DNA of 64,000 nt from NCBI GenBank assembly GCA_027487815.1, contig JAIYCW010000072.1:1-64000 (forward strand). The letters are read 5' to 3'. Positions 1-64,000 of the stretch are shown in pieces (position 1 is the stretch's first letter; each line of letters opens with the position of its first letter). The stretch comes from Burkholderiales bacterium (GTDB lineage: Bacteria; Pseudomonadota; Gammaproteobacteria; Burkholderiales; Burkholderiaceae_E). The notes below the pieces were generated by a model. That model saw only the letters and a program-made list of their open reading frames with translations. It had not been told where the DNA came from and searched no databases. The position numbers and the translations under genes were made by a program.

Positions 1-249
1 CTCGGCGTGCAATTCAAGATATCGCTCGATAAACGTATTGCTGGGGCGCAGGCGGTGGGCGCTCACAAAACCTCGATGCTGCAGGATGTTGAGGCTGGGC
101 GGGCTCTGGAGCTTGAGGCCCTGGTGGGCGCGGTGGTGGAGCTTGGCCGCATCACCGACACACCCACGCCAACGATCAGTGCGATTTATGGGGCTGCGAA
201 GCTGCTAGCTTTTAAGTTGCAAAAGAGTGGTGGCAAGCTCGCACTTTAA
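1..249 (+). CDS. panE: 2-dehydropantoate 2-reductase, C-terminal part (cut by window edge)
   Basis: This is the last 82 codons of a ketopantoate reductase, the NADPH-dependent enzyme that makes pantoate for pantothenate and coenzyme A synthesis. The frame is open from base 1, so the true start lies outside the window. The visible part carries the C-terminal helical signature of the ApbA/PanE family: a KRIAGA stretch, then AHKTSMLQD, EAGR and a GAVVELGR helix, the last two followed by PTPTI. The AHKTSM segment belongs to the substrate-binding domain. The stop overlaps the next gene by 23 bp, which suggests co-transcription. The family call is firm; nothing can be said about the missing Rossmann domain. 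Confidence 0.85.
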   Translation, partial: LGVQFKISLDKRIAGAQAVGAHKTSMLQDVEAGRALELEALVGAVVELGRITDTPTPTISAIYGAAKLLAFKLQKSGGKLAL

Positions 250-1003
250 GCCGTTGGTTCGGGCGCGGCAAGCTCAAGCGCTACGCTCATTTTTTGACAT
301 TCAGTTGGCGTTTGCCAGGCGTATGGCCGTGCTGCGTTCTGAGCCGCTGCGCGATGCCCTGTTTCGCTACACCAATCTTCACCGAAGATTTGGCTTTGGT
401 GTACCTGGCCCGGTGCCGCAGGATCCGCGATGGATTGCGTTTGTCGATCAACTCACCTCCTTTGAGGATCCTGCCGCGCAGTTAGAGGTGGTTGTTTATT
501 GGTATGGTGCCACTGGAGAAGAAGCAGCTCCCGCCCCGGCGACTATGTTTGGATGTTTTAACTTTACCGGCCCTGATGAAACGGGCGCGGCACGCATTCA
601 TTTTGTGAATCGTGAGCATGATCCGCTCACCGGGCCGCTTGCGCGATCGAAGTTGCCAATCCGATTATCTGAATTGCGGGCCTTGATTCCCGCTTTGCTT
701 GCAGCTTACCCAACCACCACTCATATCCTCGGACGCTCCTGGCTTTTTCATCGGGAGGCTTATCGCCGGTTATACCCCCCGGCGTATACCTCCCACGTGG
801 AGCCATTGCCTGAGCCTGTGTCATTGGTGGGCAGTTCAAGTTGGGGCCAATACCTCACGCATTCGGGTGCGAATGAATTGGCTTGCCAACAGTTTCTGGA
901 TAATCTGCCGCAATTGCAGGCCCATGATCCGCTCGGCGTGTTTGGTTACCGGCCCATTCAGGTGCGCGCACCTATTGCCACATTTCTGAAGTTTTATCGG
1001 TGA
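227..1003 (+). CDS. Conserved-looking hypothetical protein
   Basis: A 258-residue soluble protein with no signal peptide or membrane segment. I do not recognise the family. It starts at a GTG inside the 3' end of panE (23-bp overlap, same strand), so it is probably translated from the same message. The sequence is rich in aromatic and proline residues (YWYG, FNFTG, YPPAY) and looks like a folded globular domain. Its end is 2 bp from the convergent gene at 1005. The exact start is uncertain, since the next in-frame ATG is about 30 codons in. Coding status is supported by length, codon pattern and the tight packing with neighbours. Confidence 0.6.
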   Translation: MVASSHFKPLVRARQAQALRSFFDIQLAFARRMAVLRSEPLRDALFRYTNLHRRFGFGVPGPVPQDPRWIAFVDQLTSFEDPAAQLEVVVYWYGATGEEAAPAPATMFGCFNFTGPDETGAARIHFVNREHDPLTGPLARSKLPIRLSELRALIPALLAAYPTTTHILGRSWLFHREAYRRLYPPAYTSHVEPLPEPVSLVGSSSWGQYLTHSGANELACQQFLDNLPQLQAHDPLGVFGYRPIQVRAPIATFLKFYR

Positions 1004-1004
1004 A

Positions 1005-2090
1005 TTACATTGCTTTGGCGAGCATCGCCGAACAGTGCTCAAATGAATAGCCCTCCGTCCAGGCATCGGGGACCATGTTTACACGGATGGATTCCTTCAA
1101 GCGCATGAAGGTGGCGCGGTCGCTCATCCGGCAGGCCAAGAAAGCATAGCTGTTCGGAATCCACAGGCTATTGGGGAAGCGTTTCATGAGCTCATCAAAA
1201 CCGGATCGGACCCGGGGCCACTGAATACCGGCTTGCCTGAATGCAACGTCTGGTTCATTGAAGGACCTGCTGTAGGCCCACGCCAAGCGGGCATAAATGG
1301 CATCCTTGGAGTTTGGCAATGGATGCTTAAGCGACCACTGCATAAACAGGTTGATTTGCTCATTGCTGCCGTACCACTGTGGCGAGAAAAGCTGGAGCAC
1401 GCTGAAATAGGGCTGGGGGTTGTGCGGAAATTTTCGGATCGACTCAGTCAGCACATCGTGCAGTTGATCCGGGGCCACTTTTCCGTCCGACCAGCTCAAA
1501 AGCTTGAGTCGATACCAAATCGGGAAGTCGCGAGACGTTGCGGGTGCACTATCGAGGACCTTACGAGTTTCCTTCAAATGATAGTCAAAGCGCTCAAACC
1601 CCGCCTTTGAGACCGTGTTGGAGTGACCCGTGCCGCGTGCTTTCCACGCGCTTGCGTTATGCCAAGCGGCCTTTATCAAGGGCGGGATCGGATGGTTGGG
1701 CCAAGCTTTGTAAAGCGCCTCGATTTCCTTGGGGTAGGCATCCCAAGTGTTAACCATACTGAAATAGCCTAATACGCCAGAGTCAAATCTAACCACATGT
1801 GGCATGCCATCACGCATGAGGTTGGTGGGTAAGCTCCACTTACGCCATTTCGCTTCAAATCCAGGCATCTGGCTGGGGTCTTTGAACAACGCTCCCAAGG
1901 CAGAAAACACATGCCATTCAAAGGCGCTGTCTGCACCGGGGCCTTCAACGGTTGCCGGTGGATCGTTCACCGTATCCAGTCGTTTGGATTGCAAAAGCTT
2001 GAGCTCCTCAGAAGTCGGCGCGTAGATCTGCGCAGAGCTGGTGGCACAAGTCGCGGAAAGTACAAGAGCAAGCAGAGTGGCGCGAATCAT
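1005..2090 (-). CDS. Exported protein resembling DUF4034 (TPR-like) family
   Basis: A 361-residue protein starting at the ATG that opens a clear signal peptide (MIRATLLALVLSATCATSSAQ). A longer 5' extension to 2165 is possible but would bury the signal, so I reject it. The mature part is helical. It has a conserved-looking core with AAWHNASAWKARGTG followed by repeated helix pairs, the pattern of DUF4034/TPR-like proteins whose function is unknown. It is likely periplasmic. It is transcribed alone, convergent with the gene ending at 1003. The DUF4034 assignment is from memory of the motif and is tentative; export is much more certain. Confidence 0.55.
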   Translation of the reverse strand: MIRATLLALVLSATCATSSAQIYAPTSEELKLLQSKRLDTVNDPPATVEGPGADSAFEWHVFSALGALFKDPSQMPGFEAKWRKWSLPTNLMRDGMPHVVRFDSGVLGYFSMVNTWDAYPKEIEALYKAWPNHPIPPLIKAAWHNASAWKARGTGHSNTVSKAGFERFDYHLKETRKVLDSAPATSRDFPIWYRLKLLSWSDGKVAPDQLHDVLTESIRKFPHNPQPYFSVLQLFSPQWYGSNEQINLFMQWSLKHPLPNSKDAIYARLAWAYSRSFNEPDVAFRQAGIQWPRVRSGFDELMKRFPNSLWIPNSYAFLACRMSDRATFMRLKESIRVNMVPDAWTEGYSFEHCSAMLAKAM

Positions 2091-2267
2091 CGGGTGTCGG
2101 CTTCGGGAGGGTGATTTGATACGAGGAGATGTTGAAGCGCACCCAATGCTCTGAGGTGGCCACACTGCCAGAAGGCCAGATCAGGAGCGCGAGCGGAGAA
2201 GCAAAATCAGGAAAACGCCACGGGCTCTGCCATTTGGCAGAGGCTAAAGAGCTTCCAAAGAATCCCG

Positions 2268-2293
2268 AAAAAAGGGCCATCCGAAGATGGCCC
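2268..2293 (-). terminator. Rho-independent terminator of small exported gene, copy 1
   Basis: On the minus strand an 8-bp perfect stem (GGGCCATC / GATGGCCC) with a TTCG tetraloop is followed by six T residues, about 80 bp past the stop of the gene at 2373. Similar hairpins follow copies 2 and 3 of the same gene family, so the terminator is part of the repeated unit. Confidence 0.85.
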
Positions 2294-2372
2294 AAACGCA
2301 CTGTTGGTTGCCAAGGGCCCCAACCTGAGTGCGTTCGCAGGTTAAAGCCTAGTGTTTCAATCGCCTCGTAAC

Positions 2373-2630
2373 TTAGGCGCGTGGCAGGCTCAGCAAGCCG
2401 CCGGCGTCTTTGATCATCGCTTTGATGGTGGCGCGGTCAGCGGTGCTCGCGACCGGCTTGTCATAAAGGCCACGCTCGTCAAAGCGAAACTCAAACGCGC
2501 TGGATGCGCTAATGGTTGGTGCGTCAGTTTGTGTGCCGTCAAATTGATAGAGCTCGCCTTGCGCGGCTTGAGCGGAAACTGCGCCAAGGGTGATGGTTGC
2601 GGCAATAAGGGCTTTGGTGAATGTGTTCAT
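2373..2630 (-). CDS. Small exported protein, repeated family, copy 1
   Basis: An 85-residue protein with a signal peptide ending AQA, leaving a mature peptide of about 62 residues that contains FDERGLYD and a C-terminal KAMIKDAGGLL helix. No known family is recognised. Two closely similar paralogues lie at 5157 and 25308 on the same strand; this is the most divergent of the three in the middle of the mature part. The start is set by a GGAG ribosome site 6-7 bases before ATG. The gene has its own terminator and an upstream leader of about 120 bp that is conserved between copies. It is divergent from the glycosyltransferase gene at 2821. Function unknown; it is presumably secreted to the periplasm. 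Confidence 0.75.
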   Translation of the reverse strand: MNTFTKALIAATITLGAVSAQAAQGELYQFDGTQTDAPTISASSAFEFRFDERGLYDKPVASTADRATIKAMIKDAGGLLSLPRA

Positions 2631-2775
2631 GGTTAACTCCAGTGCGATAAGTGATTAAAGGTTAGGGACTTCTTGCTTCAGCTCACGTTTCACTTCAGAG
2701 GTGTGTTGCGTGAGTCGATGGAGTGAATTCTGAAGGCCTCAGATCGCGCAGGCATCTCAGCAGGGCTCTGATGGG

Positions 2776-2814
2776 GATCAAGGAGATATCGAATAGGTCA
2801 CAAGTCGGTATGCT
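2776..2814 (+). promoter_or_regulatory. Direct-repeat operator GATCAA-N14-GGTCAC with downstream -10
   Basis: GATCAA begins at 2776 and GGTCAC at 2796, exactly 20 bp apart, followed 13 bp after the second box start by TATGCT (2809-2814). The same two boxes with the same 20-bp spacing occur at 5557, 19272 and 25708, and the TAxxCT element recurs at the same distance at 19305. No good -35 hexamer is present, which fits an activator-dependent promoter. From this -10 the transcript would start at or next to the ATG at 2821. Confidence 0.5.
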
Positions 2815-2820
2815 GCGAAG

Positions 2821-4092
2821 ATGCCTATTCGCTACTTCTTGATCACCGTTGGCAGCACGGGTGACATTCACCCCTTTATGTATCTCGCCAGGCAGCTCAT
2901 TGCGCAAGGGCGCGAGGTCACATTCATTTCGAATACTGTCCATCAAGTGCTGGTTGAAGGCGCAGGCCTGCGATTTATCGGGATGGGGAGTGAAGAGGAG
3001 TTTCAGCAATTGGTGGCCGACCCGGATATCTGGGATCCCCGAAAATGCTGCGCAATGATGTTTGCCAGCTATGGTCAACATATTGAGCAAATTCGCGCAG
3101 CGATTCGGCAAGCTCGGGGGTCGGATGCGGAGAGCAAGATAGGGGTGATCGCGCATGCGTTTGCTCTGCCTGCCGTAGCGTTGTCTCGCGCGGCCGGTGA
3201 GATCGATGCGATTGGAGCTGCCTATCTTGCGCCTTGCAGTGTTCGCTCGATTCATGATCCTTTGATGATTGGCCAGATTCCAGTGCCGCGCTGGGTGCCC
3301 TTGGGATGGCGGCGGGCCTTGTGGGGCTTTTTGGAGCGGGGCTGGATTGATCCGGTGCCGCTTGCGCATATCAATCGCGCGCGAAGTGACGCGGGATTGC
3401 CCCAAGCGCAATCATTTTTGGGTCACCTTGCACAAGTGCCCGACCTTTCACTTTTTCTGTTTCCCGCCTGGTTTGCCGCCCCAGTGCCCGACTGGCCGCA
3501 GCCCATGATGATGCTCGACTTCCCGCTTTTCGAAGCCCAATCCGAAGCCCCATTCGATGCAGAGCTGAGCCTTTTTTTGGAGGCTGGTGATAAGCCGATA
3601 GTGTTTACGCCGGGCACAGCGAATGTACATGCCGCGCGATTCTTTGCAGCGGCAGTTCAGGCCTGCGCGCGCTTGGGCAAGCGAGCGATATTATTAACCA
3701 AGGAGCGTGCGCAATGCCCGGCCGAGTTGCCCGCGTATGTGTTGTGGCAGCCCTATGTGCCGCTTGCGAGTCTATTGCCACGGGCAGCAGCGCTAGTGCA
3801 TCACGGCGGCATTGGCACCACCGCTGAGGCCTTGCGCGCGGGCATACCGCAAGTGATCACGCCCTTTGGTTGGGATCAGTTTGATAACGGCGCTCGGGTG
3901 CGATCGCTCGGAGTGGGCGAGGTGCGCAATTCGCGCATGCTGCGTGCAGGCGGGCTGGCTCGAAGCTTGAAGCGCCTCGTGGATTCGCCTGAGGTCAGCC
4001 AGCGATGCCGCGAAGTGTCTCAACATTTTCAGCGCGTGCAAGATTCATCGGCTTGGATCACGCAGATAGAGGCTCAGCTCGGGTTGAGTTGA
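2821..4092 (+). CDS. GT1-family glycosyltransferase (UDP-glucuronosyl/MGT-like)
   Basis: A 423-residue cytosolic enzyme of the GT-B fold, expected to move a sugar from a nucleotide-sugar donor to a lipid or small-molecule acceptor. The N-terminal domain opens with GSTGDIHPF, the glycine-rich acceptor-side loop of this family. The C-terminal donor site is clear: LVHHGGIGTTAEALRAGIPQ then PFGWDQFDN at about residues 325-360, matching the family's H-G-G and D-Q motifs. The start ATG at 2821 lies about 7 bp after a possible -10 box, so the message may be leaderless. Only the short divergent leader of the small exported gene precedes it. Donor and acceptor cannot be told from sequence. Confidence 0.85.
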   Translation: MPIRYFLITVGSTGDIHPFMYLARQLIAQGREVTFISNTVHQVLVEGAGLRFIGMGSEEEFQQLVADPDIWDPRKCCAMMFASYGQHIEQIRAAIRQARGSDAESKIGVIAHAFALPAVALSRAAGEIDAIGAAYLAPCSVRSIHDPLMIGQIPVPRWVPLGWRRALWGFLERGWIDPVPLAHINRARSDAGLPQAQSFLGHLAQVPDLSLFLFPAWFAAPVPDWPQPMMMLDFPLFEAQSEAPFDAELSLFLEAGDKPIVFTPGTANVHAARFFAAAVQACARLGKRAILLTKERAQCPAELPAYVLWQPYVPLASLLPRAAALVHHGGIGTTAEALRAGIPQVITPFGWDQFDNGARVRSLGVGEVRNSRMLRAGGLARSLKRLVDSPEVSQRCREVSQHFQRVQDSSAWITQIEAQLGLS

Positions 4093-4169
4093 GAGGCGAT
4101 CTCGCCCACTGGACGATTGGCCACTGAGCCTGCACTATGGAGGGCACTATCCTGTTGGAAAGATTGCTC

Positions 4170-4994
4170 ATGAAACTTGGCTACACCATCATCTATGTGC
4201 CCAACGTGGCAGCTTCACTGCAATTTTTCGAGCAAGCGTTTGGGTTGAAGCGCCAGTTCTTGCATGAGGGCGGCGATTATGGCGAACTCGCCACCGGGCA
4301 CACAACGCTCGCGTTTGCCTCACATACTTTGGGCCAAAGCAATTTGCCCGAGGGCTATATCGCAGCGAGTGAATCGGGCCGGCCCCTGGGCGTTGAGATT
4401 GCGCTGGTTACCGACGATGTTGCGCAGGCTCACGCAAAAGCGCTTGCCGCTGGGGCACGCGAACTCAAAGCCCCACAAAGCAAACCCTGGGGCCAAGTGG
4501 TGTCGTATCTGCGGTGCCCGGACGGTTGCCTGGTGGAGCTTTGCACGCCTGTGCCCGGAGCCGATGACCTGCAAACCCTGCGCGCGCTCAACAAACGCTT
4601 CATCCACAACTTCGTCACCAACGATGTGGCCTCGCACGATGCCATTCTGCATCCGCAGTTTCGCAATATGACCTCGCTTGGCGCGCATATGTCGCGTGAG
4701 ACGTATTTGAAGTATTGGGCCACTGGGTTTGATAACGACGTGATCATCTATTGGGACATGCGTGATGAGCGCATCACCTTGCATGGCGACACCGCACTGA
4801 TATCGGCCACCAATCGCTGGGAGCGCGTGCAGGATGGCGCAACCACGGTTGGCATGACGAGCTACACCGACACTTACGTGCGTACCGATGGGCAGTGGCT
4901 TTGTGTGCTTGCGCAGCTTTTGCCGGTGGCCGCTCAGCACTATCCAGCAGACGACACGATTGTGGTGAAGTATTTGCGCGGCCAGCTGCAATAG
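4170..4994 (+). CDS. Fusion of VOC/glyoxalase domain and SnoaL/NTF2-like domain
   Basis: A 274-residue protein starting at the ATG at 4170, which has a GGAAAG ribosome site at good spacing. Residues 1-125 form a vicinal-oxygen-chelate domain: the start KLGYTIIYVPNVAASLQFFEQAFG, the LGVEIALVTDD strand and the C-terminal PDGCLVELCTP strand are typical. Residues 135-270 look like a SnoaL/DUF4440-type cone-shaped fold (ALNKRFIHNFVTND, then TSYTDTYVRTDGQWLCV). Both domains normally occur alone. The gene stands by itself 45 bp after the glycosyltransferase. The substrate is unknown; antibiotic or small-molecule binding or isomerisation are possible roles. Confidence 0.8.
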   Translation: MKLGYTIIYVPNVAASLQFFEQAFGLKRQFLHEGGDYGELATGHTTLAFASHTLGQSNLPEGYIAASESGRPLGVEIALVTDDVAQAHAKALAAGARELKAPQSKPWGQVVSYLRCPDGCLVELCTPVPGADDLQTLRALNKRFIHNFVTNDVASHDAILHPQFRNMTSLGAHMSRETYLKYWATGFDNDVIIYWDMRDERITLHGDTALISATNRWERVQDGATTVGMTSYTDTYVRTDGQWLCVLAQLLPVAAQHYPADDTIVVKYLRGQLQ

Positions 4995-5107
4995 TAGGGC
5001 CTGCCATGCATGGAGTGGCGCCGGTGGGGGAAAAGGAAGACTGTGTTTCCCGCGCGACGGGCAACATGGGCCCCTATCTTTGAGTGATTTCTGTTTGTGC
5101 GCTTGAA

Positions 5108-5138
5108 ATGAAAAGGGCCATCTTTTGGATGGCCCTTT
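5108..5138 (-). terminator. Rho-independent terminator of small exported gene, copy 2
   Basis: A hairpin with arms AAAGGGCCATC and GATGGCCCTTT around a TTTG-type loop, followed on the minus strand by TTTTCATTTC, 20 bp beyond the stop at 5157. Its U-rich ends on both strands mean it could also act for the plus-strand gene ending at 4994. Confidence 0.8.
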
Positions 5139-5156
5139 AGCGCGTGGTTGAGGAGC

Positions 5157-5411
5157 TTAGGCGCGTGGAATGCTCAGCAAACCGCCGGCATCTTTGATCA
5201 TGGCTTTCACAGTAGCGCGGGTCACGGTGCTTGCCACAGGTGTGTCATACAGGCCGCGCTCGTCGAACTTGAAAGTCAGGTTCGGATTGCTTGCAGTGAT
5301 AGTCACTGCGGGGCCGTCATTGAATTGATACTGCTCGCCTTGAGCGGCTTGAGCTGAGACTGCGCCGAGGGTGATGGTTGCAGCGATAAGGGCTTTGCTA
5401 AATGTGTTCAT
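5157..5411 (-). CDS. Small exported protein, repeated family, copy 2
   Basis: An 84-residue paralogue of the proteins at 2373 and 25308. It has the same signal peptide (MNTFSKALIAATITLGAVSA) and C-terminal TRATVKAMIKDAGGLL segment, and differs from copy 3 by only a few residues. Upstream it shares about 370 bp with copy 3, ending at the core site that borders the HEPN-type gene. Downstream it has its own terminator. The role is unknown. The close similarity of copies 2 and 3, including non-coding parts, points to duplication of a whole unit of about 680 bp. Confidence 0.75.
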   Translation of the reverse strand: MNTFSKALIAATITLGAVSAQAAQGEQYQFNDGPAVTITASNPNLTFKFDERGLYDTPVASTVTRATVKAMIKDAGGLLSIPRA

Positions 5412-5785
5412 GATTGATTCCAGTGCGATAAATGATTAAGGATTAAGAACTACTTGCTTCAACTCACGTTTCACTTCAGAGGTGTCTTGCGTGAGTCGAT
5501 GGAGTGAATTCTGAAGGCCTTAAATCACTGGTGCGTCACGTTGGGGATCGAGTGGTGATCAAGAAGATCACGGTTTGATCACAGACTGGCTGGCACTGGC
5601 AGGTTTCTTGCTTTTCCCGTTGTTCAACGGGTTTATGCAAGCTCGTGACCAATATACTGGCTCGATATTGGATGAGCTATGCCAAATGGGAGATTGATTT
5701 GAAGGGAAAGTGTCGGCTAGAGTGTGGAGGAGTAGACCAGTTTATTGATCTTGAGCGCCCATAAACTTGGGCGCTGTGATTAAAC
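5412..5785. repeat. Conserved upstream region (copy 2) ending in attI-like core
   Basis: This stretch aligns along its length with 25563-25938. It includes the small-gene leader, the direct-repeat operator, an AGTTTATTGATC block and a perfect 7-bp hairpin (GCGCCCA 5755-5761 / TGGGCGC 5768-5774). Similarity stops abruptly just after the hairpin at ATTAAAC (5779-5785), which fits the integron core GTTRRRY except for the first base. The unrelated gene at 5829 follows. No other gene is seen here. I read it as a possible cassette landing site, but no integrase lies nearby, so this is inference. Confidence 0.5.
5555..5582 (+). promoter_or_regulatory. Direct-repeat operator, copy 2 (three GATCAM boxes)
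   Basis: GATCAA (5557), GATCAC (5566) and GATCAC (5577) lie in one orientation. The outer pair keeps the 20-bp spacing seen at 2776, 19272 and 25708. In addition GTGATC-AAGAA-GATCAC (5555-5571) is a perfect 6-bp inverted repeat. The -10-like element found in the 2776 and 19272 copies is not evident here. Confidence 0.45.
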
Positions 5786-5828
5786 AGATTTTACATAGGA
5801 ACGTCTTCTCTCACCGGACCACAACATC

Positions 5829-7172
5829 ATGCCACTGTCCGACCAGTTCACAGCTGCCACCCAGAAGGCTCTTTTGGAGTTGTATCCTATATTTTCCTCC
5901 CTTGTACCCCAGGACTATCGGCGTGTTGTTAGACCGACCGCTCCCGGAACGCATTCAATCTCGATTGAGCCATATCGAGGCTCGTCATCGTGGATGGCTT
6001 TCATCCGTGTGCTTGAGACTTCATCGGTAGTCGGCGAGTTACAGACGGTCATCAAGTACTCACAGCCCGAGCTTTCCTACCATCTTGTTCTTCCAGGCCA
6101 AGCTATGAGCCTAGCGGACTGCAAAGCGCTGTTGGTCACTTGGTGCTCAGCGCTAGAAGTAGACCCGACGGCACAGCAATCGCTGCCGAAGGCTATTGAT
6201 TCTCTGCTGGCGGATTTGGGTAGGCTACTTGACGAAAAGACCCTTACTCATCGTGCGATAACTTCTTTAGTTGGTGTAAAGCTCTCTGGAGTCGACGTCC
6301 CAATACATGTTGATCGAGGCGTTACCCTTCGTCCCTTGTCTGAGAATGAAGTTGTGGAGCTTGGGGCGCAAGACATTGCGTTTGGCCAGCCGCATGACCT
6401 GCTATCCCACTCTGTTTCTTGCTGTATCGACTATCAGAGCCAATGTGGGTTCACCTTGGAAGCGACGTCTCCTCAGGCTCTGGTAGTTTCGGACTTCATT
6501 CAAGAAGCATGGAATAGATCAGCTAACATTCTTCGAGCACTGCACGTGCTGAAGCGAGGTCGTGCCGGAGTCTTCCTTACGCAAACTGAATTCACACCTA
6601 AGCTATTGCCGTTTCTAGGTGGCGGCTCAAGTTGGCCGTTGAACCGACCAACATTCGCCTCGCTCGAACTCTTGTCGACAGAGGTCAGGGAGTTCCTTGA
6701 CTTAGAACGTGCACTCTTGGACGCAACACGGCAAGAACTGCGCATCGCTGCCGACAGACTCGTCGATGCTGAGAATCGCCTCTCCCCGGTTGATGCACTT
6801 TTGGATGCGGTTATAGGCCTTGAAGTAGTCTTGAATCCCATGGACTCATCGGAACTTGCCTTTCGAGTTGCACTCAACTATGCCTTCTTGGCTCTTCCTG
6901 AGCATCGGCGCGAGAGATATGACAGGGTTCGGCTCATACAAAGGACTCGGAATCGGGTCGTTCACGGGGGGCTGAATCTGCAATCAGCAGACGCCGCGAC
7001 GATTGATGAGCATGCAAGCCTTGCCAAAGCATGCCTTCGAGACGTTCTGAAGTCGTTTCTACTTGATGACAGCCTCAAGGGAAACAAGAAATTTGATGCG
7101 GACTTCTGGCTAGACCGAGTGATTCCCGTGGTTGTTGGAGAGGACAAGCTCGTGCTGCCCAACACGAACTGA
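5829..7172 (+). CDS. HEPN-motif protein, candidate anti-phage RNase, cassette-borne
   Basis: A 447-residue soluble protein. The C-terminal helical part carries RNRVVH (R374-x4-H379), the R-x4-6-H signature of HEPN ribonucleases, preceded by a helix DALLDAVIGLEVVLNP, as in Apea-like HEPN domains. The N-terminal 300 residues are not recognised. The family precedent is single-gene HEPN defence proteins such as ApeA, which cut host tRNA on infection; activity here is inferred. Codon use is less GC-biased than in neighbours. The gene sits alone between the attI-like core at 5779 and a GCCTAAC attC-type half-site 1 bp after its stop, so it looks like an integron cassette. Confidence 0.6.
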   Translation: MPLSDQFTAATQKALLELYPIFSSLVPQDYRRVVRPTAPGTHSISIEPYRGSSSWMAFIRVLETSSVVGELQTVIKYSQPELSYHLVLPGQAMSLADCKALLVTWCSALEVDPTAQQSLPKAIDSLLADLGRLLDEKTLTHRAITSLVGVKLSGVDVPIHVDRGVTLRPLSENEVVELGAQDIAFGQPHDLLSHSVSCCIDYQSQCGFTLEATSPQALVVSDFIQEAWNRSANILRALHVLKRGRAGVFLTQTEFTPKLLPFLGGGSSWPLNRPTFASLELLSTEVREFLDLERALLDATRQELRIAADRLVDAENRLSPVDALLDAVIGLEVVLNPMDSSELAFRVALNYAFLALPEHRRERYDRVRLIQRTRNRVVHGGLNLQSADAATIDEHASLAKACLRDVLKSFLLDDSLKGNKKFDADFWLDRVIPVVVGEDKLVLPNTN

Positions 7173-7173
7173 G

Positions 7174-7378
7174 GCCTAACCCCTTGTATATGGACTCCCC
7201 CCAAACACGCAAGACCTGACCGATATGTTTGGCCTTACGGAGACGCTTGCAGTCGTATATCCGGCATCTGGAGTGAGCCAGTTCTGATGGCTCGTGCCGT
7301 CATGGAATCCGCCACCCTAGTGCCAGTCGCTGCAAGCGGCTGCAGATGAGCCGGAAGAGTTATCGGCATCGAAGGGGT
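7174..7378. mobile_element. Solo IS1111-type end inside an attC half-site
   Basis: GCCTAAC (7174-7180), an attC R''-type sequence, is followed by ATGGACTCCCCCC (7190-7202) and about 175 bp of non-coding sequence. The whole block 7171-7378 is about 96% identical to 27471-27678, which is the downstream end of the IS1111-type element there. Identity stops at 7379, so the transposase gene and the other end are gone. In IS1111-group elements this end encodes the bridge RNA, so part of a bridge RNA gene may persist without its transposase. The far junction runs straight into a truncated toxin gene, consistent with a deletion. Confidence 0.8.
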
Positions 7379-7383
7379 AGTTC

Positions 7384-7476
7384 GTGGAAAACTCTGATTA
7401 TTACGTTCTTAAAACCATCATTCCAAGTCGTAAAGCAATCCGGGATTATCTAAATGACGACAAAGATCAAAGCTAA
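7384..7476 (+). pseudogene. C-terminal remnant of a toxin gene
   Basis: A 30-codon frame opening at GTG 7384 directly behind an in-frame stop at the IS junction. It ends 23 bp inside the antitoxin gene, the overlap expected of a toxin-antitoxin operon. The residues (YYVLKTIIPSRKAIRDYL) look like the end of a small toxin, but I cannot name the family. The 5' part was probably lost in the deletion that also removed the IS transposase. Confidence 0.45.
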
Positions 7477-7759
7477 GGCTCCCAAGCTGGACGCATTCGA
7501 AAAGGGCATTGTTAAATCCTTTGAGAGTGGAGTTCTGCAACCCGTGGGAACAAAATCGTCCTTCGCAATGTATAGGGCTGCAGCAGAGGCCGCAGGATCA
7601 AAGGACCAGCGAATAAATATCCGGTTGTCCTCTCTTGATCTTAGGGGCTTGCAGGTGAAGGCGTTGGAAGAAGGCCTTCCGTATCAAACCTTGATTGCGA
7701 GTGTTTTGCATAGATACGTATCGGGTCGCTTGGTTGAGCCAAAGCAAAATAAAGAATGA
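7454..7759 (+). CDS. Antitoxin-like ribbon-helix-helix protein
   Basis: A 101-residue protein. Its C-terminal half (INIRLSSLDLRGLQVKALEEGLPYQTLIASVLHRY) is the ribbon-helix-helix pattern of the COG5304/BrnA-like antitoxins: a beta strand with I-R, then two helices with the GLPYQTLI turn. The N-terminal half would bind the toxin. Its own toxin appears truncated (7384-7476), so it may be an orphan antitoxin that still binds DNA or protects against a related toxin. Start is at the ATG at 7454, overlapping the toxin remnant. Confidence 0.65.
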   Translation: MTTKIKAKAPKLDAFEKGIVKSFESGVLQPVGTKSSFAMYRAAAEAAGSKDQRINIRLSSLDLRGLQVKALEEGLPYQTLIASVLHRYVSGRLVEPKQNKE

Positions 7760-8132
7760 GGTGCAATTAGCGTTATCGCACCAGAGTATCGAGCCCGTGG
7801 TGGAGTCTGTGCCAAAAACTGTCTTTCTATGCGAGCCGCCAAAGGCCAGATTGTTAGCGAGGAACATGTGTGCCGTCCAGGAACCTGTTATCCCTGCGCC
7901 TATCGCCAAAAATAGGCGCCGCATCACGGCAGTGCTCTCGCCATACGCAGGTGCATTCGCGCACACCGAGCCAGCGTCGTGCACCAAGCCGAAAACACTG
8001 GCTGCGCCCCGTCCCTAAGCATCAGCAGTCCAGGGCGGTGCGAACAGCTCGCTTACACCGTATCGCGAAATTCCGCGCACCACCCTGTATCGAGCATGGC
8101 GGATCTTGGTGCACTGCAAAAGCGATGAATCC
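7760..8132. other. Intergenic stretch without recognised gene
   Basis: About 370 bp between the orphan antitoxin and the sigma-54-type promoter. GTGCAATTAGCG-TTATCGCAC just after the antitoxin stop is weakly palindromic. Frames on both strands here lack convincing starts or family motifs, and no attC site closes the antitoxin cassette. It may be decayed cassette DNA. Confidence 0.4.
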
Positions 8133-8149
8133 TTGGCATGAGACTTGCT
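8133..8149 (+). promoter_or_regulatory. Sigma-54 (RpoN) promoter
   Basis: TTGGCATGAGACTTGCT matches the sigma-54 consensus YTGGCAC-G-R-N3-TTGCW at every defined position but one (T for the last C of the -24 box). GG (8135-8136) and GC (8147-8148) are 12 bp apart, the required spacing. Transcription would begin near 8160, about 23 bp before the gntR-type start. Two near-identical CATAACA blocks follow at once (8152-8170) and could be the regulator's operator. Confidence 0.7.
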
Positions 8150-8182
8150 AAACATAACACGTCATAACAAGTTGAGGTCGCC

Positions 8183-8992
8183 ATGTCCCGCCCGGTGCTC
8201 GCGTTGTCGCCCCAGCCCTTGTACTCTCAAATCCGCGAGGTTCTGCGAGCTGCAATTCTCGATGGCAGTTATCCGCCGCATGCCCAGGTGCCTTCCGAAA
8301 GTGAGCTGATGGCGCAGCATGGGGTAAGCCGTATCACCGTGCGTCAAGCCCTTGCCGATCTACAAAATGAGGGCCTGATCTTTAAGGTACACGGCAAAGG
8401 CAGTTTTGTTTCCAAGCCCAAGGCTTTTCAGAATGTGACCCGACTGCAAGGCTTTGCCGAAGCGATGGCGCCCTTGGGCTACGAGACTTTTTCCAAGGTG
8501 CTGGCGCTGCGCACTGCGGTGGCTCCGCCAAAGGTGTCGGAGGCGTTTGGAATGGCCCCGAAGTCGCGTCTTACCCAACTGACCAGATTACGCTTTTTGA
8601 ATCGTGAGCCGATCTCGGTTGATGTGAGCTGGTTCACCCTTGAGGTAGGCGAACGCCTCGCCAAGGCAGACCTCGCCAGCCGCGATGTGTTTGCAGTGCT
8701 GGAAAACGATCTTGGTATTGCACTGGGTCATGCGGATATTCAGATTGAAGCCGCCTTGGTGGATGACGCCCACTATAAACACCTCAAGCTCGAGCCGGGT
8801 TCGCCAGTGATGCAAATCCAGCGCTTGACGTATAGCGCTTCCGGGCTGCCGGTGGATTTTGAGCATCTGTATTTCCGCGGCGATAGCTTCCAGTATCGCT
8901 TTCAGATTGATCGGGCCTCGCCCGCACACGCGCCAGCACGCGCCTTGTCTCGCTTGACTAAAGCCAAACATGCCAAAAAGGATAGTGTATGA
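8183..8992 (+). CDS. GntR-family transcriptional regulator (HutC/UTRA type)
   Basis: A 269-residue DNA-binding regulator. Residues 10-75 are the GntR winged helix (LYSQIREVLRAAILDG, then SESELMAQHGVSRITVRQALADLQNEGLI and HGKGSFV). Residues 90-240 are a UTRA effector domain of the chorismate-lyase fold. It normally represses until a small ligand binds. It is the first gene of the operon and overlaps the flavoprotein gene by 4 bp (ATGA), so it very likely senses the substrate or product of that pathway. A GAGG ribosome site precedes the ATG. Pairing of a GntR repressor with a sigma-54 promoter is unusual. Confidence 0.9.
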   Translation: MSRPVLALSPQPLYSQIREVLRAAILDGSYPPHAQVPSESELMAQHGVSRITVRQALADLQNEGLIFKVHGKGSFVSKPKAFQNVTRLQGFAEAMAPLGYETFSKVLALRTAVAPPKVSEAFGMAPKSRLTQLTRLRFLNREPISVDVSWFTLEVGERLAKADLASRDVFAVLENDLGIALGHADIQIEAALVDDAHYKHLKLEPGSPVMQIQRLTYSASGLPVDFEHLYFRGDSFQYRFQIDRASPAHAPARALSRLTKAKHAKKDSV

Positions 8993-10719
8993 ATCGCATT
9001 GATCTTGAATACGACGTTGTTGTTGTCGGTGGTGGTACCGGCGGCCCCATGGCTGCCGTCAAGGCCAAGCTAAAAAATCCTAGCCTGCGTGTGCTGCTGA
9101 TCGACAAGGCCAATGTCAAGCGGAGCGGTGCAATCTCCATGGGCATGGATGGGCTCAATAACGCGGTGATCCCAGGTCATGCAACCCCCGAGCAGTACAC
9201 CAAGGAAATCACGGTGGCCAACGATGGCATCGTGGATCAGAAGGGAGTGATGGCATATGCGGAAAATAGTTTTGCCATGATTCAGGAGCTCGATAACTGG
9301 GGTGTGAAGTTCGAGAAAGACGAGACCGGCGACTATGCAGTTCGCAAGGTGCATCATCTTGGCAGTTATGTGTTGCCGATGCCTGAGGGGCATCACATGA
9401 AGAAGGTGCTCTATCGGCAGTTAAAAAAAGCGCGAGTTGACATCACCAACCGCGTGGTCGTGACCCGCACATTGATTGGCGATGATGGCGCAGTCTCGGG
9501 AATCATGGGGTTTGATTGCCGCACGGCTGAGATTTATGTGATTCGTGCCAAGGCGGTGATCATTGCCACCGGTGCTGCAGGTCGGCTCGGGTTGCCAGCA
9601 TCGGGCTATCTGATGGGCACCTATGAAAACCCCACCAACTGTGGTGATGGCCATGTCATGGCCTATTACGCCGGTGCGGCACTGGCCAACCTTGAATGCT
9701 TCCAGATCAATCCGCTGATCAAGGACTATAACGGCCCGGCGTGCGCCTATGTCACAGGCCCATTTGGTGGATACACCGCCAACGCGCATGGCGAGCGCTT
9801 TATCGAGTGTGATTATTGGAGCGGCCAGATGATGCTGGAGTTCTTCAATGAACTCGAAGGTGGCCGTGGCCCGGTGTTTTTGAAAATTAATCACCTGGCC
9901 GAGGAAACCATTCAGGAAATCGAAACCATTCTGCATTCCAACGAACGTCCGAGCCGTGGGCGATTCCATGAAAAGCGTGGTACCGATTACCGCCACAAGA
10001 TGATTGAAATGCACATTTCGGAGATCGGCTTTTGTAGCGGACACAGTGCTTCGGGAATCCAGATTAACGAGCGCGGCGAAACTACAGTTCCTGGCCTGTA
10101 TGCAGCGGGTGATTGCGCCAGTGTGCCCCATAGCTACATGCTTGGAGCCTTTGTGTATGGCCGCTTTTGCGGCGAAAACGCAGCGCAGTTTGTTGGCGAT
10201 AAATCGGCGGGTCGGATCGACGAGGACTATATCGCGCATGAGCAGGCCCGCATCCTGGCACCGCTTGGCCGCACTGAAGGCATCACGCCTTATCAGTTCG
10301 AATACAAAACGCGCCGACTGGTGAACGACTATCTGCAACCGCCCAAGGTGCAGCGCAAGATGGAAATCTGCTTGCAGCGGCTTGATGAAATTCGCGGCGA
10401 TATTGATGCCCTATCCGCAGCAAACCCGCATGAACTCATGCGTGCGGTTGAAGCACAAACGATTCGCGACTGTGCGGAGATGGCGGCGCGTGCTTCTCTA
10501 TTCCGCACCGAAAGCCGTTGGGGCCTGTATCACCTGTTTGTGGATTATCCGGAGAAAGACGATGTCAACTGGCGTTGTCATTCACAGCTCAAGATCGATG
10601 CGGCTGGCCAGATGGCGTTTTCCAAGCGCGAGATTGAACCTTACATCGTGCCGATCGACGAAGACGAAATGCTGGCTTACCAAAGGCTCAGGGTTCCGCC
10701 TCAGCCAGTAGCTGCTTAA
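8989..10719 (+). CDS. AprA-like FAD-dependent oxidoreductase
   Basis: A 576-residue flavoprotein of the fumarate reductase/succinate dehydrogenase/adenylylsulfate reductase superfamily. It has the Rossmann VVVGGGTGGPMAAV at residues 10-23, an ISMGMDGLNN flavin loop, the central NCGDGHVMAYYAGA segment and PGLYAAGDCAS near residue 375. Spacing, length and partnership with a two-cluster ferredoxin resemble AprA of the sulfite/APS system more than SdhA. The segment around PLIKDYNGPACAY lies where AprA has its substrate arginine, and I do not see that arginine kept. It is probably cytosolic, with the next gene as electron partner. The substrate is unknown; thiol, sulfite-like or organic-acid oxidation are candidates. 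Confidence 0.8.
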   Translation: MNRIDLEYDVVVVGGGTGGPMAAVKAKLKNPSLRVLLIDKANVKRSGAISMGMDGLNNAVIPGHATPEQYTKEITVANDGIVDQKGVMAYAENSFAMIQELDNWGVKFEKDETGDYAVRKVHHLGSYVLPMPEGHHMKKVLYRQLKKARVDITNRVVVTRTLIGDDGAVSGIMGFDCRTAEIYVIRAKAVIIATGAAGRLGLPASGYLMGTYENPTNCGDGHVMAYYAGAALANLECFQINPLIKDYNGPACAYVTGPFGGYTANAHGERFIECDYWSGQMMLEFFNELEGGRGPVFLKINHLAEETIQEIETILHSNERPSRGRFHEKRGTDYRHKMIEMHISEIGFCSGHSASGIQINERGETTVPGLYAAGDCASVPHSYMLGAFVYGRFCGENAAQFVGDKSAGRIDEDYIAHEQARILAPLGRTEGITPYQFEYKTRRLVNDYLQPPKVQRKMEICLQRLDEIRGDIDALSAANPHELMRAVEAQTIRDCAEMAARASLFRTESRWGLYHLFVDYPEKDDVNWRCHSQLKIDAAGQMAFSKREIEPYIVPIDEDEMLAYQRLRVPPQPVAA

Positions 10720-10744
10720 ACCCAGGCCTTGAAGGAATTCGAAA

Positions 10745-10978
10745 ATGACTATTGCAATGACCCGCACCCAGGCTCCGGTGGTGGTGGATGAAGAGAAATG
10801 CATCGCTGACAAGGGCTGCACCGTGTGTGTCGATGTTTGTCCTTTGGATGTATTGGCGATTGATCTGCTGAAGAAAAAGGCCTTCATGCAATTTGATGAA
10901 TGCTGGTACTGCATGCCCTGTGAAAAGGACTGCCCTACCGGTGCGGTACGAGTGGATATCCCTTACCTCTTGCGATAG
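10745..10978 (+). CDS. 2[4Fe-4S] ferredoxin, AprB-like
   Basis: A 77-residue iron-sulfur protein with two cluster motifs: C-x5-C-x2-C-x3-CP (CIADKGCTVCVDVCP) and C-x2-C-x2-C-x3-CP (CWYCMPCEKDCP). It is shorter than true AprB, lacking the C-terminal tail that wraps AprA. It sits 25 bp after the flavoprotein gene and 11 bp before the HEAT gene. It almost certainly carries electrons to or from the flavoprotein, as AprB does for AprA. Confidence 0.9.
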   Translation: MTIAMTRTQAPVVVDEEKCIADKGCTVCVDVCPLDVLAIDLLKKKAFMQFDECWYCMPCEKDCPTGAVRVDIPYLLR

Positions 10979-10989
10979 GCAGGCCACCC

Positions 10990-11940
10990 ATGATGTCAAT
11001 CGAAGAACGCCTCCAGGACCCCGACGCCGGTATTCGGCGAGTTGCGGTGCTTGACCTGATGGATAGCGATGTGGATGACCCAGTGCCGTTTCTGTTGGCC
11101 GCGCTGGATGACAGCGACGCGGCTGTGCGCCTTGAAGCCGTGCGGGCGCTGGAAAGTGTTGAGCGTCAGGAGGTGATTGAAGCCTTGGCGAAGTGTCTGC
11201 GCGATAGTGACGAAGCGGTGCGCAATGCAACGGCAGAAGTGCTGGCGGAATTGAAAATGGCCACCAGTGCACAGCCACTGATTGACCTGCTGATCCATCC
11301 GGATCCTTTCGTTCGTGTTGCCGCTCTCAATGGCGTAAAAGCGCTCCGGGTTGATGCCGCTTTTGGACCCGCGTTGGTAAGCCTCGAGCATGAACTGCCA
11401 GAGGTGCGACGAGCTGCAGTGGGTGTATTGGGATACTTGCGCCACCCCCATGCGATTGGTCATCTCGCCATGCTTGCTGCGCAAGATGATGCGCCCGAGG
11501 TGCGGCGTGCGGCAGTCGGGGCGTTGGGGTACTCCACCGAGGTGAGTGTGTTGCCAGCCTTGAAGCGCGCAATGCGCGATGACGAATGGATGGTGCGCGA
11601 AGAGTCGGCGGCAACGGTCGGCAAGCTCGCCTTGAGCGCCGGTATTCCCGAGCTCATCGAGGTTTTAGCAGATCCCTATTGGCAGGTACGTGTGAAGGCC
11701 GCGCGCAGTCTAGGACGCTTGAAAGCAGCGGCGGGAGTGCCTGCGCTTATTGAACAGCTAGGCCACGGCAGCAGCAACTTGCGTAAGGAAGCGGTGATTG
11801 CCCTGGGGGAAATTGGCGATGCCCGAGCCATCACTGCCCTCGAAGCAGCCATGGATGACAGCGATCCGGATGTACGCAAGTTGGCGCGTTTGGCATTGGC
11901 GACCATCCAGGTGGCTGACCACCATCAACGGGCCTCATGA
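10990..11940 (+). CDS. HEAT-repeat (PBS-lyase type) protein
   Basis: A 316-residue all-helical protein made of about nine tandem HEAT repeats of 31 residues. They are recognisable by repeated units such as DSDAAVRLEAVRAL, DAPEVRRAAVGALG and DSDPDVRKLARLAL. Such solenoids bind partner proteins. In a position next to a flavoprotein and ferredoxin it may be an assembly or scaffolding factor for that enzyme. It has no signal peptide, so it is probably cytosolic. The start is the ATG at 10990; the next ATG (10993) is equally possible. The 107 bp to the next gene is the largest gap inside the operon and could hold an extra promoter. Confidence 0.85.
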   Translation: MMSIEERLQDPDAGIRRVAVLDLMDSDVDDPVPFLLAALDDSDAAVRLEAVRALESVERQEVIEALAKCLRDSDEAVRNATAEVLAELKMATSAQPLIDLLIHPDPFVRVAALNGVKALRVDAAFGPALVSLEHELPEVRRAAVGVLGYLRHPHAIGHLAMLAAQDDAPEVRRAAVGALGYSTEVSVLPALKRAMRDDEWMVREESAATVGKLALSAGIPELIEVLADPYWQVRVKAARSLGRLKAAAGVPALIEQLGHGSSNLRKEAVIALGEIGDARAITALEAAMDDSDPDVRKLARLALATIQVADHHQRAS

Positions 11941-12047
11941 GTATCGAATCGAGATAACAAGCAAGCGGGTATCGATGGAGACAACAACGAGTTGAGTGTG
12001 TTCGCAATAAATGTTGATCCAAGCCACTAAGTAAGGAGCGCTTAATC

Positions 12048-13529
12048 ATGAACAAGCAGTTGGTTGATCCAGATCGCTATCCAATCACAGCCGTTGCCAC
12101 AGGGCGAACCTCAAGTGTGCTCGCTACAGTTTTGAGCCTGGGTTTAGCCTTGGCATCCAGCCAAGCGTTGGCGCAAAAGCAAACGATCGAAATAAACATC
12201 GGCACTCAGAACACCACGACAAACACCGTCACTGGTGGCGTGGTGATCAAGGAGCTGAAACTGCTTGAAAAACATTTGCCAAAGACCGGCAAGTACAAAG
12301 ACACCACCTACAAGATCGAGTGGAGTAACTTCACTTCCGGCCCGCCCGTGACCAATGGCATGATGGCCAACAAGTTGCAGATCGGCATGATGGGTGACTA
12401 CCCCTTGCTGGTGAACGGTGCAACCGGGCAACAACAAAAGGGCAATGAAACCAAACTGATTGCCGTGATTGCCTACAACGCTTTTGGTGCTGGCAATGGT
12501 GTGGTGGTGCACAAGGATTCGCCTTACTACGAGCTGGCCGACCTAAAAGGCAAGAACGTGTCGGTGCCGTTCGGATCTGCAGCGCACGGGATGATGCTGC
12601 AAGCCATGCAAGCGCGCGGCTGGCCGGAGAATTTTTGGAGCCTCGTGAGTCAGAGTCCGGAAGTGGGGACCACCAATTTGCAGGAAAAGCGCATCGATGG
12701 CCATGGAAACTTTGTGCCGTTTGCTGAGCTGCTGCCATACCGTGGATTTGCCCGCAAGATTTTTGACGGTGCAGAAACCAAGGTGCCCACGTTTCACGGC
12801 GTGGTGGTGCGTAAAGACTTCTCTGAAAAGTACCCTGAGGTGGTGACGGCCTACGTCAAAGCCCTCATGGAGGCCAATGATTGGGTGCGCAAAAATCCAA
12901 AACAAGCTGTTGAGAAGATTCACGAATGGACCAAAATCGAAAAGGAAGTGGCCTACATCTTTCTTGGCCCCAACGGTATCCATACCCTGGACCCTTCGAT
13001 CAAACCGCGTTGGATCGAGACCATCAAGATCGCCCACGGGGTGCTGCAGAAGCTTAACCGCGTGAAAGAGTTTGACGTCAATGCGTGGGTCGACGAGACC
13101 TATGTGCGGCAAGCCTTTAAGGAACGTGGGCAGGACTATGAAGCACAAAAACAGACGTTGGCCGGCTATGAAATCGAAGGCAAGGACCCGATCTGCAATG
13201 TGGCAGTAACACGGCCGAAACAAGCCGGAGAAATCTGGTTGGCGACTGGTGAAATTTTGCCCATCAGCTCGACGGCCTGCACTCTTAACGGTATTCGCAA
13301 GCTGACCGCCGAGGGCAAAAAGGTTCAGGTGGCCTATGTGATGGATCAGGCCCTGGGGGTGAAGCTTTTTGCAGATAAAGCCTTCTATGCCACTGGTGGT
13401 CCTGCTCTGGTTTCGCCCTTTTTGCTGAGAAAGGATGCCGAAGCGTTTGCATCAAAAAACGCTGGCAAAGTGATTGCCTACGAAGAAGCCCTGGCCAACG
13501 CCAGCCTGACTGTTGCGACCGGGAAGTAA
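12048..13529 (+). CDS. ABC substrate-binding protein with C-terminal NosL-like domain
   Basis: A 493-residue exported protein. Residues 1-43 are a long signal region ending SSQALA. Residues 45-380 are an NMT1/SsuA-type periplasmic binding domain of the nitrate/sulfonate/taurine group (MMANKLQIGMMGDYPLLVNG, FGSAAHGMMLQA). From about residue 383 a second domain resembles NosL, the copper chaperone of nitrous oxide reductase: an ICNVAV start, WLATGEILPISS, then KAFYATGG and SPFLLRKDAEAFASKNAGKVIAYEEAL. NosL's copper-binding C-x-M is C-N-V here, so the methionine is missing. The fusion suggests that the ligand or a metal is handled together with uptake. It is preceded by AAGGAG. Confidence 0.8.
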   Translation: MNKQLVDPDRYPITAVATGRTSSVLATVLSLGLALASSQALAQKQTIEINIGTQNTTTNTVTGGVVIKELKLLEKHLPKTGKYKDTTYKIEWSNFTSGPPVTNGMMANKLQIGMMGDYPLLVNGATGQQQKGNETKLIAVIAYNAFGAGNGVVVHKDSPYYELADLKGKNVSVPFGSAAHGMMLQAMQARGWPENFWSLVSQSPEVGTTNLQEKRIDGHGNFVPFAELLPYRGFARKIFDGAETKVPTFHGVVVRKDFSEKYPEVVTAYVKALMEANDWVRKNPKQAVEKIHEWTKIEKEVAYIFLGPNGIHTLDPSIKPRWIETIKIAHGVLQKLNRVKEFDVNAWVDETYVRQAFKERGQDYEAQKQTLAGYEIEGKDPICNVAVTRPKQAGEIWLATGEILPISSTACTLNGIRKLTAEGKKVQVAYVMDQALGVKLFADKAFYATGGPALVSPFLLRKDAEAFASKNAGKVIAYEEALANASLTVATGK

Positions 13530-13532
13530 ATC

Positions 13533-14462
13533 ATGGCTGCGGTGACGTTTGCAACGCCGATTCCTGAACGACCAACTGTCGGTCATCCTGCGACAGCTTT
13601 AGACGTGCCCGTCAAAGAGGCTGCGCAGGCGCAGGTGCCGGAACGGGTAACGGGAAGGCGATTGTCACCGTGGTTTCGCCGTCACGCAGTGGATGGGTTA
13701 CTGGGAGTGTTATCGATTCTGGGCTTGTTGGCGATCTGGTATTTAGGCACGAAGTATCGCGTTGATGCGTTTATTCGATTCACCAATATCCCGACACCGA
13801 TGGAGGTGTGGGACCGCATCATCGAAGTGAATCAATCAACCCGGTACTTGAAAAACCTCGGCATCAGCGTGCGACGAATCCTTAGCGGGTTTGCGATTGC
13901 GTGTTTGATTGGTATTCCGCTTGGGCTGTTGATTGGTCGCAGTCGTTGGATTCGTGGTTTGGTGTTTCCAGCGCTGGAAGTGATTCGCCCCATTCCAGCT
14001 ATCGCCTGGGTGCCGCTATCCATCATGTTGTGGCCGACCAATGAAATCTCCATTGTGTTTATCACCTTCCTTGGCGCGTTTTTCCCGATTCTGTTGAGCA
14101 CCATTAATGGAGTGCATGCGATCGACAAGGTGTTGTTGCGGGCCGCACGCAGTCTCGGCGCTGGCCGTTTCGCGTTGTTTCGTGAAGTGATTTTGCCCGG
14201 CGCATTGCCGCATGTGTTTACCGGCTTGGCTGTGGGGATGGGGGTGGCCTGGGTATCACTGATTGCCGCTGAGATGATCTCTGGTCAGTTCGGGGTCGGG
14301 TACTTCACTTGGGAGGCGTACTCGCTGGTGCAGTACAGCGAAATCGTATTGGGCATGCTGACCATTGGAGTATTGGGATTGTTGTGCTCAGGAGTGATTC
14401 GAATCGTGGGGTTCTGGATCATGCCGTGGCGCGCCTTTGCAACCAAGGAGAGTGACGAATGA
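13533..14462 (+). CDS. ABC transporter permease (SsuC/TauC type)
   Basis: A 309-residue inner-membrane protein with about six transmembrane helices after a hydrophilic head of some 50 residues. The binding-protein-dependent transport loop is present (RAARSLGAGRFALFREVILPGALPHVFTGLAVGMG, residues about 205-240), the EAA motif that docks on the ATPase. It belongs to the nitrate/sulfonate/taurine permease group. Only 3 bp separate it from the binding-protein gene, and it overlaps the ATPase gene by 4 bp. Together they form a complete importer. Confidence 0.92.
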   Translation: MAAVTFATPIPERPTVGHPATALDVPVKEAAQAQVPERVTGRRLSPWFRRHAVDGLLGVLSILGLLAIWYLGTKYRVDAFIRFTNIPTPMEVWDRIIEVNQSTRYLKNLGISVRRILSGFAIACLIGIPLGLLIGRSRWIRGLVFPALEVIRPIPAIAWVPLSIMLWPTNEISIVFITFLGAFFPILLSTINGVHAIDKVLLRAARSLGAGRFALFREVILPGALPHVFTGLAVGMGVAWVSLIAAEMISGQFGVGYFTWEAYSLVQYSEIVLGMLTIGVLGLLCSGVIRIVGFWIMPWRAFATKESDE

Positions 14463-15334
14463 TTGAGCCTGTTGAAACGGGGCATATTCTGATCAAGAAC
14501 TTGGGCGTGCAGTTTCCTGCGAGCGACGGCCCGGTGGTGGCGGTGCAAGGGTTGGATTTGGAGGTCAAGCCAGGCGAGTTTATCTCGCTGATCGGTCCTT
14601 CGGGGTGCGGAAAAAGTACTGTACTGAATATTGTTGCTGGCTTCTTGAAGGCTTCCAGTGGTCAGGTCACCGTCGATGGCAAAGTCATCACCGGGCCGGG
14701 GGCGGACCGTGGTGTGGTGTTTCAGCAGTATTCGTTGTTTCCATGGCTCACCGTACGCAAGAACGTGGAGTTCGGTTTAAAGATGCGCGGTGTGACCAGT
14801 GGGCGCCGCGAAGCGATGGCGCGGACCCTACTTGGATTGGCGGGCTTGCAGGCGTTTGAAAACAACTATCCGGATCAGCTTTCCGGGGGGATGAAACAAC
14901 GGGTCGGCATTGTGCGCGCCTTGGCGACCTCTCCACAGGTGATGCTGATGGATGAGCCTTTTGGAGCCCTCGATTCGCAGACGCGCACCGTGATGCAAGA
15001 GATTCTGACCAACATGTGGCAACGCTCGCGTTTGTCGGTCTTGTTTGTCACGCACGATATTGATGAGGCGATTTTTCTTTCTGACCGCATCTATGTCATG
15101 ACAGCGCGGCCGGGCCGGATCAAGGCAGAAATCGCTGTTGATTTACCTCGGCCTCGTACTCCGGATCAGATGAACAGCCCGGCCTTTCTCGCGCTGGTCC
15201 AGCGACTCAAGGGACTGATCCGTGAAGAGAGCCTTGCTGCGATGGGTGGTGAACTGCGTGATGGTGGCTTGGAAGGCTTTGACTTGCGCGAGCAAGATGC
15301 GGGGCGCGGTAAGCAGGTCGGGGAGTTGATCTAA
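14459..15334 (+). CDS. ABC transporter ATP-binding protein (SsuB/TauB type)
   Basis: A 291-residue ATPase with Walker A GPSGCGKST, Q-loop FQQYSLFPWL, signature LSGGMKQR, Walker B VMLMDEPFGALD and the switch histidine in FVTHDIDEA. It energises import by the permease encoded just upstream (ATGA overlap). The C-terminal 30 residues after the nucleotide domain are a short tail without a known regulatory domain. The next gene begins on the base after the stop. Confidence 0.93.
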   Translation: MIEPVETGHILIKNLGVQFPASDGPVVAVQGLDLEVKPGEFISLIGPSGCGKSTVLNIVAGFLKASSGQVTVDGKVITGPGADRGVVFQQYSLFPWLTVRKNVEFGLKMRGVTSGRREAMARTLLGLAGLQAFENNYPDQLSGGMKQRVGIVRALATSPQVMLMDEPFGALDSQTRTVMQEILTNMWQRSRLSVLFVTHDIDEAIFLSDRIYVMTARPGRIKAEIAVDLPRPRTPDQMNSPAFLALVQRLKGLIREESLAAMGGELRDGGLEGFDLREQDAGRGKQVGELI

Positions 15335-15664
15335 GTGGTGGATACACCCACGTTGGAGGTATTGGACCAAGGGCGCTGGGTGCGTCTGCTTCGCCCGCAC
15401 AATGGGTTTCCACAGGCTTGGGGGGCTGCATGGTTGCGGGAACACTGCCGCTGTGCGTTTTGTACCAAAGATCGGCGCGACAGTATTCCCATTATCGATC
15501 TGCAGACACCGATCCAGGTCACCGGATTGGAGGTGATCGGATCGACTGGATTGCGCTTTGAATTTAGTGACGGGCATAACCGAGGGATCTTCCCTTGGGC
15601 CTATCTGGATAGTCTGGATCAGTATCCGAAGTTTAGTGCTCTCTCAGGGCTGCAGCCCGGCTAG
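15335..15664 (+). CDS. DUF971 protein (gamma-butyrobetaine hydroxylase N-domain-like)
   Basis: A 109-residue protein starting with GTG immediately after the ATPase stop. It carries the DUF971 pattern: WLREHCRCAFCTK, a CxxC zinc or iron-sulfur site, followed by two strands and a PWAYLDSL end. This domain is found alone in many proteobacteria and fused to the N-terminus of gamma-butyrobetaine hydroxylase; its own role is not settled, with metal or cluster handling suspected. As the last gene of the operon it may help mature the flavin/iron-sulfur enzyme. Confidence 0.8.
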   Translation: MVDTPTLEVLDQGRWVRLLRPHNGFPQAWGAAWLREHCRCAFCTKDRRDSIPIIDLQTPIQVTGLEVIGSTGLRFEFSDGHNRGIFPWAYLDSLDQYPKFSALSGLQPG

Positions 15665-15752
15665 TTCTGTGAACAAAGCTGTTCGGTTTTAGTCCGAATC
15701 GGAGTAGTTTCTCGGTGCGCATCCACGCGCCTACATCCCGACTACATTCAGT

Positions 15753-15967
15753 TTATCTGGCGGGGTGCGTATTGATCCAGTGGCGTGCCACATCGAGCCG
15801 TTTGCAAATCCACACATCCGGATGCCCCGGCGCACGCAAATACAAACTAACGCTCATCAACTTCGAGTGCGTGGCGCCTTCTGCATAAAGAACATTACAG
15901 TTATGCTTGACGCATAGCCTTTGCCTTCTTCCCGATTCATCCGCTAGGTCATAAAGAAAGAGTCCTT
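15753..15967 (-). pseudogene. Possible 3' remnant of an unidentified gene
   Basis: A 70-codon open frame on the minus strand bounded by stops, with no usable start codon. Its end (LYLRAPGHPDVWICKRLDVARHW) has the composition of a real protein. It fills most of the 305-bp gap between the ABC operon and the LysE-type gene. I cannot name it. The rest of the gap (15665-15752) shows nothing recognisable. Confidence 0.25.
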
Positions 15968-15969
15968 AA

Positions 15970-16584
15970 ATGTTCACAGCCGAATTCCTACTAACATCCC
16001 TTATCGTTGTACTCATTCCGGGCACCGGGGTTGTGTTCACCGTATCTACGGGCCTAGCGTTGGGCAGGCGTGCGAGCTTCTTCGCTTCAGTCGGTTGCAC
16101 TTTGGGGATCGTTCCGCACTTATTGGCCACCATCCTTGGTTTGGCAGCAGTCATGCACACAAGTGCGCTAGCGTTTCAGATACTCAAGTACGCAGGCGTC
16201 GCATATCTCTTTTACCTCGCCGTTGTTACCTGGCGCGATCGCTCAGCGTTTGCAGTTCAGCCGATGCAGGGCAAGGGCAGCGCGCTTGGCTTGGTCACCA
16301 AGGCTTTCCTGCTGAACATTCTTAATCCTAAGCTCACCATTTTTTTCCTGGCCTTCTTGCCGCAATTTGTTTCGCCGGGCGCTGCCTCGCCATTGCTGCA
16401 GTTGCTAGGGCTTAGCGCCATCTTTATGGCGATGACCTTTGGTGTGTTCATCCTCTATGGGCTTTTGGCGCATGCATTTCGCAAGGTGGTTATCGAGTCG
16501 CCACGCGTTCAGGCTTGGTTTCGCCGCAGTTTCGCTGCAGCCTTTGCTGGGCTCGGTGCTCAGCTTGCGGCGTCTGAGCGGTAA
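15970..16584 (+). CDS. LysE/RhtB-family amino-acid exporter
   Basis: A 204-residue inner-membrane protein with about six helices. It has the family opening VVLIPGTGVVFTVSTGLALGRRASFFAS and the internal NPKLTIFFLAFLPQFV motif. Members export amino acids, homoserine lactones or related small molecules. It is monocistronic. Two other members of the family occur at 32714 and 33990; the three are different in sequence, so they are not recent duplicates. Confidence 0.9.
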   Translation: MFTAEFLLTSLIVVLIPGTGVVFTVSTGLALGRRASFFASVGCTLGIVPHLLATILGLAAVMHTSALAFQILKYAGVAYLFYLAVVTWRDRSAFAVQPMQGKGSALGLVTKAFLLNILNPKLTIFFLAFLPQFVSPGAASPLLQLLGLSAIFMAMTFGVFILYGLLAHAFRKVVIESPRVQAWFRRSFAAAFAGLGAQLAASER

Positions 16585-16728
16585 CACCTATCAAAGCGCC
16601 AGGGGGCAAGGCACTTTAGAATCACTCCAGCATGTCCCCCAACGACACTCTGCTTAAGCCAAACGATATGTAGCAAAAGATGAGCCTGTGAGTATCGTCA
16701 AAAGAGTAAGTCAAGCTTGGGAGTTCTT

Positions 16729-17043
16729 ATGCAAATGACAGCAGTACTCGCCACTGCTCCCGAAGGCGGTTATGTTGCGTTTAATCCTGAGACTGGAACT
16801 GCAACGCAAGGCGAAACCCTCGACGAGGTAATGGCTAACCTTCGAGAAGTTGGGGTTCGAACAGATGAGAAAAAAGCAGTCACGTTCCTGGGTCGAGTTG
16901 AAGGCGGATTGGAGTCAACGCCCGCTCTTGCCAAATGGGTTCAAAACCTTGACGCCAAGCGCTTTGAAGTCCGCGACATTTCTTGTCTCAGCAGTCAGGT
17001 CGTTTGCACGTGCTGTAGCTGCAATCATTGCGTCTTCATATAG
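16729..17043 (+). pseudogene. HicB-like antitoxin, 5' part with degraded tail
   Basis: The first 40 residues match the HicB fold: MTAVLATAPEGGYVAF, then GTATQGETLDEVMANLRE, the usual G-x-T-x-x-E-A helix start. After LRE the family sequence breaks off, and the rest is unrelated reading through antisense vapC sequence (see 16915). A GGGAG ribosome site precedes the ATG. No hicA is adjacent. It is probably a truncated antitoxin fused by deletion to other toxin-antitoxin debris. Confidence 0.5.
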
Positions 17044-17085
17044 CGTATTTCTCCCCTGCTGGGCTTTCCGGCCCTGGCTATGCCG
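16915..17085 (-). pseudogene. VapC (PIN-domain) toxin C-terminal fragment
   Basis: A minus-strand frame open from a stop at 17086 reads GRNTLYEDAMIAATARANDL, followed by TRNVADFKALGVKVLNPF. This is the last third of a VapC ribonuclease, including the conserved D-x-x-I-A-A-T-A and T-R-N-x-x-D-F motifs. The N-terminal catalytic aspartate region and any start are absent, so it is not functional. It lies antisense within the degraded hicB-like frame. Confidence 0.65.
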
Positions 17086-17421
17086 CTACGTGTCAGCCAC
17101 GAAAGTTCGATTAAGGACCGATCTCTTGGGGTCGACATACTTGCCGGCCGCTGGCAAGACGCGATCTGCCTGCAAGTGGCTAAGGCTATTGATTAACACG
17201 AAGGCGAGCGGCTGGTCATCACGCCCGGGGGGCTGACTTCAGTTCCGCGCCATTAGTCATGGCCGATACCAGCATTAGCCGTAAACCGGGTGTTTAAAGC
17301 GGCCGTCAAGATGAGTTAAATGGGCCAGTTGATTTGGCTATCCACGGAAACCTGAATTTTCTAGCCAATCCAAGTTTGCTCGGTGCATTATTGAGTTATT
17401 CCATCTACCCGGAGAAAGCCA
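17086..17421. other. Intergenic stretch with unresolved coding debris
   Basis: A minus-strand frame from about 17240 down to the stop at 17086 reads like a protein end (SHLQADRVLPAAGKYVDPKR) and is in phase with the vapC fragment. I do not recognise it and see no start. The rest up to 17421 shows no gene or site I can support, apart from the ribosome site GGAG just before 17422. Confidence 0.3.
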
Positions 17422-18045
17422 GTGTCTGCAAAAGTTGATTTCTTCTTTAATTTCGGCAGCACTTACAGCTACCTTGCCATCATGCGTCTCGAGGCCGAGG
17501 CGTCAAAAGCAGGCGTTGAGATTCGCTGGCGGCCATTTAACGTGCGCAAGCTTTTCGTCGAGCAGACAAACATTCCTTTTCCGAAAGAGAAGGCTGCTAA
17601 GGTCGCCTACACGTGGCGTGATATCGAGCGGCGTGCGAAGCGTTTCGGATTGGATTGGAACGGCGTACCCCCGTATCCTGTGGATCGTTCGGGTCTTGCG
17701 AATCGACTTGGAGTTATTGCAGGCAAGGAAGGATGGGCAGCGGCATTTACCCAAGCCGCCTACCGAGCTTGGTTTATTGATCACCGAGACTTTGGACAAC
17801 CCGAAATTGCCCACGCGCTCCTTTCGGACCTCGGGCTCAACGCAAGTGCTCTTATTGAGCGAGCTAACAGCGACACCGCAGTTGCGGACTTCGATGCTGA
17901 AACAGACATTGCTCGCTCGCTAGGCATCTTTGGCGTACCAACCTTCGCTGTGGGCACCGAGATTTTTTGGGGTCACGACCGTATGGAAGACGCGTTCGCC
18001 TGGGCGCTTAATGAGCTTACCGCGCCTCGCCCCACAACTCCTTGA
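17422..18045 (+). CDS. DsbA-family 2-hydroxychromene-2-carboxylate isomerase-like protein
   Basis: A 207-residue cytosolic thioredoxin-fold protein starting at GTG with GGAG upstream. The start VDFFFNFGSTYSYLAIMRL is the HCCA isomerase/kappa GST pattern, with serine-tyrosine in place of the CxxC of DsbA. RWRPFNVRKLF and the C-terminal GIFGVPTFAVG (cis-proline loop) complete it. Such enzymes isomerise glutathione-linked aromatic intermediates in naphthalene-type breakdown, but many homologues lack a known substrate. The 3' end overlaps the convergent msrA by 29 bp. Confidence 0.85.
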   Translation: MSAKVDFFFNFGSTYSYLAIMRLEAEASKAGVEIRWRPFNVRKLFVEQTNIPFPKEKAAKVAYTWRDIERRAKRFGLDWNGVPPYPVDRSGLANRLGVIAGKEGWAAAFTQAAYRAWFIDHRDFGQPEIAHALLSDLGLNASALIERANSDTAVADFDAETDIARSLGIFGVPTFAVGTEIFWGHDRMEDAFAWALNELTAPRPTTP

Positions 18046-18649
18046 GCCGCGCATCACGCCCGCAGCTTGTGCGGTAATACTTGTAGCGCAGGGGATTTTT
18101 CAAGTAGTAGTCCTGGTGGTAATCCTCTGCGGCATAAAAGGCTGGTGCAGGCTCCACTGGAGTGACGATTGGCTCTTTAAACGGCTTGGATTTCTCCAAC
18201 GCGGCTAATGAAGCGCGCGCAATCGAAAGCTGCTTGTCGTCATGCGCAAAGATCACGGTGCGATAGGGCGAGCCCGCGTCGCAGAACTGCCGATCCTTCA
18301 CTGTGGGGTCGATGGTGCGCCAATACTTCTCCACTAGTTGCGCATAGCTGACCTTGGCCGGATCAAACACAATCCGAACAACTTCGGTATGGCCGGTGGA
18401 CTTGGAAGACACCTGTTCATAAGTTGGGTTGGGCACCTTGCCGCCGCTGTATCCCGAGGTGGTGGAGATCACTCCGGGCACCTTATCGAAGTCAGCTTCA
18501 ACACACCAAAAGCAGCCACCACCAAACGTGGCCACTTCGGTTTTGGCACTAGCCGTGGTTTGGGCCTGAGCGGTGGGGGCCACTGGCAAGTACAGAGCAA
18601 TTGCAAGGCTCATCGCGGTAGCGAGGTTCATTCGGCGCAGCAGGTTCAT
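18017..18649 (-). CDS. msrA: Peptide-methionine (S)-S-oxide reductase, exported
   Basis: A 210-residue enzyme that reduces methionine-S-sulfoxide in proteins. The catalytic GGCFWCVE, the TGHTEVV segment and CDAGSPYRTVIF are all present, with a C-terminal cysteine (RTSCG) for recycling. I choose the ATG at 18649, which overlaps the msrB stop (ATGA), over the longer frame. The protein then begins with a hydrophobic signal sequence ending AQAQ, so it should act in the periplasm. It is transcribed with msrB upstream as an msrBA operon for repair of oxidised exported proteins. Confidence 0.92.
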   Translation of the reverse strand: MNLLRRMNLATAMSLAIALYLPVAPTAQAQTTASAKTEVATFGGGCFWCVEADFDKVPGVISTTSGYSGGKVPNPTYEQVSSKSTGHTEVVRIVFDPAKVSYAQLVEKYWRTIDPTVKDRQFCDAGSPYRTVIFAHDDKQLSIARASLAALEKSKPFKEPIVTPVEPAPAFYAAEDYHQDYYLKNPLRYKYYRTSCGRDARLKELWGEAR

Positions 18650-19161
18650 GCGGATTCCTTGAATCGAAGGGCGACGCCGTTGTTGCAATAGCGTTTGCCA
18701 GTGGGTTGTGGGCCATCGTTAAACATATGCCCGTGGTGCCCGCCGCAGCGAGCGCAGTGGTATTCGGTGCGGGGCAGGAAAAGTTTGTAGTCTGTTTTGA
18801 TGCCAAGCGCATCGGGCAGTGCCGAGAAGAAGCTTGGCCAGCCTGTGCCGCTGTCGTATTTCATCTCTGAGGTGAATAAGGGCAAGTCGCAACCCGCGCA
18901 ATGAAACACGCCCTTGCGCTTTTCTTTGTCCAGTGGGCTGGAGCCTGCCCGCTCGGTGCCTTCCTCACGCAGCACCCTAAATTGCTCGGAACTCAATCGC
19001 GCCTTCCATTGCGCATCGCTCAACACGACTTTGTCTGCACGAGTGGGTGTTGAAGCTGCCATCGCGGGCGCTGCGCCTGCGAACATTGAAGTAATCAGGC
19101 CGAGGCCGTATCGCCGGCGCGAAACCGAGGCGGGGCTGCTTTGGGCTATTTGTTGAGACAT
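18646..19161 (-). CDS. msrB: Peptide-methionine (R)-S-oxide reductase, exported
   Basis: A 171-residue enzyme reducing methionine-R-sulfoxide. Zinc ligands appear as CAGC and CARC, then GHMFNDGP and the catalytic RYCNNGVAL (usually RYCIN). The N-terminus has SRRRYGLGLI followed by an alanine-rich segment, a twin-arginine-like signal. Together with the signal on MsrA this indicates a periplasmic pair, comparable in role to secreted MsrAB fusions elsewhere. First gene of the msrBA operon. Confidence 0.92.
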   Translation of the reverse strand: MSQQIAQSSPASVSRRRYGLGLITSMFAGAAPAMAASTPTRADKVVLSDAQWKARLSSEQFRVLREEGTERAGSSPLDKEKRKGVFHCAGCDLPLFTSEMKYDSGTGWPSFFSALPDALGIKTDYKLFLPRTEYHCARCGGHHGHMFNDGPQPTGKRYCNNGVALRFKESA

Positions 19162-19271
19162 GGTTTTATGCTTGCCTGGGATGTTGGTTGGGTGGAGTCA
19201 GTTGCGTGACCTGACCTTGGCAATTCTCGCGGCCTTGGATATCCAAGGAATCACGCTTTGCCTCAGGCAGG

Positions 19272-19310
19272 GATCAAGATCATCACGGTTTGGTCACAGC
19301 GCAGGTAGAC
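19272..19310 (+). promoter_or_regulatory. Direct-repeat operator, copy 4, before GFA-family gene
   Basis: GATCAA (19272) and GGTCAC (19292) are 20 bp apart, with TAGACT (19305-19310) 13 bp beyond the start of the second box, as at 2776-2814. Here there is no small exported gene beside it, so the motif is not just part of that repeated unit. It lies between divergent msrB and the gene at 19359. Confidence 0.5.
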
Positions 19311-19358
19311 TTTACCGCTCGACCGCTTGGCGCGCACCAGGAAAAACAAGGAGAACCC

Positions 19359-19769
19359 ATGACGCTTCGTGCAAGCTGCCTTTGCCAGGGCATGGCCTTC
19401 CAGATCGAGGGCGCCATCAAGGACATGCTGTTTTGCCATTGCTCGATGTGCCGCAAGGCTCATGGCACTGCGTTTCGCGCGCGTGGCCGCATCCTCGCTG
19501 CTGATGTTCGATGGACACGGGGCGAAGAGCTGATGCGTTTTTATGAATCCTCTCCAGGCGAGCATCGGGGGTTTTGCAGTGTGTGTGGCTCAAACATCTT
19601 TACCAAGTTTGATGCCCGCCCCAATGAGCTTGGCTTGGCTCTGGGCATTCTCGATGACGACCCCGGCGCTCGACCGATCTGCCATGTATTTGTTGGCTCA
19701 AAGGCGCCTTGGTATGAGATCGCCGACGATTTACCTCAGTACGAAGGATTTCCAAGTAACAGGATATGA
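19359..19769 (+). CDS. GFA-family (glutathione-dependent formaldehyde-activating-like) protein
   Basis: A 136-residue zinc-binding protein of the GFA/CENP-V fold, starting at the ATG behind AAGGAG. The cysteines are in the usual places: SCLCQGMAF, then FCHCSMCRKAHGTAF and FCSVCGSN. The original glutathione/formaldehyde activity applies to few members, so the reaction is not assigned. It is the first of three tightly packed genes (19359-20934), each overlapping the next by 4 bp. Confidence 0.85.
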   Translation: MTLRASCLCQGMAFQIEGAIKDMLFCHCSMCRKAHGTAFRARGRILAADVRWTRGEELMRFYESSPGEHRGFCSVCGSNIFTKFDARPNELGLALGILDDDPGARPICHVFVGSKAPWYEIADDLPQYEGFPSNRI

Positions 19770-20392
19770 CTGATCACACTATGCGAACAAATTACGTATT
19801 GATTGACTTTGAAAGCGTTCAACCCAGCGCGATCGAGTTGTTGGAGCCCGAGCAATTCAAGGTCTTAGTTTTTGTTGGTGCTTCGCAGAACAAGGTCACT
19901 ATCGAGTTTGCTGCATCTATGCAGAAACTAGGCGCGAGGGCCGAGTACATCAAGATTTCGGGTGCTGGACCCAACGCACTCGACTTTCATATTGCTTATT
20001 ACATGGGCAAGTTAGCCGAACGGGATAGTTCAGCGCACTTTTGCATCGTTTCAAAAGACTCAGGCTTTGATCCACTGATTGCCCACCTGACCGCAAAGAA
20101 AGTGTCAGCAACTCGGATTAAGGAAATTTCAGATCTTCAAGACCAACAAACTGGAAAGGCGCCCTTACCCGAAGATCGGATTGAGATCGTGTTGGCTAAC
20201 CTTAGGCAGCGAAAGGCGGCTAGGCCTCGGACGGTGAAGACCCTTTGCAGCACGATTGCTTCGCTTTTCCAGAAGCAACTTTCCGAAGAGGAGGTAATGA
20301 GACTTCTCAGGAAGCTCGAGTCCAGCGGTTATTTGAGCGTGAACGGCACAAAGATTGACTATGTAGTGTCGGATACTCTTTGGCCCCAATGA
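19766..20392 (+). CDS. PIN-like domain protein (PF18475 type)
   Basis: A 208-residue protein whose first 130 residues match the PIN-like family: NYVLIDFESVQP, VLVFVGASQNKV, ISGAGPNALDFHIAYYMG and FCIVSKDSGFDPLI, giving four acidic residues for a metal-dependent nuclease site. The C-terminal 60 residues look like a small winged-helix (SEEEVMRLLRKLESSGYL). It overlaps both neighbours by 4 bp. The target is unknown; related proteins are suspected RNases. The start at 19766 is favoured by AGGA; an internal ATG at 19781 is an alternative. Confidence 0.8.
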   Translation: MTDHTMRTNYVLIDFESVQPSAIELLEPEQFKVLVFVGASQNKVTIEFAASMQKLGARAEYIKISGAGPNALDFHIAYYMGKLAERDSSAHFCIVSKDSGFDPLIAHLTAKKVSATRIKEISDLQDQQTGKAPLPEDRIEIVLANLRQRKAARPRTVKTLCSTIASLFQKQLSEEEVMRLLRKLESSGYLSVNGTKIDYVVSDTLWPQ

Positions 20393-20934
20393 ATTCCTCC
20401 GCCCGCCCCGACCTGCTCAGCGTTAAAAGCGCTGCAGAATTTCGCAATTGGTATTGGCTTAAGGAAGAGCTCCTTATGTTTTGTCGAGCGCGCGGCCTGC
20501 CCAGTTCAGGAATGAAGCCGCAGGTCGCGGATCGAATCGCTGCCTTTCTTGACGGTAAGCCTTTTGAAGTTACTCCCCAGGCGGTGCGAGGTGCGCAAAT
20601 GCCCAGTGAGTTCACTCTGGAAACGGTGATTGCAAAGGGCTGGCGTTGTTCGCCTGCTCTGGGTGCATTTCTTCGCGGGGTGTGCGGCAAAACCTTTCAT
20701 TTCAATAAGCCGATGCGCGACTTCATTCATCAAGGCGCGGGCCACACGCTTCTTGAAGCGGCCGAGGTGTATCGCGCAAGCCAAGGTAAAGATGCGCCCA
20801 AGCGTGAGATCCCGCCGCAACTGGAATACAACCGGCACACACGGGAGTTCTATGAAGCGCACCCTGGCGCCACGCGCGAGCAGGTGCTTGCCGCTTGGTG
20901 GGCCAAGCGTGGAAAATCCTTAAACGACGTCTAG
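20389..20934 (+). CDS. SAP-motif / DUF6434 protein
   Basis: A 181-residue protein. The first part (EFRNWYWLKEELLMFCRARGLPSSGMKPQVADRIAAFL) is a SAP-like helix-turn-helix that typically binds nucleic acid. The second part (ETVIAKGWRCSPALGAFLR, then HFNKPMRDFI and EYNRHTREFYEAHPGATREQVLAAWW) is the DUF6434 pattern. Its function is unknown. Coupling to the PIN-like gene (ATGA) hints at a nuclease-partner relation, which is inference. Confidence 0.75.
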   Translation: MNSSARPDLLSVKSAAEFRNWYWLKEELLMFCRARGLPSSGMKPQVADRIAAFLDGKPFEVTPQAVRGAQMPSEFTLETVIAKGWRCSPALGAFLRGVCGKTFHFNKPMRDFIHQGAGHTLLEAAEVYRASQGKDAPKREIPPQLEYNRHTREFYEAHPGATREQVLAAWWAKRGKSLNDV

Positions 20935-20965
20935 AATAAAAGCCAATCAAAGAAGGAGACAGCCA

Positions 20966-21385
20966 ATGCCGCGCGAAATAGAAACCTATCGCGGATTTGT
21001 ATACCCCTGGGTGATTGATCATGTGGGGCATATGAATGTGCAGTCCTACACAGGTCGTTTCGACGAGGCCTCGTGGCACTTTCTCGCGCATCTCGGATTG
21101 ACGCCTGGCTTTCTCAAGGAAAACCAACGCGGGCTTGTAGCACTGGATCAGCGTAGCCAGTACAAACTTGAAGTGCTTGCAGGCTCGCTTCTGGATATTC
21201 GCACTTCACTTCTTGAAGCCAAGACCAAGACCTTGCGGTATCTGCACACCATGCGAAACAGTGAATCGAATGAAGATGTTGCGACCATGGAGTTATTGAT
21301 TGCCTACATCGATACCGAGGCTCGAAAGGCTGTGCCGCTGCCCGATGAAGTGCATGCCAAAGCTGCTTCCTGGCTTGCGGTGTAA
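20966..21385 (+). CDS. Acyl-CoA thioesterase, 4-hydroxybenzoyl-CoA thioesterase (hotdog) family
   Basis: A 139-residue hotdog-fold enzyme. The active-site region WVIDHVGHMNVQSYTGRFDEASW fits the YbgC/4HBT family, where the aspartate (here D in IDHVGHMN) attacks the thioester. LVALDQRSQYKLEVLAGSLLDI forms the central strand. It has AAGGAG 8 bp before the ATG. The substrate chain is unknown. It forms a short co-directional group with the RraA-type gene 12 bp downstream. Confidence 0.8.
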   Translation: MPREIETYRGFVYPWVIDHVGHMNVQSYTGRFDEASWHFLAHLGLTPGFLKENQRGLVALDQRSQYKLEVLAGSLLDIRTSLLEAKTKTLRYLHTMRNSESNEDVATMELLIAYIDTEARKAVPLPDEVHAKAASWLAV

Positions 21386-21397
21386 AAGGAAATGACC

Positions 21398-22096
21398 ATG
21401 AGTACAAACAAGTCAAAGTCAAAAACTAAAACCAAAGCCAAGGGCAAGAAGCTGACTCTTGCCGAGCGCTTGCACGCCTGCACGAGCTCGGTGATTCACG
21501 ATGTGATGAAGGATCAGGGCATCATGATTCGAGTGCTTCCGCGCACTATCGTGCCCTTGGACACAAGCATGAAGGCGGCTGGGCCCGTGTTTACTGTTCG
21601 TGGTCGGCCCGATCCAACGATGGATAAGCACACTTCGCTTTTTGAATGGGCGGGGTTGCTTTCGAAGTCTCCTGCCGGGCATGTGGTGATCTGCCAGCCG
21701 CAAGATGATGTGCGCGCCTTGTTTGGGGGGTTGTCTGCCGAGGCGCTCAAGATCAAGGGTGTGCGTGGGTATATCGCCGATGGCGGCTGCCGGGATATTG
21801 CAGACATTACTTCGCAGGGATTTGCTGTGTTTGCACGCTATGCCACACCAATTGATATTGTTTGCGCCTGGCGCGCAGAAGCTTATGGTGAACCCATTGC
21901 CGTTGGCAATGTACAGGTGTTGCCTGATGACTATGTGCTTGCGGATCGAGATGGCATCGTGTTGATCCCGGGGCCGCATATTGAAGCGGTGATCGAGGCA
22001 GCTGAGAAGAAGCTTGCTACCGAGGGCGCGATGGTGAAGGCGATTCGAGCAGGCATGGATCCGCAGGCTGCATATCTCAAGCATCGGGTGTTTTAG
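21398..22096 (+). CDS. RraA-like protein (aldolase / RNase E regulator fold)
   Basis: A 232-residue protein of the RraA/HMG aldolase family. GVRGYIADGGCRDIADI and FARYATPID are the usual active-site and structural motifs; the G-x-R-D cluster binds metal and oxoacid in the aldolases. The lysine-rich first 20 residues are an extension beyond the usual start. I use the ATG at 21398 because AAAGGA lies 7 bp before it but only 1 bp before the ATG at 21392. It more likely acts as an oxaloacetate decarboxylase or aldolase than as an RNase E inhibitor. Confidence 0.8.
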   Translation: MSTNKSKSKTKTKAKGKKLTLAERLHACTSSVIHDVMKDQGIMIRVLPRTIVPLDTSMKAAGPVFTVRGRPDPTMDKHTSLFEWAGLLSKSPAGHVVICQPQDDVRALFGGLSAEALKIKGVRGYIADGGCRDIADITSQGFAVFARYATPIDIVCAWRAEAYGEPIAVGNVQVLPDDYVLADRDGIVLIPGPHIEAVIEAAEKKLATEGAMVKAIRAGMDPQAAYLKHRVF

Positions 22097-22176
22097 CGGG
22101 GGGTCTTCACCATATCGCCATGAAGCTGCGTCACTATGCATGAGCCGCGTACGCGCTCAAATCAGCAAGGAAGATC

Positions 22177-23115
22177 ATGGCGAAGTTCAGACTCGGAACC
22201 TTCAATATCGAGAACTTGTTTAATCGCTATCGGTTGCTTGAGAACGAGCGAGGAAGCCGCACGAAAAAGCCGGTTGATCCGGAAAAGTTTGTTGAGCAGG
22301 GTGGCCACATCAATATGCTGGGGTGGTCGATTGATGAGTTCGGCCCCATCAGTAAAGCCGCGCGCAGGGCCACAGCCAAGGTCATCACCGAAAACGCTCC
22401 TGATGTGCTGGCTCTGCAGGAAGTTGAGAATCTATTTGCTCTCCTGGCCTTCAACCAGACCTGGCTGAAAAACGCCTACCCATATGCGATGGTGATCGAT
22501 GGCAATGATCCGCGGGGCATTGATGTGGGGGTGCTTTCGAAGTTCCCATTGGGTGCGATTCATACGCATCGTTTTGAGCCTGAGGGTAGCCCACCCACAG
22601 CGCGCACATTTTCGCGGGATTGCCTGGAGTTGGAGGTGATGGTGACGCGAGCCAAACCGTTTCGCTTGTATGTCAATCATTTCAAGTCGCAGATTGGCGG
22701 TGGCGAAGATCGCCGCAAGCAACAAGCCGACCGAGTGGTTGCGATCATCAAGGAGCGTTATGGCACCAAGATGGAGGGCAACTATGCTGTGCTTGGCGAC
22801 TTGAATAATTCGCCGGATGCGCCAGAGCTCAAGACGCTTGTGCGCAACAAGGCGATGGAAGATGTGATTCGCACGCGCGTAGCGCCTGAGGAGCAATGGA
22901 CGCACTATTACAAAAAGGAGAAGGCCGCTGAGCAGCTGGATTACATTCTTCTTTCAAAGTCGATGGCGCAATCCAACCCTGAGGCAGTGCCAATTATTGA
23001 GCGACGCGGCCTGGGCACAGATATCGACTTTTATGATGGCCCACGCTTCAGTCAGGTCACTGGTGCGCAAGGAGCATCCGATCATTGTGCGGTGTTTATT
23101 GATCTCATGATGTAG
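22177..23115 (+). CDS. Endonuclease/exonuclease/phosphatase-family protein
   Basis: A 312-residue cytosolic member of the DNase I-like fold. Motifs in order: LGTFNIENLFN, LALQEVEN (metal-binding glutamate), LYVNHFKSQ (histidine), VLGDLNNSPD and the final GASDHCAVFIDL (catalytic S-D-H). All catalytic residues are present. It could cleave nucleic acid or phosphoesters; the substrate is not evident. It stands alone with an AAGGAAG ribosome site. Confidence 0.85.
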   Translation: MAKFRLGTFNIENLFNRYRLLENERGSRTKKPVDPEKFVEQGGHINMLGWSIDEFGPISKAARRATAKVITENAPDVLALQEVENLFALLAFNQTWLKNAYPYAMVIDGNDPRGIDVGVLSKFPLGAIHTHRFEPEGSPPTARTFSRDCLELEVMVTRAKPFRLYVNHFKSQIGGGEDRRKQQADRVVAIIKERYGTKMEGNYAVLGDLNNSPDAPELKTLVRNKAMEDVIRTRVAPEEQWTHYYKKEKAAEQLDYILLSKSMAQSNPEAVPIIERRGLGTDIDFYDGPRFSQVTGAQGASDHCAVFIDLMM

Positions 23116-23136
23116 TCTTATCGGCGGAGGTAAGCC

Positions 23137-23628
23137 ATGCCCAACACCGCAGTGATCACCGATGCAAACCCCACTTTGGCCGAGATGGAGGCGCGGGTTG
23201 CACGCTTTAAAGCGCTTGCGCCGACGCAGGACTATCTTGATGCCGCGATTCCCGGACACGAGCGCACAACCTATCGCGTGCTTGGCCAAATGCCAGATGC
23301 GCCCCTTGCCGCCGAGGGCTTTCATATGAATCTTGTGTGTTGCGAGCCCGGTAAATCGGCCCCGCTGCATAGCCATTTAACTCAGGAAGTTTTTGTGGCG
23401 CTTTCGGGTCGATGGGAAGTGTTTTGGGGGCCTGAGGGCGAGCGCAAGGTGATCCTTGAGCGCTGGGACACTATCTCGATTCCGCCTGGACTATCGCGTG
23501 GCTTTCGCAATATTGCAGCTGAGCCGAGCTATCTGATGGGTATGGCCAGTGGGCACGATCCGGGCAATATCAACTGGCCAGCGCCCGTGCGGGCAGCCGC
23601 GCAAGCAGTGGGTGTGACCCTGCCCTGA
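23137..23628 (+). CDS. Cupin-domain protein
   Basis: A 163-residue beta-barrel protein. The cupin metal motif appears as PLHSHLTQEVFVALSGRWEVFWG (G-x5-H-x-H-x3-4-E), with the second motif in TISIPPGLSRGFRNI. The usual last histidine of motif 2 is replaced by a serine/arginine, so metal binding may differ. It is encoded 21 bp after the nuclease gene. Its function is unknown. Confidence 0.8.
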   Translation: MPNTAVITDANPTLAEMEARVARFKALAPTQDYLDAAIPGHERTTYRVLGQMPDAPLAAEGFHMNLVCCEPGKSAPLHSHLTQEVFVALSGRWEVFWGPEGERKVILERWDTISIPPGLSRGFRNIAAEPSYLMGMASGHDPGNINWPAPVRAAAQAVGVTLP

Positions 23629-23674
23629 GCGTCATATTTCTGCAAGGCTGCGAGGGGAGAATAGAGCCAGCGAG

Positions 23675-24292
23675 GTGGACATGTCTCCCATGTTGTTTAG
23701 TGACGGTCGGTCAATAAAGATCCAGCGAGGCTTTGCTGAAGAGCAGCGGGCGCAGGCCGCGCGGCTATTTGACGCAGCGTTCGAAGCTAAACTTTCACTG
23801 GCATTTCCTCAAAAGCATGTGCGACTCGCGGTGCTGCGTGAATCCTTCAACCCCGAGTTCTGTTTGGTAGCGATGCGTGGCCCGCGCTTAGTGGGGATCG
23901 CTGGATTCAAGACCCCTGAAGGCTCGTTTACAGGCGGCATTACTTTTAAGACATTGAGAGCGCGGCTTGGTGTGTTGGATGCACTTCGAGCGATTGTTGT
24001 GCTGTCGATCTTCGAGCGTAGCCTCACATCAGGTGAGTTGTTGCTGGATGGCATTTCCGTGTCGCCCAGATTGCGTAGCCAAGGCGTGGGTTCATTGCTT
24101 CTCAGGCATGTCGTGGCCTTCGGCCAGACTCAGGGTCACAAATCGGTGCGACTCGACGTGGTGGATACCAACCCTGCAGCACGCCGCCTTTATGAGCGAT
24201 TGGGTTTCGTGCCCAAGCGCACCGTCCGGTTTGGATATTTGCGCTGGCTTTTGGGCTTCAGCGCGGCGACGACCTTGGAGTTTTCGCTTTAA
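23675..24292 (+). CDS. GNAT-family N-acetyltransferase
   Basis: A 205-residue acetyltransferase. The acetyl-CoA loop is visible as SVSPRLRSQGVGSLLLRHV (R-x-x-G-x-G/A motif) at about residues 128-146, followed by VRLDVVDTNPAARRLYERLGF, the C-terminal GNAT strand and helix. The substrate is unknown. The GTG at 23675 or the ATG two codons later could be the start. Confidence 0.85.
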   Translation: MDMSPMLFSDGRSIKIQRGFAEEQRAQAARLFDAAFEAKLSLAFPQKHVRLAVLRESFNPEFCLVAMRGPRLVGIAGFKTPEGSFTGGITFKTLRARLGVLDALRAIVVLSIFERSLTSGELLLDGISVSPRLRSQGVGSLLLRHVVAFGQTQGHKSVRLDVVDTNPAARRLYERLGFVPKRTVRFGYLRWLLGFSAATTLEFSL

Positions 24293-24412
24293 GAAACGCC
24301 GGATGGTCTGGTTGTTTTTGGTTTTGACGGGAATCGTTGGCTTCAAGCTATCCTTAGCAGTCTGACTAGACTTCGTAACACCTCATCAAGCACACGACCT
24401 TAAAGCGCAAGC

Positions 24413-24862
24413 ATGGCAAGCATTTGGAAAAAACCAACATCGGTTGAAGCACTCACGGATATGCATCACAACACCACTGTGGCGCACCTCGGCATTGAGT
24501 TTCTTGAAGTGGGCGATGACTTTATTCGCGCTCGCGTTCCCGTCGATACGCGCACTCGGCAACCCTACGGGATTTTGCATGGCGGCGTATCGGTAGTGCT
24601 TGCAGAAACCCTGGGGTCATGTGGTGCGGCGTCAAGCGTTCCAGAGGGCCATCGCGCTGTTGGCCTGGATATCAACGCCAATCATATTCGTAGCGCGAGC
24701 GAAGGTTGGATCATAGGCACAGCTCGCCCGGTGCATATCGGCCGCACCACTCATGTTTGGCATATCGATCTTGTGAATGAGCAAGGCCAGATCACATGTG
24801 TGTCGAGGATTACGATGGCGATCCTTGCTCCTTCGGAGCCGCGTGCCATCGATAAGCCCTGA
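24413..24862 (+). CDS. PaaI/MenI-like hotdog thioesterase
   Basis: A 149-residue thioesterase of the YdiI/EntH/MenI group. YGILHGGVSVVLAETLGS carries the conserved H-G-G and the catalytic glutamate helix; GLDINANHIRSA is the matching strand. It would hydrolyse aryl- or acyl-CoA esters such as DHNA-CoA or mischarged thioesters. Monocistronic. Confidence 0.85.
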   Translation: MASIWKKPTSVEALTDMHHNTTVAHLGIEFLEVGDDFIRARVPVDTRTRQPYGILHGGVSVVLAETLGSCGAASSVPEGHRAVGLDINANHIRSASEGWIIGTARPVHIGRTTHVWHIDLVNEQGQITCVSRITMAILAPSEPRAIDKP

Positions 24863-24890
24863 GGTCTGAGCTCAACTGAAGGGGCTTGTT

Positions 24891-25244
24891 ATGGACGGCG
24901 GCAATTGGAAAGAGATGTTTAACGCGGCTTGCGAGGGCGAGCTCGAGCTTGTGAAATATCATGTGGATAACGGGGTGGACATGAACTATGCCCATCCCGA
25001 ATTTCTTTCCACGCCGCTGGTGGCCAGCATTCTTGCAGGTCAAGCGAAAGTGGCTTTGTTCCTTCTTGATGCAGGCGCAAGTCCACACCTGATTTCGGAG
25101 TTTGATGGGCTGCGGCCCTTGCAGGCGGCGCGCCAGATGAAGATGGCCGATGTGCAGGCTAAGCTCGAAGCAATGGGCGCGATGATGCCTGCTACAACGC
25201 AGAGTAAGCCTCAGCCATCCTGGTGGCGTCGATTGGTGTCTTGA
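24891..25244 (+). CDS. Ankyrin-repeat protein
   Basis: A 117-residue protein with about three ankyrin repeats: MFNAACEGELELVKYHVDNGVD, STPLVASILAGQAKVALFLLDAGAS and GLRPLQAARQMKMADVQAKLE. These form a short protein-binding solenoid. No signal peptide. The partner is unknown. It lies convergent with copy 3 of the small exported gene and may share its terminator. Confidence 0.8.
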   Translation: MDGGNWKEMFNAACEGELELVKYHVDNGVDMNYAHPEFLSTPLVASILAGQAKVALFLLDAGASPHLISEFDGLRPLQAARQMKMADVQAKLEAMGAMMPATTQSKPQPSWWRRLVS

Positions 25245-25261
25245 TTCGGGCGCGACAAAAG

Positions 25262-25285
25262 AAAAGGCCATCCTTTCGGACGGCC
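25262..25285 (-). terminator. Rho-independent terminator of small exported gene, copy 3
   Basis: GGCCATCC / GGACGGCC around a TTTC loop, with one A-C mismatch in the stem, followed on the minus strand by TTTTCTTTT. It has the same position and design as the terminators of copies 1 and 2. Confidence 0.75.
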
Positions 25286-25307
25286 CCTCTGCGTGTGCTT
25301 GAGAAGC

Positions 25308-25562
25308 TTAGGCGCGTGGAATGCTCAGAAGACCGCCAGCGTCTTTGATCATCGCCTTCACAGTGGCACGAGTTACAGTGCTTGCCACAGGTGTGTCATA
25401 CAGGCCGCGTTCGTCGAACTTGAATGTGAGGTTTGGGTTGCTTGCGGTAATGGTCACCGAAGGGCCATCGTTGAACTGATATTGCTCGCCTTGAGCGGCT
25501 TGAGCAGAAACTGCGCCGAAGGTGATGGTTGCGGCGATAAGGGCTTTAGAAAATGTGTTCAT
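25308..25562 (-). CDS. Small exported protein, repeated family, copy 3
   Basis: An 84-residue paralogue, almost identical to copy 2 at 5157 (for example GPSVTITAS in place of GPAVTITAS), with the same signal peptide and C-terminus. Many differences between the two genes are silent third-position changes, which shows that the protein is under selection in both copies. It lies upstream of a second accessory locus, separated from the cargo gene by the shared 370-bp region. Function unknown. Confidence 0.75.
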   Translation of the reverse strand: MNTFSKALIAATITFGAVSAQAAQGEQYQFNDGPSVTITASNPNLTFKFDERGLYDTPVASTVTRATVKAMIKDAGGLLSIPRA

Positions 25563-25938
25563 GATTGATTCCAGTGCGATAAATGATTAAGGGTTAAGAA
25601 CTTCTTGCTTCAGCTCACGCTTCACTTCAGAGGTGTGTTGCGTGAGTCGATGGAATGAATTCTGAAGGCCTTAGATCGCAGGGGAGTCACAGCGGGGATC
25701 GAAGAGGGATCAAGGAGGTCTCGGTTTGGTCACAGAGCTGCTGGCTCTTACTGGTTTCTTGCTTTTCCGCCTTTTCAAAAAGTTTATACAAGCTTTTGAT
25801 GAATTTTTCGGATCGATCTTGGTTGAGCTATGCCAAATGGGGGATAGATTTACACGGTAAGTCGGCTAGAGTGCGGAGATGCAGACCAGTTTATTGATCA
25901 CAAGCGCCCATAAATTTGGGCACCATGTTTAGTTAGGC
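25563..25938. repeat. Conserved upstream region (copy 3) ending in GTTAGGC core
   Basis: Homologous to 5412-5785 throughout, including the leader, the direct-repeat operator and the hairpin GCGCCCA (25904-25910) / TGGGC (25917-25921). Similarity ends at GTTAGGC (25932-25938), a perfect integron core (GTTRRRY). To the right begins the unrelated cargo gene. This is the structure expected where a cassette has joined an attI-like site at the G/TT cut. No integrase gene is in the window. About 45 bp follow before the ATG at 25983. Confidence 0.55.
25708..25733 (+). promoter_or_regulatory. Direct-repeat operator, copy 3
   Basis: GATCAA (25708) and GGTCAC (25728) with the constant 20-bp spacing and the same CGGTTTGGTCACAG context as at 19286. 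No -10-like box is seen at the distance used at 2809 and 19305. Confidence 0.45.
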
Positions 25939-25982
25939 CTCATATACCTGCCAATGTCGCCCTTGCAACTAAGAGAAGGCCC

Positions 25983-27422
25983 ATGACAAACCGAGACATT
26001 GCCGAGTTTGAGGCACTGTATACCAATCGATACGTCTACTTCTCAAGCGCCGACCAGAACGCCAGAGGAGATGGAACGACCGTAGTTCAGCGCATCTTTA
26101 TGGTCAAAGGCACCGGAGATTCGGCATTACGCATCGGACTAGGCATAGACTGCTCACGTTTTTTGGAGAGATACCTTCTTCATCGCGGTAACAACATTCC
26201 CTACCTGAGCACAGAAGATCTACTCACCCCAGACGGACTGACGATCCAGTCGCGCGGTCACTTCACGCCAGTCCAAACATCGAGTGTGCGGCCGGGTGAC
26301 ATTGTTGTCTTTGGGGTCCAAGGGGCGATGGGCAATGGGCACACAGGTATCGTGACGAGCTGGAACGCCGCTATAGGTCACGGAAGGCTACTGCACATGG
26401 GCGAAAAGGGAGGCGTCTCGAGAACGGACTTTACTGCTAAGGCGGGATTCTTCGGCAAGGAGATCACTGGATTCATTCGACCTATTGCACCAACATCTGA
26501 ATCTCGTTCCGCCGCGACCGCTCGACTCGACGACTTTCAAGCACGAGAGGCAATAGCGCTCAACAATTACGCTGCCGGCCAGGCTCCACTACTCGCCGGC
26601 ACAACACTTTCCATGTCGCGACATTTGGTGAAGATTCGATCTTCCGCGCCGATTGCCCTGACGGCGCTAGCCTCTTCGCGTCAGTTTGACGTCCAGCCAT
26701 CGAACCGCGGCATCTTCGCGCGATTCGCAGAGTGGTTCTATGGCCTCTTTAGCGCGAGTATCCAATCGAGACCGGCTTCTTCCTCGCCAGCCGGCGAGCC
26801 AAACAATTCGACTGACGACGATCAAGTCGACTTACAGAGGGACCGCGATGAATACTTTCGGAGAATGGCCGAGGATGATGAACGTCGCCGAGCTGAGGCG
26901 GACGCACGAGAACGTGTCCGTCAGGAGGAAACAGCGGCACGCCTGATTGCGGAAGAGGACGAGAGCCGCAGACGGCAGGAGCAAGCAGACCGACAAGCCC
27001 AAGACGATGCATCAGCTGCGAGACGGCGTGAAGATGAAGAGTCGCAGCGTCGTGTCCGCGAGGACGAAGATCGGAGACGTCAGGCAGAAGACGAACTTCG
27101 ACGCAGGCAAGACGATGATGCCCAGCGGCAGCGAGCGGAGGAGGAGCAACGCCAAGCTCGCGACGATAGGGACAGACAGGATGAATCAGATCGCCGAGAG
27201 CGTCATCAGGCGGAGCGCGAACGTGCCGACCGAGAAGCGACCGAGCGATTGGCACAAGAACAGCGACAGAGGGAAGAACGCGAACAACAAGACCGTGCAG
27301 AGAGGGATCGTGCAGAGCGAGAGCGAACCGAGCAAGAAAGGCGCGAAAGAGACCGACAGGAACGCGAAAGACAAGATCGAGAGGTCAACTCTCCAGACGG
27401 CATCCCCAACAGGCTAGGCTAG
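25983..27422 (+). CDS. NlpC/P60-like cysteine peptidase or amidase with long charged coiled-coil tail
   Basis: A 479-residue protein. The first 170 residues resemble an NlpC/P60 or CHAP domain: IDCSRFLERYL with C57, RPGDIVVF, then GNGHTGIV with H120 and a further histidine in RLLHMGE. Such domains cut peptidoglycan peptides or amides. Residues 285-475 are almost wholly R, E, D, Q and A, predicted as a long single helix or coiled coil. No signal peptide is seen. AGAAGG precedes the ATG. Flanked by GTTAGGC on the left and GCCTAAC 52 bp after the stop, it is probably an integron cassette. The role is unknown; an effector or defence role is possible. Confidence 0.6.
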   Translation: MTNRDIAEFEALYTNRYVYFSSADQNARGDGTTVVQRIFMVKGTGDSALRIGLGIDCSRFLERYLLHRGNNIPYLSTEDLLTPDGLTIQSRGHFTPVQTSSVRPGDIVVFGVQGAMGNGHTGIVTSWNAAIGHGRLLHMGEKGGVSRTDFTAKAGFFGKEITGFIRPIAPTSESRSAATARLDDFQAREAIALNNYAAGQAPLLAGTTLSMSRHLVKIRSSAPIALTALASSRQFDVQPSNRGIFARFAEWFYGLFSASIQSRPASSSPAGEPNNSTDDDQVDLQRDRDEYFRRMAEDDERRRAEADARERVRQEETAARLIAEEDESRRRQEQADRQAQDDASAARRREDEESQRRVREDEDRRRQAEDELRRRQDDDAQRQRAEEEQRQARDDRDRQDESDRRERHQAERERADREATERLAQEQRQREEREQQDRAERDRAERERTEQERRERDRQERERQDREVNSPDGIPNRLG

Positions 27423-27502
27423 AGAGTTCCTCGCTGGAATAGCTGAGTTACCGGGCGAATGTATGAGCATGAGGCCTAACCCCTCGTATATGGACTCCCC
27501 CC

Positions 27503-27747
27503 AAACACGCAAGACCTGACCGATATGTTTGGCCGTACGGAAACGCTTGCAGTCGTATATCCGGCATCTGGAGTGAGCCTGTTCTGATGGCTCGTGCCGT
27601 CATGGAATCTGCCACCCCGGTGCCAGTCGCTGCAAGCGGCTACAGATGAGCCGGAAGAGTTATCGGCATCGAAGGGGTGTGGTGCGACCGGTTTAGCCAT
27701 GATGAGCGGTGGATCTCAGCGCAAAGCAAGGTAGTTGATCAAGGTCT
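27503..27747 (-). ncRNA. Putative bridge RNA region of the IS1111-type element
   Basis: The 245 bp between the transposase stop and the inverted repeat contain no reading frame but several short inverted repeats (for example around CGCTTGCAG and GCTGCAAGCGGC). In IS1111-group elements this side encodes the structured bridge RNA that pairs with donor and target DNA. 27503-27678 is also kept, about 96% identical, in the solo end at 7203-7378. The RNA itself is inferred from family knowledge, not folded here. Confidence 0.4.
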
Positions 27748-28752
27748 TTAGTGCGCCAGCTCAAAGCTCTGACGATTCACCTTTTTGGATAGCTGCTCGA
27801 CGGGTTGACCGAAGGGCGTTTGATCCCTCAGTACCCCATAACAGATACGGGCCAGTTTATTGGCTAACGCACATACAGCCTTGTTGTGATTGGAGCGGCC
27901 TTGAATCTCTAGCCCCCAGGCCCGGATACCCGTGACGGTTTTGCCTGCATTGCGGGCGGCAGCCGCCGCCCGCAACACGGAGCGCGCGCCGTGAGTAAGC
28001 AGCATGCGTAGATATTTATCGCCCCGTTTGCTGATGCGGCCCAGATGCCGGGTGCTGCCCGAGGAGTATTCCTTTGGGGTAATGCCGAACCAGGAGGAGA
28101 AATGTCGGGCATCAACGAAGTGCTCGACCGATCCCGAGGTGGCAGCGGCAAGCTCGCGCTCAAGCTGCGCAATGCGGGTCTCCAAGACTCGAATCTCATC
28201 GAGCAGTTGGCTCATGGTTGAGCGAAGTATGGCAGGAAGCGCCGATTGATCATCGGCGACTGCTCGCCCAATAGCTTCCAGCCCGGTACGGGCCCCCACC
28301 GGGACATGCAAACCCATCTCTCTGCAGAACCCACGGAGTGTGTTGATTCGCGCGGTGCGGGTAGCCATCCAGCCCGAGCGGGTGCGATGCAGCGCTTGCA
28401 GGGCCTGTTGCTCAACGGATTTGATGCGTACAGGGCGAATATCGGGAGCACGAGCTGCTTCGAGCAAAGCCAGGGCACCGGCCGCATCGGTCTTGTTACG
28501 GCGCACATAGGCTCGAACGTACTGGGCGGGTAGCAAGAGGATCGAGATCCCGATTGCGCTGAAGCGTCGTGCGTAATGGTGCGCTGAGCCACAGGCCTCC
28601 ATGACAATCCGATCGACATTGCGGTTGGCAAAGAAGCGCTCAAACTGTGTTCCGCTCAGGCGATGTTGTTCGATGATGTGGCCTGAGGGATCAGCCAGAG
28701 CAACTTGGAAGACATTTTTTGCAAGATCAACGGCGGCGGTTGTACCATTCAT
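27748..28752 (-). CDS. IS110-family transposase, probably inactive
   Basis: A 334-residue DEDD recombinase with AAGGAG before its ATG. The N-terminal RuvC-like domain shows D9 (AVDLAKNVFQVA), E52 (VMEACG) and D89 (NKTDAAGAL). The fourth acid, expected three residues after D89 as in K-T-D-x-x-D, is glycine 92. The C-terminal domain begins properly at VEHFVDARHFSSWFGITP and keeps the YSSG serine motif and GRISKRGDKYLRMLL. The usual VPGIG helix-hairpin segment of about 20-30 residues between QLERELA and this domain is missing, an in-frame deletion. Both lesions should block transposition. Confidence 0.85.
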   Translation of the reverse strand: MNGTTAAVDLAKNVFQVALADPSGHIIEQHRLSGTQFERFFANRNVDRIVMEACGSAHHYARRFSAIGISILLLPAQYVRAYVRRNKTDAAGALALLEAARAPDIRPVRIKSVEQQALQALHRTRSGWMATRTARINTLRGFCREMGLHVPVGARTGLEAIGRAVADDQSALPAILRSTMSQLLDEIRVLETRIAQLERELAAATSGSVEHFVDARHFSSWFGITPKEYSSGSTRHLGRISKRGDKYLRMLLTHGARSVLRAAAAARNAGKTVTGIRAWGLEIQGRSNHNKAVCALANKLARICYGVLRDQTPFGQPVEQLSKKVNRQSFELAH

Positions 28753-28911
28753 GTCGGACTCCTTCTGAGATTGGGATGCTGCTCGCTCACACCATATGAA
28801 GAACAGCTGGCACTATGATGCCGTTCAAAAACGGGGGGAGTCCATCCCATCACTGCAGCGACGTTAGGCTGCAACCGAAGTCCAAACTTGAAAGTGAGAC
28901 GAAGCAGCCTT

Positions 28912-29541
28912 ATGAACGCATTCCTCGCAGATCTCCGGCCGCTTCTTGAGGTTCTTAGCTTTGTCGCGACAATTGCGCTAACCGTCGGACTCGCGGTTGC
29001 ATTCAAGCAACTTTCTTTGTTAAGGGAAGAGAGCATTGCTCGAAGTAAGCGTGTAGCTGCTGACAAGGCAATTGAAGCGTCTGATATGTACCTCATGAGC
29101 TATGTGCCTCTATCACGGAAATTCTACGATGATAAAGTCTCGAACAAGCTCAGCGGATTCGACGGCGAACATGGAGACTTCTCGTTTGCATCCCTGGCAC
29201 CCGATGCACGTAAGCTTGGTCTGGAGCGGTTCAAGCTTCGAAGTTGGCTTCCCGCAATGAACTGTCTTGAATCAATCGCCGCGCGATTCACAACAGGCGT
29301 GGCAGACGAGAAGGTAGGGTTCTCGATAATCGGCAGAACGTTCTGCGAGACCGTGGAAGACAACTACGACCTCGTTGCGATGTGTCGGATGGGGGAGCCA
29401 ATCGGATACTGGTCAAACATCGTAAGCCTCTATAGAGTTTGGAGGCCAAGAATCTCAGAAGCTGAGTTAATTCATGTGCGCAAGGAGTTAGATGGACAGC
29501 TTTCTACCGTCAAGACTTCATCGATAGAGCCGCTAAAGTAA
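28912..29541 (+). CDS. Cassette-type hypothetical protein with N-terminal membrane helix
   Basis: A 209-residue protein. Residues 12-33 form one transmembrane helix (VLSFVATIALTVGLAVAFKQL), followed by a helical stretch and a soluble domain of unknown type. This one-helix-plus-cytosolic-domain layout, without recognised family, is common among integron cassette genes. It begins 43 bp after the attC core GTTAGGC and ends 39 bp before a GCCTAAC half-site, so it fits a single cassette. The base use is more AT-rich than the chromosome around it. I prefer ATG 28912 over an in-frame TTG at 28888. Confidence 0.6.
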   Translation: MNAFLADLRPLLEVLSFVATIALTVGLAVAFKQLSLLREESIARSKRVAADKAIEASDMYLMSYVPLSRKFYDDKVSNKLSGFDGEHGDFSFASLAPDARKLGLERFKLRSWLPAMNCLESIAARFTTGVADEKVGFSIIGRTFCETVEDNYDLVAMCRMGEPIGYWSNIVSLYRVWRPRISEAELIHVRKELDGQLSTVKTSSIEPLK

Positions 29542-29580
29542 TAGAGCAGTATTGGATGTCGCCGCGGGCGCAATCCAATG

Positions 29581-29602
29581 GCCTAACTCGGATTTCAACC
29601 CG
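29581..29602 (+). other. attC left half (R''-L'')
   Basis: GCCTAAC followed by TCGGATTTCAACCCG matches the R''-spacer-L'' layout of attC sites (GCCTAACTC then TTCAAC). A proper L'-R' half with GTTRRRY is not found downstream. The nearest candidate, GTTGAGG at about 29685, does not fit. The site was probably cut by the transposase pseudogene that begins just beyond. Confidence 0.5.
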
Positions 29603-29781
29603 ATAGTTTGCGCAGCGTGGAACTCCAGGACATGCGAATGGTTACTTCCGGCTTAGGCCGCGCAAGCCGCCGGTCTGCTTAGGCGTTGAGGCTGTGCAAA
29701 AACCCTCTGCGTTTGGATCGACTTAGCTGCGTCTTTAGCGTTAAATGGTGATCACTATTTTTGTTGAGATGGTGATACGCA

Positions 29782-30218
29782 ATGCCGCGCTACAAGCCTG
29801 TGGATCGAAGCCCGAAGTTCTTGCCGGTGGTGCTGGCCGATCAACTGCAGCCAGGCGCCTTTGAGTTCACGCTGGATTACTTGGTGGATCACGAGCTTGA
29901 TCTGTCGAGGCTGGATGCGAAGGTCAATAATGATATGCAGGTGCTTCGCCTACGATCCCCGTATGATGCTTAAGGTGGTGTTGCTGGGCTATGCGAGGGG
30001 CTTGATCAGTAGCCGAGCCATTGAGCGAGCTTGTGTGTAAACGTGCAGTTCATGGCGATCAGCGGGTGGAGCGGATTCGTAAAGAGGCGCAGGCCATGCG
30101 CGAGTCGGTGGCCAAGACCGAGCCCCGCAAGAATGCCAAGGGCGTACCGCTCAAGGGAGTTCATTGCGTTGCGCCTGATGCTAAAACTCGGGCCGCAATG
30201 CAGCTGAAACTGGCGTGA
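29782..30218 (+). pseudogene. IS1182-like transposase remnant
   Basis: The first 55 codons (MPRYKPVDRSPKFLPVVLAD, then TLDYLVDHELDLSRLDAKVNND) match the N-terminus of IS1182-type transposases. The frame then shifts; YDPRMMLKVVLLGYARGLIS continues in another frame and ends at a stop. Short pieces (RVERIRKEAQAMRES) from the middle of the protein follow up to 30218. At least two frameshifts and a large deletion make it dead. About 90 bp before the ATG may be the element's left end. Confidence 0.7.
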
Positions 30219-30336
30219 GGTGACCGGAGTCTTTCGGAGTTTGGTAGAGCCTCGAATAGCCCTTAGGCAATTGGTAGCGGCAGATGGAAATTCCCTGTTA
30301 GGCTACGGTGATGCGGTAAAAACTTGAGGAGCGTTT

Positions 30337-30573
30337 ATGCATGTCTCTGCAAAATCACTGGGTTTGGAGAAGCTTCCTGTTGCTGATCGGTTGGCGCTGA
30401 TCGAAGAGCTATGGGATGGTTTTTCAATTGAGCCGGGTTCGCTTTCGTTAACGCCTGAGCAAAGTGCTGAACTAGCCCAAAGGGTCGCTGAGGACAATGA
30501 GTTTCCCGAGGAGGCTTTGGATGGCGATGCCGTAATTGCTGAATTAGAGGCACGATTTACGAAGAAGTCGTGA
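30337..30573 (+). CDS. Addiction-module antitoxin (PF09720 type)
   Basis: A 78-residue protein of the 'unstable antitoxin' family: LPVADRLALIEELWDGF near the start, a proline-rich SLTPEQSAELAQR and the toxin-binding tail. It neutralises the ParE-type toxin whose gene overlaps it by 4 bp. GAGGAG precedes the ATG. Because the toxin gene is frameshifted, the antitoxin may now have nothing to neutralise. Confidence 0.85.
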   Translation: MHVSAKSLGLEKLPVADRLALIEELWDGFSIEPGSLSLTPEQSAELAQRVAEDNEFPEEALDGDAVIAELEARFTKKS

Positions 30574-30859
30574 AGCTATTGATACGCGCTGCTGCGCAGC
30601 GTGAACTTCAGGACGGGGCCGAGTGGTATGAATCTAAAGTTCCAGGGTTGGGGCTTGAATTTACTCTTGCTATCAAAGCAAAATTCGCTCTTATTCAGCG
30701 TTCACCAAAACTGTTTCAAGAAGCCGAGCATGGCACCCGCCGAGCTGTCGTAAGTCGGTTTCCCTACACCGTCTTTTATCGGCTTATCCTGACAAGATTG
30801 TTGTTCTAGCAGTGTTCCATTCCTCTAGGAAGCCTATCAGGTGGAGCAGAAGCCAGTGA
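30570..30859 (+). pseudogene. ParE/RelE-family toxin, frameshifted near the C-terminus
   Basis: The frame from GTG 30570 gives a ParE toxin: RAAAQRELQDGAEWYESKVPGLG, then FPYTVFYRLI. A one-base deletion at about 30789 leads to an early stop at 30807. In the next frame the expected end DKIVVLAVFHSSRKP runs on to a stop at 30857. The lost strand holds the family's conserved C-terminal residues, so the toxin is probably inactive, unless this is a sequencing error. Confidence 0.75.
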
Positions 30860-30904
30860 TGCCCAAAAAAGCGGCAAAGTTATTGAAAGAAACCGAGGTG
30901 GGTG

Positions 30905-31023
30905 ATGCTTACCACTGAGATGAACGACTCAGAGTTGCTACCCGCTGCGTTAAACAACATGCCCCGTCCCAAGGGTATGGCGTAAATCGCTGAGCAAACT
31001 GGTGTGGGCTGCGTAGGCAAACT
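30905..31023 (+). pseudogene. HigA-like antitoxin remnant
   Basis: The frame from ATG 30905 reads ELLPAALNNMPRPKGMA, a stop (30983), then IAEQTGVG, the helix-turn-helix start of the HI1420-type addiction antidotes (normally KGMAQIAEQTGV). A glutamine codon CAA changed to TAA explains the stop. The rest of the gene is absent and no toxin is adjacent. Confidence 0.6.
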
Positions 31024-31233
31024 ATGGGAGGTGGCGAGGCGATGGAAAAAGGTGAATTCACCATTGGGCTGGAGTTCTGGTGCGGCAACAAGCGCTGGAG
31101 GTGTACAGATGTTGGAACCAGAGTGATTACAGCGATCTGCCTTGAACCGCGCGAGATGGTGCGAATTGAGGATGACCCGCTCGACAAGTCGAAGCGAATT
31201 CAGAGGCTTCGTTGTCTTGATACCGCATGCTGA
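31024..31233 (+). CDS. Short hypothetical protein, probably truncated
   Basis: A 69-residue frame containing EFTIGLEFWCGNKRWRCTDVGTRVI, which I associate with a family of somewhat longer uncharacterised proteins. The end after PREMVRIEDDPLDKS does not follow that pattern and may be a 3' truncation. It overlaps the next gene by 7 bp. Its place at the edge of the toxin-antitoxin debris supports decay. Confidence 0.4.
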   Translation: MGGGEAMEKGEFTIGLEFWCGNKRWRCTDVGTRVITAICLEPREMVRIEDDPLDKSKRIQRLRCLDTAC

Positions 31234-31691
31234 ACCACCTCGAACTCAAGATCCCTCCGCCTATCGTTGGATCGATCGTGGCTTTGTTGATGTGGGCGGT
31301 TTCCGGGCTCGGGCCGCAGGTACCGATTGGTGATCAAACGCGCTATTTATTGACCGGTGTGTTGGCGCTTATTGGCATCAGCTTTGATGTGCTCGGGCTG
31401 GCTGCGTTTCGTGCGATGCGCACGACGATCAATCCATTAAGGCCAGATCGCACTAGTGCGCTGGTAACGCAAGGTGTGTATCGCGTGACTCGCAATCCGA
31501 TGTATGTTGGGATGGCCTTTTTATTGCTTGCTTGGGGCGTGTATTTATCGGCCTCGGTTTCACTTGCGGGTGTTGCGCTCTTTGTGATTTACATTACTCG
31601 CTTGCAAATCATTCCCGAGGAGCGAGTGCTGAACCAGCGGTTTGGGGCAGAGTTTATTGCTTACTCGGATCGGGTGCGGCGCTGGCTGTAG
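31227..31691 (+). CDS. Isoprenylcysteine carboxyl methyltransferase-family membrane protein
   Basis: A 154-residue inner-membrane protein with four helices. The C-terminal signature is clear: TINPLRPDRTSALVTQGVYRVTRNPMYVGM (cofactor-binding R-N-P-M-Y), then IPEERVLNQRFGAEFIAY. Members methylate small molecules or lipids with S-adenosylmethionine; in bacteria most are uncharacterised. It is convergent with the gene at 31694. Confidence 0.88.
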   Translation: MLNHLELKIPPPIVGSIVALLMWAVSGLGPQVPIGDQTRYLLTGVLALIGISFDVLGLAAFRAMRTTINPLRPDRTSALVTQGVYRVTRNPMYVGMAFLLLAWGVYLSASVSLAGVALFVIYITRLQIIPEERVLNQRFGAEFIAYSDRVRRWL

Positions 31692-31693
31692 CG

Positions 31694-31993
31694 TTAGGGC
31701 TTGTTGCGGTCACGCTCTTGAAGTCGTGCCACCTCGGCACTCAGATCGCGTGCCGCTCGATCCGAAAGCACATAGCGCACAGCAAGCGCGTGAACAGCCA
31801 AACCAAGCCCCCAACCGAGAAACGGAAACATCGACCACGGGACCGCGCGTGCAGTGGTGAAGTTGATCAGCACCAGCCCAATGTTGACCAGTACAAAAAT
31901 CGTGGCGTGAATACGCAGGCCGTTCTTCATGCCCATGCGCTTGCGGGCTTCACGTAAAAGGGCGGGATCAACGGGGGGAGTGGTTTGGTTCAT
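31694..31993 (-). CDS. 2TM-domain protein
   Basis: A 99-residue membrane protein starting at the ATG at 31993 (the open frame reaches 32137, but without a better start). Two helices (IHATIFVLVNIGLVLINF and PFLGWGLGLAVHALAV) are separated by a short loop with W, the 2TM pattern also found next to histidine kinases. A charged C-terminal helix follows. Function unknown. Confidence 0.75.
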   Translation of the reverse strand: MNQTTPPVDPALLREARKRMGMKNGLRIHATIFVLVNIGLVLINFTTARAVPWSMFPFLGWGLGLAVHALAVRYVLSDRAARDLSAEVARLQERDRNKP

Positions 31994-32160
31994 GGTCGGC
32001 TTGATTGGTAAGGGATGAGAGGATTTTGCGTTGGGTCTGCGTGCTTGGGTAGCGTAATGCGATGAAGCACTTAATCTACGGCGCGAAGTGCTGATGCGGG
32101 GCGCCGAGTGCGTAAGCCCAAGTCGTCTAAACTTCATAAAGTCCCATTGACGGAACCCTT

Positions 32161-32541
32161 ATGTCTCAAGTTATTTCCCCCGCCCAAGTAGCCGCCTCGC
32201 TTACCGAGCTCTGGTCGCCTCGTGTGGTCGCTGAACTGGATGATTCCTATGTCAAAGTGGCCAAGGTTCACGGCTCCTTGGCTTGGCATAGCCACGACGA
32301 TGAAGACGAGCTGTTCTTTATCCTCAAAGGTTCGCTCACCATCGAGATGGAAGGCCGAACAGTAGTGCTCAATGAGGGCGAAAGCTTTGTAGTGCCCAAG
32401 GGTGTGCGCCATAATCCGATTGCCGAGAACGAATGCCATCTCATGCTTATTGAGCGAAAGTCGACTTTGCACACGGGCAGCGAAGTCACTGATAAGACGC
32501 GCTCGCTAGCGGATCAGTTGCGGCCTGTGCCATCGCGCTAG
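32161..32541 (+). CDS. Cupin-domain protein
   Basis: A 126-residue cupin. Motif 1 is complete (AWHSHDDEDELFFILKGSLTIEMEG) and motif 2 is PKGVRHNPIAENECHLMLIE with its histidine, so metal binding is expected. It belongs to a widespread group of small single-cupin proteins of unknown function. About 170 bp of unremarkable sequence follow before the next gene. Confidence 0.85.
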   Translation: MSQVISPAQVAASLTELWSPRVVAELDDSYVKVAKVHGSLAWHSHDDEDELFFILKGSLTIEMEGRTVVLNEGESFVVPKGVRHNPIAENECHLMLIERKSTLHTGSEVTDKTRSLADQLRPVPSR

Positions 32542-32713
32542 GTCTTTTCGCGAGAAGGGACGTTGAGTCCCACCGGAAGGAAATTCAAGATGCATGGAAC
32601 CATCATTTCATCTTTACTGGCCCCACCTCGATGTGGACTTGTCTGTTAGATCGATTCGCTCGCCCGATGATTTTCCCTTGATGTCCCATCCGTCATGACG
32701 GCCCTAACTGAAG

Positions 32714-33343
32714 ATGAATGAATTCGCTCCCCTGCTAGGCATCCTCGCCGCCCTTACTGTTGGCGTTATTAGCCCTGGCCCAAGCTTTGTGATGGTTGCG
32801 CGCATGGCCGTGGCGTCGTCGCGCTCGCATGCGCTTGGTGCTGCACTCGGTATGGGTGCGGGTGGGGTGCTGTTTGGGGCTGCAGCTTTGCTTGGGCTTC
32901 AGGGCGTGTTTCATGCGGTGCCTGCGCTTTATGTTGCGCTGAAGGTTGCGGGTGGTTTGTATCTTTGTTACTTGGGGTTTTTGATCTTTCGCGGGGCTTC
33001 GCAGCCGTTGGCCATCGGCGGGGGTGAGGGACAAATCGGTGGGTCGAGGCGATCCTTTTGGTTGGGCCTCACCACGCAGGTGAGTAATCCAAAAACAGCG
33101 ATTGTGTACGCGAGTGTGTTCGCTGCGTTTTTGCCTGCGAAGTTTTCGCTGGGCTTTGCGTTGACGCTGTTGGTCGTTGTGTTTTTGGTGGAGGCTGGCT
33201 GGTATGCCTTGGTGGGCTTGCTGCTTTCGAGCGCACGGCCTCAGCAAGCTTATTTGTCTTACAAGACCTGGGTGGATCGCGCGGCCGGTGGGGTGATGAT
33301 GGCTTTGGGCTTGAAGCTTATTAGCTCGGCTCGCGAGAGCTAG
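32714..33343 (+). CDS. LysE/RhtB-family exporter
   Basis: A 209-residue, six-helix inner-membrane protein. VGVISPGPSFVMVARMAVASSRSHALGAALGMGAG is the family start with the conserved P-G-P, and the second half has TTQVSNPKTAIVYASVFAAFLP. It probably exports an amino acid or derivative. Monocistronic, convergent with yoeB. Confidence 0.9.
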   Translation: MNEFAPLLGILAALTVGVISPGPSFVMVARMAVASSRSHALGAALGMGAGGVLFGAAALLGLQGVFHAVPALYVALKVAGGLYLCYLGFLIFRGASQPLAIGGGEGQIGGSRRSFWLGLTTQVSNPKTAIVYASVFAAFLPAKFSLGFALTLLVVVFLVEAGWYALVGLLLSSARPQQAYLSYKTWVDRAAGGVMMALGLKLISSARES

Positions 33344-33360
33344 CGGACTAGCGTGCGCCC

Positions 33361-33615
33361 TTAGTAGTGGTAGCGCAACTGAGCGATAAGCAGTGCATCG
33401 CCTTCCAATCGATACACCATCCGATGTTCGTCCGAAATACGGCGCGACCAAAACCCTGCCAAGGCATGCTTTAGCGGTTCGGGCTTTCCGATACCGGAAA
33501 ATGGCTCACGTTGAACTTCGCGAATCAGCTTGTTGATACGCTCAAGGGTTCTTCGATCTTGTTGCTGCCAATAGACGTAGTCCTCCCATGCAGCATCAGC
33601 AAAAATCAGCTTCAA
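33361..33615 (-). CDS. yoeB: Toxin YoeB (Txe family)
   Basis: An 84-residue RNase toxin that cuts mRNA at the ribosome. The family pattern is complete: FADAAWEDYVYWQQQDRRTLERINKLI, then GKPEPLKHALAGFWSRRISDEHRMVYR and a C-terminal LRYHY with catalytic histidine and tyrosine. It overlaps the yefM stop by 4 bp, the usual coupling. Confidence 0.95.
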   Translation of the reverse strand: MKLIFADAAWEDYVYWQQQDRRTLERINKLIREVQREPFSGIGKPEPLKHALAGFWSRRISDEHRMVYRLEGDALLIAQLRYHY

Positions 33616-33866
33616 TCGACAAGCTTCCTGGCTTTGCCCTTGCCAACGTTGAGCTGCACGGTTGCATCGAGAAGTCGCTTTGCGTTGGTGGGGTTACGAA
33701 GCAGGTAGGCCGTTTCCTCAAGTGAGTTGTAGTCATCCAAAGAAAGCATAACCACAGCTTGTTGATCGCCATTACGCGTAATGATCAACGGCTCATGGTC
33801 GTTACAGACACGATCCATCGTTGCGGCAAGGCTGGCTCGTGCTGCGGTGTAGGTGATTGCATCCAT
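33612..33866 (-). CDS. yefM: Antitoxin YefM (Phd/YefM family)
   Basis: An 84-residue antitoxin. TYTAARASLAATMDRVCNDHEPLIITRN is the DNA-binding N-terminal fold, and SLDDYNSLEETAYLLRNP starts the toxin-neutralising tail. With YoeB it represses its own operon; the palindrome at 33877 immediately upstream is the expected binding site. Complete and apparently active. Confidence 0.95.
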   Translation of the reverse strand: MDAITYTAARASLAATMDRVCNDHEPLIITRNGDQQAVVMLSLDDYNSLEETAYLLRNPTNAKRLLDATVQLNVGKGKARKLVD

Positions 33867-33876
33867 AAACGCTCCT

Positions 33877-33900
33877 ATATGTACGAAATAGCGTACATAT
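33877..33900. promoter_or_regulatory. YefM operator palindrome
   Basis: A perfect inverted repeat, ATATGTACG-AAATAG-CGTACATAT, 11 bp before the yefM start. YefM operators are known to be built around TGTAC-type palindromes. Repression of yefM-yoeB is expected here. Confidence 0.75.
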
Positions 33901-33989
33901 AACTATTCGGTTTGTCAATACCGGGCGCCTTCACGTAGACGGAGTCGATTACCATTCCTTGTCTAGACCTGGTATGGAGTAACCACCCG

Positions 33990-34619
33990 ATGATCGAAGC
34001 GCAGTGGGTATTGTTTTTGTTGGCCTCAGTGGCGGTGATCATCACGCCTGGGCAGGACATGATCTTGGTGATGTCACGCGCGGTGGCGCAGGGTACTCGA
34101 GCAGGCTTGGCGACAGCTGCCGGTGTGAGCGTTGGGCTGGTGGGCCACACGGTGCTCGCGACTCTTGGTTTGGGCGCATTGCTTCGCACTTCGGAGTGGC
34201 TCTTCACAGCGATCAAGTTGGTGGGTGCGGCCTATCTTGTGTATCTCGGCGTGCAACTGCTTTTGACGCGCACCGCGCAGTTAACGGCTGCGGCGAGTGC
34301 CCCCCAATCGCAATGGCGCTTGTTTGTTTCAGGCGCATTTTCGAACATCAGCAATCCGAAGATCGCGGTGTTTTACTTTGCATTTCTGCCGCAGTTCGTT
34401 GCGCCTGATGCACTTCATCCGACCCTATCGATCATGGTGCTGGGCTTGGTATTTGCTGCGCTGACCTTTGTGATCAAGGGCCCGGTGGCAGTGTTTGCGG
34501 GGAGCCTCTCGGTGTGGTTTCAGACTCGGCCGCAGGCATTGCTTTGGGTGTATCGCTTTAGCGGCGTGGTGATGATCGGCCTTGCGGTAAAGTTGGCACT
34601 TTCGCGGCGGGATGCCTGA
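33990..34619 (+). CDS. LysE/RhtB-family exporter
   Basis: A 209-residue six-helix exporter. The start VAVIITPGQDMILVMSRAVAQGTRAGLATAAGV (P-G-Q-D variant) and FSNISNPKIAVFYFAFLPQF are typical of RhtB/LeuE-like members. The substrate is unknown. Its stop lies 31 bp before the lipoprotein gene, so the two may be co-transcribed. Confidence 0.9.
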   Translation: MIEAQWVLFLLASVAVIITPGQDMILVMSRAVAQGTRAGLATAAGVSVGLVGHTVLATLGLGALLRTSEWLFTAIKLVGAAYLVYLGVQLLLTRTAQLTAAASAPQSQWRLFVSGAFSNISNPKIAVFYFAFLPQFVAPDALHPTLSIMVLGLVFAALTFVIKGPVAVFAGSLSVWFQTRPQALLWVYRFSGVVMIGLAVKLALSRRDA

Positions 34620-34650
34620 CCCGATTTTTTGCTTTCCTTCGAGTTTGACG

Positions 34651-35205
34651 ATGCGTACTTTTTTGCTCTTGCCTTTAGTGATTGCAGCTCTAACAGGCTG
34701 CGTCAGCCCTCAGCAGTTTGTTGCTTCCACCGCTGCACCTTCGCCGAACCTCGGCTATGTGGGAGCGCAATTTGTGACTGCCAATGCGGGCCTGGCAACT
34801 GCACTGATTCTGATGCGAGAGGGCAGCACAGAGGAGATCGTATTTCCTTTTGCCAATGCTCGGGTGATCAAGGGCAACATGGTGGATGTGGGTTTGCTCG
34901 CCTTGCCGCCGGGCAAGTACTCGATTCGGGCCTGGATGGTTTACAACGCCATGTTTAACGAGCGCGAGTTCAAGCAAAACATTCCTCCTGGCCCGCTGAC
35001 GACCGTGCTGGATGTGCAGCCCAACAAGGTGGTGTTTATCGGCAAATTTGAGGGGCGCAACACCTGGACGCCAGGGTATGGCTCTTCGACCACGCGCGGG
35101 GCCCTTCGCAATGAGCCGATCAGCTTGGCCGAGGCAAGGAGCGCCTTTAATGCAAAGTATGCGAGCTTTTCTGCGCTCGGTTTTTCTTGTGTGCTCTGCT
35201 ATTAG
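34651..35205 (+). CDS. Predicted lipoprotein
   Basis: A 184-residue protein with a lipoprotein signal (LLPLVIAALTGC, lipobox LTGC) starting at the ATG at 34651. The mature part is beta-rich, with an 'LPPGKYSIRAWMV' strand followed by 'PNKVVFIGKFEG', as in small carboxypeptidase-regulatory-like or DUF2846-type folds. The position-2 residue after the cysteine is valine, so outer-membrane sorting is likely. The function is not known. Confidence 0.75.
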   Translation: MRTFLLLPLVIAALTGCVSPQQFVASTAAPSPNLGYVGAQFVTANAGLATALILMREGSTEEIVFPFANARVIKGNMVDVGLLALPPGKYSIRAWMVYNAMFNEREFKQNIPPGPLTTVLDVQPNKVVFIGKFEGRNTWTPGYGSSTTRGALRNEPISLAEARSAFNAKYASFSALGFSCVLCY

Positions 35206-35210
35206 TCGCG

Positions 35211-35666
35211 ATGGATATCCGCATTGATGACCTGCGCGGGCCCGAGATTGCCCGCTTCCTTGAAGAGCATATGGCGGACATGCATATCGCTTCGCCGCCC
35301 GAGAGCATTCACGCACTTGACCTTGAGGGGCTGCGCAAGCCCGAGATCACATTTTGGTCGGTGTGGGATGCCGGTGCGTTGATTGCTTGCGGGGCATTCA
35401 AGGAGTTGGATGCGAGGCATGCGGAGCTTAAGTCGATGCGCACCTCGCATGCGGTGCGGGGCACTGGGGTGGGCTCGAAGTTGCTGGCTTACATGCTGGA
35501 TGTGGCTCGCCAGCGAGGCTATCAGCGCATCAGTTTGGAGACTGGCTCGATGGCGTTTTTCGAGCCAGCCCGCAAGCTCTATGAGCGCCATGGCTTTGAG
35601 TATTGCGGGCCGTTCTCAGACTATGTGTTGGATCCCAATAGTGTGTTCATGACGAAGGTGCTCTGA
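35211..35666 (+). CDS. GNAT-family N-acetyltransferase
   Basis: A 151-residue acetyltransferase, start chosen at ATG 35211 (MDIRIDDL). The cofactor loop SHAVRGTGVGSKLLAYMLDVARQRG and the final FFEPARKLYERHGFEYCGPFSDY are diagnostic and close to the PhnO/YiiD-like group with an EL-x-x-M-R-T motif (ELKSMRT). The substrate is unknown. Convergent with the gene at 35671. Confidence 0.88.
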   Translation: MDIRIDDLRGPEIARFLEEHMADMHIASPPESIHALDLEGLRKPEITFWSVWDAGALIACGAFKELDARHAELKSMRTSHAVRGTGVGSKLLAYMLDVARQRGYQRISLETGSMAFFEPARKLYERHGFEYCGPFSDYVLDPNSVFMTKVL

Positions 35667-35670
35667 GGCC

Positions 35671-36786
35671 TCAGGGCTTGACCACATGCCCCAGGCGCGG
35701 ATCCACTTCGCCCGCCACCATGTCTTTGTAAAGCGCCTGCAAGGCTTGCGGGCCACTATGCTCGATCACATTCATCCATGCTGGGGTGCCATGCATCACC
35801 GGCTGCAAGAAGGCTTGCCAGGTGACTCCGAGGCGCTCGGCGAATCCGGCGGGAGTCCAGTCGGCAAAGCGTTTCTTGATCTGTGCGGGCGCGAAGAAGA
35901 AGGTGGGTTTCGCACCGGGCAAGGGCTCGCTCTTTTCAGGTTGTGTGAGCGCGCCTTGATCCCACTGGGTGTTGCCGATGACACAGCTGTGCTTTAGGTC
36001 TTCGGCGAAGTGCTCATGCACCGCGCGGCGCAGGCCCATGCCACCGGCCATGTCGATGTAGGCGCTTGGCACCTTGGGCAAACTCGCGAGCTCGTCATAG
36101 CTAATGACGACGTCATAGCATCCGAGCGATTCCACAAAGGCACGATTGCGCGGTGAGGTGAGGCCCACAACTTTCGGGCCGCGGCCTAGCTTGGCTTTGC
36201 GATGATGAAATGCGAAGGCGGTGCCATACGAGGTTTTGGAGGAAGCGCTTGAGATAATGATTTGCTCCGCGCCAAAACACTGCTGATCATCAAAGAAATC
36301 TTCAATCACAAACGAGGTGATGAAAAGCGGGCGCAGAAGCACTTGTTGCGCTTCGGAGTCTGCGCTGTAACTCGGATCATGCGTCGTGCGTAGATATTGG
36401 TTATAGAGCATATGCAACTCGGCACGATGCGCGGCAGCATCGGTAAAGCTTGAGGCACTGATGCGAGAGGGCTCAACGATCAGCTCTTGCGCCATCGGGT
36501 AATAGCCGTAAAAGCGCTCGCCAACTTTCACGCCTTCCACAGTGGACTCCACGACATCAGCAAAGCCCCATACTGGTACCCGACCCCAGCCCGCTTCGGT
36601 GGGAAAGAAATTCCAGTACTTCATCGCATCACCGAAGGCTGCGTAGGTGATGTTGTTGGCAGTGAGTGCGAAGTGGTCAATGCGCAAGCGGGCTTGACCC
36701 GGGGCCAAGGGCGCGGCGGGGGCTTCGAGCAAGCGCGATTCGCGGATGTCATTGCGGTTGACGACGAGGTTGTAGGTCTGGGCCAT
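35671..36786 (-). CDS. DUF2855-family protein
   Basis: A 371-residue protein starting at the ATG at 36786 (the open frame extends further upstream without need). It has the family opening of a quinone-oxidoreductase-like GroES fold (LAPGQARLRIDHFALTANNITYAAFGDAM) and a Rossmann-like middle (IISSASSKTSYGTAFAFHHR), but lacks a normal NADPH glycine motif. DUF2855 members are uncharacterised MDR relatives. It is the last gene of a three-gene minus-strand group with the hydrolase and SMP-30 genes. Confidence 0.85.
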   Translation of the reverse strand: MAQTYNLVVNRNDIRESRLLEAPAAPLAPGQARLRIDHFALTANNITYAAFGDAMKYWNFFPTEAGWGRVPVWGFADVVESTVEGVKVGERFYGYYPMAQELIVEPSRISASSFTDAAAHRAELHMLYNQYLRTTHDPSYSADSEAQQVLLRPLFITSFVIEDFFDDQQCFGAEQIIISSASSKTSYGTAFAFHHRKAKLGRGPKVVGLTSPRNRAFVESLGCYDVVISYDELASLPKVPSAYIDMAGGMGLRRAVHEHFAEDLKHSCVIGNTQWDQGALTQPEKSEPLPGAKPTFFFAPAQIKKRFADWTPAGFAERLGVTWQAFLQPVMHGTPAWMNVIEHSGPQALQALYKDMVAGEVDPRLGHVVKP

Positions 36787-36826
36787 GGCAGGTCCTTGGG
36801 TTGAGTGGTTTGAAAGACGCGCAGCT

Positions 36827-37492
36827 TTAGCCGATATGTTTGGCGAGGAAAGCCTTGCAGCGATCAAAGGCTAATGCAGCTGAAGGGGCGTGATAAGCGC
36901 CGCGCATTTCGCAATTAAAGCCATGGCCGGCATCGTAGAAGTGCGCTTCAATCGAAGGATGAGCAGCAACGATGGCGCGCGCTTGCTCAAGGGTGGGGCC
37001 GGTGTCTTTTTCGCCGAAGTGGGCCATCACCGGAATGGTGGGTGCTTCGCCGATGAAGTTGGGCATGCCGCCGCCGTAGTAAGGCATGGCGCAGGTGAGG
37101 CCCTGGGTTTGTGATGCGGCGCGCCAGGCGACGGTACCGCCCCAGCAGTAGCCCACGATAGCCACTTTGCCAGCAGGCTTCACATGGGCTATCGCGGCAT
37201 CAAGATCCATGAAGGTGTTGGCCCAATCGAGGCTATTCATATAGCCCACACCGACTTGAATTTCTTCAGGGGTGTAGCCGCTTTCAAAGCCGGGCTTCAC
37301 ACGATCAAAGAACGCAGGGGCGATGGCGAGATAGCCTTCAGCGGCATAGCGGTCTGCTACTGAGCGGATGTGAGAGTTAACACCGAAGATTTCCGGGACG
37401 ACCACGATCGCACCGCGTGCAGTGGCGGCAGGTTGGGCGAGGTAGGCGTTGAAGCTGTGGCCGTCGCGGGCCTTGAGTTGGATCATGGGCAT
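36827..37492 (-). CDS. Dienelactone hydrolase-family protein
   Basis: A 221-residue alpha/beta hydrolase. The nucleophile is cysteine in VGYCWGGTVAW, the acid lies in GEKDTGPT and the histidine in DAGHGFNCE, all as in ClcD-type enzymes. EIFGVNSHIRSVADRYAAEGY is the family signature. It may open lactones in aromatic breakdown or act as a general carboxylesterase. Its leader contains three 16-bp tandem repeats. Confidence 0.9.
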   Translation of the reverse strand: MPMIQLKARDGHSFNAYLAQPAATARGAIVVVPEIFGVNSHIRSVADRYAAEGYLAIAPAFFDRVKPGFESGYTPEEIQVGVGYMNSLDWANTFMDLDAAIAHVKPAGKVAIVGYCWGGTVAWRAASQTQGLTCAMPYYGGGMPNFIGEAPTIPVMAHFGEKDTGPTLEQARAIVAAHPSIEAHFYDAGHGFNCEMRGAYHAPSAALAFDRCKAFLAKHIG

Positions 37493-37520
37493 GGGGGCTC
37501 CTTGAAAGTGGTGAGCAGAA

Positions 37521-37568
37521 GTTATCGGTGGTTCAAGCTATCGGTGATTCAAGTTATTGGTGATTCAA
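37521..37568. repeat. Three tandem 16-bp repeats
   Basis: Consensus GTTATCGGTGATTCAA, three units in a row (37521, 37537, 37553) with one or two changes each. They sit between the SMP-30 and hydrolase genes, and the last unit contains the SMP-30 stop codon. They probably arose by slippage. Confidence 0.85.
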
Positions 37569-38501
37569 GCGCAGGCCGGGCGTGGGCCAATCATCAATCG
37601 CAATCAAGCGACCATAGCCCGATAGTGTTACATACACGGTGGTCATGTTTGGGCCACCGAAGCACAGGTTGGTGGTGTACTTATCGGGCAGGGGTAAAAA
37701 GCTGATCGCTTGCCCATCGGCGCTGATCGTGGTGAGGCCTCCGGTGAGCAAGGTGGCGACGATGATATTGCCCAGCGCATCAACCTTGAGTGAATCGTAG
37801 CGCTGCAGCCGGCCGCCGGGCTGGGCAATCCAGCGCGCGCCTGAGCTTGATGGAAAGCCATGCTTGATCACATCACCCGGGCCATTCAAATCCAGGGCCC
37901 AGAGCCGCGCGGATTCGCTCTCGGCAAAATACACGGTGCGCTGATCAGGCGACAGGCCAATGCCATTGGCGGTGATGGTGGGGTAGGCCACCTCCGAGAT
38001 TGCGGAGCCATCGCACTTTGCGTAATACACGCCTGCGCGATCGACTTCACGGGGTCGGGTCTTGCCAAGATCAGTGAAGTAAAAGCCGCCATGTGCATCC
38101 ATCACGATATCGTTGGGCCCGCGCAGGCCAAGCGTGGCTGGGCCTTCATGGCGGGTGTTGGGGAAGCGCTCATACATGCGCTCGGATAGGCCAGTGTTGA
38201 GATTCACACGTTCGATATAGCCGCCCTGATAGTCTGCCGCTTGCTGCACCGGGCGCAGAAAGCCATCGGGATCACGATGCCAGCTAAAGCCACCGTTGTT
38301 ACACACAACCATGTGACCATCGGGGCCGAGCGTTGCGCCATTGGGGCCATTGCCGAGGCTGGCCACTACGCTGACCTTGCCATCGGGGCTGACTCGGGTG
38401 AGCGTGCCTCGGGCGATCTCCACAAGGATAATCGACCCATCGGGCATGGCGACCGGGCCTTCGGGGAATTGCAGGCCAGTGGCGATTTCGCGGATGCGCA
38501 T
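37554..38501 (-). CDS. SMP-30/gluconolactonase-family protein
   Basis: A 315-residue six-bladed beta-propeller lactonase. LQFPEGPVAMPDGSIILVE gives the metal glutamate, GPNGATLGPDGHMVVCNNGG and LRGPNDIVMDAHGGFYFTDLG give the asparagine and aspartate ligands, and NGIGLSPDQRTVYFAES completes the site. It should hydrolyse a sugar or aromatic lactone, which fits the neighbouring dienelactone hydrolase. The start ATG lies close to the divergent patatin gene (44 bp). Confidence 0.9.
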   Translation of the reverse strand: MRIREIATGLQFPEGPVAMPDGSIILVEIARGTLTRVSPDGKVSVVASLGNGPNGATLGPDGHMVVCNNGGFSWHRDPDGFLRPVQQAADYQGGYIERVNLNTGLSERMYERFPNTRHEGPATLGLRGPNDIVMDAHGGFYFTDLGKTRPREVDRAGVYYAKCDGSAISEVAYPTITANGIGLSPDQRTVYFAESESARLWALDLNGPGDVIKHGFPSSSGARWIAQPGGRLQRYDSLKVDALGNIIVATLLTGGLTTISADGQAISFLPLPDKYTTNLCFGGPNMTTVYVTLSGYGRLIAIDDWPTPGLRLNHQ

Positions 38502-38545
38502 GGGCGGGTCTCCTGAATGAATTTTTTGAGTGAAGTGAAGCGATT

Positions 38546-39589
38546 ATGGGATATGAGAAACGAATCAACCTCGCCTTGCAAGGCGGGGGTAGCCATGGAG
38601 CCTACACCTGGGGCGTGCTGGATGCTTTGCTGGAGGATGGCCGCCTGGCGTTTGAGGCGGTGAGTGGAGCTTCGGCCGGTGCGATGAACGCAGCGGTGCT
38701 GGGCGCCGGGTATGGCGCGGGCTGGGCGGCAAGTGATGGTGATCACACAAAAGCTTGCAAGCAAGCGCGGGTGGCGCTGAAGAAGTTTTGGATGGCGCTG
38801 GGCGATAAGCCTGGGTTTCATGCGGTGTTTGGTGCGGGGGCAACGAGTGCTTTGCTGGGCTTTGATTTGCTGACGCGCATTGCCTCGCCCTATCAATTTA
38901 ATCCGCTGAACATTAATCCGCTGCGCGAGTTGATTGAGTCGCAGATCGATTTTGAGGCGCTGCGAGCGAGTCCGATGAAGGTGTATGTGTGTGCGACTGA
39001 TGTGCAGACCGGGCGGGCCAAGGTGTTTTCCGGCGAGCAGTTGAGTTGTGCGGCGCTGATGGCTTCCGCATGTTTGCCGCATGTGTTTCAGGCGGTGGAG
39101 ATTGGTGGGCGCGCGTATTGGGATGGTGGCTATAGCGGCAACCCGCCGCTTTATCCGCTCTACGAATCCGAGAGCGAAGATATGCTGCTGGTGAAGATCA
39201 ATCCGTTTAAGCGCACGGGCTTGCCGGATGAGTCGGCGGAGATCGTGGAGCGGATTAACGAGATCTCGTTTAACACGCCGCTATTGCAGGAGTTGCGCGC
39301 GATTGGGTTTGTGCAGCGGCTGATTCGCGAGGGCATGCTGAAGCCGAAAAGCAGCAAGGCGCGTGGCAAGGGCGGGCGCTATAAGCGCGTGTATATGCAT
39401 ATGGTGGACGGCGGCCAGGACTTGCAGGCGTTTGGCGCGGCGAGCAAGTTCAATACTTCCGAAGAGTTTGTGAACACGCTCTTCAAGTTAGGGCGCAAGC
39501 GGGCGCGGGCTTGGCTAAAGGCGCACTTTGATACGGTGGGAACGGCTTCGAGCTTTGATCTGGTGCCGCTGCTTAGCGCAGCAGATTAG
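38546..39589 (+). CDS. Patatin-like phospholipase
   Basis: A 347-residue lipid acyl hydrolase. It has the oxyanion loop LALQGGGSHGAYTWG, the nucleophile GASAGAMN and the catalytic aspartate in YWDGGYSGNPP, the Ser-Asp dyad of the patatin family. No signal peptide is seen. The C-terminal 90 residues are basic and less typical. It could act on membrane phospholipids or polyhydroxybutyrate. Monocistronic. Confidence 0.92.
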   Translation: MGYEKRINLALQGGGSHGAYTWGVLDALLEDGRLAFEAVSGASAGAMNAAVLGAGYGAGWAASDGDHTKACKQARVALKKFWMALGDKPGFHAVFGAGATSALLGFDLLTRIASPYQFNPLNINPLRELIESQIDFEALRASPMKVYVCATDVQTGRAKVFSGEQLSCAALMASACLPHVFQAVEIGGRAYWDGGYSGNPPLYPLYESESEDMLLVKINPFKRTGLPDESAEIVERINEISFNTPLLQELRAIGFVQRLIREGMLKPKSSKARGKGGRYKRVYMHMVDGGQDLQAFGAASKFNTSEEFVNTLFKLGRKRARAWLKAHFDTVGTASSFDLVPLLSAAD

Positions 39590-39611
39590 GCAAGAAGACT
39601 AGGCAGCGAGA

Positions 39612-40157
39612 TCAGGGGCAGGGGCGGCTGACGACTTCGTTGACCAGCCGTTGCAGCATGCGATCACGCACACCGTGGGTGCGCAGTGAGCGCTCGGTGT
39701 TGACGAGGTAATCGCGGTTGTGGCCGCGCTGGCCGCTGCAATCGCGCAAGCGCTCAATCAGGGTGGGCTCATCGAGGCGCTCGTAGGCTTCATGCTGATG
39801 ATTGGCGATGAAGGTGAGGGCCTGAATGCTGCGCCCATCAATCAGGCGCACGTTGACGCAGCGATCCAGGTAAATGCCGCCAGTCATTTCGCGCTCATAG
39901 ATTTGGCTGAGGATCGCGCGGCGCTCCTCCATCGGCAAGCGATAGGCCAGCCCGATGCAGCTGCCGCCATGATCCAACCCCAGGACGACACCAGGGCGCT
40001 CAGGAGTGCCGCGAAAACGGGTGGAGCGCAGGCAAAACGCGCGGTGCAGGCCATGCACTTTGCCCAGCATCGATTCGACACTGGAGAACTCGGGATTCCA
40101 GATCAGGGAGCCGTAAGCAAACACCCAATCGGCCAGGACCATAGGCTGCGTAGTCAT
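39612..40157 (-). CDS. ChaC-like gamma-glutamylcyclotransferase
   Basis: A 181-residue enzyme starting at the ATG at 40157 (MTTQPM). FAYGSLIWNPEF is the YGSL substrate-binding loop, the catalytic glutamate lies in IYEREM, and VLGLDHGGSCIGLAYRLP matches the ChaC fold. It breaks glutathione to 5-oxoproline and Cys-Gly. It is divergent from the DUF3717 gene. Confidence 0.88.
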   Translation of the reverse strand: MTTQPMVLADWVFAYGSLIWNPEFSSVESMLGKVHGLHRAFCLRSTRFRGTPERPGVVLGLDHGGSCIGLAYRLPMEERRAILSQIYEREMTGGIYLDRCVNVRLIDGRSIQALTFIANHQHEAYERLDEPTLIERLRDCSGQRGHNRDYLVNTERSLRTHGVRDRMLQRLVNEVVSRPCP

Positions 40158-40217
40158 TGAACTGCAAGCATACCGCGAGTGCGTGGGACTACGTGTTGTG
40201 TTAGGCTCACCGCCCCC

Positions 40218-40424
40218 ATGGAACCACTCTCCATCAGTCAGCTTGAGGCTGCCATCAATCGCGCACGGGCCGTGGCTCCGGCCAGCGGCATTGAGGCGAG
40301 CCTGAGCCCGGACGTGGCGCTGCTCGCGCGGCTTTATGGCGAGATGATCTTCCGGCATCACTCGCATCTCGACGTCGAGACGCTGAGTGATGAGGAGCAG
40401 TTGGCGCTGTTGCGGTGGGTTTAG
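40218..40424 (+). CDS. DUF3717 protein
   Basis: A 68-residue helical protein, ATG at 40218. ISQLEAAINRARAVAPASG, then LARLYGEMIFRHHSHLDVETLSDEEQLALL is the DUF3717 pattern found in Burkholderiales. Its function is unknown. It ends 12 bp before the convergent topB stop. Confidence 0.85.
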   Translation: MEPLSISQLEAAINRARAVAPASGIEASLSPDVALLARLYGEMIFRHHSHLDVETLSDEEQLALLRWV

Positions 40425-40436
40425 CCCTCTAGCGGG

Positions 40437-43082
40437 CTATTCAGCAGCAGGCTTTTTGGCGGCTGGCTTTTTAGCAGCAGCCTTCTTTGCAGCCGGTTTT
40501 TTGGCCGCTGGTTTTTTCGCAGCAGCTGTTTTTGTGGCGGCGGGTTTCTTGGCAGCGGCGGTTTTACCTTCCGCGGCTGCGCCTTCGTCCTTCTCGGCTC
40601 CCTTGGCGGCTCCAGGACGAGGCGCGAACTCAAAGCCTACTTTGCCGTCTGCACCACGCACGAGGAAGGCCTTGAACTTGCGTTTGGTGCGTGAAGATAC
40701 AAAGCCTTGCAACAGATCGGTGCGGCCTTCGCCCAGCAGCTTGGCCATCTGCTCATTGCTGATTTCTTGTTGCAAGATGATCTTGCCCGAGCGGAAGTCG
40801 CAAGACTTTTCCGGGCCGACCGATTTCTCGCAGACATAAGACATGCCGTGCTCGTAAACCTTCGAGCTGCACTTGGGGCACGAGCCGATTACGGGCTGCT
40901 CGCTGAAATCCACCGGCTCGCCACCGTCGTCGTCGGCATTGGATTGGCCGAAGTCAAACTCGAGTTTGTGTTCGTCGGTGATCTTGAGAATCGCGGCAAA
41001 CGGCCGGCCCAGACGGCTGCGGAAGCCCTGGAGGGGCCCTACAGTGCGGTTGATCAGGAGCGCTTCGGCTTCGTCCACCTCAAGGGCGCGGCTGCCCGGG
41101 GTTTTGCTGATGGAGAAGTCGCAGCTGGTGCAGGCAAAGCGGCGATAGTTTTCCTTCACCACGCTGCCGCACTTGGGGCAAGGCGCATGTAGGGTGGCAA
41201 AGTCGCCGGGGATGGTATCGGCCTGATAATTTTTGGCGCGCTCAACCACCTGCTTGGCCATGAGCGCGATTTCCGTCATGAAGGTTTCGCGCTTGAGCTG
41301 GCCGCGTTCCATCAGGGCGAGCTTGTGCTCCCACTCGCCGGTCAGCTCGGGCTGGGTGAGTTCGGTGACGCCCAGGCCGCGCAATAGGGTGAGCAGCTGG
41401 AATGCCTTGGTGGTGGGGACCAGCGCCTTTTCATCCCGGATCAAATAGTTTTCCGAGATCAGGCCTTCGATCACTGCCGCACGCGTGGCCGGGGTGCCCA
41501 GGCCTTTGTCGCTCATCGCCTCGCGCAGATCGTCGTCGTCCATCAGCTTGCCCGCGCCTTCCATGGCCGAGAGCAAGGTGGCTTCGGTGTAGCGCGCGGG
41601 AGGGCGGGTGTGCAGGCTGAGCACTTCGATGGATTCGGTATTCACCTTCTCATTGGGCTGCACTGCCACGAGCATGCCAGCTTCCTCAGTAACCTGGCGG
41701 CCATAGATGACCAGCCAGCCCGGATTGACGAGCACCCGGCCTTCGGTTTTGAAGTGGTGTTTGGCCGCGATGATCGTGGTGCGGGTGGTGACCATGTATT
41801 CGGCGGGCGGGAAAAACACCGCCATGAAACGCCGGGTGACGAGGTCGTAAATCTTTTGCTCAGCATCCGACAGGGCCTTGGGCGCCTGCAGGGTGGGGAT
41901 GATCGCGAAGTGATCGCTGATCTTGCTGTTGTCAAACACCCGCTTGTTGGGCTTGACCCAGTTATTCGCCAGAATCTGGCGGGCGAATTGCCCCAGGCCA
42001 CTCACCTCTTCGAGAACCTGGAGCGTCTTTTTGACGGTGGGCAGGTAGTCCTCGGGCAGGGCCTTGGAATCGGTTCGAGGGTAGGTCAGGACCTTGTGCT
42101 TCTCATAGAGCGCTTGGGCTAATGAGAGCGTGGTTTTGGCGGAAAAGCCGAAGCGGCCGTTGGCCTCGCGCTGCAAACTGGTGAGGTCGAACAACGCTGG
42201 CGAAATCTGGCTGGAGGGCTTGGCCTCTTCATTGACGATGCCGGGCTGGCCCTGGCAGGCTTGCATGATGGCATCGGCGCGGGCGCGGTCCCAAAGGCGA
42301 TCGGCGCGCAGCTCGGCGCGGGCATCGGCCTCCATGGATTTCTCGTCCGGTTTTTTGAATTCCGGATCAAACCACTTGCCTTCATACACTCCGGCATGCG
42401 CATTAAAGCCTGCCTTGATTTCGAAGTAGGGCTTGCTGATGAAGCGTTTGATCTTTTCTTCGCGCTCCACCACGATGGTGAGTGTGGGGGTTTGCACCCG
42501 GCCAACCGTGGTGAGGTAAAAGCCGCCATCGCGTGAGTTAAACGCTGTCATGGCGCGGGTGCCATTAATGCCTACCAGCCAATCGGCTTCCGAGCGGCAG
42601 CGCGCGGCATCGGCAAGCGGCAACATTTGAGCATCGTCGCGCAGCTGCACAAACGCTTCACGGATGGCTGCCTGGGTCATCGACTGCAACCACAGCCGCT
42701 TGATCGGCTGCTTGGCCTTGGCATGCTGGGCGATCAGGCGAAAAATCAGCTCACCTTCGCGCCCCGCGTCGCAAGCGTTCACCAAAGCGGTGACGTCTTT
42801 GCGCTTGATCAGCCGCGTGAGCAGCTTCAGGCGATCCTCACTTTTGGGGATCGGACGCAGATCAAAGTGCTCGGGAATCACGGGCAAGTGGGCAAACGAC
42901 CATTTGCCCCGCTTGACTTCAACATCGGGGGGCGCGGCAATTTCAACCAGATGGCCAACGGCGGAGGACAGTACATAGTCCTCGCTTTCGAAGAATTCGC
43001 CTTCGCGGGAAAAGCCACCCAGGGCGCGCGCAATATCGGCAGCAACCGAGGGTTTTTCAGCGATGATCAGGGCTTTGCTCAA
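40437..43082 (-). CDS. topB: DNA topoisomerase III with lysine/alanine/proline-rich tail
   Basis: An 881-residue type IA topoisomerase that relaxes and decatenates DNA through a tyrosine-DNA link. ALIIAEKPSVA starts the Toprim domain, DAGREGE is its acidic motif, and the active tyrosine is in VLTYPRTDSK. Two CxxC zinc-finger-like modules follow (CPKCGS, CPKCSS). The start is TTG at 43082, aligned with the usual MSKALIIAEKP; the upstream extension has no family match. The last 45 residues are repeats of KKPAAKK, like histone H1 tails, adding DNA binding. It is downstream of dprA. Confidence 0.95.
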   Translation of the reverse strand: MSKALIIAEKPSVAADIARALGGFSREGEFFESEDYVLSSAVGHLVEIAAPPDVEVKRGKWSFAHLPVIPEHFDLRPIPKSEDRLKLLTRLIKRKDVTALVNACDAGREGELIFRLIAQHAKAKQPIKRLWLQSMTQAAIREAFVQLRDDAQMLPLADAARCRSEADWLVGINGTRAMTAFNSRDGGFYLTTVGRVQTPTLTIVVEREEKIKRFISKPYFEIKAGFNAHAGVYEGKWFDPEFKKPDEKSMEADARAELRADRLWDRARADAIMQACQGQPGIVNEEAKPSSQISPALFDLTSLQREANGRFGFSAKTTLSLAQALYEKHKVLTYPRTDSKALPEDYLPTVKKTLQVLEEVSGLGQFARQILANNWVKPNKRVFDNSKISDHFAIIPTLQAPKALSDAEQKIYDLVTRRFMAVFFPPAEYMVTTRTTIIAAKHHFKTEGRVLVNPGWLVIYGRQVTEEAGMLVAVQPNEKVNTESIEVLSLHTRPPARYTEATLLSAMEGAGKLMDDDDLREAMSDKGLGTPATRAAVIEGLISENYLIRDEKALVPTTKAFQLLTLLRGLGVTELTQPELTGEWEHKLALMERGQLKRETFMTEIALMAKQVVERAKNYQADTIPGDFATLHAPCPKCGSVVKENYRRFACTSCDFSISKTPGSRALEVDEAEALLINRTVGPLQGFRSRLGRPFAAILKITDEHKLEFDFGQSNADDDGGEPVDFSEQPVIGSCPKCSSKVYEHGMSYVCEKSVGPEKSCDFRSGKIILQQEISNEQMAKLLGEGRTDLLQGFVSSRTKRKFKAFLVRGADGKVGFEFAPRPGAAKGAEKDEGAAAEGKTAAAKKPAATKTAAAKKPAAKKPAAKKAAAKKPAAKKPAAE

Positions 43083-43232
43083 TCGTAATCCAGATAGTGG
43101 CCCAGCTTGCCAAGCGGTCCGGACGGGCCGGAAAAACACCACTGACGGGCTGCGGGGTGCTCATAGTAAGAGCGCATTTACAAGGCTGACAACCCCAATT
43201 TGGGGGAAGCCACCTTTTTTAGCTTACTCGAT

Positions 43233-44483
43233 TTATTGCGGCAGGCGTTGGACCCGCCCATCAGGTAAGCGTTCGATTAGCCCATCCAGCTCAAGCAAGG
43301 TGAGCGCTTCAGCGATAGTGGGCGCTGACATAGATAGGCTTTCGGCGAGTTGATCCGGGGCTGTTGGCTCCCACCCAAGTTGCTCAAGTAGTTTTTGATG
43401 TCCTGGCGCGATACCGGGTTTTTGAGGTTTTGCCCGCAGATTTGGCTGCGAATTTGACTGCACCCGCGAGCCGGCCTGAGCCCTTGAGCTCGAGGCAGCA
43501 AGCGGCTGGGCGACAGGCAAGGAGGCGAGTTCGCTCAGCACATCCTCGGCCGATTCCACCAGCTTGGCGCCCTGCTTTATTAAATAGTGGCAGCCGCGCG
43601 CCATGGGCGAATCAATCGAGCCGGGAATCGCAAACACCTCGCGCCCGAGATCGGCGGCCAGGCGTGCGGTGATCAGCGAGCCACTTTGGCGTGCGGCTTC
43701 CACCACCAATACTCCGGCCCCCAGCGCGGCAATCAGGCGATTGCGGCGGGGGAAATGGGCGGGCAGGGCGGGCGTACCCGGCGGATGCTCCGACAACACC
43801 AGCCCTTCTGTAAACAATGCTTGCCCTAGCGCTTGATTCTGGCGGGGATACACCTCATCCAGACCCGTGCCCACCACCGCAATGGTGCTGGCGCTTGTGG
43901 ATGGATTCGCTCGGCGCTGGGCCAACAAGGCACCCTGATGCGCGGCTGCGTCGATCCCCATTGCGAGGCCACTCACCACACTCCAGCCGCTGGAGGCCAG
44001 GCTTTGGGCGAAGTCGTGGGCATGTTCCTGCCCGGCACGGGTGGGGTTGCGGCTGCCCACAATGCCAAGCGCGGGGGCATCAAGGGTTTGCAAACGGCCT
44101 CGCGCAAACAGCAACGGTGGTGGATCGCTCAATTGCAGCAAGGCTGCAGGGTAAGCAGTGTCTCCCCAATGCAGGAGATGGGCTTGCGGGGTGGTTTGCA
44201 GCCAGAGCAGCGAGGCTTCAATGAGCGCCAAGGTGGGTTCTGCGGGGCTGCGCAACGCCGCAGCAACAGTGCTCGACACGATCTTGCTCAGGCGGCTGGT
44301 GGATTGCTCAAGCGCTTGCTCAGGCAGACCAAACTCGGTGAGCAGCGCACGTGCCAGGGTGGGGCCAACGCCAGGCGTCAGGCAAAGCTGCAGCCAAGCC
44401 CGATACTCCTGCAAGGTGTCTGCGGGCAAAGGAGCCAGGAGTGGGGCAGCCGAGCTTGCTTCGGCCGCTGGAACAATGGACAT
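43233..44483 (-). CDS. dprA: DNA-processing protein DprA
   Basis: A 416-residue protein that protects incoming single-stranded DNA and loads RecA during transformation. The Rossmann-like core has LGIVGSRNPTRAGQEHAHDFA and SGLAMGIDAAAHQGAL, then FPRRNRLIAAL and SGSLITARLAADLGREVFAIPG. A C-terminal winged helix (APTIAEALTLLELDGLIERLPDG) ends it. Start ATG 44483. It sits between the LysM gene (65 bp upstream) and topB; the smg gene often found here in related genomes is absent from the 150-bp gap. Confidence 0.95.
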   Translation of the reverse strand: MSIVPAAEASSAAPLLAPLPADTLQEYRAWLQLCLTPGVGPTLARALLTEFGLPEQALEQSTSRLSKIVSSTVAAALRSPAEPTLALIEASLLWLQTTPQAHLLHWGDTAYPAALLQLSDPPPLLFARGRLQTLDAPALGIVGSRNPTRAGQEHAHDFAQSLASSGWSVVSGLAMGIDAAAHQGALLAQRRANPSTSASTIAVVGTGLDEVYPRQNQALGQALFTEGLVLSEHPPGTPALPAHFPRRNRLIAALGAGVLVVEAARQSGSLITARLAADLGREVFAIPGSIDSPMARGCHYLIKQGAKLVESAEDVLSELASLPVAQPLAASSSRAQAGSRVQSNSQPNLRAKPQKPGIAPGHQKLLEQLGWEPTAPDQLAESLSMSAPTIAEALTLLELDGLIERLPDGRVQRLPQ

Positions 44484-44548
44484 GGAATCCCGCGCGCCGG
44501 GGCCGGTGGCGCTTGAGTTGCACACACCAGCCTGGCCGGGGAGGGTGC

Positions 44549-45754
44549 TTAGCTTTGCGGATTCACGATCGAATCGCCCACGCTGATGGCGCGAGCTGAG
44601 TCGAGAATCAAGCCATATGCAATCTTATCGAACACACGAAACACCAGCATGTAGCCGGCTGGCTCATCCGGAAGGCGGACTTGCTCTTTTTTCTCGCGGT
44701 CTGTAATGAGTGCGCCGCGCTGCAAAATACTCAGCACATGCCCCACCTCCAGCCCCTGGTTTTTTCCGACGCTGATGGCGACGACGCTATTGCGGCCTGC
44801 TTGAGTGACGCCCCTGTAAACCGACACCAAGCGGCCCTTGATCATCGATTCGGGAGCGCGCGGTGCATAGTTGAGCACTCGGGCACGCTCTGCAGGCATC
44901 AGCCGATCACCCACGCCCACTTCTTCAGTGGTGCCGGTGATGCGCAAGGTGGCAGGATCGCCGTTGCGCTCGGTGCGGGCGGAGCCCACATACAAGGCTT
45001 CATAGGCAATCGGCAGCCGCGTTTCCGGATCGAGCAGCGGGCGAGCCGAGCGGTAGATATGCCAGTCGGTGACGTTTTTATCTTCGATGCCGCGCGCGTA
45101 GGCGAGATCGCCACGGCCCAGGAACACCCGGCCTTCTTGAGTGCCGACGATACGTGCGCTCTCGGCGAGGCCCTTTTCTTCCACTATCAGTGGGCGATTC
45201 AAAAATGCATCAATCGCAGCAGCCGAGATTGTGGGGATCGGTGCGCGATCCAGCGAGGTGACGCGAGCGCTTGGCTTGAGCGAATCAGGGCGTTCGCCTT
45301 GGACCATCGAGCCGCCGCCAGACACAGAGCGGCCCAAGCGCAGCCGGGGTGTGCCGCTCGAAGTGTCGAGCATGATCACGTCGCCCGGGAAGATCAGATG
45401 CGGGTTTTTGATCTGGTCTTTATTCAGCTGCCAGATTTCCGGCCAGCGCCACGGCTTGGCAAGAAACTTCCCCGAAATATCCCAAAGGGTATCGCCACGC
45501 ACCACGGTATATTGATCCGGCGCATCTTTGGCCAATTCGATGGGCACTTTGACCGCGCCCGGCAAATCGGCCGGGTTTGTCGCTGCTGTAGCGGTGCCCG
45601 AGGCTTGCGCCCAAAGCGCTCCCCAGGGGGTCAATCCACCCGCGGCCAGTGCCAACCCTTTGAGGAGCAGAGGTCTACGCGAGGACAATTCCTGCGTGTT
45701 AACATTAATTATCGATGCGGAGGATCTCCGCACAAGCGGCAATTTCGAGCTCAC
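44549..45754 (-). CDS. LysM-domain protein
   Basis: A 401-residue exported protein. I choose GTG at 45754, which has AGGAA 5 bp upstream, over the TTG at 45778. A twin-arginine-like, hydrophobic segment (SSRRPLLLKGLALAAGG) leads to one LysM repeat at about residues 80-130 (YTVVRGDTLWDISGKFLAKPWRWPEIW), which binds peptidoglycan. The long remainder, with LSILQRGALITDREKKE, is conserved in betaproteobacteria next to dprA. It is divergent from def. Confidence 0.88.
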   Translation of the reverse strand: MSSKLPLVRRSSASIINVNTQELSSRRPLLLKGLALAAGGLTPWGALWAQASGTATAATNPADLPGAVKVPIELAKDAPDQYTVVRGDTLWDISGKFLAKPWRWPEIWQLNKDQIKNPHLIFPGDVIMLDTSSGTPRLRLGRSVSGGGSMVQGERPDSLKPSARVTSLDRAPIPTISAAAIDAFLNRPLIVEEKGLAESARIVGTQEGRVFLGRGDLAYARGIEDKNVTDWHIYRSARPLLDPETRLPIAYEALYVGSARTERNGDPATLRITGTTEEVGVGDRLMPAERARVLNYAPRAPESMIKGRLVSVYRGVTQAGRNSVVAISVGKNQGLEVGHVLSILQRGALITDREKKEQVRLPDEPAGYMLVFRVFDKIAYGLILDSARAISVGDSIVNPQS

Positions 45755-45861
45755 TTGAATTCCTAGAGTTTGTCTCAAATTTTGCAGCTAATGTGTTGAT
45801 ATTGCAAGCTAAATTACCTGAAAGGAAGCTCGCCTAAGCGATAGGCGGCGGAATTTGTCTG

Positions 45862-46368
45862 ATGGCCGTACTTTCCATCCTCAAGTATCCGGATGCACGT
45901 TTGCATCAAGTGGCCAAACCTGTGGCCCACGTGGATGACGCGATTCGCCGTCTGGTGCGCGATATGGCCGAGACCATGTACGACGCGCCGGGGATCGGGC
46001 TGGCCGCCACTCAGGTTGATGTCCACCTTCGAGTGATCGTGATTGACATATCCGAGACCAAAGACGAGTTGCGGGTGTTTATCAATCCGCAAATCGTTGC
46101 TTCCAGCGATGATCGCAAGATTTACGAGGAAGGTTGCCTGTCGGTACCCGGGGTGTATGACGAGGTTGAGCGGCCCGATCGCATCCGGGTGCGCGCGCTC
46201 GACGAGAACGGCAAGAGCTTCGAGCTGGATGCCGATGGCTTGCTTGCGGTGTGCTTGCAACATGAAATGGATCATTTGGCTGGCCGGGTGTTTGTGCAAC
46301 ATCTCTCCCGGCTCAAGCAAAGCCGGATTCGCGCCAAGATGCTGAAGGCCGAGCGCACCGCCGCCTGA
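45862..46368 (+). CDS. def: Peptide deformylase
   Basis: A 168-residue metalloenzyme that removes the formyl group from new proteins. The three motifs are intact: GIGLAATQV (residues 45-53), EGCLSVPG (residues 90-97) and HEMDH (residues 133-137) with the metal ligands Cys and two His. It forms the classic def-fmt-rsmB order with the next two genes. Confidence 0.97.
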
Positions 46369-46460
46369 TTTCCCGTATCCTTGGTGCCCCTGCTTGGGCG
46401 CCGGGCTCAAGACGAGCCGTGATCGAGGCGAGCCCGAGCCTTTACAAACCTGATGGACCC

Positions 46461-47417
46461 ATGCGTATTGTGTTTGCCGGCACGCCGGAATTTGCCCGCT
46501 CGGCTTTGGTAGCGCTGGCCCAAGCGGGTCACGATGTCGTTGCGGTCTATACGCAGCCTGATCGACCGGCCGGGCGTGGCCAGCAACTTCAGCCCAGTGC
46601 AGTCAAGCGGGAGGCTTTGGCCAGGGGGTTCGCCATTGAGCAGCCCGCCAGCCTGCGGGATTCGGAAGCTCAGGCACGTTTGGCGGCCTATGCGCCTGAG
46701 GCCGTGATCGTCGCGGCCTATGGTTTGCTGCTGCCTCAAGCGGTGCTCGATGTTCCTGCATTGGGTTGCCTCAACATCCACGCGTCGTTGTTGCCACGCT
46801 GGCGAGGGGCCGCGCCGATCCAGCGTGCCATCGAAGCGGGTGACACCGTCACCGGGATCACGATCATGCAGATGGAGGCGGGGCTTGATACCGGGCCGAT
46901 GCTCCTGACCCGGACACTCCCAATCACCCGCGATGACACCGGGTCGAGCGTGCACGACAAGCTCGCCGATCTTGGCGCGCAGGCGATTGTTGCGGCGCTA
47001 GAGGACTTGCCCGAGCTTTTGGCCAGGGCGCAGCCTCAGCCCGGGGAAGGGGTGACTTACGCCGCCAAGCTCAACAAAGCCCAGGCCCAACTCGATTGGA
47101 TGCGCCCGGCCGCCGAGCTCGCGTTGCAGATTCGCGCGTTTGATCCGGTGCCAGGATGCTGGACGCAAGCGTCCGATGGCAGCCTGATTAAAGTTTGGGC
47201 GGCCCAGGTAAGTGAAAACCCAAACATTTCGGGTCTGCCACAGGCGCCTGGCACATTAGCGGCGCTCCATCCCGACGCATTCGATGTAGCCTGCGGTGAT
47301 GGAGCCTTGCGCATTACTGAAGTTCAACGCCCGGGCGGCAAACGTTTGCCCTGCGCCCAAGCCAACCTTTCGCAGTGGCTCAAGCCCGGCGATATTTTGA
47401 AAAGCCCCGCCCGATAA
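46461..47417 (+). CDS. fmt: Methionyl-tRNA formyltransferase
   Basis: A 318-residue enzyme that formylates initiator Met-tRNA. The start MRIVFAGTPEFA, the tetrahydrofolate site HASLLPRWRGAAPIQRAI, and the GITIMQMEAGLDTGPML segment are conserved. I use ATG 46461, where the family's N-terminus begins. Its stop TAATG shares a base with the rsmB start, so the two are translationally coupled. Confidence 0.96.
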   Translation: MRIVFAGTPEFARSALVALAQAGHDVVAVYTQPDRPAGRGQQLQPSAVKREALARGFAIEQPASLRDSEAQARLAAYAPEAVIVAAYGLLLPQAVLDVPALGCLNIHASLLPRWRGAAPIQRAIEAGDTVTGITIMQMEAGLDTGPMLLTRTLPITRDDTGSSVHDKLADLGAQAIVAALEDLPELLARAQPQPGEGVTYAAKLNKAQAQLDWMRPAAELALQIRAFDPVPGCWTQASDGSLIKVWAAQVSENPNISGLPQAPGTLAALHPDAFDVACGDGALRITEVQRPGGKRLPCAQANLSQWLKPGDILKSPAR

Positions 47418-48997
47418 TGAGTGCTGATCGTCCTGTTTTGCGGGTCAAGCCCCGCCCTCCTGCTGCGCCCAAAGCAAACGCAGCACTTCGCCCGCCACGG
47501 GCCGCAGCCACCGGCGCCGATGCCAGGCCATCTGAGCCGCGTCGTGCCCCACCTCGGTTCTCCCCGCCTCGCGCTGCGCCACCCCCACCCATGCCCGCCG
47601 CGCAGACTCCCCCGCCGTCCCCCAGTGCGCCGCGCCGTTGGGAGCTCGGCGCCGAGCTGCGCCTCACGGCCCATGCCTGGCAGGTGCTCACCGAAGGTCG
47701 GCGTTGGTCGGAGGTGATTGAGGCTCGGGCCAAGGGCGGGGCGCTGCCCAGCCGCTCACGCGCCGCGGTGCAGGATTACCTTTACTTATTAGCGCGCCAT
47801 CGCCTGAGCCTGGAAAAACTGGCGAGTTTTTTGAATCAGCGCCAGCCAGCGCCCTCGGTAGGCACCCTGCAACTGGCTGCTCTTGCGCTGCTCACCCGCC
47901 TGGAGGCTGATGACCCGTATTGCGCCACGATTGTGGATCAAGCGGTGCGGGCCGCCAAAGGCGCCCAAGACGACACGGTGCTCGCCGCCGCCTCCGGGTT
48001 TATCAACGCCACCTTGCGCCGATTTTTGCGCGAGCGTGCCGATCTGATGAATCGCTTGCAGCAAATGGCGCAGCACGATCCTTGTTTGCGCTGGAATTTC
48101 CCGCAATGGTGGATCGATCAAATCCGCACCGACTATCCGCAGCAGTGGCAAGAGGTGCTCGAAGCGATGAACCAACCCGCGCATTTGACCTTGCGGGTCA
48201 ACCCGCGGCAAACCGGGCGTGCCGAGTTTGTGCAGTCGGTGGCGGCAGCCTATGCGGATGCCGGACTCAAGTTCATCACGCCTGACAACACTCTCGCGGT
48301 GATGCTGGATCGCAGCCTGGATGTGACCCATCTGCCGGGCTATGAGCAAGGCCATTTTTCGGTGCAAGACCTCGCGGCCCAGCATGCTGCACCCTTGCTT
48401 GCGCCTGCGCCCGGGGCTTCAATCCTCGACGCTTGTGCCGCGCCTGGTGGGAAAACGGCGCACCTGCTAGAACTCGCCGATGTGCAGGTGACAGCCATCG
48501 ATCAGGATGAGCGCCGCTTGGAGCGCCTGGGGGTGAACCTCAGCCGGTTGCAACTCGATACGCTTCCCGAAGCCGGCGGCCAGATCATCGCAGGTGATGC
48601 TGCCAATCTCGAAGCGTGGTGGGATGGTGTGCCATTCGATCATGTGTTGCTCGATGCGCCGTGCTCGGCCTCCGGAATCGTGCGCCGTCATCCGGATGTG
48701 CGCTGGTTGCGCAAGCGTAGCGACCTCGCCACATTGGCCGAGCAGCAATCCCGTTTGCTCGATGCCCTTTGGCCGGTGCTCAAGCCGGGTGGTACATTGC
48801 TTTACATCACCTGCTCGGTGTTTCGTGCCGAAGGCGCTGCGGTCATCGATCAGTTTTTAGCCCGTACCCCCGAGGCCAAGCCCTTGCCCATGCGAACCGG
48901 TTGTCTGGAGTTTTCCGCTGAGCGTGCGCTTTTACCCAGCGCCGATCATGACGGCTTTTATTTCTGCCTGCTGCAGCGCCAGCCCGTGCAAGAGTGA
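47417..48997 (+). CDS. rsmB: 16S rRNA (cytosine-967) methyltransferase
   Basis: A 526-residue enzyme. After a proline/alanine-rich extension of about 65 residues, a NusB-like domain (residues 70-200) and a methyltransferase domain follow. GASILDACAAPGGKTAHLLEL binds AdoMet; the two catalytic cysteines are in LDAPCSASGIVRRHPD and YITCSVF. Start ATG 47417 overlaps the fmt stop. The extension is unusual for RsmB and probably disordered. Confidence 0.95.
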   Translation: MSADRPVLRVKPRPPAAPKANAALRPPRAAATGADARPSEPRRAPPRFSPPRAAPPPPMPAAQTPPPSPSAPRRWELGAELRLTAHAWQVLTEGRRWSEVIEARAKGGALPSRSRAAVQDYLYLLARHRLSLEKLASFLNQRQPAPSVGTLQLAALALLTRLEADDPYCATIVDQAVRAAKGAQDDTVLAAASGFINATLRRFLRERADLMNRLQQMAQHDPCLRWNFPQWWIDQIRTDYPQQWQEVLEAMNQPAHLTLRVNPRQTGRAEFVQSVAAAYADAGLKFITPDNTLAVMLDRSLDVTHLPGYEQGHFSVQDLAAQHAAPLLAPAPGASILDACAAPGGKTAHLLELADVQVTAIDQDERRLERLGVNLSRLQLDTLPEAGGQIIAGDAANLEAWWDGVPFDHVLLDAPCSASGIVRRHPDVRWLRKRSDLATLAEQQSRLLDALWPVLKPGGTLLYITCSVFRAEGAAVIDQFLARTPEAKPLPMRTGCLEFSAERALLPSADHDGFYFCLLQRQPVQE

Positions 48998-49000
48998 GCC

Positions 49001-49591
49001 ATGCAGCGTCGCGCTTTGCTTCAAGCCGCCGTATGTAGTGTCCTCTCGTTGGGGATAGCGGGCAAAGCCCAGGCGCTTGGCGAAACCATTGAGTTGCGCC
49101 GCGCAACGCTCTCTCCGGCACCGGATGCCGAGGCCTGGCAGCTTAATGCTGATATCGACATCAGTTTGCCGGGCCGGCTCGAAGAAGCGGTCAATCGAGG
49201 GGTGCCCCTGCACTTCATCCTTGAAGTCGATGTGGCCCGCTCGCGATGGTATTGGCTCAACGAAAAGCTGGTGAGTTTGAACCAGGTGTTTCGCCTGTCG
49301 TTTAACGCCTTGTCGCGCAGCTTTCGGGTGAGTAGCCTGCAAAACCAGCAGCAATACGCCACGCTGAGTGAAGCCTTGGCCGATCTGGGCCAGATGCGTA
49401 ACCTGCGGGTGGCCCCACTGGATCGAATCAAGCTCGATAGCAACACCTATGGCTTTGCCCGCATGCGGCTCGATGTGAGCCAACTGCCCAAGCCCTTGCA
49501 ATTGAGTGCGATCACCAACAAGGAACTCACCTTGCAAAGTGAATGGACCCGACTACAGTTCCCCGACCCAGCCAGCAACACCGCACGATAA
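49001..49591 (+). CDS. DUF4390-family exported protein
   Basis: A 196-residue protein with a signal segment (ALLQAAVCSVLSLGIAGKAQA). The mature part (WQLNADIDISLPGRLEEAVNRGVPLHFILEVDV, then YRLSFNALSRSFRV-like strands) matches DUF4390, a periplasmic family found between rsmB and ntrY in betaproteobacteria. Function unknown; the context suggests support of the NtrY sensor. It overlaps ntrY by 49 bp. Confidence 0.85.
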   Translation: MQRRALLQAAVCSVLSLGIAGKAQALGETIELRRATLSPAPDAEAWQLNADIDISLPGRLEEAVNRGVPLHFILEVDVARSRWYWLNEKLVSLNQVFRLSFNALSRSFRVSSLQNQQQYATLSEALADLGQMRNLRVAPLDRIKLDSNTYGFARMRLDVSQLPKPLQLSAITNKELTLQSEWTRLQFPDPASNTAR

Positions 49592-51834
49592 GTCGGGCGC
49601 TGCGCTGGTCGCTCATGGCCTCGGTGGCCATGGCGGGTTTGCTATTGGCCGTGCTCGCCACGGCAAGCTCCAACACCGAGCTGTTTCAATCCCACTACCC
49701 CGTGTTGCTCTGGGCCTCGGCTGCCGTCGCAGTGGCCTTGTTCATTTTGGTCGTCACGCTGGTGGTGCAGTTGGTGCAGCGATATCGACGGGGCCTGTTC
49801 GGCACCCGCTTGATGGTGCGTATGGCCAGCATCTTTGTGTTGATGACGGTGATCCCTGTCGCGCTGGTGTTTGTAGTCGCGGTGCAGTTTATTGGCCGCT
49901 CGATCGAATCCTGGTTTGATATTCCAGTGGAGCAGGCCCTGGAGTCAGGCTTAGCACTTGGCCGTGCCACGCTCGACACTCAGCTCAACGACCTCACCTT
50001 GTCTGCACGCGCAATGGCTATTAACCTGGCCGATATCACCAGCGCGAGTTCAAGCACCTTTGGCGGCTCCAGCCTCAGCACTTCGAGCAGCAGCAGTCAG
50101 CAATTGCAGCAGGCCTTGAACCGGCTGCGCGAGCAAGCAGGAGCGCAAGATGCCCTCGTTGTGAATAGCGCCTCGCGGGTGTTGGCCTCCAGTGGTGGTC
50201 AGCTCGCACGGCTATTGCCTGATCCGCCACCGAGTACCGCGTTACGCCAAGCTCGAATCACCCGGTTGTTTTCTGCTGTTGATAGCAGTGAGCGAGGCTT
50301 GTTGTTGCGCGTGGTGGTGCCGATCGGCAATGAGAGTTCGCGTGCGGAGGATCAGCGCTACCTGCAGCTCCTGCAACAAGTGCCACCCTCGCTGGCCGCC
50401 AACGCCGAAGCGGTGCAGCAAGGCTATGAGGGCTACAAGGCGATCTCGGCCAGCCGCAACGATCTGAAGCGTTTGTATCGCCTGACCTTGTCGCTGATCT
50501 TTTTGCTCACACTGTTTTCTGCGGTGGCCGCCGCGTTTCTGTTGGCGGGCTGGCTCACCGGGCCACTTTCCGATCTGGCTTCGGCAACGCGCTCGGTGGC
50601 TGAGGGCGATTTTCGACCGCTTAAGGATTACGCCGCACGAGGTGAGCTTGGCGTGTTAACCCGCTCGTTTAACGCCATGACGCGGCAGTTGCAAGACGCA
50701 CGCGAGCTGGTGGATCGCAATCAACGTGAGCTCGAACAAGCCAATGCCCGCCTGGAAAGTGTGCTCTCCAATTTGAATGCGGGGGTGCTGGTGCTGAACT
50801 CCGATATGCAGCTCACCTTGGCCAACCCTGGCGCGGACCGGATTCTGGGCGCGCGTCTCAATGGGATGCTGGGCCAAGCCCTTGAGCGCTTGCCGGGGAT
50901 CGGCGAGCTTGCTCGGGAAATCCGCACGGCGTTTAATGAAGAAATCGGTGCCGGCCAAAGCTCCTGGCAACGCCAATTCAAGCTGCAAGGTGATGCCGAG
51001 CAAACCATCCTGGCGCGCGGCTCGATCCTGCCTGAGCGGCGGGTCGGCTATGTGCTTGTGTTTGACGACATCACTGCAGTGCAATCCGCCCAGCGCGCGG
51101 TGGCTTGGTCCGAGGTGGCGCAGCGGCTCGCTCATGAAATCAAAAATCCTTTGACCCCGATCCAACTGGCCGCCGAGCGTTTGCAGGTCAAGCTTCACGA
51201 CAAACTGGCTCAAGCTGATGGCGAGTTCCTGGCGCGTAATGCCAAGACCATCATCAATCAGGTCGATGCCCTGAAGCTGATGGTCGACGAGTTCCGTCAC
51301 TACGCCCGTTTGCCTTCAGCCACCTTGGAATCAATCGAACTCAACGATCTTGTTGATGAAGTGATGGGCTTGTATGGCGGAGTATCAAGCGCGCGTCTGC
51401 AGGTGTATCTCGCGCCTCGCCTGCCTGCGATTGAAGGGGACCGAGCCCAATTGCGTCAGGTGGTGCATAACCTGATCAAGAATGCGCTCGAGGCCATTGA
51501 GGGCCGTGAAGGCGCGCAGATCCTGGTGGGCACCGAGCGGGTGGTGTTGCCCGATGGAGCCCAGGCCGCGCGCCTCGTGATCCGCGATAACGGCGAAGGC
51601 TTTGGACCCAAGGTGATGTCACGCGCCTTTGAGCCCTACATCACCAGCAAAACCAAAGGCACCGGTTTGGGCCTAGCGATTGTGAAAAAGATTCTCGATG
51701 AGCACCATGCCCGCATCGATTTGGCCAACGTGCAGAACACTGAAAATCAAATATTGGGAGCACAAGTTGCGGTGCTATTTACGAAATTAGCGAAAAGTGT
51801 GGACAATCGCACATTAGCGCCTAATTCGGCCTGA
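49543..51834 (+). CDS. ntrY: Sensor histidine kinase NtrY-like
   Basis: A 763-residue membrane kinase. The first 110 residues hold three membrane helices, then come a periplasmic sensing part with a serine-rich segment (about residues 165-190), another helix near 320, HAMP, PAS, HisKA with H531 in LAHEIKNPLTPIQLAAE, and an ATPase domain with HNLIKNALEA and DNGEGFG. It phosphorylates the regulator encoded 16 bp downstream. NtrYX systems respond to nitrogen, redox or envelope state. The start overlaps the DUF4390 gene. Confidence 0.93.
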   Translation: MDPTTVPRPSQQHRTISRALRWSLMASVAMAGLLLAVLATASSNTELFQSHYPVLLWASAAVAVALFILVVTLVVQLVQRYRRGLFGTRLMVRMASIFVLMTVIPVALVFVVAVQFIGRSIESWFDIPVEQALESGLALGRATLDTQLNDLTLSARAMAINLADITSASSSTFGGSSLSTSSSSSQQLQQALNRLREQAGAQDALVVNSASRVLASSGGQLARLLPDPPPSTALRQARITRLFSAVDSSERGLLLRVVVPIGNESSRAEDQRYLQLLQQVPPSLAANAEAVQQGYEGYKAISASRNDLKRLYRLTLSLIFLLTLFSAVAAAFLLAGWLTGPLSDLASATRSVAEGDFRPLKDYAARGELGVLTRSFNAMTRQLQDARELVDRNQRELEQANARLESVLSNLNAGVLVLNSDMQLTLANPGADRILGARLNGMLGQALERLPGIGELAREIRTAFNEEIGAGQSSWQRQFKLQGDAEQTILARGSILPERRVGYVLVFDDITAVQSAQRAVAWSEVAQRLAHEIKNPLTPIQLAAERLQVKLHDKLAQADGEFLARNAKTIINQVDALKLMVDEFRHYARLPSATLESIELNDLVDEVMGLYGGVSSARLQVYLAPRLPAIEGDRAQLRQVVHNLIKNALEAIEGREGAQILVGTERVVLPDGAQAARLVIRDNGEGFGPKVMSRAFEPYITSKTKGTGLGLAIVKKILDEHHARIDLANVQNTENQILGAQVAVLFTKLAKSVDNRTLAPNSA

Positions 51835-51850
51835 CCTTTGCAGTAGATCC

Positions 51851-52732
51851 ATGGCAGAAATACTCGTAGTAGATGACGAAATTGGTATCCGCGAACTTCT
51901 CTCGGAAATCCTCGGCGACGAGGGTCACACTGTGCTCACCGCCGAGAGCGCCCAGCAAGCGCGCGCTGTGCGCGAGGCCAATCACCTTGACTTAGTTCTA
52001 CTAGATATCTGGATGCCCGATACCGATGGCGTGACCCTGCTCAAGGAGTGGGCGGCCAATGGCAGGCTCACCATGCCGGTGATCATGATGTCGGGCCATG
52101 CCACGATCGACACTGCTGTGGAAGCCACCCGCATCGGCGCGATGGATTTTTTGGAAAAGCCGATTGCCCTGCAAAAACTGCTCAAGGCTGTTGAAAACGG
52201 CCTGACGCGCCGGCGCGCACCAGCCCCTGCGCCAGCAGCCGTACCCCTGCGCTCCATGCAACCTCAAGTCAGCAGCACCTTTCGGCCTGTGAACCCAGCG
52301 GCCATCGGTTTGGCCAGCTTCAATACCCCAAATGGTGGCTCGCCAGAATATTTGGGTGGCCAACCGGTAGCGCAGCCGATTGGCGCGGGCCGCATGTTGG
52401 GCCAGGGCCCTGGAAGCCACGGCCACGGCGCAACGCCAGGTTATTCCGGTCAGCCCACGCATGGGCAAAACATCACAGCATTCTCACCCGTGGGTGTTGC
52501 GCCCAACGGCAATGTCAGCATCACCTTGCGTGAGTTGCCGCTGGATGCGCCCCTGCGCGAAGCGCGTGATGCTTTTGAGCGAGCCTACTTTGAGCATCAT
52601 CTGGCGCGCGAGCATGGCAGCATGACCCGCGTGGCCGAGCGCACTGGCCTGGAGCGCACCCACCTCTATCGCAAGCTCAAGCAATTGGGCATCGATCTTT
52701 CGCGCGGCGCTTACCGCAAAACCTCGACCTGA
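51851..52732 (+). CDS. NtrX-like response regulator lacking the AAA+ domain
   Basis: A 293-residue regulator. Residues 1-120 are a complete receiver domain (VVDDE, LLDIWMPDTDG with the phosphorylated aspartate at about 51, MMSGHA, K in FLEKPI). The last 65 residues are a Fis-type helix-turn-helix much like the NtrX tail (REARDAFERAYFEHHL, RTHLYRKLKQLGI). Between them, in place of the sigma-54-activating ATPase of standard NtrX, is a linker of about 110 residues rich in glycine, proline, glutamine and histidine. It should bind DNA but cannot open sigma-54 promoters. Confidence 0.9.
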   Translation: MAEILVVDDEIGIRELLSEILGDEGHTVLTAESAQQARAVREANHLDLVLLDIWMPDTDGVTLLKEWAANGRLTMPVIMMSGHATIDTAVEATRIGAMDFLEKPIALQKLLKAVENGLTRRRAPAPAPAAVPLRSMQPQVSSTFRPVNPAAIGLASFNTPNGGSPEYLGGQPVAQPIGAGRMLGQGPGSHGHGATPGYSGQPTHGQNITAFSPVGVAPNGNVSITLRELPLDAPLREARDAFERAYFEHHLAREHGSMTRVAERTGLERTHLYRKLKQLGIDLSRGAYRKTST

Positions 52733-52745
52733 TCTTGCCTGCATC

Positions 52746-54158
52746 TTGAAGATCATCATTCTCGGCGCGGGCCGGGTCGGCGTGTCGGTCGCGGAGAACC
52801 TGGTCTCCGAGCGCAACGACATCACCATCATTGATTCCGATCCGCAGGTGCTGCTCAACCTGCAAGACAAGCATGATCTGCGCACCGTGGTCGGCAACGG
52901 CACCCACGTACCGGTATTGCGCGAGGCGGGTGCAGCCGATGCCGATATGCTGATTTCCGCTGCCGCCCGCGATGAAACCAATTTGGTGGCCTGCCAGATC
53001 GCTTCCAAGATTTTTAACATCCCCACGCGGATCGCACGTATTCGCGCACCCGAGTTTCTCGATCATCCCGAGATCACTGGCCCCAATGGCTTTTGTGTTG
53101 ATCACCTGATCTGCCCCGAGCAAAGCGTCACCGATACCATTCTCAAGCTGGTGGAATATCCCGAGGCATTGCAGGTGCTGGAGTTTGCGCAAGGCCGGGT
53201 CAGCTTGATTGCAGTGCGCGCCTATGCCGATGGGCCGCTGGTGGAGCATCCCTTGCGGGATTTGCGCAAGAACCATCCGAACGTCGATCTGCGGGTCGTC
53301 GCTTTGTTTCGTGAAGGCAAAGCGATCCAGCCGGATGGCGATGCTCATATCCGCGCCAATGATGAAGTGTTTTTGCTTGCAGCCAAAGAAAATATTCGCA
53401 CCGCGCTCTCCGATTTGCGGCGCATGGAAAAGCCGGTCAAGCGCATCATGATCGCTGGCGGCGGCAACATCGGTTTGCGCTTGGCGCGCGCCATGGGCAA
53501 TCGTTACGAAGTCAAGATCGTGGAGCCCAATCGCACGCGTTGTGAGTATCTGGCGAGCCAGGTCAACCGAAGCACTCTCGTGTTGCATGGTGACGCTACC
53601 GACGAAGATCTCATGACCGATGAAAACGTCGGCGAGATGGATTTATTCATCGCAGTCACCTCCGACGACGAAGACAACATCATGGCCAGCATGCTCGCCA
53701 AGCGGATGGGTGCCACCCGAGTGATTGCGCTGATCAACCGGCGCGACTATGCCGACCTGATGCAGGGCTCGCGTATCGATATCGCGATCGTGCCCTCGCA
53801 AACCACGATTGGCCAGCTGCTCACCCATGTGCGCGGTGGCGATATGGTTTCGGTGCATTCCCTGCGCCGGGGCGCAGCTGAAGCGCTGGAGGCGGTCGCG
53901 CATGGTGATCCCAAATCATCCAAGGTGGTGGGGCGGCGTATCGAACAGATTGATTTGCCCAAGGGCGCAATGATTGGTGCCATTGTGCGCAAGAAGCGCG
54001 GGCCTGATGGTTCGATTATTGAAGGCCCGGGCGAAGTGATCATTGCGCATCACGACACAGTGATTCAGTCCGAAGATCATGTGATTGTGTTTGTGGAGAA
54101 CAAACGCTTTTTGCCCAAGATCGAAAAGCTGTTTCAGGTCGGGCTGGGGTTTTTCTAG
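52746..54158 (+). CDS. trkA: Trk potassium uptake regulatory protein TrkA
   Basis: A 470-residue cytosolic protein controlling the Trk potassium channel by NAD(H) binding. It has two RCK_N/RCK_C halves; the nucleotide loops are ILGAGRVGVSVAENL at the start and IAGGGNIGLRLARAMG near residue 238. The start is TTG at 52746, which gives the usual MKIIILGAG. It is 13 bp after the ntrX-like gene, a typical betaproteobacterial arrangement. No trkH is in the window. Confidence 0.95.
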   Translation: MKIIILGAGRVGVSVAENLVSERNDITIIDSDPQVLLNLQDKHDLRTVVGNGTHVPVLREAGAADADMLISAAARDETNLVACQIASKIFNIPTRIARIRAPEFLDHPEITGPNGFCVDHLICPEQSVTDTILKLVEYPEALQVLEFAQGRVSLIAVRAYADGPLVEHPLRDLRKNHPNVDLRVVALFREGKAIQPDGDAHIRANDEVFLLAAKENIRTALSDLRRMEKPVKRIMIAGGGNIGLRLARAMGNRYEVKIVEPNRTRCEYLASQVNRSTLVLHGDATDEDLMTDENVGEMDLFIAVTSDDEDNIMASMLAKRMGATRVIALINRRDYADLMQGSRIDIAIVPSQTTIGQLLTHVRGGDMVSVHSLRRGAAEALEAVAHGDPKSSKVVGRRIEQIDLPKGAMIGAIVRKKRGPDGSIIEGPGEVIIAHHDTVIQSEDHVIVFVENKRFLPKIEKLFQVGLGFF

Positions 54159-54222
54159 GCCCCAGTCTGAAGGCCAGGTATCTTCGAACGCAGCGTCTCA
54201 AAATCCCGACAAAAGATTTGAC

Positions 54223-55062
54223 TTAACAGGCAGCCCCAAACACCCGGTTGCGCCCCTGAAGCTTGGCCACATAAAGGAGCTCGTCGGCGTGCTTGAGAGC
54301 GGCCTGTGGTTCGGGTGGAACCGTCAGTGGCGTAGAGCACCCAATCGACACCGTTAGGCGATAGCCCTGCACTTCAAACTGCCGTGCGATCAGGGCCCGT
54401 AACAACTCGCACACCTCGCGAGCCGTTTTCTCGTCAGTATGAGGCAGCAGCACTGCAAACTCGTCACCACCAAGCCTCGCGAGCATATCGACACGGCGCA
54501 AGTGTTTGCGCAGGCATTTGGCGACCACAATCAGAGCCTGGTCGCCCTTTTGATGCCCATGGGTGTCGTTGAGCTGCTTGAAGCCATCCAGATCAAGCAT
54601 GGCTACGGAGAATGTCGAACCATAGCGGCGTCGGCGCTCAAGCTCATTGGATAAAGCCGCCTCAAATGCGGCGCGATTGGGAAGACCGGTCAGATAGTCG
54701 GTGTTGGCTTTGAGTAGAGCCGCTTGCAGATTGCTGCGACTGAGACGGGCTAGTGCCAAGACAAGCATGGCCGAAGCCAGGGCAATGCAGGTGTCGGCAA
54801 TCAAGATATGCCACGACTGATCAAAGTCAATAAGGATTACCGCTTGAAGGCTCACCGTGAAGCCGAAGAACCAGCCCACCGGTCTCACGTCGCGGCTGTG
54901 AAACGCCATGGCAGCCAGCGGAAACAGGTAAAGCATTTGCAGATGGGTGCTCGCCATAGAGGCGATGTCGAGTACAAAGAGCCCAAGGACCACGCTCCAT
55001 GCACCCAGAGCGACTGTCCGGTCAGACCACTGACCCAAGGTCAGCACCAGCTTGAGATTCAT
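54223..55062 (-). CDS. Membrane diguanylate cyclase
   Basis: A 279-residue protein with about four membrane helices in residues 15-105, then a GGDEF domain: DTLTGLPNRAAFE-like start (TDYLTGLPNRAAFEAAL), LDLDGFKQLNDTHGHQKGDQ, and the active LARLGGDEFAVLLP. The catalytic signature is intact. It makes cyclic di-GMP from GTP. The I-site RxxD is not evident. Monocistronic. Confidence 0.93.
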   Translation of the reverse strand: MNLKLVLTLGQWSDRTVALGAWSVVLGLFVLDIASMASTHLQMLYLFPLAAMAFHSRDVRPVGWFFGFTVSLQAVILIDFDQSWHILIADTCIALASAMLVLALARLSRSNLQAALLKANTDYLTGLPNRAAFEAALSNELERRRRYGSTFSVAMLDLDGFKQLNDTHGHQKGDQALIVVAKCLRKHLRRVDMLARLGGDEFAVLLPHTDEKTAREVCELLRALIARQFEVQGYRLTVSIGCSTPLTVPPEPQAALKHADELLYVAKLQGRNRVFGAAC

Positions 55063-55251
55063 CCGCGACCCCGGTGAGGGTTTACGAGCCTAAAGTCTTC
55101 AACTGCGGTTTAACAATATCACGTAATTCATTGAAAAACAAAAACTTTTTAAGTCTGTGCGTTACGCGATCGTTTGCTCGGAAAGACTTTGGTTACCGCC
55201 TTCAAACGGGTCAGCTTGGTCAGGGCGCCCCTGCCAGCTTTGAGTCCCACA

Positions 55252-56115
55252 CTAGCTCAAGCCCAACAATCGCCCCGCATTACCCTTCAATATCCCCGGC
55301 ATAACCTCGGGCTTGAATCCAGCCTCGCCCGCGTCCTTGATCCAACGATCCGGTTGAATCAAGGGGAAGTCGCTGCCAAACAGCACGCGATCCTTGAGCA
55401 AGGTGTTGCTGTATTGAATGAGCTGCTGCGGAAAATACTTCGGGCTCCATCCCGAGAGATCGATCCACACATTGGGCTTGTGCATCGCCACGCTGAGCGC
55501 CTCATCCTGCCAGGGCCAGCTGGGATGTGCCATCACAATCTGCATATCCGGAAAGCTGATGGCTACATCATCGAGATGCATCGGATTGCTGTACTCCAGC
55601 CGCAGGCCGCCGCCACAGCGCATGCCACTGCCAATGCCGGAATGGCCGGTGTGAAAAATCGCAGGCAACTTGTATTGATTGATCACTTCATACAGCGGCC
55701 AAGCCATGCGGTCGTTGGGATGGTAGCCCTGCACTGTAGGATGAAACTTGAAACCCTTGACGCCGTAGTCCGTGATCAGGCGCTCAACTTCACGTGCGCC
55801 CATTTTGCCTTTATGCGGATCGACGCTGCCAAATGCAATCATGATGTCGCTGTTTTTTAGCGCGGCTTCAGCGATCTCTTCATTGGGGATGCGCCTGCGG
55901 CCGAGGTTGGCTTCGCTATCTACAGTGAACATCACAAAGCCGATGTTTTTTTCGCGGTAGTAGGCGATGGATTCTGCGATGGTGGGCCGCTTGGAGTTGC
56001 GAAAGTATTTATCGGCCGCTCGATCGTAGTCCTCACCATAGGCATCAAACGGATTCCAGCAACTGACTTCGGCATGAGTGTGGAAATCAAGGGCATTCAA
56101 CGTTTGCAGATTCAT
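55252..56115 (-). CDS. Amidohydrolase-family protein (amidohydrolase 2)
   Basis: A 287-residue metal-dependent hydrolase or decarboxylase. It shows ALDFHTHAEVSCWNP (metal HxH), GVKGFKFHPTVQGYHPND (histidine), IFHTGHSGIGSG (histidine) and LFGSDFPLIQ (aspartate). This PF04909 type includes aromatic-acid decarboxylases such as the ACMSD group and 2-pyrone-4,6-dicarboxylate hydrolases. The substrate is unknown. Confidence 0.88.
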   Translation of the reverse strand: MNLQTLNALDFHTHAEVSCWNPFDAYGEDYDRAADKYFRNSKRPTIAESIAYYREKNIGFVMFTVDSEANLGRRRIPNEEIAEAALKNSDIMIAFGSVDPHKGKMGAREVERLITDYGVKGFKFHPTVQGYHPNDRMAWPLYEVINQYKLPAIFHTGHSGIGSGMRCGGGLRLEYSNPMHLDDVAISFPDMQIVMAHPSWPWQDEALSVAMHKPNVWIDLSGWSPKYFPQQLIQYSNTLLKDRVLFGSDFPLIQPDRWIKDAGEAGFKPEVMPGILKGNAGRLLGLS

Positions 56116-56171
56116 GGCGCTCTCCTGAGCGGATGATTATGCCGTATAAGCATCCGCCCGGAAATACCTTG

Positions 56172-57191
56172 CTACCTGCCAAGAGTGCGATCGAAGAACC
56201 CAATGACATCGCCTTGCACTTGCTGATGCACCGCCTTTCGCGGTCCGCTTGATGGGCCATCGCATACCGGTATTCCAAGCCCAGTGGCCAACGCCTGACC
56301 AATAATTGGACGGCATACCGGGATGTAGGCGAAGTGATCGGTATTTCGTTCGATCTCGGTGGCGCCAGGGATGATGCGAGCAAAGGCGCTCGAGTTTGCC
56401 TTGGTTTCAAGGATCGTATCCTGCGTTGCAGTGTCGAACAGCATCGGTGCACGAATGCTGCGCAGGCTCTCCGGGTCGAAGCCAGCCGCAGGCCCGGAGG
56501 CCATGGCATAAAAGGACTTGAAGCGACGGTCTTGCATGGACTCTCCTGCGCCGCTGAGATCCACGCCGATGCCTTCCTTGGCGGTATTGCTGCAATAAAG
56601 ATCAGCAGTTGGGTTGGCTTGGCAAGCGGCAAGTTGCCGTGCTGGATCAAACCGGCCCCCCGCAAGATGCACCGCAGTGTTGCCTCCAAAGGAATGCCCA
56701 CCGAAGCCGATGCGCTGCTCGTCGATATTGGCCTTCCAGGTCGAGGCGAGCAATCGATCCAGCGAGACAGTTACGTCGCGCGCCCGATCCCAATAGCGGA
56801 TCCGTCCGGCCTGGGTCTGATCATCGGCCGAAGTGCCCGGGTGAGTCGTGGTCATCACCAGATACCCTGCCTTGACCAACTCAACGGCAAGCCAGCCTTG
56901 CGAGTGGCGTGTGCCCCAGTTGCCATGCGACAGCACGACAAGTGGGCGCTTGCCAAGATTGGGGTCAGGGGCAGCATCCACCGCGAGCTCCAGGCTTTCA
57001 AAAAGCGGGCGGGCCCGAAAGGCCTCGATCTTGGCATCGGCTTGTGCCGGATACCACACTGACATGGTGAGGGTGCGCTTACGAGCGGTATCCACGTGAT
57101 CGATGGTTTGCATGCCAACTTTGGTGGATTGGGCTACAGCTGCCAAAGGCAAACATACGCCAAGTAGTGCTGCACTGATTAGCCTGAACAT
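56172..57191 (-). CDS. Exported alpha/beta hydrolase (PAF-acetylhydrolase/dienelactone-like)
   Basis: A 339-residue protein with a signal peptide (MFRLISAALLGVCLPLAAVAQ). The nucleophile elbow is GFGGHSFGGNTAVHLAG; the oxyanion part is VVLSHGNWGTRHSQGW; the histidine lies in RNTDHFAYIP. It resembles predicted dienelactone hydrolases of the platelet-activating-factor acetylhydrolase type. Likely periplasmic esterase. Confidence 0.85.
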   Translation of the reverse strand: MFRLISAALLGVCLPLAAVAQSTKVGMQTIDHVDTARKRTLTMSVWYPAQADAKIEAFRARPLFESLELAVDAAPDPNLGKRPLVVLSHGNWGTRHSQGWLAVELVKAGYLVMTTTHPGTSADDQTQAGRIRYWDRARDVTVSLDRLLASTWKANIDEQRIGFGGHSFGGNTAVHLAGGRFDPARQLAACQANPTADLYCSNTAKEGIGVDLSGAGESMQDRRFKSFYAMASGPAAGFDPESLRSIRAPMLFDTATQDTILETKANSSAFARIIPGATEIERNTDHFAYIPVCRPIIGQALATGLGIPVCDGPSSGPRKAVHQQVQGDVIGFFDRTLGR

Positions 57192-57402
57192 ATGGTCATC
57201 TCCCTGATGGTGGTGTGAGATGCCATGGTTGCCGATTGCTCTGCTGGTGATAAGTCGCTGATTGCTTCTTGGATTGCTAACCAGCGGTTATGAATGGGTC
57301 GCCGCCAGTGCGAGGGCAAAGGGAAGGGCAGGGGCTCCCCAGAATTCAGCGGCGGCGGCTTGACAAGTAGTTATTAATCATAACAATCGAGGGTTGAACC
57401 TT

Positions 57403-58203
57403 GTGAAAGCCGACCCAATCATGCCCTATGAATTCTTTGACTTCCGCCTGCACGGTGACGCGCAGCAGGTCGCTGTGATCACCCTGAACCGCGCCCATAA
57501 GCGCAATGCCCTGAGCGATGGCGTGATTCTGGAGCTGCGGGCCATCATGCAAAGCCTGCCCGAGAGCGTTCGCGCTGGCGTGATTGCCGGGCGCGGCGAT
57601 CATTTTTGCGCAGGCTTGGATTTGAGTGAGCTTTCCGAGCGCGATGCGAGCCAGGGTGTGCTGCATTCGCGGATGTGGCATGAGGTGCTCAATGCAGTGC
57701 AATTTGGCCGGGTTCCGTTAGTTGCAGCCTTGCATGGCGCAGTGGTCGGTGGAGGCCTGGAGCTGGCGAGTGCCTGCCATATTCGAGTGGCGGACGACAC
57801 TGCGTTTTACGCGCTGCCTGAGGGCAGTCGCGGCATCTTTGTGGGAGGCGGAGGTTCGGTGCGCATTCCCAAGTTGATCGGTGTCGCTCGCATGACCGAC
57901 ATGATGTTGACTGGCCGTGTCTATAACGCCCAGGATGGTGAGCGCGTCGGTTTCGCCCAGTATTTGGTGGCCGCAGGTCAGGCCGAGATCAAAGCGATTG
58001 AGCTTGCATTGCGGGTTGCGGATAACGCTCCTATGACCAACTATGCCCTGATGCATGCCTTGCCCCGCATCGCTGAGCAACCGGCTGATCACGGATTTTT
58101 CTCCGAGGCCATGATGGCCGGTATTGCGCAGGCCGCGCCCGAGGCTAAAGCGCGTGTGAAGGCGTTTCTGGAGGGCAAAGCCAGCAAGGTCCAGAAGTCA
58201 TGA
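57403..58203 (+). CDS. Crotonase-family enoyl-CoA hydratase/isomerase
   Basis: A 266-residue enzyme of the crotonase fold. Oxyanion-hole motifs are AHKRNALSDG / GRGDHFCAGLDLSE and HGAVVGGGLELASACHIRVAD, with PEGSRGIFVGGGGSVRIPKLIG in the active-site helix. A GTG start at 57403 is favoured by GAGGG 9 bp upstream; ATG 57421 is the alternative. It overlaps the CoA-ligase gene by ATGA. The pair suggests side-chain shortening of a hydroxycinnamate or similar aromatic acid. Confidence 0.85.
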   Translation: MKADPIMPYEFFDFRLHGDAQQVAVITLNRAHKRNALSDGVILELRAIMQSLPESVRAGVIAGRGDHFCAGLDLSELSERDASQGVLHSRMWHEVLNAVQFGRVPLVAALHGAVVGGGLELASACHIRVADDTAFYALPEGSRGIFVGGGGSVRIPKLIGVARMTDMMLTGRVYNAQDGERVGFAQYLVAAGQAEIKAIELALRVADNAPMTNYALMHALPRIAEQPADHGFFSEAMMAGIAQAAPEAKARVKAFLEGKASKVQKS

Positions 58204-60062
58204 ATACTGCTCAAGCTGTGCGCTATCGGCCGATGCCATTTGGTATCACCCGGGTTGATGTCACTGAAACCCCGGGGGGTATCCAGTATGTCAAAGCGGA
58301 TCAGCCGCTGGAGGGGTATGCCAGCCGCATCTCGGATCGACTGATTCATTGGGCACAAGCTGCGCCCGACAGGATCTGGATGGCACAGCGTATCAAGCGA
58401 GCCGATGGCAGCCGGGGGGATTGGCACACGATCACTTTCGCGCAAGCGCTGGCTCAGGCGCGCTCGGTCGGGCAATACCTGCTGGATGCCGGATTGAATC
58501 AGCAGCGGCCCCTGGCCATTCTTAGCGAAAACGATCTTGAGCATGCGGTGCTTGCGCTGGCCTGCTTGTATGTGGGCGTGCCCTATTGCCCGGTATCTCC
58601 AGCCTACAGCACCATCAGCCAGGACTATGACAAGCTCAAGCATGTGGTGAGCACGATCACGCCAGGAATGGTCTATGCCGCTGATGGTGCCAGGTACGCC
58701 AAAGCGCTTGCAGCCATTGCTGATCCTCAGTTGAAGGTTGTGATCGGGCAGGGTACCGAGTTGATCAACGGTGCCCAGCCTTTTGAGGCCTTGGTGAAAA
58801 CCACCGCCACTGCTGCTGTGGAGGTGGCTCAGCAATCGATCGGCTCGGAGGCGATTGCCAAGTTTCTCTTCACCAGTGGTTCCACCAAACTGCCCAAGGG
58901 CGTGATCAATACGCATGGTATGTGGTGTGCCAATCAGCAGCAGATGCGCCAATCGATGCCGCTCCTTGCGCAAGAAGAGATCGTGTTGGTGGATTGGCTG
59001 CCCTGGAATCACACCTTTGGCGGCAATCACAACTTTGGCATGGTGCTCTATAACGGTGGCACGCTTTATATCGACGATGGCAAACCCACTCCTGCGCTGA
59101 TGGAGGAAACCCTGCGCAATTTGCGCGAGATTGCGCCCACGATTTACTTCAATGTGCCCACCGGGTTTGAGGCGATTGCCAACGCGATGCAAACCGATAC
59201 CCAGCTGCGCAAAACCTTGCTCAGCAGGGTGAAGATGTTTTTTTACTCGGGCGCGGCCTTGGCGCAGCCGATCTGGGACCGTTTGCATGCGGCTCAAGAG
59301 CTCGAGATCGGTGAGCGTATCGTGATGGGCACCGGCCTGGGCATGACAGAGTCTTCGCCCTTCGCAGTATTTGTGACCAATCCGAATGTGAAAGCGGGAT
59401 ATTTGGGAGTGCCCACTGCGGGGCTCGAGCTGAAGCTGGTGCCTATCGATGGCAAGTTGGAAGTACGCTATCGCGGCCCCAACATTACGCCGGGGTATTG
59501 GCGCAATCCTCAAGCCACCGCCGAGTCGTTTGATGAGGAAGGCTTTTTCAGAACCGGTGATGCGGTCTTGTGGATTGATCCAGCTGATAAACACCAGGGC
59601 CTGAAATTTGATGGGCGGATTGCGGAAGACTTCAAGCTCGCCACCGGGACGTTTGTCAGCGTGGGGCCGTTGCGTGCAAAGATCATTGCTGCAGGCGCGC
59701 CCTATGTACAAGACGCGGTGATCACCGGCTTGAATCTCAATGAAGTGGGTGCGTTGCTTTTCCCAACCCCGCGCATCCGGGAGCTCGCCGGGCTTGCAGC
59801 CAGCGCGAGTTTGGAAGACGTGCTTGCTAGCGCACCGGTGCGCGCGCATTTTCAGCACGTGCTCGCACAGCTTGTTGCCTACAGCACCGGCTCGGCCAAT
59901 CGGGTAGCGCGCTTGCATATTCTGAGCGAGCCTCCTTCGATTGATCGTGGTGAAGTAACGGATAAAGGCTCGATTAACCAACGTGCAGTGCTCACCCATC
60001 GCGCTGCCTTGGTGGATGCTTTTCATGCCGGCGCTCTTCATCGAACCCTGTTGCCGCAATGA
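58200..60062 (+). CDS. Feruloyl-CoA synthase-like AMP-dependent CoA ligase
   Basis: A 620-residue adenylate-forming ligase. The P-loop is FLFTSGSTKLPKGVINTHGMWCANQQQM, typical of the feruloyl-CoA synthase branch, then MGTGLGMTESSP and FFRTGDAVLWIDPAD, with ATGTFVSVGPLR near the C-terminal hinge. It lacks the usual lysine motif of other ligases, as do its relatives. It would activate ferulate or related acids to their CoA esters for the crotonase. It overlaps marR by 4 bp. Confidence 0.85.
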   Translation: MNTAQAVRYRPMPFGITRVDVTETPGGIQYVKADQPLEGYASRISDRLIHWAQAAPDRIWMAQRIKRADGSRGDWHTITFAQALAQARSVGQYLLDAGLNQQRPLAILSENDLEHAVLALACLYVGVPYCPVSPAYSTISQDYDKLKHVVSTITPGMVYAADGARYAKALAAIADPQLKVVIGQGTELINGAQPFEALVKTTATAAVEVAQQSIGSEAIAKFLFTSGSTKLPKGVINTHGMWCANQQQMRQSMPLLAQEEIVLVDWLPWNHTFGGNHNFGMVLYNGGTLYIDDGKPTPALMEETLRNLREIAPTIYFNVPTGFEAIANAMQTDTQLRKTLLSRVKMFFYSGAALAQPIWDRLHAAQELEIGERIVMGTGLGMTESSPFAVFVTNPNVKAGYLGVPTAGLELKLVPIDGKLEVRYRGPNITPGYWRNPQATAESFDEEGFFRTGDAVLWIDPADKHQGLKFDGRIAEDFKLATGTFVSVGPLRAKIIAAGAPYVQDAVITGLNLNEVGALLFPTPRIRELAGLAASASLEDVLASAPVRAHFQHVLAQLVAYSTGSANRVARLHILSEPPSIDRGEVTDKGSINQRAVLTHRAALVDAFHAGALHRTLLPQ

Positions 60063-60550
60063 GTAAAGTCACTGCGTTGCGCGTAGTGCCTGGCCCCGCA
60101 AGTGACGGGAACGCGGCCGAGCCTGCCATTAACACCGAGTTCCTTGAGCAATTGATTGGCTACAACGCCCGCCGTGCGGCGCTTAGCATCATCGCGGTGT
60201 TTCTCGACAGGATGGCGGTGTATGGCTTGCGCCCGGTCGACTTCTCGGTGCTCACTGTGATCCACGATAATCCTGGCCTGACGTCGCGGCAGTTGTGCGA
60301 TGCATTAAATCTCTTGCCGCCCAATCTGGTGGGGATCGTGGCTGCACTTGAAAAGCGCGGTTTACTCAAGCGCACTCCGCATCCCAGGGATAAGCGAGCA
60401 TTGGGGCTCTCACTTACCGCTGCAGGGCGAAAGCTCACCAAACAAGCCATGACAACCGCGCGCGACCTTGAGGGGGATTTGGCGCAAGGCCTCACCGAGC
60501 GTGAGCGCGACACTCTGATCCAATTACTGCAGCGGATCTATAAGGATTAG
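60059..60550 (+). CDS. MarR-family transcriptional regulator
   Basis: A 163-residue winged-helix regulator. VLTVIHDNPGLTSRQLCDALNLLPPNLVGIVAALEKRGLLKRTPHPRDKRALGLSLT is the full DNA-binding domain, including the D-x-R wing. As last gene of the crotonase/CoA-ligase operon it likely represses the operon until a CoA-thioester binds, as FerR/FerC-type regulators do for ferulate genes. Confidence 0.9.
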   Translation: MSKVTALRVVPGPASDGNAAEPAINTEFLEQLIGYNARRAALSIIAVFLDRMAVYGLRPVDFSVLTVIHDNPGLTSRQLCDALNLLPPNLVGIVAALEKRGLLKRTPHPRDKRALGLSLTAAGRKLTKQAMTTARDLEGDLAQGLTERERDTLIQLLQRIYKD

Positions 60551-60555
60551 GTGAG

Positions 60556-60948
60556 CTATTTCAAGAGCCGGATATGTTTTAACTTGGCCTGGCCCGCAGC
60601 GCGAGCGAGCTTTTTGTCGAAACTGGCAAACCACTGACCTTCGGTAGTTTGTAGTGCATGTAAAGCATCCGCAAAATCAAGACCGCGAGAGTAGGCATCC
60701 AGTACTTGAGACGTCAACACTGGATCAGAGGAAGCAATGTTTTCGAGCGCGAGAAAGTCACTCAAGCTAGCATGTATGGTTTGAGTATTCAGTCCGTAAG
60801 CGGCGCGTAGTACCCATTCAGTTTCCATCAGTACGGATGGGCTAATCAAGCACGCTTCGGATGTGATTAGGCTTTCAGCTAGCTTGGTTTGCGAGATGTC
60901 GTCTCCAACAATAAGGCGCACGACAACGTTGGTGTCAAGGTGAGTCAT
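60556..60948 (-). CDS. PIN-domain toxin (VapC-like)
   Basis: A 130-residue ribonuclease toxin. The acidic residues of the PIN site are in place: D in THLDTNVVVRLI, E in LMETEWVLRAAYG, D in RGLDFADALH and D in FASFDKKL. It follows its AbrB-type antitoxin gene by 25 bp. Complete, so presumably active against RNA and held by the antitoxin. Confidence 0.92.
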   Translation of the reverse strand: MTHLDTNVVVRLIVGDDISQTKLAESLITSEACLISPSVLMETEWVLRAAYGLNTQTIHASLSDFLALENIASSDPVLTSQVLDAYSRGLDFADALHALQTTEGQWFASFDKKLARAAGQAKLKHIRLLK

Positions 60949-60973
60949 GGATTGATCACTGATAAAACTAGCT

Positions 60974-61237
60974 CTACTTTGCCTTTGCAGCTTGAGAAAG
61001 AATTGCAGCGTTCATTTGCTCGATACTCAAGGCCTTGCCTTTATAGGCAATGCGAGCCCGAATAGCCCGAAGGCCGGCGTTTACCGGTATCTTTCCAGCC
61101 GGTTGAACTGGCCGCAAAAGCAACCCTTGCTCGGTCTCCATGAGTTCAAGCTTGGTGCCTGGTAACCAACGGCGAGACTCCCGCAGCGGCTTGGGAATGA
61201 TGACCTGCCCTTTGCTCGAAATTGTCGTGGTGGCCAT
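60974..61237 (-). CDS. AbrB/VapB-type antitoxin
   Basis: An 87-residue antitoxin. TTTISSKGQVIIPKPLRESRRWLPGTKLELMETEQGLLLRP is the swapped-hairpin AbrB DNA-binding domain; the C-terminal helix (YKGKALSIEQMNAAILSQAA) binds the toxin. First gene of the module; it should repress it. Confidence 0.92.
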   Translation of the reverse strand: MATTTISSKGQVIIPKPLRESRRWLPGTKLELMETEQGLLLRPVQPAGKIPVNAGLRAIRARIAYKGKALSIEQMNAAILSQAAKAK

Positions 61238-61431
61238 TTATCGCACCTTTTCTCGAAAAGTAAGTTCTTAATCTTACCTGATTTCTCGCTAAAGCGTAGT
61301 TTGAGGTGCGTCGATAGGTTTTGTCAGTTCTTCAATCGAGTTTGGGCCACACAAACAAGAGTTTCCAAAGCCAGGCTGCTAGGGTAGATTTTGCAGAAGC
61401 ATTAAAACCAGATTTCTTCAGGAGCCGCCAA

Positions 61432-61677
61432 ATGCTGCAACTACGTCCTAACTGTGAATGCTGTGACAGGGATCTACCGCCGGAAAGCGATGCAGCTCGA
61501 ATGTGTAGCTTTGAATGCACATTTTGCGAAGAGTGCGCGCAAGTTCGCTTTAACCATATGTGCCCGAATTGCGGGGGTGAGTTAACTGTGCGCCCACGCC
61601 GGCCGGTGGGTAAGCTCGCGAGGTTTCCAGCGAGTCAGGAGCGCGTGGTGAAGCCGCATCCTGCCTGCGCTCAATAG
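61432..61677 (+). CDS. DUF1272 zinc-ribbon-like protein
   Basis: An 81-residue protein with start ATG 61432 behind AGGAG. Seven cysteines in the DUF1272 pattern (LRPNCECCDRDLPPES, then CSFECTFCEECA and MCPNCGGEL) bind zinc. The tail carries VRPRRP. The function is unknown; the family is common in proteobacteria. Confidence 0.92.
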   Translation: MLQLRPNCECCDRDLPPESDAARMCSFECTFCEECAQVRFNHMCPNCGGELTVRPRRPVGKLARFPASQERVVKPHPACAQ

Positions 61678-61705
61678 TCAGTGATACCCAACTCAGGAAC
61701 CTCTC

Positions 61706-62527
61706 ATGCCAAGCATTTCCGAAAAGCGCGCCACTTTTTTCAAGCTTCATGAAGCGGGGTGCTTTGTGATTCCGAATCCATGGGATATCGGCAGTGCGAA
61801 GTATCTTCAGTCACTTGGATTCAAGGCTCTCGCAAGCACCAGCTCAGGGCTGGCCTGGTCGCAAGCGCGGGCTGATAACAACGTGCCGCGGGAATTGGTA
61901 CTTGAGCATTTGGCCGAGCTTGTTGCAGCCACCGATGTGCCGATCAACGCGGATTTCGAAAGTGGCTTTGCTACCGATGTAAGCATGCTTACCGAAAGTG
62001 TGCGGGCTGCGGTGCGCACAGGGATTGCGGGCTTGTCCATTGAGGATTCGACCGGTCATGAGGCGAGTCCGCTGATGGATTTTGCTTCCGCCTGCGAGCG
62101 AATGAAGGCGGCGCGTAGGGCGATTGATCTTGAAGGCGGCGACACATTATTGGTGGGGCGCTCCGAGGGATTTATCGTTGGGCGGCCAGACCTGGAAGAA
62201 ACCATCAGGCGCTTGCAGGCTTATTCGCAAGCAGGAGCGGACTGCCTATATGCCCCGGGCTTAACAACACGGGATCAGATTGTTGCCGTGGTTCAGGCTG
62301 TTACGCCCAAGCCTGTAAATCTGTTGGTGGGCACCGCTTTTCCAATGACAGTGGCAGATATCGAGCAGCTGGGCGTGAGACGTATCAGTGTTGGCGGGGC
62401 GCTAGCTCGAAGTGCGTGGGGTGGGTTCATGCGGGCAGCCATGATGATTGCTGAGCATGGCAAGTTCGATGAACTCGGGCAAGCAGCGTCTGGTAAATCG
62501 TTAAATGCGTTGTTTGAGGCTAGTTGA
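61706..62527 (+). CDS. Isocitrate lyase/PEP mutase-family protein
   Basis: A 273-residue TIM-barrel enzyme. NPWDIGSAKYLQSLGFKALASTSSGLAWS, PINADFESGFA (metal site) and AGLSIEDSTG are conserved. The catalytic loop cysteine of methylisocitrate lyase (KKCGH) is not present, so it is of the PEP mutase/oxaloacetate-hydrolase type. It may cut or decarboxylate a 2-oxo acid. Confidence 0.88.
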   Translation: MPSISEKRATFFKLHEAGCFVIPNPWDIGSAKYLQSLGFKALASTSSGLAWSQARADNNVPRELVLEHLAELVAATDVPINADFESGFATDVSMLTESVRAAVRTGIAGLSIEDSTGHEASPLMDFASACERMKAARRAIDLEGGDTLLVGRSEGFIVGRPDLEETIRRLQAYSQAGADCLYAPGLTTRDQIVAVVQAVTPKPVNLLVGTAFPMTVADIEQLGVRRISVGGALARSAWGGFMRAAMMIAEHGKFDELGQAASGKSLNALFEAS

Positions 62528-62625
62528 ATGCACCAGAATAGGGAAAACCCCGATGTCCAGGACAGTGACAAGTCCTCGTTGAATCCTTAGCATGCTAGTT
62601 CTAAATTTTAACGAGGAGACACTCC

Positions 62626-63747
62626 ATGACTGAACCGGTAAAACAAACCGCCCCGATGCGTCGCAAATTCATGACCACAGCAGGTGTGGCTGGTGCTGCA
62701 TCGATTGGCTTTCCCGCTATTGCGACATCCCAGACCGTAACCAGCCTGCGCTTCCAGAGCACCTGGCCTGCCAAAGACATCTTCCATGAGTACGCCAATG
62801 ACTTCGCCGCCAAGGTGAATGCCATGTCGGGCGGCCGCATGAAGATCGAAGTGTTGCCAGCCGGTTCGGTGGTGAAGGCTTTTGATCTGCTGGATGGCGT
62901 GTCCAAGGGCACTCTGGATGGCGGTCATGGTGTGTTGGCTTACTGGTATGGCAAGAACTCGGCGATGGCGCTGTGGGGTTCGGGCCCAGCATTCGGTATG
63001 GATGCCAACATGCTGTTGTCGTGGCATGAATACGGCGGTGGCCGTGCATTGCTTGATGAAATTTACAAGAGCCTGAATGCCGACGTGCAGTCGTTTGTGT
63101 ATGGCCCGATGCCGACTCAGCCGCTTGGATGGTTCAAGAAGCCAGTGACCAAGCCGGAAGATCTCAAAGGCCTGAAGTACCGCACTGTTGGTCTGTCCAT
63201 CGACGTCTTTACTGCGATGGGTTTGGCTGTGAATGCTTTGCCAGGTGCCGAGATTGTTCCTGCGCTGGATCGTGGTTTGCTGGATGCCGCAGAGTTCAAT
63301 AACGCGACTTCAGATCGTTTGTTGGGCTTTCCCGATGTGTCGAAGATTTGCATGCTGCAAAGCTTCCACCAGGCTTCGGAGAATTTCGAGATCCTGTTCA
63401 ACAAGAAGAAATACGATGCGCTGCCTGAAGAACTCAAGAGCGTGATCAAGTATTCGGTGCAGGCTTCCTCTGCCGATATGAGCTGGAAAGCGATTGATCG
63501 TTATTCCAAGGACTACAGCGAGCTGCAAGCTTCGGGCGTGAAGTTTTACAAGACGCCTGATTCAGTGCTGCAAGCCCAGCTCAAGGCCTGGGACGGCGTG
63601 ATCGACAAGAAGGCCGCTGAAAATCCAATGTTCAAAAAGGTGTTGGATTCGATGCGTGTGTTTGCTCAGCGTGCTGGCCGCTGGCAGAACGATACCCTGG
63701 TTGATTACAAGATGGCCTATCGCCACTATTTCTCCGCCAAGAAGTAA
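62626..63747 (+). CDS. TRAP transporter substrate-binding protein (DctP family)
   Basis: A 373-residue periplasmic binding protein. The N-terminus has RRKFMTTAGVAGAASIGFPAIA, a twin-arginine-type signal. SLRFQSTWPAKDIFHEYANDFAAKVNAMSGGRMKIEVLPAGSV is the DctP start, and GLKYRTVGLSIDVFTAMG contains the arginine that binds a carboxylate. Related proteins take up 2-oxo acids such as pyruvate or lactate, often with calcium. AACGAGGAG precedes the ATG. Confidence 0.93.
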   Translation: MTEPVKQTAPMRRKFMTTAGVAGAASIGFPAIATSQTVTSLRFQSTWPAKDIFHEYANDFAAKVNAMSGGRMKIEVLPAGSVVKAFDLLDGVSKGTLDGGHGVLAYWYGKNSAMALWGSGPAFGMDANMLLSWHEYGGGRALLDEIYKSLNADVQSFVYGPMPTQPLGWFKKPVTKPEDLKGLKYRTVGLSIDVFTAMGLAVNALPGAEIVPALDRGLLDAAEFNNATSDRLLGFPDVSKICMLQSFHQASENFEILFNKKKYDALPEELKSVIKYSVQASSADMSWKAIDRYSKDYSELQASGVKFYKTPDSVLQAQLKAWDGVIDKKAAENPMFKKVLDSMRVFAQRAGRWQNDTLVDYKMAYRHYFSAKK

Positions 63748-63775
63748 TCCTCAGCGATTAGCTTCGTTGCATCGA

Positions 63776-63799
63776 GGCCCGCTTGCGAGCGGGCCTTTT
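63776..63799 (+). terminator. Rho-independent terminator after the TRAP binding-protein gene
   Basis: A perfect 7-bp stem GGCCCGC / GCGGGCC with a TTGCGA loop, followed by TTTTC. It lies between the binding-protein gene and the small permease gene, so it probably lets most transcripts end after the abundant binding protein. Confidence 0.85.
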
Positions 63800-63912
63800 C
63801 ATTTCCCACACTCGAAGTTTCGTGCCGCCCTAGGTAATTGACCTTATTGGCAGCGGGCCTATCGCCTGTTAAAACTCAAGCTTCCCTGACGCACTTGGAT
63901 TGGTTGCCCCAC

Positions 63913-64000
63913 ATGCAACAAATATTTTTGAGGGTTGATGCAATTTCAACCTGGTTTGGCAAGTTTTTTGCCTGGGCCATTGTGATCCTGACCTTCCTCA
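63913..64000 (+). CDS. TRAP transporter small permease, N-terminal part (cut by window edge)
   Basis: The first 29 codons (MQQIFLRVDAISTWFGKFFA then a hydrophobic helix) look like the start of a DctQ-type small permease, the expected next gene of a TRAP operon. It runs off the window. Confidence 0.7.
   Translation, partial: MQQIFLRVDAISTWFGKFFAWAIVILTFL

Follow-up and report, generated by a model that had tools for sequence, protein, structure and literature searches.

What is the direct repeat that recurs with constant spacing in the intergenic DNA of this Burkholderiales genome? The window, by which we mean the whole analysed stretch of 64,000 nucleotides, contains GATCAA-N14-GRTCAC at 2776, 5557, 19272 and 25708, all on the plus strand and all intergenic, as the first-pass annotation had reported. 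Our scan of the window also gives an overlapping minus-strand match at 5555. These five matches compare with 0.02 expected, and none of 100 shuffled sequences contained five. Over the complete genome (3.70 Mb in 91 contigs) there are 11 exact matches, six on the forward strand and five on the reverse, and none to the reversed pattern. Nine of the 11, corresponding to eight sites, lie inside the arrays described below, while the other two (contigs C64 and C82) fall within open frames of 423 and 258 codons. A genome-wide scan was the check that the annotation had itself suggested, and its outcome supports the proposed regulatory role, with most matches in arrays and the array conserved in relatives across genera.

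The repeat is part of a longer promoter array

When read on the minus strand, each of the four sites is a 75-bp promoter array of GTGAYC-type half-sites with variant boxes lying between them. The elements in the window are:

2727..2801, minus strand: promoter array before the exported gene 2373-2630; -10-like CAGAAT at 2732-2727
5508..5582, minus strand: promoter array before the exported gene 5157-5411; -10-like CAGAAT at 5513-5508
5582-5577, 5571-5566, 5539-5534 and 5528-5523, minus strand: half-sites of the 5508..5582 array at -69, -58, -26 and -15, respectively
5562-5557 and 5551-5546, minus strand: variant boxes of the 5508..5582 array
19223..19297, minus strand: promoter array before msrB 18646-19161; -10-like GAGAAT at 19228-19223
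25659..25733, minus strand: promoter array before the exported gene 25308-25562; -10-like CAGAAT at 25664-25659

All nine copies of the exported-protein gene found in this genome and the region before msrB can be aligned over this block without a gap, and thus these ten arrays share one anchor. Half-sites (GNKAY) are located at -69, -58, -26 and -15 from CAGAAT in eight of the nine exported-gene copies, with only the match at -15 missing from the copy on contig C66. The msrB array has the same register, with GAGAAT as the hexamer. Boxes resembling TTGATC or TCGATC lie at -49 and -38, between the outer and inner half-sites; these middle boxes, at +20 and +31 in the arrays of this genome, depart from strict 11-bp steps. 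The msrB block is identical to the consensus of the nine copies at 64 of 104 positions, compared with a mean of about 26 (s.d. 4.5) for random window placements and 47 for the best place outside the arrays.

The pair noted in the first pass therefore corresponds to the boxes at -69 and -49, the first and third of a longer array. Its 20-bp spacing is real, but it is not a two-box unit, as a box at +11 and more boxes downstream had been overlooked. The plus-strand location is similarly correct for the four sites as a description and misleading as a direction: the arrays read on the minus strand, in the direction of the genes, and the four sites look uniform because all four target genes lie on that strand. 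A TAxxCT -10 element had been placed exactly 13 bp after the second box, at 2809 and 19305. The first is present, but the second is at 19306, so that the spacing is 13 in one case and 14 in the other and is not constant. TAxxCT occurs at +13 in just one of the ten arrays, and we have rejected it as the -10 element. At the first of these positions TATGCT (window 2809-2821) stops six bases short of the glycosyltransferase ATG at 2821, an arrangement that would allow a leaderless transcript. A strict sigma-70 scan of 2600-2900 found no promoter-like pair, and comparison of the window with Rfam gave nothing at the gathering score.

Genes behind the arrays

Three of the four window arrays precede copies of the nine-copy orphan exported-protein gene, and the fourth precedes msrB:

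2373..2630, minus strand: orphan small exported-type protein of 85 aa; no Pfam family
5157..5411, minus strand: orphan small exported-type protein of 84 aa; sub-threshold Pfam matches only
18646..19161, minus strand: MsrB, peptide-methionine (R)-S-oxide reductase, 171 aa; Pfam SelR, and TIGR00357 above cut-off
25308..25562, minus strand: orphan small exported-type protein of 84 aa

It had been noted earlier that one of the sites has no small exported gene beside it. This holds, but for 19272, upstream of msrB, and not for the fourth site at 25708. The assignments as exported rest on N-termini judged by eye; by the same inspection MsrB has what looks like a signal stretch at its N-terminus, of the twin-arginine type. 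The small proteins miss the cut-off for DUF4148 (Pfam PF13663), the best copy scanned from this genome scoring 16.6 against 27 bits. A search with their alignment found no relative in the genome contigs searched and none in 40 relatives; the family of 84-85 aa proteins was thus found in one of the 41 genomes searched, this one.

In five of the nine copies (e.g. window 5157-5780 and 25308-25930) there is a duplicated unit bounded by the exported gene's stop codon at one end and by a GCGCCC...GGGCGC palindrome, some 360 bp before the ATG, at the other; the sequences flanking the unit are unlike. Two further copies are cut by contig ends (C72 and C79), and the copy beginning at window position 2630 and that on C57 are without the far upstream part.

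Could the motif then be functionless sequence that has been carried along by recent gene duplication? Three of the four sites do precede paralogous copies whose upstream similarity covers a longer stretch. This explanation is contradicted by the in-register array found before msrB, before a sigma factor gene and before unrelated exported genes of other genera. Moreover, in the diverged copies at 2630 and on C57 the arrays retain 62-73% identity, compared with 23-35% further upstream. We regard it as extremely improbable.

The array lies between a response regulator gene and an ECF sigma gene

The sigma factor gene that carries the array is on contig C90, outside the window, and diverges from a response-regulator gene. 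The regulator has receiver (Response_reg) and winged-helix (Trans_reg_C) domains of the OmpR/PhoB family. It falls below the cut-offs of the equivalogs for WalR (YycF; NF040534, 227.4 vs 340 bits), PhoB (TIGR02154, 211.1 vs 296.2 bits) and CseB (NF041733, 207.4 vs 350 bits). In this genome it is followed by the reading frame of a putative histidine kinase; in the relative G054 the protein encoded in this place is a histidine kinase in which HAMP, HisKA and HATPase domains are recognized. The sigma factor reaches the cut-off for the ECF superfamily (TIGR02937, 84.1 vs 42.9 bits) and lies below that for TIGR02943 (140.7 vs 162.2 bits). Among the literature matches listed on such a regulator/sigma pair, no description of one was found.

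With identity cuts placed at a gap in identity after both lists had been seen, the sigma factor and regulator occur in the identical set of 38 of the 74 genomes of the family, as divergent neighbors in 37 of them and on different contigs in G053. The sigma search had returned 41 rows in 40 genomes, from which three rows at 40-42% identity (G020, G009 and a second row in G007) were dropped. From the 50 rows in 40 genomes of the regulator search, 12 at 50-54% identity were dropped, removing G011 and G022.

At 26 of the 30 sigma loci examined, this genome included, a -10-like hexamer comes after a pair of half-sites, and the spacing is 48 bp in every case; it was left free from 31 to 79, so this value was not forced. 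When the sigma/regulator promoters of 28 other genomes were aligned, half-sites were present at -48, -37, -26 and -15 in all 28; these promoters had been picked for the 48-bp spacing and the first two half-sites, but G..A at -26 and -15 was not selected on. The sigma promoter on C90 is longer: its six half-sites succeed one another every 11 bp exactly between -70 and -15, counted from a hexamer that, like that of the C44 array below, was picked by eye. A TGA-N8-TGA direct repeat is contained in the array of the window gene starting at 5411 and in most of the sigma promoters, and is degenerate in others. In genus g15 the array in the gap is directed at the regulator gene in G014 and G064 (L229 and L234), either in place of the sigma gene or in addition to it, and G014 and G065 have matches in both directions at this gap.

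Since most of the sigma loci examined have the array ahead of the sigma gene, the conserved block might be a promoter that the ECF sigma factor recognizes, in an autoregulated sigma regulon, the repeats being secondary or binding something else; ECF sigma regulons do often contain their own sigma gene. We consider this unlikely. ECF promoters are not known to consist of four to six direct repeats in phase across 50-70 bp, the arrays of G014 and G064 point toward the regulator, and the -10-like element retains A and T at housekeeping positions 2 and 6.

The preferred reading is that the sites are operators of the OmpR/PhoB-family regulator encoded on C90, which would activate a regulon for envelope or oxidative stress, with its own locus among the targets. 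Judged from sequence, we hold this to be very likely. Both here and in the relatives, a single two-component regulator probably governs the sigma factor as well as a set of small exported proteins and a repair enzyme that is likewise exported. The suggestion made in the first pass of a regulator site for a small regulon is thus well supported, since the distance between the array and a -10-like element is constant, the genes that follow are unrelated to one another, and the array is conserved across genera, whereas the unit, the plus-strand direction and the TAxxCT -10 proposed with it have not survived.

Arrays in related genomes

Three models were used to search for arrays: R1, made from the ten sites of this genome; R2, from 11 sites; and R3, from the 28 sigma promoters, without this genome. 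Matches to R1 in relatives are weak. Two precede small exported proteins of other sequence (G004, E 0.004; G089, E 0.017). Only L038 and L039 were retained from the weak matches, the nine others outside this genome showing no such gene at a glance. One of the exported proteins of the relatives has homologues in 11 of the 74 family genomes, and six of the 15 upstream regions of exported homologues that we inspected (L115, L116, L121, L122, L123 and L125) are without an array. The first box lies at a distance of 69 from the -10-like hexamer in the sites of this genome and of 70 in L038, L110, L111, L113, L119 and L131; its distance to the ATG, unlike this, varies from 130 to 171. Other genomes contain 61 msrB loci; R1 was run on 31 of these and gave no array match, and therefore the array before msrB is not general.

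The box pattern has 33 matches in the 74 family genomes, 25 of them outside this genome, compared with two for the reversed pattern. Six of the 21 outside matches inspected lie before small exported proteins. Of the other 15, 13 are located in open frames of more than 120 codons; several of the six before small exported proteins are so located too, and thus the remaining matches are not proven to be chance.

R2 at E ≤ 0.05 has matches in 36 of the 74 genomes and 12 of the 16 genera. We inspected 29 of these. Twenty precede short exported-type frames (one, L190, runs into the contig end), and L193, before a start codon cut by the contig end, makes a 21st exported-type case. Four precede the ECF sigma gene (C90 of this genome, G012, G051 and G054), three have a terminator-like hairpin and no reading frame, and one is unrelated. 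A match before an aldo/keto reductase gene (L174, G069) looks like chance. When the R2 rows were compared by coordinates, 12 of 59 lay in the sigma/regulator gap, and one was the model site G004:C271.

R3 ranked 5563-5583 (minus strand) first in the window, with E 0.01; the other three window sites ranked 5th, 8th and 20th among 35, and their E of 0.9 to 6 is within noise. Its best matches in this genome are the sigma promoter on C90 (1e-4) and the array on C44 (2e-4), and its best in three genomes without the regulator have E of 0.11 (G001), 0.47 (G016) and 0.07 (G003).

These searches bear on whether the arrays might be operators of another OmpR-family regulator, and not of the neighbor of the sigma gene. 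G004 has strong arrays (E 2e-15, 5e-11 and 2e-8) with no neighbor regulator, and neither regulator nor sigma factor was found in it at the thresholds used (its assembly, 95% complete, consists of 380 contigs). There are also the further regulators at 50-54% identity in several genomes. Against this, the array lies in the regulator's own intergenic region at 28 of 30 sigma loci and, as a weaker match, in G065. Matches at E ≤ 1e-3 outside the model genomes also track the presence of the regulator, occurring in 10 of 32 genomes with it and 1 of 35 without (p 0.002), a count in which G054 enters by its sigma promoter and G019 was left out as its site nearly repeats a model row. A different regulator seems to us quite improbable.

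Candidate small RNAs

The array on C44 (L036:1500-1665, contig C44 from 25952) has half-sites at -69, -58, -47, -26 and -15 from TAAGAT. Behind it there is no notable reading frame, and instead we find an 85-nt stretch that folds (z -6.6) into three hairpins, of which the last is terminator-like, and that includes the unpaired sequence CCUCCUCU. This stretch is a candidate for a regulated small RNA. In genus g15 similar sRNA-like stretches come after arrays at L168:1427-1502 (G068), L191:1364-1450 (G064) and L175:1577-1665 (G066); these have a CU-rich loop and a terminator-like hairpin, and the C44 stretch is not clearly homologous to them. L168 matches Rfam RF02278 below the gathering score. 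This and the matches at sRNA-like loci to sbrA, AgrB and other Rfam families are all sub-threshold, and we do not read them as membership.

A model for regulation from the array

In the regulation that we propose, the C90 regulator would bind tandem GTGATC-type half-sites in 11-bp steps, held in a fixed helical register with the -10 element. In place of a -35 box there would be the half-sites at -26 and -15, and those further upstream (-69 and -58 in the targets of this genome, -48 and -37 in the sigma promoters of relatives) would add further dimers. The regulator would most likely activate transcription by the housekeeping RNA polymerase. We propose that it acts on the sigma/regulator locus, on the gene of the exported MsrB and on those of the nine small exported proteins, and probably also on the C44 small RNA. 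The sequences show the arrays with their register and conservation, the genes that follow them and the divergent arrangement of regulator and sigma genes. We infer the binding of the regulator, activation over repression, the -10 element and start site, the export of the proteins and the signal.

A wider possibility, which we put forward tentatively, is that it is the promoter array and not the protein that is conserved in the family. One two-component regulator with a divergent ECF sigma partner may use the same helically phased arrays to serve an undescribed envelope-stress network of small, lineage-specific exported proteins that are replaced and multiplied together with their promoter, along with exported MsrB and small RNAs.

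The analysis yields a candidate regulator, an operator rule and a target set for orphan exported proteins that could not be placed by protein comparison alone. It also provides a promoter grammar, with half-sites 15 + 11n bp upstream of the -10 element, that can be scanned for elsewhere. If the model is true, this is also a case in which a two-component system uses a single type of site to govern effector genes as well as the gene of an ECF sigma factor.

Comparison with known systems

Aspects of this arrangement recall several described systems. In Streptomyces coelicolor the CseBC two-component system controls transcription of the ECF sigma gene sigE, which is in one operon with cseABC and is seemingly the sole target of CseB (PMC6767563, PMC8999054). 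A two-component system and an ECF sigma gene are thus common to both, but here the genes are divergent and effector genes share the sites. AgrR of Cupriavidus metallidurans is an OmpR-family regulator that activates the gene of a small periplasmic protein, PrsQ (PMC7380067), and so shares with the present system the family of the regulator and a small-protein target. Its box, ATKACA-N4-TGTMAT, differs in being an inverted repeat, and it has no matches in the window with up to one mismatch allowed (0.29 expected by chance).

At the level of the site there are parallels with direct-repeat regulators. CenR of the CenKR system of Rhodobacter sphaeroides is of the OmpR family and uses TGA-N8-TGA half-sites, reported as pairs; its direct targets include secreted proteins, msrA, rpoH1 and its own gene (PMC9275681). 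TGA-N8-TGA is the 11-bp step of GTGATC-N5-GTGATC, and targets of the secreted-protein, Msr, sigma and self classes are found in both. There are four to six half-sites here compared with pairs there, and rpoH1 is not an ECF factor. WalR/VicR binds hexamer direct repeats with a 5-bp spacer (PMC4168254), the same geometry; in that case there are two repeats with a consensus near TGTWAT, and the regulator described here lies below the YycF cut-off. ArcA, like the present regulator a member of the OmpR/PhoB family, binds direct repeats 11 bp apart, and more than half of its sites have three to five repeats (PMC3798270). Their number and spacing are variable, whereas here the register to the -10 element is strict within each promoter class. 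Since 11-bp direct repeats are shared by ArcA, VicR/WalR and CenR, the repeats that we observe fit a regulator of the OmpR family.
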